Positions 1-21,435 of a stretch of DNA of 21,435 bases are shown here, one piece after another. The notes below the pieces were generated by a model. That model had not been told where the DNA came from and searched no databases. It saw only the letters and a list, made by a program, of their open reading frames with translations. Within the stretch, counting starts at the first letter, position 1. Every line of letters begins with the position of its first letter. The translations under genes and the position numbers were made by a program. The stretch comes from a virus, in the IMG/VR virus record IMGVR_UViG_3300000576_000030, positions 1 to 21,435 of that record; one strand, 5' to 3'.

Positions 1-883
1 TGCGATCTTGTATTGCAGGGGTGAGAATTATTCTTTTACCGTGTTCATCTGCATACTGCGTTAGCTTCTTCATTGCTTTGCTTCCGAGACCTTTCTTTTG
101 TTTGTCTTTTCCAATAATTATGCTTGAAAGGTATATATCATCGCCGCGATCTTGTAGTATGAACGTGTTAAGGTTTAATTCTTGTTTTACTTGGTCTGCA
201 AAAGCCTCAACAGATTCACTAATTGGTTCCTGCAAAACTTGTTTTAGATCTGGGTGTTTTTCTGTTGCCCTTAGCAACTTTTTCACTGAACTGATGTCAT
301 CTGCTGAAGCCCAATCACCCAATATTCTTTTGGCTATTTCGTCTTTGTTTAGTGTTATCAGTTCATCAGTTTCTCTGCTAACCAATCCTCTGTATGGACT
401 TAGTTTGTAATCAGGGTCTGCGGCTTTGGCGAGGTCTGAAATCATTGGAAACAGAGCACCACCTTTCATTTGTGGATCTTCGCTATAGTCATGTTGATGA
501 AGCGGTGCTACTTGTGCAGCATTGTTAACGGTCATTATATCTACTTGTGCTATCTGATTGCTTTCTGCGGTTGGAATTCCAGCATGCACACTAACACCAC
601 TTTTTGACGTCTTCAAGCCAAGATTTTGTAGTTCTTTTTCAAGTTTGAGTCTTGCATCTTTTGGCTTGGTTGTGTCAGTGACACTCATCAGTTCAGCGGT
701 ATCAACAAACACATCAACGTCACTACTCAAAGGCTTTTGGCCTGCTGAACCAACAGGATAGAAATTTAATTCTGGAAGCATATTTCTTAAGTTCTGCATA
801 ACCACCACAAAAGACTCTGGTGTCACAGGCACAACCCCTTCTATTGCTTTTCCACCTTCTTTTAGAATTTCGCTTATTCTCAT
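1..883 (-). CDS. Nucleotidyltransferase-GNAT fusion protein, C-terminus cut by window edge
   Basis: An open frame starts at the ATG at 883 and runs without a stop to the left edge (294 codons seen). Residues 45-48 (GSAG) followed by D55-V-D57, and a third acidic residue at D115 in QVDIM, form the pattern of the Pol beta-type nucleotidyltransferase fold. Near residues 250-290 a second domain looks like a GNAT acetyltransferase: a beta strand (YLSSIII), then the acetyl-CoA loop QKKGLG (262-267), then a helix and strand. The N-terminus MRISEILKE/GG resembles a capsid-targeting peptide with an LxE-type cleavage site, so the protein may be packaged in the head. It follows the 885-1508 gene by one base and probably shares its late transcript. 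Substrates are unknown. The nucleotidyltransferase call is fairly secure, the GNAT call moderate. Confidence 0.75.
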   Translation of the reverse strand, partial: MRISEILKEGGKAIEGVVPVTPESFVVVMQNLRNMLPELNFYPVGSAGQKPLSSDVDVFVDTAELMSVTDTTKPKDARLKLEKELQNLGLKTSKSGVSVHAGIPTAESNQIAQVDIMTVNNAAQVAPLHQHDYSEDPQMKGGALFPMISDLAKAADPDYKLSPYRGLVSRETDELITLNKDEIAKRILGDWASADDISSVKKLLRATEKHPDLKQVLQEPISESVEAFADQVKQELNLNTFILQDRGDDIYLSSIIIGKDKQKKGLGSKAMKKLTQYADEHGKRIILTPAIQDR

Positions 884-884
884 G

Positions 885-1508
885 TTATTCCTGTTCTCTT
901 AAAACTTTCTTTACTTTTGCGTATAGTTGTCTTTTTATGTAAAACGCTTCCTCGGCATGTATCATCACTTCTCCTAGGCTTCTGAGTCCTCTCATCAATG
1001 TGCCGTCATCACCTTGCCATGAGTTAACTAGTTTATCCGTGAGTCCACTTGGTGGACTAAAAGTGTTATCCATAATATTAAAATACAACCGGGCGTTTTT
1101 TTCGTAATAATGGAACGCATCTTTGAATAGTGTTGACCAAGTATAATTAAACTCACCCATTGGGATAGTCACTACGACTTCATTAAAATCACCAAACATA
1201 TCTGGATCATATAGCAATGCGCTTTTGTTACTGGTAACAAACAATGAGTTAGATCTATTAGCTACTTTGCCAGCTTTTTGTATTGTTTCATTATAGTATT
1301 CATGTACTGCTAACGGTGTGTCACTTGGTTTTCTATCTTGCCTAATGCTCGCTACACGGTAACCATTTCGATCCAAATCCATGCCGGCTTTTTTTAGACC
1401 TCTATATGCAGTCACACTTAAGTTTTGTGTTTCTCTTAGCCAAGGCTGACATTCGTTCTTGATTCTATCAGCAAGGTGAGTCACAACATCAAATTGTCTT
1501 GCTCTCAT
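885..1508 (-). CDS. Phage protein of unknown function, faintly ADP-ribosyltransferase-like
   Basis: This 207-residue soluble protein has no firm family. Its start overlaps the stop of the preceding gene as ATGA, which supports the start and translational coupling. YRG lies at residues 35-37, and an RSNSLFVTS segment at 85-93 is followed by a hydrophobic strand (VVVTIPMGEF). This order, an early Arg then a Ser/Thr-rich strand, recalls the R and STS motifs of ADP-ribosyltransferases. A clear catalytic ExE motif is not visible, so the resemblance may be accidental or the enzyme degenerate. It lies in the late operon between a small unknown gene and the nucleotidyltransferase. I recall similar proteins from marine T4-like phages without a function. 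Confidence 0.75.
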   Translation of the reverse strand: MRARQFDVVTHLADRIKNECQPWLRETQNLSVTAYRGLKKAGMDLDRNGYRVASIRQDRKPSDTPLAVHEYYNETIQKAGKVANRSNSLFVTSNKSALLYDPDMFGDFNEVVVTIPMGEFNYTWSTLFKDAFHYYEKNARLYFNIMDNTFSPPSGLTDKLVNSWQGDDGTLMRGLRSLGEVMIHAEEAFYIKRQLYAKVKKVLREQE

Positions 1509-1774
1509 TCGTCTTTTTCCTTCTTTATTTTGCGTACTTGCCTCATGAATCTATTTGGATCTTTGTTTTTCACAGCACTAAAAAACCGTTTCATTAGTAC
1601 ATCAGCTTCTTCTTGTGAAAAGTTTTCCTCAATGCTCTCAAGTAGATTTATAGCAGATGAAATAACATGGCTGCCTCTGCTCTCTAATAGATTAAGCTTG
1701 TTTTTAGGAGTGTTGCTACTTAATTCTTCAAGTATGCTTTTAGAACTATGCTGTAGTCTAATTCTATTGCTCAT
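1505..1774 (-). CDS. Small conserved phage protein, unknown function
   Basis: This 89-residue, highly charged and mainly helical protein has no signal peptide or membrane segment. A GGACGAG ribosome binding site sits just before the ATG, inside the end region of the lipoprotein gene. Its stop overlaps the next start as ATGA. The C-terminal half is rich in Lys, Arg and Glu (FMRQVRKIKKEKDE). It belongs to the late operon starting at the lipoprotein. The sequence looks like a conserved marine T4-like family, but I know of no function for it. Confidence 0.75.
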   Translation of the reverse strand: MSNRIRLQHSSKSILEELSSNTPKNKLNLLESRGSHVISSAINLLESIEENFSQEEADVLMKRFFSAVKNKDPNRFMRQVRKIKKEKDE

Positions 1775-1783
1775 GCTCGTCCT

Positions 1784-2164
1784 TCACTGGTGATAAGTTC
1801 CATACAAACAATGAAGCATTTCATGACCAAGAGTTAGTGTTCCTTGGTCATTTACGTTAATTGGTTGTATACTGTGTATCTCGCACCAAAACTGTTCTTT
1901 TAATTCTACTGGATTTGAGTCGGTGTCATACCATTGAGGCCATGAAGCAAAACCATACAACATTGGTACTTCGATATTACTATCTATTCCATGTATATTT
2001 CTGTATGCTTCTGTTACCTCTTCAACAGTCTCATAAAAGTATACTTTAACTTCTATTGGTAGTTCAGTTCTGTCTATTGTTTTTTTAACGGGCTCGTGGT
2101 GTTCTACTGGATCACACCCAAATAACAATAGAATAACAAGTACAACAAATATAAAATATTTCAT
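1784..2164 (-). CDS. Lipoprotein with zinc-protease-like HExxH motif
   Basis: This 126-residue protein begins with a type II signal peptide: Lys2, a hydrophobic core, then a lipobox LLFGC with Cys at residue 17. It should be lipid-anchored in the host envelope. The extreme C-terminus reads GHEMLHCLYGTYHQ, an HExxHxxxGxxH arrangement. Metzincin metalloproteases have HExxHxxGxxH, one residue shorter, so the third ligand is shifted by one position here. A zinc peptidase is likely but not proven; a role in lysis, entry or superinfection exclusion is a guess. A late -10 element lies 5 nt before the ATG with no Shine-Dalgarno sequence between. It is the first gene of the late operon running to the left edge. 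Confidence 0.8.
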   Translation of the reverse strand: MKYFIFVVLVILLLFGCDPVEHHEPVKKTIDRTELPIEVKVYFYETVEEVTEAYRNIHGIDSNIEVPMLYGFASWPQWYDTDSNPVELKEQFWCEIHSIQPINVNDQGTLTLGHEMLHCLYGTYHQ

Positions 2165-2167
2165 AAT

Positions 2168-2177
2168 GGTATTTACC
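2168..2177 (-). promoter_or_regulatory. T4-type late promoter for the lipoprotein operon
   Basis: On the minus strand this reads GGTAAATACC, close to the T4 late -10 consensus TATAAATA. The TAAATA core ends 5 nt before the ATG of the lipoprotein gene, so transcription would start at or next to the start codon. The CCGGTAAATA form recurs upstream of two other genes in the window. Confidence 0.65.
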
Positions 2178-2196
2178 GGAAAGTTAAAAAATCAAA

Positions 2197-2343
2197 TCAC
2201 CAGTGATTGATTGTATTAGCCATGATGAAGAAGCATGTTATGAAGTTGACTATCACAATCACAGTTCTAATGAGCGCAACCTTATCTGCTTCACTGTTGT
2301 CTTCGCTGGCTTTTTCTCCAAGTGCTTTAGCCCAAATCTCCAA
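2197..2343 (-). CDS. Small membrane protein with uncertain start, possibly frameshifted
   Basis: Directly after the gp41 stop TAG, and in the same frame, 54 sense codons run to a TGA at 2197-2199. The peptide has a charged amphipathic first half (EIWAKALGEKASEDNSEADK) and one membrane span (VIVIVNFITCFFIMAN), then ends INHW. It resembles a small membrane protein I recall from cyanophage-like myoviruses. There is no in-frame ATG at the right place; the only usual start is TTG at 2343. An ATG at 2354 with a nearby GTGGA ribosome site is out of frame by one base, and a sixth A in the A5 run at 2347-2351 would join it to this frame. An indel or sequencing error is therefore possible. This is the only gene-like content between the lipoprotein gene and gp41. 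Confidence 0.45.
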   Translation of the reverse strand: MEIWAKALGEKASEDNSEADKVALIRTVIVIVNFITCFFIMANTINHW

Positions 2344-2361
2344 TACTTTTTCATAGTTCCA

Positions 2362-3783
2362 CTATTTTCCTGTGCTCACTGTGCTTGTTCTTCTGATTAA
2401 ATCCCTGAGTTGCATACTGCTTTTTACTGGCGCTGTTTCTTCATGTCTTTTGTCTTGTGATTTGTCATCATCGCTCACTATGTTACTCTTGTTTAACTGA
2501 TTTAATACCGTTGCAGTAGTAGCACTGATTGCATCCATTTCTTCATCACTGAGGTCACTGATTCTAAGTGTTTTGTTATCAAATTTCAAATCTACCTTCT
2601 GACCAACACCAGCACTACTTCTTGTCTTCAAAAATTGTATCTGATAACGACCACTTTCTTTCATTGAAATAGTAGTGAAAATTGCCATAACATTGTCGGA
2701 AGTGTTGATTTTTGAAATCCCACCGCTTATATGAGAATGATCGAAGTCATGTGTTTCAACAGATTGTCTATTAAGTTGTGATGCAGTTGCCATCAAGCAG
2801 TTTAGTTCTACAGCTAGATTTCTTAGTTCCTCACTGACGTACTTATCCTTCACGAACAGATCAGTTGGTGATACTTTTTTATTAGCTGGGAAACAAAGAT
2901 CAAGATAGTCAATAAGTATTGCATCTACCTTGACACTTGTTTGTATTTCATATTCTTTAATATATGCTCTTATGTCGTTTGCATTGCACCCAGTTGGTAG
3001 TTGCTTTATTTGTAGTGAACCAACATTGCCAGATTTTTTAAAGGTTGATACTTTTAAGCTCACATCACTTATGTTTTTCATTATTTCTTTTTGGCCGTAA
3101 CCGCTGGTCATGGAATCTATTCTCATACTACATAGATCCTCACTTAGTTCTAAACTGATATAAACAACGTTGTATCCCATTTGCGCCCAGTTTAGTGCTT
3201 GGTTTTGCAGAAACAAGCTTTTGCCACTTCCGCTTTGCCCAGCCCATATATTCAGTTCACCTCTATTGAAACCACCGTATAGTTTTTCATCTATGTGTTT
3301 CCAACCTGAACTTACGGTGTTTTTTCTATCTCTCATGCTTTCTAGTCTTGCTTCTGGATCAGAGAAATAGTCAGTACCAAGGTCTTTTACAATACCAAGT
3401 TCAGAAGCAGCTTTCAGAGCTTCAACGACTTCGCCGAGGCGGTTTTCTTTTATTAGATCTATGCTCTTGTGTACAGCTTCTCTTGCTGCTTTTTGTTGGC
3501 AGAATCTTTCAATATTTTTTAGAAACCAGTCTACGTGTTCGTCATTTATGTCTTCTATTTTTTCAAGTTTTACGCCTGTTATTGACCTGATTTGTTCATT
3601 TGTTGGAATTGATGAGTGATCGTCGGTGTAGTCAATTAGTAGCTTTACAACCTTTCTTGTTACTGGATCATCAAAGTAAGATGGTGACAGAATGTTCTTG
3701 ATTCTGACGAACATCTCTGGGTCACTATACATGAATTGAACAAACAGATGTTCTATTTCTTCAGTGAATTCAGTTATTTCCAT
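2362..3783 (-). CDS. 41: Replicative DNA helicase, T4 gp41 (DnaB-type)
   Basis: The 473-residue product matches the DnaB/gp41 hexameric helicase plan and unwinds DNA 5' to 3' ahead of the fork together with the primase. The N-terminal helical domain covers about residues 1-130. The RecA-like motor has Walker A GQSGSGKS (182-189), a Walker B strand AILIDYLD (288-295) and the sensor region ASQLNRQ (334-340). A disordered charged tail follows residue 420. The length is close to T4 gp41 (475 residues). It is preceded by the primase gene with an 18-nt gap, so the two primosome subunits are probably co-transcribed. Start at the ATG at 3783, after AAGGAC. Confidence 0.93.
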   Translation of the reverse strand: MEITEFTEEIEHLFVQFMYSDPEMFVRIKNILSPSYFDDPVTRKVVKLLIDYTDDHSSIPTNEQIRSITGVKLEKIEDINDEHVDWFLKNIERFCQQKAAREAVHKSIDLIKENRLGEVVEALKAASELGIVKDLGTDYFSDPEARLESMRDRKNTVSSGWKHIDEKLYGGFNRGELNIWAGQSGSGKSLFLQNQALNWAQMGYNVVYISLELSEDLCSMRIDSMTSGYGQKEIMKNISDVSLKVSTFKKSGNVGSLQIKQLPTGCNANDIRAYIKEYEIQTSVKVDAILIDYLDLCFPANKKVSPTDLFVKDKYVSEELRNLAVELNCLMATASQLNRQSVETHDFDHSHISGGISKINTSDNVMAIFTTISMKESGRYQIQFLKTRSSAGVGQKVDLKFDNKTLRISDLSDEEMDAISATTATVLNQLNKSNIVSDDDKSQDKRHEETAPVKSSMQLRDLIRRTSTVSTGK

Positions 3784-3801
3784 AAAGTCCTTAATCTTAG
3801 T

Positions 3802-4818
3802 TTAGTACTTACCTTGGTCTATTTTGCGCCATACTTTTATTTTATCTGGATCATTTGTTATATTATAGAATACACTTCTTATAGAGTACAGTAGTCCGTA
3901 CTTTTTTGCTGCATCAGTTAAATCTTTTACTCCTCTTCCCCATGGTGGAAAGCTCACATACCAACCGTATTGCATAGCAGCTTCAACCAGTGGCATACCG
4001 CTTGGGTCTCTGTCTGGAAGAACCACTTTTTTTGTATGTATGGTATTGATCATTTGTGCTTGTGATGTGTTTATGCTATTACTGAGTGTTGCAATACCAT
4101 CACACAATAATGCGTCAAATGGGCCTTCTACTATTATAGTGTATTCTCTTTCGTAGTTTCTTTGTGCATCTAAATTATACAAGTAACGATCTGGTGTTAT
4201 ATGATAATATCGGTTTTTTGCGTTGGCTTTGTCAGCCATTCTTCCAGTATAACCAACGATAGCATCACGATGGTAGTAAGGCAGTATCAACCTGTAATTG
4301 GTTCGATATTTTTTATATGGTGTCCACCAGACTTTACTCAAGTCGTATATCTTTCTGCTCATTGCATATTGTGCAACTGTTAAGAAAGCTGGATCTGTGC
4401 ATTCATGTTCAGCCCATACACTAATCGGCAGTGAGTCAGGTGGTAGACTAACTGGCTCCCACTCTTTTATGTCTTCTAGTATGCTCAGAGTCGGTATTGG
4501 AATGTTAGTTTTTTCCATATAAGAGCGGAAGTACAGATTTTGTATCTGTGTATCAGGAACACCTATTGTTTCCATTAACTCTCTTATGTCCCAAGAAATT
4601 TCTGAACCAGTAACCCATAGTGCACTGAACCCGCAGTTAAAGCAGTTCATACCTATCATGTCAGATGAGAAGTTAATACCGAATCGCTCTCTTTTGTCTC
4701 TTGTTTCTCCACGGCGAACGCACATTGGACAGTTGGTTTTTTTCCAACCGCTTGGTGTGCTTTTCAGTGGTGGCAAGTAAGAAGAGAGTGTATTGGATAA
4801 AGATTGATACAGTGACAT
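3802..4818 (-). CDS. 61: DNA primase, T4 gp61-like
   Basis: The 338-residue primase makes RNA primers for lagging-strand synthesis and works with gp41. An N-terminal zinc ribbon has C30, C33, C59 and C62. The Toprim catalytic domain shows IIVEGPFDAL with E231 and VVLPDRDPSG with D269 and D271, the metal-binding acidic residues. A conserved GVKDLTDAAKKYG segment follows near 296. The ATG at 4818 is preferred over an in-frame TTG at 4842, because the TTG would overlap the promoter seen just upstream and adds nothing family-like. Length is close to T4 gp61 (342). Confidence 0.9.
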   Translation of the reverse strand: MSLYQSLSNTLSSYLPPLKSTPSGWKKTNCPMCVRRGETRDKRERFGINFSSDMIGMNCFNCGFSALWVTGSEISWDIRELMETIGVPDTQIQNLYFRSYMEKTNIPIPTLSILEDIKEWEPVSLPPDSLPISVWAEHECTDPAFLTVAQYAMSRKIYDLSKVWWTPYKKYRTNYRLILPYYHRDAIVGYTGRMADKANAKNRYYHITPDRYLYNLDAQRNYEREYTIIVEGPFDALLCDGIATLSNSINTSQAQMINTIHTKKVVLPDRDPSGMPLVEAAMQYGWYVSFPPWGRGVKDLTDAAKKYGLLYSIRSVFYNITNDPDKIKVWRKIDQGKY

Positions 4819-4825
4819 ACTCAAT

Positions 4826-4854
4826 AATATATCACAGTTCAATCTTGTTGTAAA
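4826..4854 (-). promoter_or_regulatory. Sigma70-like promoter for primase-helicase
   Basis: On the minus strand TTTACA (4849-4854) and TATATT (4826-4831) are separated by exactly 17 bp, matching the sigma70 -35/-10 layout. The -10 ends 7 nt before the primase ATG at 4818, so the transcript would start at or next to the start codon. This fits early expression of the primosome from host RNA polymerase. Confidence 0.5.
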
Positions 4855-4857
4855 GAG

Positions 4858-5760
4858 TTACCTTAGTATAATTTTTTTTACTGTTCCAAGTTCAAGTGGT
4901 ACTGTTCTACCAACAAATGCTGAGTCTTCGAAAAAGAATCCAGGCCTCTTAACAAAAGTCAACCACATAAAGTTAGCGGTAAAAGAAAAAGACATACTTC
5001 CTGTGTACTCAAAGAATTCAGCATAATTTGTTCCGCTGGTTAAGTCTACTGGAAACCAGTGTATTAGTTGTTCTGGTGGTTGCAATTCTAATGTAGCATA
5101 TACCTGGATAGTACCAGTGAAATTCTCAGTGAATAAAGCAAGTGTATGTAGTGCATTTATATGGTTTCTAACTCTGGAACCTGGCACTGCACTAGTTTGA
5201 TACTCATATACATCATTTTGTAACTGAGTAATCTTTGATGGCTGCTTAATAAGTCTCCAATCATCTTCATCTATAACAAAAGAAGGATTTGGTGTTTTGT
5301 CTGCGGAGTCCACAACCTCAACTGTTGTAACAATACTATTTCCTGTGTCAGTGTAAAATGGTGTTCTGTAATTCTCAAGATCAGACCCAGGAACTAATGG
5401 CTCTTCTCCAAGTATACACAGTGAGTATAGGCCAGGTGCAATGTTAACTAAATCACCTTCTAATATGCGTAGTTGCATAAATCCTTTTTGCGGACTTATA
5501 CTCAAGTATCTTAGTAATACTTGTTCGCCATTTTGCGGACTGGTTAGCTTCGCAACAACAGAAAGATGATCAACACTAACAGGTTTTCTATCTTGATTGA
5601 AAACACGAAATCTTATTTCATTGTCTACGCCTTTGTGTAGTTTTATATTATTTCTATTCATGGGTGTATTATCGGTCCTGATGTTTTGGAAATTAACGTT
5701 GTCAACTCGCATCAAGTCAACTGTATGTTTGTTTCTGTATAGCTTGAATATGTTGCTCAT
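4858..5760 (-). CDS. Probable virion structural protein, beta-rich
   Basis: The 300-residue product has no catalytic motif. It is rich in short beta strands with aromatic residues (for example SMSFSFTANFMWLTFV near the C-terminus) and ends GTVKKIILR, a layout I associate with tail, neck or fibre-attached proteins of marine T4-like phages. The frame extends upstream to 5784, but the ATG at 5760 (MSNIFKLYR) is preferred because a late -10 element lies 8 nt upstream of it, inside the longer version. Late control supports a structural role; the exact position in the virion is unknown. Confidence 0.75.
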   Translation of the reverse strand: MSNIFKLYRNKHTVDLMRVDNVNFQNIRTDNTPMNRNNIKLHKGVDNEIRFRVFNQDRKPVSVDHLSVVAKLTSPQNGEQVLLRYLSISPQKGFMQLRILEGDLVNIAPGLYSLCILGEEPLVPGSDLENYRTPFYTDTGNSIVTTVEVVDSADKTPNPSFVIDEDDWRLIKQPSKITQLQNDVYEYQTSAVPGSRVRNHINALHTLALFTENFTGTIQVYATLELQPPEQLIHWFPVDLTSGTNYAEFFEYTGSMSFSFTANFMWLTFVKRPGFFFEDSAFVGRTVPLELGTVKKIILR

Positions 5761-5767
5761 CTTACGT

Positions 5768-5776
5768 GTATTTACC
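5768..5776 (-). promoter_or_regulatory. T4-type late promoter, minus strand
   Basis: The minus strand reads GGTAAATAC, with TAAATA ending 8 nt before the ATG at 5760. It lies back to back with the plus-strand late promoter at 5829, the two elements about 52 bp apart. Confidence 0.65.
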
Positions 5777-5828
5777 TGTTTCACGTAGAAAACTACACAA
5801 GCCCAGACTCAGAAGTAGTTAACCACCC

Positions 5829-5836
5829 GGTAAATA
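5829..5836 (+). promoter_or_regulatory. T4-type late promoter, plus strand
   Basis: GGTAAATA on the plus strand, preceded by CC as at two other late sites, ends 9 nt before the ATG at 5846. No Shine-Dalgarno sequence fits between promoter and start. Confidence 0.6.
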
Positions 5837-5845
5837 ATTGTTATC

Positions 5846-6214
5846 ATGAATTTAGAAATAATAAAAAACAACTACCCATTTCTTTCTTGTGTTAGGTACG
5901 CAAACACAGAATACATATGTGTGATTCAAAACTCAAGTGACCGATTAATAACTTTTTACAACTACGGTGAACTAAAATCATCAGATGAAAAAAGATTATT
6001 CTTGGAATTCGGAGACATTTGGTGGAATGAAAGCAACAGACTGGTACCCATTAATATATTCATGCGAGGCCAGATGGACCAGTTCAAACACATACTAAAG
6101 ACAGTCAACAAAAAAGATGCTGAGATTATTTTCGGCCCATCTATTTCTCTTGGTGATATCATACAAAAAAGAATCAAGCGTCGTCAGATCTCTCTAGTAC
6201 GGAAAATAGATTAA
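5846..6214 (+). CDS. Conserved phage protein of unknown function, plus strand
   Basis: The 122-residue product begins MNLEIIKNNYPFLS and contains an FGDIWWNESNRLVPINIFM block in the middle and a basic C-terminal tail (IKRRQISLVRK). I recall similar small proteins in marine T4-like phages but no function. It is one of only two genes on the plus strand and has its own late promoter 9 nt upstream. Its 3' end overlaps the convergent gene at 6174-6464 by 41 nt, so the two transcripts are antisense to each other over their ends. Confidence 0.75.
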   Translation: MNLEIIKNNYPFLSCVRYANTEYICVIQNSSDRLITFYNYGELKSSDEKRLFLEFGDIWWNESNRLVPINIFMRGQMDQFKHILKTVNKKDAEIIFGPSISLGDIIQKRIKRRQISLVRKID

Positions 6215-6464
6215 ACCTTTCCGACAACTGTAAGTTGTATAGCTTGCGAACGTTTTCTTTAACATACGCATCTAAGTGGGTGCGTATGTCATCATACCTT
6301 AGTTGTATGATCAGCATGTCTTTGTCAGACAACGTAACAATGATTCTACTGGTATCACTGCGTTTCAATTCAATGTTTTTCATTCTAAGACTATCAAAAA
6401 ACAACTTAACAAGTTGTAACCTTGGAGGTGTATAAACCACGTTAGTGGTTATATCATGTGTCAT
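6174..6464 (-). CDS. Unknown small protein, last gene of the uvsW operon
   Basis: The 96-residue charged protein has no recognisable motif. A GAGAGGAAC ribosome site lies 5 nt before the ATG, and the start overlaps the end of the Pol III-like gene by 11 nt. Its last 41 nt lie opposite the 3' end of the plus-strand gene. The predicted fold is mixed (LIIQLRYDDIRTHLDAYVKE). No function is proposed. Confidence 0.65.
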   Translation of the reverse strand: MTHDITTNVVYTPPRLQLVKLFFDSLRMKNIELKRSDTSRIIVTLSDKDMLIIQLRYDDIRTHLDAYVKENVRKLYNLQLSERFNLFSVLERSDDA

Positions 6465-7038
6465 TTTGTTCCTCTCTAATTAGGTTTAATTGTACGACTA
6501 TCACCATAGCAAAAGCATAGCTGTGTGACTTCTTGAAAAAGTACCCACTGTCTGTTTTTTCTTTTTTCCACACGTTCTTTTCAACAACATCCCAGGGTTG
6601 ATATCGCAAGTAAGACTTTGCTGGGCGTATAAGTGCTAATAACATAGCCAGATGATCAATACACATAGGCTTCATCTTTGTTGTGAGTTCTACGTGATTG
6701 TTTAAATGAAACAATTCCTTAACTATTTTTGGATCTTCAAGCATATCCCAAGTTGGTTCGCGTTCTAGTAGTGCATTTAGATGATCTTCAGATTCTACTT
6801 TCTGATATATACTGTTGTTAAGTAAATCTATCTTGAAATACCCAAGCTCCGCAGCACGATTATGATCTATATTGGCCACGTTTTCAAGTGGATTTAGTGG
6901 GATAGGTTGAAAGTAAACACCACTGTTGTGTTTTTCTGGCTTATCTTTTCTTTGTATGCTGGCTGGTACATGACGTAAATGACATAATAAATCGTTTCTG
7001 TTTTTCATGTCAATGTCAATGTCAGCATAGTTTATCAT
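6454..7038 (-). CDS. Condensed DNA polymerase III alpha-like protein
   Basis: The 194-residue protein carries several signature motifs of bacterial C-family polymerases, in the right order but with most of the enzyme missing. D6-I-D8-I-D10 resembles PDIDIDF, which carries two catalytic Asp. GYFKIDLLN (66-74, D71) resembles the KFDFLGL motif with the third catalytic Asp. LFHLNNH...LALIRPAK (109-141) resembles the GVFQLES...ALYRPGP region, and FFKKSHSYAFAM (167-178) resembles FNKSHAAAYA. Bacterial alpha subunits exceed 1,100 residues, so fingers, PHP exonuclease and OB domains are absent. Whether it polymerises or has another role is unknown. It overlaps neighbouring replication-operon genes at both ends (ATGA upstream). 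Confidence 0.75.
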   Translation of the reverse strand: MINYADIDIDMKNRNDLLCHLRHVPASIQRKDKPEKHNSGVYFQPIPLNPLENVANIDHNRAAELGYFKIDLLNNSIYQKVESEDHLNALLEREPTWDMLEDPKIVKELFHLNNHVELTTKMKPMCIDHLAMLLALIRPAKSYLRYQPWDVVEKNVWKKEKTDSGYFFKKSHSYAFAMVIVVQLNLIREEQNDT

Positions 7039-7715
7039 AGTCCTGCCTCTTGTAGTATTTGTTTCACGTATTCTATTTGATTTGTTTTTACTTTGAAAAT
7101 CTTGGTCCAGTTCTTTAACTTAACAACTTTAGAAATTATTTGATCTTGTTCTGGAGACAATCGTTCTATTAAGCTATCTGATGTTTCCGCAAGATACAAT
7201 GCCCAAGGTGATATTCTTCCATAACGTATTAAGTTGGTTGCTTCACCAGTAGACACTTCTTTGAAAAAATCACTAAAGTGCTTACCATTTTCTTGTGCCC
7301 ACTTTGCCATAGTTTCAATGCTACGTTCAAGTGCTCTATCAGGATTTTCTTTTTCTAGTAAGTCAACAATATAATTTTCGTAGGTTTTATCTCTGCACCA
7401 CAGATTTTCTTTTATACCGTTTGTGAATAAGTAATCAATAAAACGGTCTTGATCAATGGGTCTGAGGTCCATTATGTGTCTTGCCAATTTTATGAAAGAC
7501 ACATAATATCTACTTGTAACAAAATCATTGAATGTTTTTGGTGTTTGAGAATTAGTATTAAGTTCATAAAACCGCCTGTATAATTCAAGGCCCATTCTGC
7601 TTGCCACTGTGTCTTTTTCTAGATGTCTTCTTTTTATTGGGCACATGTGAGCAGAAAGTGTTTTTTCATTTCTGAAATCACGCTGACAAAATCCGCACAC
7701 AAATGGTTTACTCAC
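7035..7715 (-). CDS. Zinc-finger protein of the replication operon, unknown function
   Basis: The 226-residue protein starts with a C2H2-type finger: C7-x2-C10-x12-H23, with C25 or H31 as fourth ligand, plus the hydrophobic spacing of a classical finger (FVCGFCQRDFRNEKTLSAH). The remaining 190 residues are mostly helical with no known catalytic motif. I recall homologues in marine T4-like phages. It is coupled to both neighbours by ATGA overlaps, between gp62 and the Pol III-like gene, which suggests a role in replication, repair or transcription. Nucleic-acid binding is inferred from the finger only. Confidence 0.75.
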   Translation of the reverse strand: MSKPFVCGFCQRDFRNEKTLSAHMCPIKRRHLEKDTVASRMGLELYRRFYELNTNSQTPKTFNDFVTSRYYVSFIKLARHIMDLRPIDQDRFIDYLFTNGIKENLWCRDKTYENYIVDLLEKENPDRALERSIETMAKWAQENGKHFSDFFKEVSTGEATNLIRYGRISPWALYLAETSDSLIERLSPEQDQIISKVVKLKNWTKIFKVKTNQIEYVKQILQEAGL

Positions 7716-8167
7716 TTTGCTATATCCTTTGCTTGTTTCTTATCCAGTCCACTTTCTAGGCACAATTGTATTAGCTCTTCTTTAGACAGTATATCACACA
7801 AATCTTGTACATCTTTTGGATTCATTTGCGGATATGTTTCCAATAGAAAATCATATGCTTTTGAACGCTTGCCTTTCTTCGGTGGTGCAATCCATGGGTG
7901 AAAGCTTTTAGAGCCAGTACCACACAAAGATAGCAACTTCCATTGTAGCTGTGGGTGATTTCTAATCGTATTGAAATCAACATTCACCAAGGAGTTTACC
8001 ATGAGCAAATAGTGATATGCGTCTGATCCCGTTGCTGAACTAGCATAGCGCATAGAAAGCCAAGCACTCCACTCTTTCTTTTGTTCTTCACTGAGGTTTT
8101 CATAGAAGTGCTGGTCGTTGTTATCAATTGCGTGTAGCATCTTATCTAGAGGAATCTTTTTACTCAT
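7712..8167 (-). CDS. 62: Clamp-loader small subunit, T4 gp62-like
   Basis: The 151-residue protein fits my memory of gp62 from cyanophage-type T4-like viruses: an N-terminal LDKMLHAIDNNDQHFYENLSEEQKKEWSAW region (quoted in part: FYENLSEEQKKEW, LSMRYASS), a central QLQWKLLSLCGTGSKSFHPW block and a helical C-terminal half ending in KEELIQLC...DKKQAKDIAK. In T4, gp62 joins four gp44 ATPases to load the sliding clamp gp45. Neither gp44 nor gp45 lies in this window. It is coupled by ATGA overlaps to the genes on both sides. The assignment is moderate, since gp62 diverges fast. Confidence 0.65.
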   Translation of the reverse strand: MSKKIPLDKMLHAIDNNDQHFYENLSEEQKKEWSAWLSMRYASSATGSDAYHYLLMVNSLVNVDFNTIRNHPQLQWKLLSLCGTGSKSFHPWIAPPKKGKRSKAYDFLLETYPQMNPKDVQDLCDILSKEELIQLCLESGLDKKQAKDIAK

Positions 8168-8448
8168 GAAACTCCTAACTCGTTATATATTGTTCTTCTT
8201 ATTTCTTCTTGTCCAAGTGTGTCACTCACAATATCACATACTTGTGAGTCTGTTAATTCTAACAACTCCTCACTGTGCTTTATGCGATTCAAAAACAACT
8301 CTTTACCAGAGATATGTTCGTCTCTCAGAATAATATAAGGTCGATTATCAATATACACAGTACAGATACAAAAATTGATCATGTGCGTATTAATAACAAG
8401 CGACAAAACAGGCAAGTCTGCTGTTGACAACTTAGACAGTGAAATCAT
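8164..8448 (-). CDS. Unknown small protein in the uvsW-gp62 operon
   Basis: The 94-residue protein has a hydrophobic N-terminal half of beta-strand character (VLSLVINTHMINFCICTVYI) that is too polar in places for a confident membrane span, and a helical charged C-terminal half (KHSEELLELTDSQVCDIVSD). Both ends overlap neighbouring genes as ATGA, which supports translation. No family is recognised. Confidence 0.65.
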   Translation of the reverse strand: MISLSKLSTADLPVLSLVINTHMINFCICTVYIDNRPYIILRDEHISGKELFLNRIKHSEELLELTDSQVCDIVSDTLGQEEIRRTIYNELGVS

Positions 8449-8972
8449 TCAAACAACAACCCAACGTCTATTGGATCAGGTACTTTGTTTCCTTCTTTAA
8501 CAAATAAACTGCACCACGGATCATTTTTCGAGTCAAGTGGGTGCACAAGTAAATTGCTATTCTTTAGTTTAGGAAAGTACCACTTCACATCCGCATACAC
8601 ATCTGTGATGACAACTTCTTCAGTCTTTGGTACGTTGTTGCTTAGTGGGTTGAATAATAGTGTATGAAATCCTCTATCATTTAGATCAACAAGCGGCATT
8701 ACTTCCAAAGATGACATATGTTCATCACAGACCATAATACTCCAGTCCAGCGGCATTTGTATAGTGTTATTACCTACTTGTAATACAACTGCGGGTGCAC
8801 TAAAGCTTTCCAGAAATATTAGTGGCAACCAATAAAAATCGGTGTGCTTTATATTTGAACAGTCCCAAACGCAATACCTTATATCGTCTTCTGTTGTGTC
8901 AGGTATACAGTCTAAATTGTATACTGTGTTTTCTTCAGTTAGTATAAAAATTTTAACCTCCTCGCTAATCAA
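8445..8972 (-). CDS. Conserved phage protein of unknown function
   Basis: The 175-residue, beta-rich protein has segments such as IQMPLDWSIMVCDE, EVMPLVDLNDRGFHTLLFNP and DVKWYFPKLKNSNLLVHPL. They look conserved in marine T4-like phages from memory, but no function is known to me. There is no signal peptide or nucleotide-binding motif. Its start overlaps the preceding gene by 8 nt and its stop overlaps the next start as ATGA. The location between uvsW and gp62 suggests early or middle expression with the replication genes. Confidence 0.7.
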   Translation of the reverse strand: MISEEVKIFILTEENTVYNLDCIPDTTEDDIRYCVWDCSNIKHTDFYWLPLIFLESFSAPAVVLQVGNNTIQMPLDWSIMVCDEHMSSLEVMPLVDLNDRGFHTLLFNPLSNNVPKTEEVVITDVYADVKWYFPKLKNSNLLVHPLDSKNDPWCSLFVKEGNKVPDPIDVGLLFE

Positions 8973-9276
8973 TACAGTTTTGTATAATGGTCAATGAGAA
9001 TTGTCGCTCTAAATAATACCAAATATTCTCACCAGTCTTTAACTTGTGATGCATTTGTTTTTTTTCATCTATGTCTATATCTATAGAAAGACGAAGCACA
9101 GGAACAAAAAACTCTGGATCGATATGTATTTCTGCTTTTGTTATCCTGGCATTTTCGTCAAAATCACGAAGAATTGACTCGATGGATAATAGGACTCCGA
9201 ATGAGTCAGGATTAGTACTGATATATCCATATTCAAATACTTTTTCGGGTAGTGATATGCTAAATTTTTTAATCAT
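8965..9276 (-). CDS. Unknown small protein following uvsW
   Basis: The 103-residue protein contains alternating beta and acidic stretches (LRLSIDIDIDEKK). Its ATG overlaps the uvsW stop as ATGA, and its end overlaps the next gene by 8 nt. No domain is recognised. The coupling to uvsW suggests co-expression, not necessarily a shared function. Confidence 0.65.
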   Translation of the reverse strand: MIKKFSISLPEKVFEYGYISTNPDSFGVLLSIESILRDFDENARITKAEIHIDPEFFVPVLRLSIDIDIDEKKQMHHKLKTGENIWYYLERQFSLTIIQNCID

Positions 9277-10727
9277 AATGGCTTCTTAATCACTTTAAAT
9301 GGATAACCTTGTTCTCGGTAATATCTCTTTCTTTCAGTTAAGTGTCTTTTACTATACTTGTGATTAGAGCAAATATCAAATACATTCACAAAGTCTTTAT
9401 CTTTTGCGGTTCTGATTCCGCGACCTATACTTTGTATTACTCTGATGAAACTTTTTCCCGGTTCAAACAAGTACAAGTTGAAAATTCTTGGAATATCAAT
9501 GCCAACGGCTGCAACACCATATGTGGCTATGATCACTTTGTTATTTTCTTTCTGAACACTTTCATATTCAGACTTTCTTTGTTTGCTTTTTACAGCACCA
9601 CTAATAAACACTGAATCAGGTATAATATCAAGTAGTTTTCTTCCGGACTCTACTCTGTTAACCAATATTAGTGTATTACCTGAGTTAGATTGTGATATTG
9701 CGTGACTAGCCAAAAATTCTAACACATCGTTTGAAGTGGTAATATATTTGTATTCATCTGCAAAAGTCTTGAATGCTTTTATATTATCTTGGAGTTGTAA
9801 TATATCTATCTGTAAGTTAGCCAGCTTGCCTTTCTCTTGTAGTTCAGTTGCTTTTATTGAGTTAACAACAGGACCAACAGTAGCAGTGAGACACAGTGCG
9901 TCAGCTTCTTCTTTTGGTATTGTTCCAGTCATTCCCCATCGTATAGGTATGCGAGAAAAGGCAGTAGTCATTAATTTCCGTAATACTTCGGCTCCTAGTC
10001 CATGTGCTTCGTCAACTATAACACATATTACATCCTGTGTAAAGTCTTCTATATCAAAGCTTTCATCGTAGTGTTTACTTTTTTTGTTTAGTACTTCCAG
10101 GCTTTGCCATGTACACACAGTATGTGTTTTATTGTAGTCTTTTCTGTCTCCGTAAAACACACCCACATCCAAGCCCATGTTCAAGTACATTTCTTCTGTT
10201 TGTGTTACCAAATCTTTACTTGGAACGATAACAATGCTTCTGCCGTAAGGCTCCACTTTATTAGACAATATACCTGTTATCAGTGTTTTACCAGATGCAG
10301 TTGGTAGTTGTTGCATGCACTGGGGATTTTCAAGATATGAGTTGATTGCATCAACTTGGTGATCCATGACTTCTATCGGTTGGTTTTCAAACTTATGACC
10401 GGCTGGCCACTTAATATGACTATAACTATCTTTTGTTATTTTCTCAAACTGAAAATCGTAGTGTTGTCTTCGGTCTTCTATTTCTATTTGATAACCAGCA
10501 TCATTAACTATAGGTATTAGCCTGTCAAGTAAGTTTATGTTTGTTCTACCACCTATATCACAAAATCTAATACAACCGTCCCATCTTCCTAATTTGAACG
10601 CTGGTGTATGTCTTGCATAAGGTAACATAAACTTAACTTTGTTTGAAAGCTTTCTTCGAGTTGTAACATCTAGTCCTTCAAACTTACAATTACATTCATC
10701 AAGTATTATTAATTTACAGTTTCTCAT
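9273..10727 (-). CDS. uvsW: UvsW-like SF2 helicase
   Basis: The 484-residue protein is a superfamily 2 helicase. It has a Q-like region MDHQVDAI (121-128), motif I LPTASGKT (141-148), motif II DEAH (239-242), motif III TGT (267-269) and motif VI IQSIGRGIRTAKDKDF near the C-terminus. The N-terminal 100 residues with RWDGCIRF match the UvsW double-stranded DNA-binding head domain. In T4, UvsW rewinds and branch-migrates DNA, resolves R-loops and helps switch from origin-based to recombination-based replication. T4 UvsW is 503 residues. A sigma70-like promoter ends 8 nt before the ATG, and the operon continues to 6174 with overlaps throughout. Confidence 0.92.
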   Translation of the reverse strand: MRNCKLIILDECNCKFEGLDVTTRRKLSNKVKFMLPYARHTPAFKLGRWDGCIRFCDIGGRTNINLLDRLIPIVNDAGYQIEIEDRRQHYDFQFEKITKDSYSHIKWPAGHKFENQPIEVMDHQVDAINSYLENPQCMQQLPTASGKTLITGILSNKVEPYGRSIVIVPSKDLVTQTEEMYLNMGLDVGVFYGDRKDYNKTHTVCTWQSLEVLNKKSKHYDESFDIEDFTQDVICVIVDEAHGLGAEVLRKLMTTAFSRIPIRWGMTGTIPKEEADALCLTATVGPVVNSIKATELQEKGKLANLQIDILQLQDNIKAFKTFADEYKYITTSNDVLEFLASHAISQSNSGNTLILVNRVESGRKLLDIIPDSVFISGAVKSKQRKSEYESVQKENNKVIIATYGVAAVGIDIPRIFNLYLFEPGKSFIRVIQSIGRGIRTAKDKDFVNVFDICSNHKYSKRHLTERKRYYREQGYPFKVIKKPL

Positions 10728-10735
10728 GGTTTACT

Positions 10736-10764
10736 ATTTTAAGTCCTTTTCTGAGGAAAGTCAA
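10736..10764 (-). promoter_or_regulatory. Sigma70-like promoter for the uvsW operon
   Basis: On the minus strand TTGACT (10759-10764) and TAAAAT (10736-10741) are spaced by exactly 17 bp. The -35 overlaps the stop codon of the cupin gene. The -10 ends 8 nt before the uvsW ATG, giving little or no leader. In T4, uvsW is expressed late; here a host-type promoter would make it early, a difference worth checking. Confidence 0.5.
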
Positions 10765-11075
10765 ATATTTTTTAAGAGGCTATCTATTGATTCTTGAAAA
10801 TCAAGTTCTTCTTCTATGGAAATGATTAAATTGTCATCACCTGGAATTAGTCTGTGGTAATGATAATGGGGGATAAAGATTTGATCGCCTGGAACGATTG
10901 GAAACGGCAGTTCGTTATCAAACTGAAACCTCCAACCTGTTCCTTGTTTTACAGTTATAGTTCTGTTGTTTTCGTCTCGATGCCAAACATAGAGATCAGA
11001 TAGTTTAACATCAAACATTCTTATTGTTTCAGTGTTTGTTTGTTTTTCTATGTAAGGTTTACCACCACTGACCAC
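10761..11075 (-). CDS. Cupin-like small protein
   Basis: The 104-residue protein has the two-strand cupin pattern: GTGWRFQFDNELPFPIVPGDQIFIPHYHYHRLIPG (quoted in pieces: GWRFQFD, VPGDQIFIP, HYHYHRL). The His-rich end matches cupin motif 2 and could bind a metal. The chosen start is a GTG at 11075, which overlaps the previous gene by 17 nt; an ATG at 11018 (MFDVKLSD) is an alternative that would give 85 residues. Small cupins of this kind occur in marine T4-like phages, with no substrate known. It is the last gene of the virion-protein cluster from the promoter at 13452. Confidence 0.7.
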   Translation of the reverse strand: MVSGGKPYIEKQTNTETIRMFDVKLSDLYVWHRDENNRTITVKQGTGWRFQFDNELPFPIVPGDQIFIPHYHYHRLIPGDDNLIISIEEELDFQESIDSLLKNI

Positions 11076-11865
11076 TGCCGCTCAACCCCAACGCATCAGC
11101 GTACCTTGGAAGTCTACATGACCAGTAACCTGGTTTTGTTTTGTCGTTGTGTCTACCAGCACTGCATCCATGTCTACTGTCATAAGCTTTTCTTCTTTCT
11201 GGGTCATCTAACTTAGCAGGCATACCACTTCCAAACTCCACTTTGATTACATTTCCAGTGTCTGGGTTTCTCACGTATACATAATATGATTTACTACCAC
11301 CGCGCTTTGGTTTGTTTAGTTCAACTTTTCTTCCTTGGTATTCTGCTTCAGTTAAATCTTTGTATGTGGGTGAGAACTTTCTTGGTAGCTTTTTTTCTTC
11401 TACTAGATAGTCAACAAATTCTTTTAGTAATTCTACACTATGTCTCTGGGATACTGCAACAAGATTTTCATTAACGTTTTCTTGATCTACACATTCATTT
11501 AAAAATTCAATTAGCGCAGACATATATTTGTCTTTGTTTTCTTTCCATATTTGCTTGTGTATTATTCGGGATTCATTTGGGTCTTCGTTTAGTTGTGGAA
11601 GATCAAGAGGAACTAAATTACCATTATATTCACCATACTCACCGATATCAGTTTGGAGCAAGGCCTCTGATATTTCATCAAGTTCTGGGAGTTCTCCTCT
11701 TTCACGCATTTCTTTTGCTTCACTGAACACTTCAATATAGGCCTCTGAACCCAATCTAAACAAGCTGTTGTTTAGAGGTATTCTTCTGCTTATGTGCTCC
11801 TGTATGACTTGTGAAATTGTTACTGCTTCTTGTGAAGCTTCCATTAGTTTTCTAAATTCTTTCAT
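11059..11865 (-). CDS. Probable internal virion protein with capsid-targeting-like N-terminus
   Basis: The frame is open to 11955, but the ATG at 11865 overlaps the preceding stop as ATGA and has a GGAAGAAAAG ribosome site, so 268 residues are chosen. The N-terminus MKEFRKLME/AS resembles T4 capsid-targeting peptides such as MKTYQEFIAE, cut by the prohead protease gp21 after (I/L)xE; LME fits that rule. The middle is helical. The C-terminal 80 residues (from SKSYYVYVRNPDTG at 191) contain H232, C234, H239 and C250, a possible metal site, and resemble a domain I recall from marine myovirus structural proteins. Function after packaging is unknown. Confidence 0.72.
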   Translation of the reverse strand: MKEFRKLMEASQEAVTISQVIQEHISRRIPLNNSLFRLGSEAYIEVFSEAKEMRERGELPELDEISEALLQTDIGEYGEYNGNLVPLDLPQLNEDPNESRIIHKQIWKENKDKYMSALIEFLNECVDQENVNENLVAVSQRHSVELLKEFVDYLVEEKKLPRKFSPTYKDLTEAEYQGRKVELNKPKRGGSKSYYVYVRNPDTGNVIKVEFGSGMPAKLDDPERRKAYDSRHGCSAGRHNDKTKPGYWSCRLPRYADALGLSGSGQWW

Positions 11866-12284
11866 TGGTTCTTTTCTTCCCAATCTAAACTTATTTTGTC
11901 TGTTGTTATAGGTCCACCTTTTGCCCATGTTCGGCATGTTCTTGCGCTGTGGCATTTAAAGTGGTGCATCCAACAGTACCCAAAGTGTCCGTCTGCATCA
12001 GATATTTCTCCGGGCATACATTCTAACATTCTTGGTGAAATATCAAAAGCGGCGCAATTTTCACAGAGGCTTGATTTGGCCGCTTCCACAGTGGTGTCCC
12101 AATGATCAGCAATATCTTCCCAGTAACTGCCAGGCTCATCAACATTCAAAGGACCGTACTTCACATGATCTTGTTGGATCGCGTCGTCTCTGTTGTTTGT
12201 GTTCACTTCTAAATCAACAGTTGGTAAAGGACATCCGCTCTGAGCGGATTCTACGATAAGCTGATACTGTTTGAATGTTTTCAT
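11862..12284 (-). CDS. Cys-rich, HiPIP-like protein with capsid-targeting-like N-terminus
   Basis: The ATG at 12284 overlaps the previous stop as ATGA after a strong GGAGAGAAAGG ribosome site, giving 140 residues. The N-terminus MKTFKQYQLIVE/SA strongly recalls the T4 capsid-targeting peptide and has IVE as a prohead-protease site. The C-terminal half has C74-x2-C77, C89, C104, C111 and C117, with LCENCAAFD and GYCWMHHFKC followed by RTCRTW and GGPI. The Cys order resembles high-potential iron-sulfur proteins and a family I recall from T4-like phages, but six Cys and two His do not fit a simple four-Cys cluster. A packaged metal or Fe-S protein is the best guess. Confidence 0.72.
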   Translation of the reverse strand: MKTFKQYQLIVESAQSGCPLPTVDLEVNTNNRDDAIQQDHVKYGPLNVDEPGSYWEDIADHWDTTVEAAKSSLCENCAAFDISPRMLECMPGEISDADGHFGYCWMHHFKCHSARTCRTWAKGGPITTDKISLDWEEKNQ

Positions 12285-13423
12285 CCTTTCTCTCCTGGTA
12301 CGCAGTTGGGAACTTCTTTTCCATCTTTTGTTTTTGTACCGCGCATTGTATAACCAGGCCAACATGGATCTTCATCAGCAGTTATTTTGTTTGTCTCTTT
12401 GACATCTTTATCGTAGACAACATCAATTGGTTGACCACCTGGCCCCATGACATCACCTTTACCAAGCTTCAGTCTTGCTTTGTGGTTTTGTATTCTTGTT
12501 TTTAGTTGATCTATCATACGTTTGTCGTCGTGTTCTTTTGCTACTTCAAGATATGCAGTTAGCTTTTGTAGTTGCGGACTAGACTCATATGCTTGTTTAG
12601 CCAATTGATGATTGACACCCCATAAGCTTGCTAGTATTGCGATTGCAGCTATGCCTTTTCTGATGTCACCACGTGCTTCATTAAGAGGATCTTGAATTTC
12701 AAGGGGTATATTTTTTATGTCTTCTGATTTAATATTAACGAGTCTTGTGGTTCCTCTTGCAAGCTGTTTGAATACACCCCGTTGATGGAAATTCATAATC
12801 ACATAGTACATATAATCAGGAAGTAACAAATCAGTCCTTTCAATCTTTACGCCAATGTGCTCTGGTGAAAATTCTTTGGTAGGTTGTCCAACTGTTTCTT
12901 CACTACCTCTTCTAACTATCCAAAAATCTGCATCTTGAAAGTTTGTCTTTATGGTAGCTATATCACCAAAGCGTATATGTGAACTTTCTCTAATGCTTTT
13001 TGTTAAAAGGCTCTCTTCCTTGTCTGTTGTTTTGGGTGCATTACTAGTGTACTGCTCAAAATCATCAACTAATTCTACATCAAATTGCTTTCGTAATTTT
13101 TCAAGATTCTTTTTTATCTCTTCTGGTGTGTCACTTTTGTGAACTGGCTGATCCTTTTTGGGGGTGGCGCTTTTTGCATCTATGCGAACTTTTGCTGACT
13201 TGTTCTCTGTTAAATGTGGATTCGCTAACAAATACTCTCTGAAACTTTCAGCATGTACTGCCTCAACATCAACAAATTCACAATCTTCATGTGAATTAAC
13301 ACTCTCAGACAATGCATATTCGTATGGTTCAGGTTCTGCAAATATATCAACATCACTCACATGCTGTGTTGTTTCTTGAAATAAGTCTGCTAATTGATTC
13401 TTTAACTTTCTAATGTCACTCAT
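12281..13423 (-). CDS. Large virion-associated protein with HsdS-like and C-terminal CWPGY domains
   Basis: Start at the ATG at 13423, after AGAGGAGC; 380 residues. Region 1-140 is acidic and probably disordered or coiled. Region 149-241 has HIRFGDIATIK, LLLPDYMYYVIMN and FKQLARGTTRLVNIK followed by IKNIPLEI, which resembles half of a type I restriction specificity (HsdS) target-recognition domain. LNE/A at 247-250 would suit the prohead protease. A hydrophobic stretch GIAAIAILASLWG (257-269) and a coiled region follow. The end, DPCWPGYTMRGTK...VPNCV (352-375) with two Cys, is a small domain I recall in many marine phage virion proteins. A late promoter 28 nt upstream supports a virion role. 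Confidence 0.75.
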   Translation of the reverse strand: MSDIRKLKNQLADLFQETTQHVSDVDIFAEPEPYEYALSESVNSHEDCEFVDVEAVHAESFREYLLANPHLTENKSAKVRIDAKSATPKKDQPVHKSDTPEEIKKNLEKLRKQFDVELVDDFEQYTSNAPKTTDKEESLLTKSIRESSHIRFGDIATIKTNFQDADFWIVRRGSEETVGQPTKEFSPEHIGVKIERTDLLLPDYMYYVIMNFHQRGVFKQLARGTTRLVNIKSEDIKNIPLEIQDPLNEARGDIRKGIAAIAILASLWGVNHQLAKQAYESSPQLQKLTAYLEVAKEHDDKRMIDQLKTRIQNHKARLKLGKGDVMGPGGQPIDVVYDKDVKETNKITADEDPCWPGYTMRGTKTKDGKEVPNCVPGEKG

Positions 13424-13451
13424 TTTTGCTCCTCTGAGGTCTGTTGATGTA

Positions 13452-13459
13452 TATTTACC
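13452..13459 (-). promoter_or_regulatory. T4-type late promoter, minus strand, of a divergent pair
   Basis: The minus strand reads GGTAAATA, 28 nt before the ATG at 13423 with a proper ribosome site in between. It forms a perfect inverted repeat with the plus-strand element at 13467, separated by 7 bp. Confidence 0.6.
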
Positions 13460-13466
13460 CAACACA

Positions 13467-13475
13467 GGTAAATAC
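13467..13475 (+). promoter_or_regulatory. T4-type late promoter, plus strand, of a divergent pair
   Basis: The plus strand reads GGTAAATAC, 34 nt before the ATG at 13510, leaving room for a leader with GAGG. Only 7 bp separate it from the opposing late element at 13452-13459. Confidence 0.6.
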
Positions 13476-13509
13476 TAATACTACAACACAATGTGAGGAT
13501 TTTAGTACA

Positions 13510-14127
13510 ATGTCTAAAAAATTTCTAAACTACTATTTTGAAGAAGCTGATAAAGAATATGAATACAAGCTAAAGTTTGCTTGTGACGATATAACTGATG
13601 AACAAGTTGAAAAGCTTGAGTCAGCACTGTCAAAGTATGATCTAAAGTCAATAACACCGTTTTCAAGAACACCTATACAAGAACATCCACTTGACTTTCC
13701 AAACATAAAGAATAGCCGAGTATATATAACAACGATTAAGTTGTCATATCCAGTATCACACGATGTGTTGCGTCAATATGTGGCTGAACATTCTTGTGTT
13801 CCATTGGGTGCTGTTGCTGTGTATGGAGAAAACGATATAAGAGACAGCTATACAGAACACATGCTTGAAATTGCAAGTGATGAATGGAAAGAGAACTATG
13901 AGCCAAAATTAGGTTCAGATCATGAACAAGAAGTTGATGTTACTAATTTATATGGTGACAAGTACAATCAAGAATTTTTAGAGCGTGAGTTAGAGCGTCG
14001 AAAGAACAGAAGGATACACAAAGTAACAAACAAGTTAATCATTGACCAAGTAACTGATGATGCTGGGGTGGCAGAAAAAGACCCAGGTGAGCATGGTGGT
14101 TTAAGTGTATTGGGAGGGAAGGGATAA
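13510..14127 (+). CDS. Probable virion-associated protein, plus strand, unknown function
   Basis: The frame is open from 13444, but the ATG at 13510 (MSKKFLNYYF) follows GTGAGG and a late promoter that lies inside the longer version, so 205 residues are chosen. The protein is acidic, with an N-terminal half of alternating strands and helices (EYEYKLKFACDD, VYITTIKLSYPV) and a basic helix (EFLERELERRKNRRIHK) near the end. I recall similar late proteins in marine T4-like phages without a function. Its stop codon sits in the loop of the hairpin at 14114-14137. Confidence 0.72.
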   Translation: MSKKFLNYYFEEADKEYEYKLKFACDDITDEQVEKLESALSKYDLKSITPFSRTPIQEHPLDFPNIKNSRVYITTIKLSYPVSHDVLRQYVAEHSCVPLGAVAVYGENDIRDSYTEHMLEIASDEWKENYEPKLGSDHEQEVDVTNLYGDKYNQEFLERELERRKNRRIHKVTNKLIIDQVTDDAGVAEKDPGEHGGLSVLGGKG

Positions 14128-14137
14128 TCCTTCCCTC
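14114..14137. terminator. Hairpin between convergent genes, likely bidirectional terminator
   Basis: GAGGGAAGG (14114-14122) and CCTTCCCTC (14129-14137) form a perfect 9-bp stem around a 6-nt loop. The loop holds the TAA of the plus-strand gene, and the arm ends within the TGA of the minus-strand gene. No clear U run follows in either direction, so it may act as a barrier or 3' stabiliser more than as an intrinsic terminator. Confidence 0.6.
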
Positions 14138-14600
14138 AGAGTGTTGCATCATCTAACCCAACTGCACGAAGTTTAACAATGTTGTTTATTTGCCAGTGAA
14201 TTATATCAAGTGCTTTGGTTAGTCCAATCCATTGATTCCTAACCAAAGCAAACTCATTAACTAACAAGGCCATAGTAATCACTTCACTATCACCATCCAC
14301 GTACTTTTCCACATCTCTTGAGCTTAGTGCTCTTTGATAGTTTTCCAAATATTTTCTGAAAGTCACACTCCTTTGTTTCTTGAGTTCAATGTTGAGGTAC
14401 TCTAGTATAGCTTCTATTTCTTGTAGTTGATTGTATCTATACTCTACTGTGCCTGGCAAAACTGTGGCAACTTTGGTAATTTCTTGTCCTCGTATTTTGA
14501 GGTCAGTATTTCTTGAAGACTCTAACTCTCGGTTGAAGTAATCAATACAATCAGGCAACAGAGAGATGTCATTCACAACTTTATTATACCAAGTAGCCAT
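14136..14600 (-). CDS. Conserved helical phage protein, last gene of the gp32-uvsX operon
   Basis: The 154-residue protein is almost all helical and charged, with blocks such as EYRYNQLQEIEAILEYL, FRKYLENYQRALSSRDVEKY and ALDIIHWQINNIVKLRAVG. It resembles a conserved marine T4-like family from memory. I considered UvsY, the UvsX partner, because of size, helix content and location in the uvsX operon, but the T4 UvsY landmarks are not clear. The start has GAGG upstream, inside the end of the peroxiredoxin gene, with 6 nt between the genes. The stop lies in the bidirectional hairpin. Confidence 0.75.
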   Translation of the reverse strand: MATWYNKVVNDISLLPDCIDYFNRELESSRNTDLKIRGQEITKVATVLPGTVEYRYNQLQEIEAILEYLNIELKKQRSVTFRKYLENYQRALSSRDVEKYVDGDSEVITMALLVNEFALVRNQWIGLTKALDIIHWQINNIVKLRAVGLDDATL

Positions 14601-14606
14601 TTTATT

Positions 14607-15128
14607 TTAGACCTCGTTAAGAAAGGATATCACATTTTCAGGAGAAGTTTCACCGTATGGGTCGTCTTCGCAATTATCACTCTTTCCTGGTTCAACAAAC
14701 ATTTTTTCTACGATTCCATTATCAACAACCGCAGCATATCTCCATGAGCGATATCCAAATCCGAGATTGCTTTTGTTCACAAGCATATCCATGCCTTTAG
14801 TGAACTCTCCATTTCCGTCTGGGACCATTTTGATGTTCTTAATGTTTTGTGTTTGTGCCCATTTGTTCATAGTGAATGAATCATTTACGGATACACAATA
14901 TACATCGTCTACACCCAAAGATCTAATGGTTTCGTAATTTTCTTCAAACCCAGGTACTTGATATGTTGAACAGGTTGGTGTGAAGGCCCCAGGCAATGAA
15001 AAAATCACCACTCTCTTACCGTCAAACAATTCTGATGAAGTGACTTTTTGCCAACGATATGGATTGTCACCACCAATTGACTCGTCTCTTACTCTTGTCA
15101 TGAATGTTACATCAGGTACTCTAACCAA
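14607..15128 (-). CDS. Peroxiredoxin (Prx5 type)
   Basis: The 173-residue enzyme reduces hydrogen or organic peroxides with thiol electrons. The active site PGAFTPTC (46-53) carries the peroxidatic C53 with T50; R130 in SWRYA is the likely active-site Arg. Further Cys at 78 and 153 could resolve. Length and sequence match the Prx5/AhpC-TSA group. The start is a TTG at 15128 with a very good AGGAGG site 9 nt upstream; the next in-frame ATG at residue 10 would remove part of the first strand, so TTG is preferred. It is embedded in the gp32-uvsX operon, two bases after the preceding stop. It is a host-like metabolic gene, probably protecting replication from oxidative stress. Confidence 0.9.
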   Translation of the reverse strand: MVRVPDVTFMTRVRDESIGGDNPYRWQKVTSSELFDGKRVVIFSLPGAFTPTCSTYQVPGFEENYETIRSLGVDDVYCVSVNDSFTMNKWAQTQNIKNIKMVPDGNGEFTKGMDMLVNKSNLGFGYRSWRYAAVVDNGIVEKMFVEPGKSDNCEDDPYGETSPENVISFLNEV

Positions 15129-15129
15129 G

Positions 15130-15426
15130 TTATTCTTCCTCCTTTACTTTGCTTAGTCCATTTTGCATTGCTTTCACAAATAACAATGCTCTTCTCTGTG
15201 CTGTAGATACGCGATTTTTAAGCATCATAGCTCTCTGTGGAACACCAAAGCATTCACCAATTTGTTTGTGTAAATCAGTAATAACAGGGGGTGCTGTGAT
15301 TTCTTGTATTAGTGATGTGTCTTTTTCAGTAATACTCACTGAGATACTTTCTAGTGCGTTCTTAGTGTCTGCTAAGTTTCGCTCTGTTAAGGCTTCTTTT
15401 AGTTGCTCAATAAGTGCATGTGACAT
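15130..15426 (-). CDS. Small helical phage protein, unknown function
   Basis: The ATG at 15426 (MSHALIEQLKEALTER) is chosen over an in-frame codon at 15453 that lies inside the preceding gene; GAGGAAC lies 9 nt upstream. The 98-residue protein is helical and charged, with no motif. It sits between a 67-residue unknown and peroxiredoxin in the uvsX operon. The N-terminal third resembles an oligomerising helix. Function unknown. Confidence 0.7.
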   Translation of the reverse strand: MSHALIEQLKEALTERNLADTKNALESISVSITEKDTSLIQEITAPPVITDLHKQIGECFGVPQRAMMLKNRVSTAQRRALLFVKAMQNGLSKVKEEE

Positions 15427-15427
15427 A

Positions 15428-15631
15428 TTATTGTTCCTCTTCGTCAATGCCAAAGTGTATTAATGCTGCGGTCAGCAAGTCTTTGTCAATATCTGTTAAT
15501 TGGTCTAGTCCATCTGCATACCCATATTCATCCAATACATTAATCAGAACATCTGCTGCTACACCTCTGTCTTTTTTTGGTATATATGGTTTGATGGCAG
15601 ACCATAAGTCTATTACAAACGATTCATTCAT
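15428..15631 (-). CDS. Small conserved phage protein following uvsX
   Basis: The 67-residue acidic protein has the segments SFVIDLWSAIKPYIPKKDRG and a C-terminal DKDLLTAALIHFGIDEEE. I recall a family of this kind in cyanophage-like myoviruses with no function. Its start overlaps the end of uvsX by 8 nt, which suggests translational coupling. It carries no metal or nucleotide motif. Confidence 0.72.
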   Translation of the reverse strand: MNESFVIDLWSAIKPYIPKKDRGVAADVLINVLDEYGYADGLDQLTDIDKDLLTAALIHFGIDEEEQ

Positions 15632-16703
15632 TTTCTTGATTTTCCTCTTCTACGTCTTCATCTGTTTCTTGCGATCTGGAGTGAAACTCGTTCATTACCA
15701 AATCTAGTATACCATTGGTGTTTTTATACCACTCTTTCTTGAAGTATAAATGTTCGTCACCGTTGTTATCTGTGTATAGATATCTGTTGCCTCTCTTAGC
15801 AAGAAGACCTTTCTTTTCAAACAGTTCAAATAAACCACTGTAAGGGTCAAGACCACTTTCATAAGGTATTTTTAGTTCAATGCTTTCAAATGGTTTGCTG
15901 TAGCGACTTTTCATCACTTTACATGCTGAACGAATGCCTGTTACATCAGTGATTTTTGTTCCGTTCTCATCTTCTTTTAGTTTTAGTTTTCGCATTGCGA
16001 TTACAATAGAGCTTGCAAAAATGAATCCAGCACCACCACTCAGTTTTGGATCAGGATCAAACATATCCATACTAGCATATGTGTGGTTTGTGCAAACAAG
16101 ACCAATATCCCATTGTGCAATAAGATTAACACTGTTTCTAACTAATGCAGTAAGGCTTTTGGCTTTTCTACCCAAGTCGCCTTTCATATCACCCTTATCG
16201 AATTGGTCCACATCTGTTGGTGTTAGCAACATACCAAGACTATCTACCACGAATAACACTTTAGGTCGATCTTCTTTTTCCATGTGACCATAATCGTCTT
16301 TGTATTGTTTAACGAAGTCGGATATGATCTTTGCCACATCATCGATCATACTTACAGAGAGTCGTAGTAGTTTATCTTCAGATGTATCTACACCAACTGC
16401 TTCCAACCAAGATTGATCCAATGCATTTTCTGAGTCTATTAGAACCACGAAAATACCTTGGTCTTGTGCATTTTTGACTAGATTTCCTGATGCAATAAAC
16501 GATTTTCCACTTCCACTTTCCCCACCTAGAACAGTGACTTTGCCCATTGGGATACCACGGTAAAAGTCATTAGAAATAAGGTAGTTTAGACCATAACTTC
16601 CTGTGTGTATCCAAGTGTCTGGATCATTGAATCCTGCTGCGATGTTTGTAATACTTTTTGTAATGCCCTTCCTGAACTTTGAAGGATCAAAGGTTTTTGA
16701 CAT
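15624..16703 (-). CDS. uvsX: UvsX, RecA-like recombinase
   Basis: The 359-residue protein forms filaments on ssDNA and drives strand exchange for repair and recombination-dependent replication. Walker A is GESGSGKS (61-68), Walker B VLFVVD (149-154), and the DNA-binding loop region follows GDMKGDLGRKAKSLTALVRN. The frame is open to 16751 but the ATG at 16703 (MSKTFDPSKFRKG) has CAGGAG 5 nt upstream and matches the family start. T4 UvsX is 391 residues. It lies directly after gp32, its mRNA partner and ssDNA competitor. Confidence 0.94.
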   Translation of the reverse strand: MSKTFDPSKFRKGITKSITNIAAGFNDPDTWIHTGSYGLNYLISNDFYRGIPMGKVTVLGGESGSGKSFIASGNLVKNAQDQGIFVVLIDSENALDQSWLEAVGVDTSEDKLLRLSVSMIDDVAKIISDFVKQYKDDYGHMEKEDRPKVLFVVDSLGMLLTPTDVDQFDKGDMKGDLGRKAKSLTALVRNSVNLIAQWDIGLVCTNHTYASMDMFDPDPKLSGGAGFIFASSIVIAMRKLKLKEDENGTKITDVTGIRSACKVMKSRYSKPFESIELKIPYESGLDPYSGLFELFEKKGLLAKRGNRYLYTDNNGDEHLYFKKEWYKNTNGILDLVMNEFHSRSQETDEDVEEENQENE

Positions 16704-16722
16704 AATTTCTCCTGTAGGAAAT

Positions 16723-16752
16723 AGTGAAGGAGTCCAGAACGAACTCCCCACT
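16723..16752 (-). promoter_or_regulatory. Hairpin between gp32 and uvsX
   Basis: On the minus strand AGTGGGGAGT (16743-16752) pairs with ACTCCTTCACT (16723-16733) with one bulged base, around a 9-nt loop. No U run follows, so it is not an intrinsic terminator. It could be an RNA-processing or stability element that sets the gp32 to UvsX ratio. It lies 20 nt before the uvsX ATG. Confidence 0.45.
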
Positions 16753-16777
16753 ACGTTTACACTTTATCAGATATAAC

Positions 16778-17782
16778 TTAAGATGTAGTACGACTGCGGA
16801 TTTTAGCCAGAATATCTTCTGCACTAGTTCCGCCACCAGATGGCTTATCAGCAGTTTTTTCTTCTTTCTTTTGTTCTTCTACTACTGGTTCAGATTTCTG
16901 TTCTGGTTCTGGTGCTGGTTCAGATTTTTGTTCAGACTCGTTTCTGTTAACTGCTTTTGGCACATTAACAGAAGCAGAAGTTGAAGCAATATCTAGACCG
17001 TATGGCTTATAGAAACGACCCCATTTTGCTGGGTCATACATTTCACCATTTACACTTGCTTCAAACATTTCACTGATAACTTGAACAGCTTCTTGATCTG
17101 GCTTTTCTGGAAGCCATTCTTTTAGATCAAACAAACCATATGTTTCAATAGCTTGTCTCTGTTCGTCAGTCAGCGAAGATTCACGCCTTGCATACTTACT
17201 GGTGCTATAATCGTTGTATCCGCCTTTGCTGGCTTTAACGATTTGGAAGTTAACACCGTTATCATAATCAGTTGGGATATATTCCATATCTGGATCAAGA
17301 AGTGCTGCCTTGATGATATTGAATATTTGTGGACTAATTATGAACTTTCTGATTGGATTTTCAGGTACTACTTTTTCGTTTAGTGTGTCATCTAAAACAA
17401 AACCTTGCAAAAAGTAACTACGCTTTTTCCAATACTTTCGTGCAGTTTCTTCCAGATCTGGATCTTTCCACCATGGACGAACTTCATTTAGTATTGGACA
17501 AGATTCACCGTACATTTCCATACATGGGACCTTAACAAAAATACTCTTGTCAGTATTCCCGCCAACAACACCTGGAAACTCCAGATTAATTTGTTGTCTT
17601 TCTCTCCAGAAAAATGTGTTATCAGGATCTTTATCAGGTAGGAATCTCAGTGAGACTGTTGATCCTTCTTCAATATTCCAGTGGGGGTAAACTAGTGAGC
17701 CTTCTTCTTCTTGGTTAGCGTTATTATTGTTTCTGTTGTCCATGCTTTTTAGTTTTGCACGGATGTCTTCTAATGTTGGCAT
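16778..17782 (-). CDS. 32: Single-stranded DNA-binding protein gp32
   Basis: The 334-residue protein coats ssDNA and coordinates replication and recombination. The N-terminal basic segment (RAKLKSMDNR) corresponds to the cooperativity domain. The core has YPHWNIEEGSTVSLRFLPD, then KVPC87MEMYGESC95 with PWWKD, matching the zinc-containing OB core of marine T4-like gp32; T4 uses His and three Cys, while only two Cys are clear here, so the zinc site may be altered. The tail from 285 is a Glu/Lys/Pro-rich linker (QKSEPAPEPEQKSEP) ending in a short basic helix. It has its own promoter and a leader pseudoknot. The start follows AAGGAG by 10 nt. Confidence 0.92.
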   Translation of the reverse strand: MPTLEDIRAKLKSMDNRNNNNANQEEEGSLVYPHWNIEEGSTVSLRFLPDKDPDNTFFWRERQQINLEFPGVVGGNTDKSIFVKVPCMEMYGESCPILNEVRPWWKDPDLEETARKYWKKRSYFLQGFVLDDTLNEKVVPENPIRKFIISPQIFNIIKAALLDPDMEYIPTDYDNGVNFQIVKASKGGYNDYSTSKYARRESSLTDEQRQAIETYGLFDLKEWLPEKPDQEAVQVISEMFEASVNGEMYDPAKWGRFYKPYGLDIASTSASVNVPKAVNRNESEQKSEPAPEPEQKSEPVVEEQKKEEKTADKPSGGGTSAEDILAKIRSRTTS

Positions 17783-17812
17783 TTTTATTTTTCTCCTTAT
17801 ATGATATACCTA

Positions 17813-17865
17813 AATGCGATTTAACTGCCTTTTATGAATCAAATAACACGCATTGGATTATTTGA
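17813..17865 (-). promoter_or_regulatory. H-type RNA pseudoknot in the gp32 leader
   Basis: In minus-strand RNA, stem 1 pairs UCAAAUAA (17858-17865) with UUAUUUGA (17839-17846), 8 bp around an 11-nt loop. Stem 2 pairs loop bases AAUGCG (17849-17854) with CGCAUU downstream (17813-17818), 6 bp. Linkers are 3, 2 and 20 nt, all sterically possible. It ends 30 nt before the gp32 ATG, followed by an AU-rich stretch with the ribosome site. T4 gene 32 mRNA has a pseudoknot in the same place that nucleates gp32 binding and represses its own translation; the same job is inferred here. Confidence 0.65.
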
Positions 17866-17873
17866 CTTTAACT

Positions 17874-17902
17874 ATTGTAGAACTTTATTTATTACTTGTC
17901 AA
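17874..17902 (-). promoter_or_regulatory. Sigma70-like promoter for gp32
   Basis: On the minus strand a perfect TTGACA (17897-17902) is 17 bp from TACAAT (17874-17879). The -35 overlaps the end of the 17892-19085 gene. The predicted start near 17867 places the pseudoknot at the very 5' end of the transcript. The spacer also contains AATAAATA, which could double as a late element, but this is weak. Confidence 0.65.
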
Positions 17903-19085
17903 TCGTTAATTTAACATTTTCTAAAAAATTTTTCATTATTTTTTTATCAAACTCTGTTACTGTTTTTCCATTCATTAACTTTTCAGCAACGCCTTTTATA
18001 TATTCGGATAGTTCGTTTTGTTCCTGTGCGCTATTAATAACACACTCTAATTTCTTGCCAAGATTGATTTCTGGTGTATAGTACCTTATTACTTCATCTT
18101 CTGGCAATAGTTGTTCATTCCTAACATAAAACGGTTTTTCAGAAAGTGCTTGTATTCTTTTTTCTCGCTTTAGTTTTTCCTTTATTATGTTGTTAATGAA
18201 GGGAAGTGCCGCTTCTACTCTTTGATCAATGTGCTTTACAGTGAACAAGTCTTTTACGTCATCGCTGTTATATGTTACCTCAGTGTCATCACTTGCGGTT
18301 GCTTCTTTGCAAGCGTCTTCATACGTTCTCTTTCCGCTATACTTTTTTAGCTTTTCTTTTGCTATTTTATATTGTTGTTTGGATAAGTTTAATATCTCAT
18401 CAGACTGTTGATTATGGTTTAGTGTTCTGGCATATGTGTTGAATTCGCGTAAGTTCACCATCTCCTCAGTAAGTTCCATTATGTGTTGACCTATCTCATC
18501 TTGGAAATCACCTCCTTTACTTATATGTCTGGCCATTGCTCGGGCAGCGGTCAATAATGGATAAGGAAAACGTGTTCTTTCACCGTTTGCTTCTATATAG
18601 ATAGACTTTATGCCTCTGCTTCTTGAACCTTTTTGTTCTTCGTCTACGTCTTGTTTATGCTTTACTACAACTTTGACATCCTCTAGTGCTTGGTAGCTAG
18701 TCTTTCTAGTTCCATACATTGCAGACTCTAGAACTTCATCACTCTTTTTTGCTTTTAGTCTTGCTTGCATCGCATAATCTTTTGGCTTTATTTGTCTACC
18801 GAATACTTGAAGATTTGTTTTCAGCATATGCCTGTTACTAAGCATACGAAGCTTTTTCATCAGTTTGCTGAAGTCTTCCAGATCAGTGTGCTTGTTTCTA
18901 TTGACAATAATCTCTCTGGAATCTTGGTCCAGCGTCACCATATAGTTTGGATCACTAACAAAAAATCTACGAGCTTCAGTTGGATCTGTTGTTTCAACAC
19001 CTTCTTCAGTGTACATCCTTGCTTGGTGTTGTTGTCCAGTTATTATGCCGTATATTCTATTGGAAACATCTTCAAAATTAGTCAT
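17892..19085 (-). CDS. Probable structural protein next to terminase, unknown function
   Basis: The frame opens at 19118, but the ATG at 19085 (MTNFEDVSNRIYG) lies 5 nt after a late -10 element located inside the longer version, so 397 residues are chosen. The protein is soluble, highly charged and largely helical, with a KGSRSRGIKSIYIEANGER segment near 145-165 and FPYPLLTAARAMARHI after it. I recall homologues next to or near terminase in marine T4-like phages, annotated only as hypothetical or structural. Late expression supports a virion or assembly role. Confidence 0.75.
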   Translation of the reverse strand: MTNFEDVSNRIYGIITGQQHQARMYTEEGVETTDPTEARRFFVSDPNYMVTLDQDSREIIVNRNKHTDLEDFSKLMKKLRMLSNRHMLKTNLQVFGRQIKPKDYAMQARLKAKKSDEVLESAMYGTRKTSYQALEDVKVVVKHKQDVDEEQKGSRSRGIKSIYIEANGERTRFPYPLLTAARAMARHISKGGDFQDEIGQHIMELTEEMVNLREFNTYARTLNHNQQSDEILNLSKQQYKIAKEKLKKYSGKRTYEDACKEATASDDTEVTYNSDDVKDLFTVKHIDQRVEAALPFINNIIKEKLKREKRIQALSEKPFYVRNEQLLPEDEVIRYYTPEINLGKKLECVINSAQEQNELSEYIKGVAEKLMNGKTVTEFDKKIMKNFLENVKLTIDK

Positions 19086-19161
19086 AACTGTATTTACCGG
19101 AATCAAAAAGAAAGCCACACGAGCCGTGGCACTGTGGATGAATGCGTCTATAGATGATCAT
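19078..19161 (-). CDS. Possible 27-residue peptide after an orphan late promoter
   Basis: An ATG at 19161, 5 nt after the TAAATA element at 19167, opens 27 codons (MIIYRRIHPQCHGSCGFLFD...) that end at TAA 19078-19080, overlapping the next gene start. The frame runs through the terminator hairpin and the next late promoter, so most of it doubles as regulatory DNA. It is listed only because its promoter has no other target; it is more likely non-coding. Confidence 0.15.
   Translation of the reverse strand: MIIYRRIHPQCHGSCGFLFDSGKYSYD
19091..19098 (-). promoter_or_regulatory. T4-type late promoter for the 397-residue protein gene
   Basis: The minus strand reads GGTAAATA, preceded by CC. TAAATA ends 5 nt before the ATG at 19085, with no ribosome site between, predicting a leaderless mRNA. 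Confidence 0.65.
19105..19130 (-). terminator. Intrinsic terminator with T-rich tail
   Basis: On the minus strand GCCAC (19126-19130) pairs with GTGGC (19114-19118) around a GGCTCGT loop, followed by TTTCTTTTT (19105-19113). It lies between two late promoters and should stop transcripts coming from the terminase side just before the next gene's own promoter. Confidence 0.65.
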
Positions 19162-19166
19162 AACGT

Positions 19167-19174
19167 TATTTATC
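19167..19174 (-). promoter_or_regulatory. Late promoter in copy A with no obvious gene
   Basis: The minus strand reads GATAAATA. Transcription would reach the strong terminator at 19105-19130 after about 55 nt, so the only products would be a very short RNA or a 27-residue peptide. Confidence 0.5.
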
Positions 19175-19186
19175 GTCATTCCGCAG

Positions 19187-19208
19187 AAAACCACAAGAGC
19201 CGTGGCTC
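19187..19208 (-). terminator. Terminator-like hairpin after terminase (copy A)
   Basis: On the minus strand CCAC (19202-19205) and GTGG (19191-19194) form a short stem extended by two G-T pairs, followed by TTTT (19187-19190). An alternative GAGCC/GGCTC pairing overlaps it. It shares the CCACGGCTC core with the stronger terminator at 19105-19130. Confidence 0.5.
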
Positions 19209-19224
19209 AGCAGTAGTTCACCGA

Positions 19225-21249
19225 TTATACGATAACTGGCATCGGTTCGTTATCGAATTCCTCATCATCAGAGAAACGATAGTCCATCATATTTTCTAAA
19301 CCCTCTTCCCATTGGGATATGTGTTGTGACATGCGTATATTTACTAAAAGACTCATCACCAAATCATCAGTTTCACCAGCACAAGCACTATAAGAATTTC
19401 CTTTTGCGATAAAATATTTTAATTCGTGAATCAAACTTTTACTTTTTATTGAAATCCTATCATTCTCTACTAAATGCTTTAATTTAGCACACGCTTCAAG
19501 TTTATTTTGATTTGTTGTGTTATATCCTTTTCTTTTTATTCCGGTGGACTTTCTTTTTGGATCATGCATAAAAGTGCCCGGGAAGGTTTCTTCATCTTGT
19601 TCTCTTATGGCAACAAGACACGCCTCTCCTATAGAGTTATTTTCAACTGTCCAATAAATCTCACTTTTTGGTGCTGTTTCTTGTATTTCTATTGCTATGC
19701 TTTTTAAAACTTTTAATTGATCTTCGATTCTTGTTTTATTATGCCTCCATTCAGCTACTTGTTTTAGAGAAGGCAATTCCAATACTTGGATTGCACTATA
19801 ATCACCGCCTGTGCCCATACTTGGGTCAAGTGTTATGGTATAAATCTTTTTATCTTTTATGGGTTCATACCAACGAACTTGTCCTGTTTTTCTGATTGGT
19901 TGTTCGTGTTCAAGTTGCAGCAATTTAGCACCTGATATAAGTGTTTCTGTGTATGAAACAAATTCACAAAGATGTTCGCGCTTGAATCGATCAGATCCAA
20001 TTTTTTCAAACTCTACTCTGGCCCATTCTTCATCACGTTCTGGGTGTGATTCCCAAGTTGCCAAGTAACCTTTGAATCCATTTGCACCTATATCTTGTTC
20101 ATTTCCATATTCATCTATAGTCTTTTGTGAACCAAACCAAAGTTCAGCAAATTGGTTGTCGTCTTGGTTTGGTGTGCTTGTGATGATAACTTTACCACCT
20201 GTACTTAAAGTAGGACTCAATGATGTCCAAAACTCTCTGGCTATGGTTGGTCTAACAAACGCAAATTCGTCAAGGTATGCGCAGTTATGTACATCAATTC
20301 CGTTGGCTATAAATGATTGTGTATCTTGTACATTGATCAAATCTGACACTGCATGTGTTTCTGTTTCTAAGATTCCAGTAATCGTATCACTACCACATTC
20401 GGTTCTAATATTTTCACCAATTAAAAGTTTATCACAGCTCTTCCAACAATTACCATCTATTGAAAAAAATTCATGATCTGGTGTACACTCAATTTGATAC
20501 TTTTTTGTTGTAAGCAAAACGCAACTTTTAAGTGCAACTGTGATACCTCCAAAGTCTTTGAAACCTTTAATCGTTAGCACTTCATACTTTGTGTTTTTTG
20601 TTAATGCAACGTCCTTTGACAAATCCTTGTTCTTTTCAATTCTTTCTTCATTGCTTAATTTTATGAGTTCTCTTATTGTGCTTTTTTTAATTTCGTCTGT
20701 TTCTTTGTCTCGTACGGTAACTATACTCTTGTCTGTTCTAACACAACTAATACTCATACCGCGACCTGTGTTTTCTGTTGTTGTTTGTGCAATAACTCTG
20801 GAGCCATTGTCAAACTCTACACTTCCTTTGTTGTATGATGTAACACCACAACGTATATGATCAGGAACAGATTCATATGCAAATCTAAGTCTTTGCATTA
20901 TTTCTTGTGCCCCAAGATATTTGTGTGCTGCTATTAAGATTGTGCTATCTGGGTTGAACATTGCAAACCAAAGCAAGTATGCTGAAGCCAACACTGATTT
21001 GCCCATTTGTCTACTAACCATAGCGATAGAGTTTCTATAGTTATGGTATACATCACACAATTCATATTGATATGGATATAACTTAAAAGGAACACGACCT
21101 TTAGTTGGGTGCTGGACATATACGAAGTTTTCAATAAAGTATGTTGGACCAGTAACTTGGTTCATGCACTGTGATAGCTCTTCTATCATCGTTTGCGTGT
21201 ATGTTATCTTTTTGTATGGCTTTTTGACTAGGTTTATATCTACACTCAT
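19225..21249 (-). CDS. 17: Terminase large subunit gp17 interrupted by an intein
   Basis: The ATG at 21249 (MSVDINLVKK) is chosen because a late promoter ends 8 nt upstream, inside the longer open frame. The 674-residue precursor has the packaging ATPase with Walker A SRQMGKS (79-85), Walker B YLDE (325-328) and the ITSTPN coupling motif, then an RNase H-like nuclease with Asp in TLDPSMGTGGDYS, Glu in WTVENNS and Asp in GETDDLVM. Residues 169-322 are an intein; splicing would leave 520 residues, somewhat shorter than T4 gp17 (610). The enzyme translocates and cuts the concatemeric genome at the prohead portal. Confidence 0.93.
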   Translation of the reverse strand: MSVDINLVKKPYKKITYTQTMIEELSQCMNQVTGPTYFIENFVYVQHPTKGRVPFKLYPYQYELCDVYHNYRNSIAMVSRQMGKSVLASAYLLWFAMFNPDSTILIAAHKYLGAQEIMQRLRFAYESVPDHIRCGVTSYNKGSVEFDNGSRVIAQTTTENTGRGMSISCVRTDKSIVTVRDKETDEIKKSTIRELIKLSNEERIEKNKDLSKDVALTKNTKYEVLTIKGFKDFGGITVALKSCVLLTTKKYQIECTPDHEFFSIDGNCWKSCDKLLIGENIRTECGSDTITGILETETHAVSDLINVQDTQSFIANGIDVHNCAYLDEFAFVRPTIAREFWTSLSPTLSTGGKVIITSTPNQDDNQFAELWFGSQKTIDEYGNEQDIGANGFKGYLATWESHPERDEEWARVEFEKIGSDRFKREHLCEFVSYTETLISGAKLLQLEHEQPIRKTGQVRWYEPIKDKKIYTITLDPSMGTGGDYSAIQVLELPSLKQVAEWRHNKTRIEDQLKVLKSIAIEIQETAPKSEIYWTVENNSIGEACLVAIREQDEETFPGTFMHDPKRKSTGIKRKGYNTTNQNKLEACAKLKHLVENDRISIKSKSLIHELKYFIAKGNSYSACAGETDDLVMSLLVNIRMSQHISQWEEGLENMMDYRFSDDEEFDNEPMPVIV
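20284..20745 (-). other. Mini-intein inside terminase
   Basis: The 154-residue insert begins with C1 (CVRTDKSIVTV, block A), has block B as ECTPDHEFF with the TxxH motif, and ends with block F SDLINVQDTQSFIANGIDVHN, the penultimate His and terminal Asn, followed by extein C+1. These are the residues of a class 1 self-splicing intein. No homing endonuclease domain (LAGLIDADG or HNH) is visible, so it should splice but not move by itself. The insertion lies between GRGMSIS and CAYLDEF, directly before Walker B. Confidence 0.92.
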
Positions 21250-21257
21250 AGTAAGAT

Positions 21258-21265
21258 TATTTATC
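21258..21265 (-). promoter_or_regulatory. T4-type late promoter for terminase
   Basis: The minus strand reads GATAAATA; TAAATA ends 8 nt before the ATG at 21249. The same GACGATAAATA string recurs at 19167. Confidence 0.6.
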
Positions 21266-21276
21266 GTCATTCCACA

Positions 21277-21299
21277 GAAAACCACAAGAGTCGTGGCTC
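21277..21299 (-). terminator. Terminator-like hairpin before terminase (copy B)
   Basis: On the minus strand CCAC (21293-21296) pairs with GTGG (21282-21285), followed by TTTT (21278-21281). It would end the transcript of the repeat-protein gene just before the terminase promoter. Confidence 0.5.
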
Positions 21300-21319
21300 A
21301 GCAGTAGTTCACATATGAC

Positions 21320-21435
21320 TCTGCTTCTGGTCAACGATCACCAATGATATCTCGTGCATAACGATATGCCCAATAAGGATCTCGCATGATTGCTGGTTCT
21401 GCTTCTGGCCAGCGATCACCAATGACATCTCGTGC
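21320..21435 (-). repeat. 78-bp tandem coding repeat, 1.5 units seen
   Basis: The 38-bp segments at 21320-21357 and 21398-21435 differ at three positions and are 78 bp apart, which is 26 codons. The repeat continues beyond the right edge. Confidence 0.85.
21331..21435 (-). CDS. 26-residue-repeat protein, N-terminus cut by window edge
   Basis: The last 34 codons of a gene entering from the right edge read ARDVIGDRWPEAEPAIMRDP then YWAYRYARDIIGDR and a TGA at 21331-21333. The repeat unit RWPEAEP...YARDIIGD is a type I recall from long repetitive T4-like and bacterial proteins of unknown function. The stop falls exactly where the previous unit has Trp TGG, and the frame continues PEAESYVNYC to a second stop at 21298. 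So the gene may be recently truncated by 11 residues. Function unknown. Confidence 0.7.
   Translation of the reverse strand, partial: ARDVIGDRWPEAEPAIMRDPYWAYRYARDIIGDR

Follow-up and report, generated by a model that had tools for sequence, protein, structure and literature searches.

The 194-residue C-terminal half of a minimal, split DNA polymerase III alpha in a T4-like viral replication operon

What is a protein of under 200 residues with the motifs of the bacterial replicase doing in a replication operon of the T4 type? The question is raised by a viral contig of 21,435 bases (the whole stretch of DNA analysed here, referred to as the window), which carries a T4-like replication and recombination operon with genes for a DnaB/gp41 helicase, a gp61 primase, UvsW, UvsY, UvsX, a gp32-like single-strand DNA binding protein and a gp17-like terminase. 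A sequence-only reading of this DNA had picked out four motifs of DNA polymerase III alpha in one ORF, in the order in which DnaE has them, and had proposed that the protein is a lone, condensed relic of that enzyme. All four motifs, DIDID, GYFKIDLL, ALIRPAK and FFKKSHSYAFA, are found in this order in the ORF, which is laid out as follows.

6454..7038, (-) strand: C-terminal half of a split minimal DNA polymerase III alpha, 194 aa, PHROG 11778
7009..7023, (-) strand: first catalytic strand DIDID, residues 6-10; D6/D8 correspond to D401/D403 of E. coli DnaE
6820..6843, (-) strand: second catalytic strand GYFKIDLL, residues 66-73; K69/D71 correspond to E. coli K553/D555
6616..6636, (-) strand: fingers motif ALIRPAK, residues 135-141; R138 P139 correspond to E. 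coli R639 P640
6508..6540, (-) strand: FFKKSHSYAFA, residues 167-177, corresponding to E. coli YGFNKSHSAAYA; H172 corresponds to H760

The ORF has an ATG start with a purine-rich AAGAGG site upstream, and shares a 4-base ATGA overlap with the preceding gene. An additional DnaE motif, KH..GV, is also kept (K36-H37 and G40-V41, in the region of E. coli H511). The protein starts with MINYADIDID, which places the catalytic strand at its very N-terminus, as in the family of C halves described below, whose members typically begin with MPD(I/V)DIDF. The GS motif is absent from the window protein and is located in the partner family of N halves, and the layout of a single-chain DnaE, with PHP domain, thumb, complete fingers, OB and C-terminal domains, is not that of the 194-residue protein.

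The ORF is a genuine fragment of a family-C (DnaE-like) polymerase. PHROG 11778, annotated as DNA polymerase, matches the window protein over residues 5-190 (E 6.6e-65), and PHROG 405, the family of full-length DnaE, matches it in two collinear stretches (E 1.4e-9 overall). When a profile built from 48 relatives was run against 177,635 PDB sequences, the top seven matches were DnaE chains (best E 0.009); the aligned parts of E. coli DnaE are 594-641 and 752-767. The HMM-HMM comparison that the sequence-only reading had suggested gave E 2.2e-7 in a profile-profile search of the C half against seven DnaE sequences, residues 55-140 aligning with E. coli 539-641. A phmmer search of PDB with the single window sequence gave no match, and Pfam gave only a sub-threshold fingers match (E 0.18); one sequence is evidently too divergent, and profiles are required. 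The relatives are numerous. By tblastn the protein was matched in 63 phage records, always at less than 60% identity; in 61 of these the match spans 80% or more of the protein. The records are mostly of jumbo phages, among them RaK2, 121Q, PBECO4, GAP32, CBB, PA5oct, Paride, Atu_ph07, Phosso, SCTP-2 and XacN1. At least 559 environmental viral stretches (559 of the 600 candidate stretches listed) encode relatives of the C half. The window protein is 34-50% identical to the aligned members from named phages and up to 57% identical to environmental relatives.

The predicted fold leads to the same assignment. An AlphaFold2 model of the C half, made with the 48-row alignment, has a pLDDT of 91.9, and its residues 1-194 align with Taq DnaE 458-841 (Z 9.5), E. 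coli DnaE 401-784 (Z 8.7) and PolC 968-1299 (Z 8.5). Its 15 best structural matches are all DnaE or PolC (Z 6.0-9.5), the next unrelated fold having a Z of 3.3. The proposed homology to the palm and fingers of DnaE, for which a Pol beta-like palm had been named as the decisive feature, is thus borne out by PHROG, PDB profile and profile-profile matches and by a model that agrees with DnaE/PolC over its whole length, and chance similarity of the motifs is ruled out. From the superposition on DnaE, the Asp residues of the C half would be expected to cluster.

Where, then, is the rest of the palm? Four named phages (Atu_ph07, Phosso, Paride and RaK2) were searched with PHROG 405 and PF07733, and in each of them a second match was found far from the C-half locus; it lies upstream of the clamp-loader gene, in an ORF of about 170-177 aa. 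A profile of this N-half family places DnaE chains at the top of a PDB search (best E 0.013) and matches DnaE in profile-profile comparison with E 5.4e-7. The N-half model (pLDDT 88.3) aligns through residues of about 68-168 with E. coli DnaE 278-393 (Z 10.8, 4jom) and reaches Z 12.1 with chain 5lew, the top structural matches again all being DnaE or PolC. Both halves therefore match DnaE, and nothing else clearly. They map to adjacent, non-overlapping parts of the E. coli enzyme, the N half to about 278-393 and the C half to about 397-784. The N half ends with ..GRGSSVASYVLYLIG..EFLK and the C half begins with MPD(I/V)DIDF; the C-terminal consensus of the N half, GVGRGSSVASYVLFLIGVHKVNSIKYDLDFxEFLK, has a DnaE counterpart that reaches E. 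coli residue 393, soon after which PDFDVDF follows (P400, D401, D403). These ends are nearly uniform in 80 + 80 environmental loci, as ..EFLK-stop and start-MPDVDIDF. Together with the mapping on DnaE, they show that two genes share the DnaE palm between them and that the cut falls in the loop that immediately precedes the first catalytic strand. The window protein accounts for the C-terminal half of this split enzyme; in related phages the N-terminal half, which carries the GS motif, has a gene of its own. No N-half gene was found on the 21-kb contig of the window, which is a fragment.

The two halves keep close company. Among the 60 listed phage records with a C half, 59 also have an N half and are among the 60 N-half records listed, the exception being a record of 109 kb, and both halves are present on eight of nine contigs of 212-365 kb. 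The ninth of these large contigs (G005) stops at the helicase gene next to the C-half locus; it was considered as a phage lacking the C half and set aside for this reason.

The residues that are kept and those that are lost bear on what the pair may do. The hallmark of family C, the Asp triad in PDxDxDF plus KxDxL, is present in the C-half family. Identical in all 48 aligned C halves are D6, D8, D10, K69, D71, H37, G40, R138, P139, K141, F168, K169 and H172, and GRGS (R137, G138 and S139 of the GS motif) is invariant in 43/43 N halves, while mean column identity is only 57% in the C-half alignment (n=48) and 50% in the N-half alignment (n=43). The ten aligned C halves from named phages keep D6, D8, D10, H37, K69, D71, R138, P139 and H172, so that the catalytic Asp positions named in the earlier reading are invariant in both sets; loss of a catalytic Asp in divergent named phages was looked for and not seen in these ten. 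In Atu_ph07 gp074 (L004:12001-12576), the RefSeq start is called 27 codons too late, which is why DIDID is left out of the RefSeq protein; the conserved start, MKNIPDIDIDF, is at L004:12001.

Such invariance is difficult to reconcile with the view that a complete phage DnaE is decaying into a relic. That the enzyme is shortened and split could be read in this way; however, length and split site are uniform in the 160 loci inspected, the C half is encoded in at least 559 candidate stretches, the catalytic residues do not vary and the co-occurrence of the halves is near-strict, and we consider decay highly improbable. Of the sequence-only view of a lone condensed relic, the shortened family-C fragment stands; it is neither alone nor a relic, but the C half of a split enzyme whose N half is encoded near the clamp loader.

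The losses are nevertheless extensive. The split enzyme is without the PHP domain, the thumb, most of the fingers and everything beyond about residue 784 of the 1160 in E. coli DnaE. Counterparts of the invariant DnaE residues between D405 and H511 (the thumb region) are missing from the C half, nothing in the alignments corresponds to the fingers elements Q687-Q689 and R709-K715 (R709 and K715 among them), and 42 of 43 N halves have a Glu where E. coli has R390. PolC is likewise not known to have an Arg at this position, and loss of the Arg need not abolish activity. With the thumb, most fingers residues and the R390 equivalent gone, canonical template-directed synthesis may be lost or altered. 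On the strength of these same losses, and of the complete family B polymerase of RaK2, the pair could be regarded as a catalytically dead or weak structural or regulatory module derived from DnaE, which might for example tether the family B polymerase to the clamp loader or the primase-helicase. A dead scaffold would be expected to lose some of its catalytic residues, yet the catalytic Asp, the Lys and the GS motif are invariant although the relatives have diverged to about 45-57% identity, and we regard this explanation as rather unlikely.

The DnaE regions that bind the clamp and tau lie C-terminal to the fingers. This weighs on the proposal, also made in the earlier reading, of a decoy for the host replicase; as such, or as an inhibitor, the protein would vie with DnaE for clamp, tau or dNTP. 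Its homology to the host DnaE would suit such a role, but the PHP domain and all that is C-terminal to the fingers, including the clamp- and tau-binding regions, are absent (the model ends at E. coli residue about 784 of 1160), the protein is split in two, and its catalytic residues are conserved across very different hosts. A decoy thus seems very doubtful to us.

In the window, the genes around the C half are as follows.

2362..3783, (-) strand: gp41/DnaB-like replicative helicase, conserved neighbour
3802..4842, (-) strand: gp61-like DNA primase, conserved neighbour
5846..6214, (+) strand: convergent gene, PHROG 11637; found on the other strand, 3' of the C-half gene, in 75/80 environmental loci
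7035..7715, (-) strand: gene upstream of the C half, 226 aa, PHROG 11058; its start weakly resembles a C2H2 zinc finger; neighbour, with overlap, in 74/80 loci
9273..10727, (-) strand: UvsW-like helicase, conserved neighbour
15624..16751, (-) strand: UvsX-like recombinase
16778..17782, (-) strand: gp32-like single-strand DNA binding protein

The window has the neighbourhood of the family, UvsW - C half - primase - DnaB helicase. In loci long enough for the comparison, the C half is accompanied by UvsW in 53/57, by the primase in 53/54 and by the helicase in 53/54, and the N half lies a median of 1.36 kb upstream of the clamp-loader gene, an arrangement seen in 57 of 60 loci long enough. The convergent PHROG 11637 gene, which overlaps the 3' end of the C-half gene in several named phages, is an odd conserved element within an otherwise one-directional operon. 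Two further features of the window may be recorded here. A peroxiredoxin gene (14607-15128, (-) strand; PHROG 2281, E 6e-71) separates the uvsY-like gene of the recombination operon from uvsX. The terminase large subunit ORF (19225-21285, (-) strand, 686 aa) contains an apparent mini-intein of about 154 aa, from C181 to N334 (GMSIS/C...VHN/CAYLDEF, slashes marking the junctions), with a weak Intein_splicing match (E 2.2e-5, below the Pfam cut-off) and little room for a homing endonuclease.

These phages also have another polymerase. A family B polymerase was found in 13/13 relatives (phages or contigs) tested, in keeping with the T4-like context and family B polymerase that had been assumed at the outset; gp43 of RaK2, with DIE (exonuclease-like), SLYP, YGDTDS and KKRY motifs, is a motif-complete example. 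None was seen among the annotated ORFs of the window's 21-kb fragment, and no family A polymerase was found in Atu_ph07, Phosso, Paride or RaK2. As a family B polymerase is present alongside it, the split Pol III is probably a second polymerase-like enzyme and not the replicase. The family B polymerase of Paride (L022, L024) and of Atu_ph07 (L021, L026) is found in more than one open frame, and a paper on the relative MIJ3 reports that the gene is split there and has a split intein (PMC6892783). ORF117 of RaK2 (L007:6724-7545), beside uvsW, is a DnaQ/epsilon-like exonuclease, and such an enzyme has been reported for Atu_ph07 (PMC6102473) and CBB (PMC5259590). It is possible that this exonuclease is the proofreading partner of the split Pol III.

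A palm that keeps its catalytic triad and GS motif, and has shed the duplex-handling thumb and most of the fingers, might also work untemplated, and the pair could be an active nucleotidyltransferase of another kind, such as a terminal transferase or a nucleotide-tagging or signalling enzyme. That its conserved neighbours are replisome genes speaks against this, and we hold it to be a lesser possibility. The explanation that we prefer, with somewhat more confidence than doubt, is that both halves form a two-chain nucleotidyltransferase or accessory polymerase that serves the phage replisome. In this mechanism, the C half would supply the three catalytic Asp residues as metal ligands, the Lys of KxDxL and the remnant of the fingers, the N half of about 170 aa would supply the GS (GRGSS) triphosphate-binding part of the palm, and a single Pol beta-type active site would arise as the two fold together in trans. 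The assembled nucleotidyltransferase might then work with the phage replisome (the gp43-type family B polymerase, the clamp loader and the primase-helicase) as an accessory polymerase in gap filling, in lagging-strand handoff or synthesis, or in repair. Here we infer the mutual binding of the halves, the activity of the pair and its role. What counts against this explanation is the distance between the two genes, which makes their coordinated expression uncertain. The chances appear to us evenly balanced that the halves assemble in trans, beside a family B replicase, into an active polymerase that has some 360 residues and neither thumb nor PHP, its palm cut between the GS part and the catalytic strand, or else into a palm with a new nucleotidyl-transfer reaction. 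If active, it would to our knowledge be the smallest, and the only two-chain, family-C polymerase.

The feature itself is already known. A minimal Pol III that is split in two has been described in jumbo phages of group 2.2, and a likeness of the split form to an ancestral form of Pol III has been proposed (Iyer et al., 2021; PMC7824862). Earlier papers on Atu_ph07 (PMC6102473) and CBB (PMC5259590) had recorded the N half only. PHROGs and recent phage annotations call the C half a DNA polymerase: PHROG 11778, which matches the window protein over its full length, is the C half, and RefSeq names the N half of about 170 aa 'DNA polymerase' as well (RaK2 ORF162 and Atu_ph07 gp316 are examples), a label that for both halves rests on homology. 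Among the open-access papers covered, we found no experimental test of the split minimal Pol III. The window protein corresponds to the C-terminal half in the description of Iyer et al. (2021; PMC7824862), with which its relatives agree in the two-gene arrangement, in the phage group (Atu_ph07 and its relatives) and in the accompanying family B polymerase; the window differs in that it is a new environmental sequence with the partner gene off the contig. A published prediction is confirmed rather than a new one made, and the window protein is an additional environmental member; what this analysis adds is the exact split site, the residue census, the co-occurrence and synteny counts and two models.

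With DnaE (1160 aa in E. coli; also the Taq enzyme) and PolC, the split enzyme shares the palm strands PDxDxDF and KxDxL, the start of the fingers, the KSHxxxYA helix and, in the N half, the GS motif. Unlike these, it consists of two chains of about 170 and 194 aa, not one of 1160, and besides the elements listed above it lacks the OB domain. Full-length DnaE proteins of phages and plasmids, such as that of Streptomyces phage Danzina, are likewise family-C polymerases encoded by phages, but they are single long chains that align with about 70-95% of E. coli DnaE.

As many giant phages that carry the split Pol III are in culture, with hosts among Klebsiella, E. coli, Salmonella, Pseudomonas and Erwinia, testing it is practical. 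The work bears on the question of what a second polymerase, of family C, is retained for by phages whose family B polymerase is complete, and on the proposed likeness of the split form to an ancestral form of Pol III (PMC7824862). Should the pair prove active, it would provide a natural example of a split polymerase and show how little of the bacterial replicase catalysis requires.

Follow-up and report, generated by a model that had tools for sequence, protein, structure and literature searches.

A structurally conserved pseudoknot in the gp32 leader of a jumbo-phage clade is a probable autogenous translational operator

The leader of the gp32 gene in the window, i.e., the whole 21,435-nucleotide stretch of viral DNA analyzed here, can form an H-type pseudoknot whose stems are maintained by compensatory changes in a clade of jumbo phages, and in this clade the structure probably serves as an autogenous translational operator working like that of phage T4. 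The comparison of leaders and proteins established the predicted structure and its covariation, showed that it lies between promoter and start codon and is confined to gp32 leaders, and identified the gp32 fold of the encoded protein; gp32 as the ligand, cooperative binding, and repression are carried over from T4, T2, and RB69. According to the proposed mechanism, the 5' end of the gp32 mRNA would fold into the pseudoknot, conserved by structure across the clade. When gp32 is in excess of the single-stranded DNA to be covered, a monomer would bind the pseudoknot, further monomers would assemble cooperatively along the A+U-rich single-stranded tail next to it, and translation would stop once the Shine-Dalgarno sequence and start codon had become covered. 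Autogenous repression by gp32 appears the most likely function because the window shares with T4 and RB69 both parts, their order, and the gene that they precede.

The gene downstream of the leader was assigned to phrog_1192 (E 2.4e-59), and its Pfam gp32 match (E 8.9e-5) fell just below the cut-off; a sequence search against solved structures gave no match. A structure prediction from 16 sequences had been poor (pLDDT 52), whereas the AlphaFold2 model built from 82 sequences reached a pLDDT of 82. The only strong PDB matches of this model in Foldseek were RB69 and T4 gp32 (2a1k, E 1.7e-10; 1gpc, E 2.0e-10; probability 1.00), at about 20% identity in the fold match, and the predicted fold therefore identifies the gene as gp32. 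The gene order on the minus strand of the window (terminase, structural protein, gp32, UvsX) is also annotated in named jumbo phages, e.g., RaK2, 121Q, XaC1, BF, and GAP32. Two further genes of the minus strand may be mentioned, i.e., the terminase large subunit (19225-21285), which contains a Pfam Intein_splicing domain (residues 198-293), apparently a short intein, and a peroxiredoxin-like gene (14607-15128; Redoxin, E 6.8e-26) located amid recombination genes between UvsX and UvsY. The features of the gp32 locus, all on the minus strand, are as follows.

16778..17782, minus strand: gp32 (single-stranded-DNA-binding protein) gene, 334 aa
17783..17812, minus strand: A+U-rich tail from pseudoknot to start codon, 30 nt, 80% A+U
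17793..17798, minus strand: Shine-Dalgarno sequence AAGGAG
17813..17865, minus strand: predicted H-type pseudoknot of the gp32 leader RNA (whole), from reading of the leader, enumeration, and covariation in relatives
17813..17818, minus strand: S2 3' strand CGCAUU (DNA CGCATT)
17819..17838, minus strand: L3, 20 nt
17839..17846, minus strand: S1 3' strand UUAUUUGA (DNA TTATTTGA)
17847..17848, minus strand: L2, UG
17849..17854, minus strand: S2 5' strand AAUGCG, inside the 11-nt loop of S1; motif also in the loop of relatives
17855..17857, minus strand: L1, UCC (TCC in DNA)
17858..17865, minus strand: S1 5' strand UCAAAUAA (DNA TCAAATAA); 17867-17858 with A-U and G-U extension
17874..17902, minus strand: sigma70-like promoter TTGACA-17-TACAAT, 11/12 match, predicted start at about 17867
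17892..19118, minus strand: upstream virion structural protein gene (phrog_13484, E 1.2e-31), used as bait for relatives

The leader of the window comprises about 110 nt between the structural protein gene and gp32, whose ATG lies at 17782. The earlier note had described two interlocked stems of 8 bp (S1) and 6 bp (S2) with linkers of 3, 2, and 20 nt, and this geometry is exact to the base on the minus-strand leader; adding a G-U and an A-U pair lengthens S1 to 10 bp (17867-17858 with 17846-17837). The motif UAGG, common to several relatives, directly follows the S2 3' strand. The pseudoknot ends 30 nt before the ATG, as had been stated, and the A+U-rich tail behind it runs through the Shine-Dalgarno sequence.

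For a single leader, the pseudoknot was evaluated with our own H-type enumerator, which uses nearest-neighbour stacking, and with dinucleotide shuffles as the null model. The best score of the window was -17.6, compared to -7.05 ± 3.0 in the shuffles (p ~0.006), so that shuffled leaders rarely do equally well, in contrast to the refuting case named in the earlier note. The known pseudoknot of the T4 leader, which served as a control, was ranked first (p ≤0.005). With S1 fixed, the p value for S2 alone ranged from 0.008 to 0.08 depending on the search space, and in most single leaders S2 alone is nonsignificant (p 0.02-0.2 or worse); taken alone, the single-leader statistics are suggestive, no more. 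The stacking energy of S1 and S2 in the window amounts to about -18 kcal/mol, the nested fold to -8.5, and the usual pseudoknot penalty to about 9-10, so that stacking minus penalty only equals the nested fold and the pseudoknot is thermodynamically marginal. Nested-only folding of the window leader lacked the pseudoknot and was not of unusual stability (z 0.21), and since it is uninformative, the decisive evidence is comparative. Rfam covariance models gave no credible match in the window and none at the gathering threshold in 15 clade loci.

The gp32 relatives found in viral contigs share at most 57-60% identity, and their leaders are mostly of another type; a search of viral contigs with the leader DNA returned a single match, L042, which shares the tail, and no relatives were found in genome contigs. 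The topology of the window, composed of other letters, was recognized by eye and program in four gp32 leaders, i.e., that of phage PA5oct (S1 AGUUUUGC/GCAAAACU, S2 AACCC/GGGUU) and, among the viral contigs, those of L034, L042, and, more weakly, L019, and exactly these four grouped with the window in a first gp32 protein tree (support 0.90). The clade was set by the gp32 protein tree and is thus independent of the leader sequence. With the aligned upstream structural protein as bait, further loci were fetched blind to the leader; as a single query this protein retrieved no relatives, whereas the alignment succeeded. In the final tree, the clade comprises 43 sequences (support 0.92), and the window belongs to a subclade that contains 13 of them (0.985). 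The leaders found with the bait repeat the same arrangement, and nearly all clade leaders keep the topology, which consists of a hairpin with an 8- to 12-nt loop containing (U)AAYGY, a pairing partner NCRUU mostly 8-25 nt further on, and 18-37 nt of A+U-rich tail before the start codon (80% A+U over 20 clade leaders). S1 mostly measures 5-11 bp (L253 group: 3-4) and S2 5-6 bp, with linkers of 1-5 (L1), 0-3 (L2), and 8-25 nt (L3). The structure is missing from L271, a clear S1 is missing from L267, and in L034 a nested pairing AUGCG/CGCAU is possible that competes with S2.

Compensatory changes in both stems of related leaders, named in the earlier note as a check, were found for S1 within groups and for S2 in the L253 group and across the clade. 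The window itself is too diverged to be aligned with its subclade, but the nine leaders of alignment A11 have 96% of cells paired, in comparison to 17-48% with the partners slid, and two-sided changes in six S1 pairs; S2 is identical in these leaders and hence shows no variation. Six S1 pairs also change on both sides in the L248 group. All cells of S1 and S2 are paired in the 19 leaders of the L253 group, with two-sided changes, e.g., from G-C to A-U in S1 and from C-G to U-A in S2 of L272 (AAUGU/GCAUU versus AACGU/GCGUU), and the last S2 pair varies between U-G, U-A, and C-G. The covariation scores of these three groups were reached by none of 500 shuffles. Five leaders of the PA5oct group have an invariant pseudoknot and give no covariation signal. 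Across the clade, S2 reads AAUGC/GCAUU, AACGC/GCGUU, AACCC/GGGUU, or AAUGCA/UGCAUU, with a third pair that alternates between U-A and C-G on several branches, and S1 is almost unrecognisable between groups, with its complementarity kept. An outer helix around S1 is additionally present in L253-like loci, e.g., L264:2240-2370, with two-sided changes in five of six pairs (AGCTGC..GCAGCT, AACTAC/GTAGTT, AGTTGC/GCAACT, AGACAC/GTGTCT); its 5' strand directly follows the -10 box, and the helix would thus need a transcript from further upstream.

Of 35 clade leaders, 28 contained the pseudoknot according to a detector, versus 1.6 expected from shuffles; after removal of similar leaders, the count was 23 of 29 versus 1.2. 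These counts should be read with the knowledge that the criteria were fixed after inspection of the clade leaders, with controls treated alike. The detector scored five of the eight leaders that were added later, and S1 is visibly interrupted in the alignment of the remaining three. In the same loci, the leaders of the next gene were at the level of chance (3/32 versus 3.1 expected), and most gp32 leaders outside the clade had no clear pseudoknot excess (16/139 versus 8.4 expected). Several leaders outside the clade scored as pseudoknots only owing to untranscribed promoter DNA or a terminator within the stretch analyzed. A pseudoknot with UAAGUU/AACUUA and an S1 of 10-12 bp is common to L074 and L310, two leaders that also lie outside the clade.

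The T4 gp32 pseudoknot is a textbook case of autogenous translational control. In the operator of T4 and RB69, the pseudoknot precedes an A+U-rich segment that is unstructured, carries UUAAA repeats, and spans the ribosome-binding site; gp32 nucleates at the pseudoknot and then spreads (PMC535899, PMC3014915). RB49 is reported to be without a gp32 pseudoknot, and a study in diverse T4-related phages has been called for (PMC535899, PMC3014915). In the open-access literature, we found the gp32 pseudoknot described for T4, T2, and RB69 only, with no report from jumbo phages. The clade resembles these phages in having an H-type pseudoknot upstream of the ribosome-binding site of a gene with the gp32 fold, and in a sequence that diverges while the structure stays; as in T4, the A+U-rich tail, predicted to be single-stranded, runs through the Shine-Dalgarno sequence, and the 5' end of the pseudoknot lies about 70-85 nt before the ATG (67 nt in T4). 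The position proposed in the earlier note by analogy to T4 is hence roughly the same. The geometry is different: the enumerator gave S1 4, S2 7, L1 1, L2 0, and L3 5 for T4, compared to S1 8-10, S2 6, L1 3, L2 2, and L3 18-20 for the window, i.e., a long S1 and a short S2 in the clade versus a short S1, a 7-bp S2, tight loops, and coaxial stacking in T4. Furthermore, the tail has 18-37 nt versus about 40 in T4, the pseudoknots share no sequence similarity, and UUAAA is absent from the tail of the window, where direct repeats are not significant; a T4-like repeat considered there (CATAAAAGG, CATTTAGG, CATATAAGG) was dropped for the same reason. Conservation of structure at large distance, as suggested before, is thus supported within the clade, where almost no sequence identity is left, but not for the pseudoknot of T4 as such, given the different geometry and the lack of a clear pseudoknot excess in most gp32 leaders outside the clade. 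Because both the T4 geometry and the UUAAA repeats were looked for and are lacking, the structure is not filed as a T4 homologue; its likeness to the T4 operator may stem from common descent or from convergence. Related forms of self-control are the operator of T4 gene 43 (DNA polymerase), where a replication protein likewise represses its own message by means of a structure immediately before the ribosome-binding site, but by a hairpin without pseudoknot and with a different protein (PMC3014915), and the leader pseudoknot of bacterial rpsO, which lets the encoded S15 block its own translation (PMC3014915) and is set apart by its description, being unrelated in sequence and concerned with a ribosomal protein.

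Consensus-like promoters are located upstream of the pseudoknot in 16 relatives. In the 17 leaders checked, the pseudoknot starts 73-85 nt before the AUG, whereas the distance to the best promoter ranges between 6 and 85 nt. Selection on the distance to the start codon suggests that the pseudoknot functions in the transcript, with translation as the simplest case. The predicted transcript start of the window (about 17867) coincides with the 5' end of S1, and the pseudoknot lies 6-9 nt past the promoter; the coincidence noted earlier is thus a trait of the window leader and not of the family, which holds the distance to the ATG rather than to the promoter. A T4-late-like GATAAATA box was observed 6 nt before the pseudoknot in L298 and L283, the two measured among the L248-like loci (L248, L280, L281, L283, L287, and L298), and a late transcript would begin there at the 5' end of the pseudoknot; the window has AATAAATA 18 nt before S1. 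Inverted repeats over the gp32 promoter near the -10 box are found in L264, L248, L045, L063, and many others (e.g., AAGGTTTTCGTA..TACGAAGACCTT and ACAGGTTTTCG..CGAAAACCTGT), and they possibly represent a DNA operator or an upstream terminator.

A genuine pseudoknot might also act without gp32, as a 5'-end stabiliser, as a ribosome standby or blocking element that sets the translation of the gene, or as the site of another phage or host protein, e.g., a RegA-like repressor or a ribosomal protein. Between S2 and the start codon there are only 18-37 nt, which is near the ribosome footprint, so that the pseudoknot could influence the ribosome directly; pseudoknots can be standby elements, as in tisB (PMC7708055), and the invariant S2 in the aligned leaders of the window subclade could be the recognition sequence of any protein. 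We nevertheless consider this explanation rather unlikely, given that the structure goes with the gp32 leader and is missing from that of the next gene, and that T4-type autoregulation is an established precedent with the same layout of structure and A+U-rich tail. Far less probable is a function of the S1 hairpin alone, as a hairpin-type operator or as a palindrome in the DNA close to the promoter, with S2 as a chance complement. The weak significance of S2 in single leaders, the simple promoter-near hairpins of most gp32 leaders outside the clade, and the palindromes common around the -10 box would agree with it, but S2 occurs in about 41 of the 43 clade leaders with both strands changing together, as exemplified by its alternating third pair, by PA5oct, and by L272, and S1 of the clade is located downstream of the promoter. 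Some pseudoknot is found by loose criteria in 12.6% of arbitrary windows in these loci, but that an A+T-rich leader just happens to permit a pseudoknot is scarcely credible and already refuted by the comparative data, since the detector counts in the clade exceed expectation many times over and the covariation scores are unmatched in shuffles.

The gp32 leader pseudoknot has so far been known in close relatives of T4 only, and the current study adds a second, deep clade whose pseudoknot is backed by compensatory changes and which includes cultured members, i.e., the PA5oct group of Pseudomonas phages. It thereby becomes possible to test in the laboratory if the mechanism is old or was invented anew, and the natural variants within the clade may help to explain how a single-stranded-DNA-binding protein that is indifferent to sequence can recognise its own messenger. 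As a tentative generalization, which we hold to be somewhat doubtful, self-repression of gp32 via structured leaders could be widespread in T4-related and jumbo phages with at least two architectures, namely, the long-S1/short-S2 pseudoknot of the jumbo clade, arisen separately from that of T4, and, in a large marine group, a promoter-proximal hairpin combined with tandem GGCA/GGCU motifs that extend into the Shine-Dalgarno sequence. Such tandem motifs are located in the last 55 nt before the ATG in the majority of gp32 leaders of this group (e.g., L151, L158, L203, and L238). Two or more of them are present in 71% of 121 gp32 leaders outside the clade, compared to 2% of 95 next-gene leaders, and repeated 6-mers occupy 705 positions in the outside-clade gp32 leaders versus 230 expected; the repeats may constitute a second type of gp32 operator. 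In L102, L068, L313, and L320 of the marine group, a hairpin loop like YAAACACAGA is kept while the stem changes compensatorily.

Follow-up and report, generated by a model that had tools for sequence, protein, structure and literature searches.

The terminase large subunit (TerL) gene in the 21,435-nt stretch of viral DNA analysed here (the window; IMG/VR record IMGVR_UViG_3300000576_000030) is interrupted in frame, directly before its Walker B motif, by an insert predicted to be a class 1, cis-splicing mini-intein lacking an endonuclease domain. On the basis of its residues, its profile matches and its modelled fold, we regard this assignment as almost certain, with the insert residing in the TerL of a T4-type phage as an endonuclease-less member of the AceL/GOS/Cat family of terminase inteins. 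Apart from its exact position the intein is ordinary in kind, and it is most likely a stripped-down selfish element.

The gp17-like TerL gene (19228..21249, minus strand) runs in one frame across the intein, with 674 codons open from the ATG at 21249, and matches the Pfam models Terminase_6N (2.5e-12) and Terminase_6C (5.8e-6). An alternative start is possible at an in-frame GTG further upstream (21285), which would lengthen the frame to 686 aa; within this longer frame the insert comprises residues 181 to 334, which correspond exactly to 20745..20284 (minus strand, 154 aa), the coordinates at which the original prediction had placed a mini-intein. The N-extein (168 residues; 20746..21249, minus strand) contains the Walker A motif SRQMGKS and ends in GRGMSIS, and the C-extein (19228..20283, minus strand) starts with Cys+1-Ala-Tyr-Leu-Asp-Glu, the Walker B motif, and continues into the nuclease domain. 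With slashes marking the junctions, the insert and its context read GRGMSIS/CVRTDKSIVTVRDKETDEIKK...IECTPDHEFFS...VSDLINVQDTQSFIANGIDVHN/CAYLDEFAFV. Excision of the insert leaves a TerL of 520 aa counted from the ATG at 21249, the length that had been anticipated for the spliced product, which is 57% identical to the TerL of Pseudomonas phage PA5oct and aligns with it gaplessly at the joint (TTENTGRGMSIS-CAYLDEFAFV in the window, TTENTGRGMSIS-LVYLDEMAFV in PA5oct). The catalytic Asp-Glu pair of TerL occupies positions +5/+6 of the C-extein, and thus the insert opens the Walker B strand rather than lying at the Asp-Glu itself; the earlier proposal that the insertion splits the ATPase was borne out in this form, but not its location of the break at the catalytic residues. 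A foreign base composition was also considered and set aside, the difference in GC content between the intein (0.325) and the exteins (0.364–0.369) being too small to mean much.

All residues expected of a class 1 intein are present in the insert, as first noticed from the sequence: Cys1, the block-B residues T88-P-D-H91, the block-F Asp135, His153 and Asn154, followed by Cys+1. Across 18 aligned terminase inteins, T88, H91, D135, V139, H153 and N154 were invariant, and block F of the window intein was slightly unusual in reading V-S-D where most relatives have V-Y-D. The suggested profile search for Hint domains gave a match of the insert alone to Pfam Intein_splicing at E = 4e-7, under the Pfam gathering score, and weak matches to the TIGRFAM intein-end models TIGR01445 and TIGR01443. 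When 17 terminase inteins from other phages, with the window left out, were used to build a profile, this recovered the TerL ORF at E = 5.5e-20, whereas the next ORF of the window scored E = 0.22. Additionally, a family profile of the C-terminal splicing part (16 rows, one of them the window) matched the consensus Cat intein in the PDB at E = 3e-21. An AlphaFold2 model of the intein, built from the alignment, adopted the Hint fold with a mean pLDDT of 83, falling below 50 only at residues 38–44. When this model was compared with known structures, the best Foldseek match was the VidaL intein (PDB 6vgv; E = 1.2e-8, TM-score 0.71/0.75), and VIA-align returned many inteins at Z 13–16, the highest at 15.8. 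A direct search of IMG/VR with the intein alone gave no matches, and a family alignment was needed to reach its relatives.

The 154 residues of the intein comprise an N-terminal splicing part of about 28 residues (20662..20745, minus strand), delimited from alignments and relatives and resembling the short IntN of split terminase inteins; a linker of about 26 residues, partly modelled with low confidence (20584..20661, minus strand), at the place where relatives split or carry GIY-YIG; and a C-terminal splicing part of 100 residues (EVLTIKGFKDF...IDVHN; 20284..20583, minus strand). Pfam and TIGRFAM searches found no endonuclease domain in the insert, in agreement with the original prediction, and only this short linker separates the two splicing parts. 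The idea that the linker is a NUMOD3 remnant (LSNEERIEKNKDL, compared with LSKERKENISKGL in L089) was dropped, given that Pfam yielded no NUMOD3 match there even at E up to 10.

Previous studies have described TerL inteins at Walker A, Walker B and the C-motif, with representatives spliced in an assay (PMC5050341). All five terminase inteins assayed in that work, one of them in Walker B, spliced mainly to product, and the precursor was readily visible for only one (PMC5050341). Likewise, the AceL-, GOS- and Cat-TerL inteins splice readily, at rates that have been reported (PMC11766414). These three (PMC11766414; PDB 6dsl) share with the window intein a TerL host, class 1 organisation and the Cys1/Cys+1 pair, but they are split after about 25–37 residues, where the contiguous window intein has its 26-residue linker. 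Moreover, AceL-TerL has Glu at +2 and thus probably occupies the later EFE/CEF site, whereas the window intein precedes Walker B. The mycobacteriophage TerL1-e intein also lies in the Walker B motif of a TerL and splices in an assay (PMC5050341); its host is of the Terminase_1 type and that of the window of the Terminase_6 type, and the likeness noted here is one of motif and splicing. Contiguous mini-inteins related to that of the window were found in Vibrio phage vB_VmeM-32 and Nitratidesulfovibrio phage SRB7757 (35% and 28%, respectively); they occupy the YIDE/CAF site, six residues downstream of the window's site and after the Asp-Glu, where the inteins of Thanatos-2 and JK32 are fractured. 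The window intein is a natural contiguous addition to a family that bench work has mainly encountered in split form, and for phage biology it is one more example of TerL as a hot spot for inteins.

Comparison with intein-free homologues at GRGMSIS-YLDEF, as had been proposed, revealed that the 70 nearest terminases in IMG/VR all read through the window's site with no insert there; a few of the more remote ones contain inteins elsewhere in the gene. Across phage genomes and IMG/VR, related inteins are found at several different registers near Walker B. Inteins at the window's own site, which precedes C-x-x-x-Asp-Glu, occur in L086–L092, L094–L097, L099, L100, L105 and L112, although for several of these the C-side of the joint alone was seen. 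The site two residues upstream (CNxxFLDE) is filled in L093, L101, L102 and L106–L109, and the site after the Asp-Glu (DE/CAF) in vB_VmeM-32, SRB7757, Thanatos-2, JK32, L103, L104 and Campylobacter phages; further terminase intein sites are Walker A and EFE/CEF. The closest counterpart in architecture, L089 (IMGVR_UViG_3300010297_000514), is contiguous at the window's site (IRGYAVN/C...HN/CLIIDEAAF), has no detected endonuclease and is about 40% identical to the window intein over aligned columns; it differs in belonging to another terminase lineage, in its C-extein (CLIIDE) and in its longer linker. The search for an endonuclease-bearing allele at this site was successful: in L086 and L094 the intein is fractured, and a GIY-YIG domain with NUMOD3 follows the N-part. 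In L096 a single frame holds both parts, separated by GIY-YIG-like residues, a domain not called by Pfam. The occurrence of related inteins at this position in other phages, contiguous or split and some with GIY-YIG/NUMOD3, indicates that it is an established intein target. Taken with the window, L089, L096 and the fractured L086/L094 provide contiguous, endonuclease-bearing and split states at one site, which helps to ask how atypical split inteins arise.

In a tree of the C-parts, the window intein grouped with the same-site inteins of L096/L100 (96/86) and L094 (93/80); its branch was long, at 1.78 changes per site. A hop from the YIDE/CAF site that brought the Cys-Ala along was therefore rejected, since the tree places the intein, despite its long branch, with same-site inteins instead. 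Cys at +1 was present in 14/14 filled contexts inspected. Among the 81 loci inspected first, +1 at the window's site was Leu in 78 and Cys in none; the window has Cys-Ala at +1/+2 where its own intein-free relatives have Leu-Leu or Leu-Val. The evidence supports the view that the window lineage acquired the +1 Cys needed by the intein, either earlier than the insert or together with it, which would have left Walker B with Cys-Ala. In another terminase clade (RGGSFN/CVFLDEF or RGGSFT/CVFLDEF, the slash marking the window's site), 28 loci without an insert there have a native Cys at +1, providing a ready-made intein site in that clade.

Other terminase genes showed further arrangements. In L086 (6301–10511) a single TerL harbours a first intein at Walker A and a second preceding Walker B, the latter being the fractured one with GIY-YIG and NUMOD3; the first is overlapped by a further ORF (6653–7489) whose C-terminus is endonuclease-like (DUF559). 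In Campylobacter phage CPX (L083, 2498–3826) the terminase gene starts with an intein C-part at the DE/CAF site, and the N-half was not found in the 2.5 kb upstream of this gene; terminases of this type in fletcherviruses are possibly trans-split. Fractured DE/CAF-site terminase inteins in L072 (467–2212) and L080 (901–2652) carry a TnsA-like or endonuclease I-like nuclease domain, which is not of the same class as the GIY-YIG domain seen at the site of the window intein.

We infer that the window intein splices, and that it does so spontaneously. After translation, according to the established chemistry of class 1 inteins, Cys1 would undergo an N-S shift, attacking the Ser-Cys bond, and the acyl group would move to Cys+1 by transesterification; Asn154 would then cyclise with the assistance of His153, and an S-N shift would join the exteins into the 520-residue terminase with Walker B intact. 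With the Walker B strand interrupted by the insert, the unspliced precursor should lack ATPase activity; the expectation of a terminase inactive until splicing is sound in this respect, and would hold for any intein in an ATPase core. The intein most likely arrived by homing of an endonuclease-bearing allele, the endonuclease then having been lost, or never having been present in the window lineage, and the window copy is best interpreted as a survivor of that presumed history, devoid of an endonuclease. Its sole effect for the phage would be to restore TerL by leaving.

The original prediction went further and proposed that splicing acts as a timing or redox switch on packaging. Conditional splicing that gates DNA packaging through redox state, temperature or late-infection timing would be consistent with a non-functional unspliced ATPase, with two Cys nucleophiles that could be oxidised, with a peroxiredoxin encoded on the same contig, and with the conditional splicing reported for other inteins (PMC6195587, PMC8557812). 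However, the insert is missing from all 70 nearest terminases, so packaging control in this group is independent of it; its presence is patchy, homing would provide a complete alternative explanation, and the endonuclease-bearing allele at the site favours a selfish element. Furthermore, the N-extein beside the junction (GRGMSIS) offers no Cys for a disulfide trap, and no redox-type Cys arrangement was evident, with the possible exception of Cys87. Within the intein, only Cys1 and Cys87 are conserved, the latter preceding the TxxH motif in 14/17 family inteins, while Cys 75, 100, 104 and 117 have few or no counterparts in relatives. For the terminase intein family, Cys1 and Cys+1 form the usual pair of catalytic residues, and the terminase inteins assayed, five of five, went mainly to product (PMC5050341). 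A timing or redox switch is thus not supported, and we consider it very improbable.

Even less probable is that the insert is inactive and decaying in a defective phage without a working terminase. The long branch makes loss of activity compatible with the sequence, and the record is a 21-kb fragment; against this, all 674 codons are open with every splicing residue in place, and the exteins retain the catalytic motifs and their 57% identity to PA5oct TerL. A bacterial-intein-like (BIL) or Hedgehog-type Hint domain that cleaves without splicing, which shares the fold and appears at lower score in the fold-match lists, is the least credible reading in view of the exact placement within a conserved motif, the gapless alignment at the empty site, the uniform +1 Cys of filled contexts and the terminase inteins as closest sequence match.

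Besides the mini-intein, the window displayed several minor features. A motif like GGTAAATAC or CGATAAATAA lies about 4–10 bases before the ATG of five genes, TerL included (21266, 19099, 5777 and 2178 on the minus strand; 5828 on the plus strand); similar to the core of T4 late promoters, it is a candidate promoter from which messages would have very short leaders or none. A 61-nt intergenic repeat, 64–93% alike, occurs at 5763–5823, 19085–19145, 19161–19221 and 21252–21312, and in it a hairpin-like GCCACGGCTC segment adjoins the putative promoter motif; these repeats are possibly terminator plus promoter units. The peroxiredoxin gene (14607–15128, minus strand; Pfam Redoxin 7e-26) lies beside a UvsY-like gene (14136–14600). 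Finally, a run of short, mostly overlapping ORFs extends over 6174–9276 on the minus strand, one of which (6454–7038) matches a DNA polymerase PHROG, and this region may encode a DNA polymerase in pieces.
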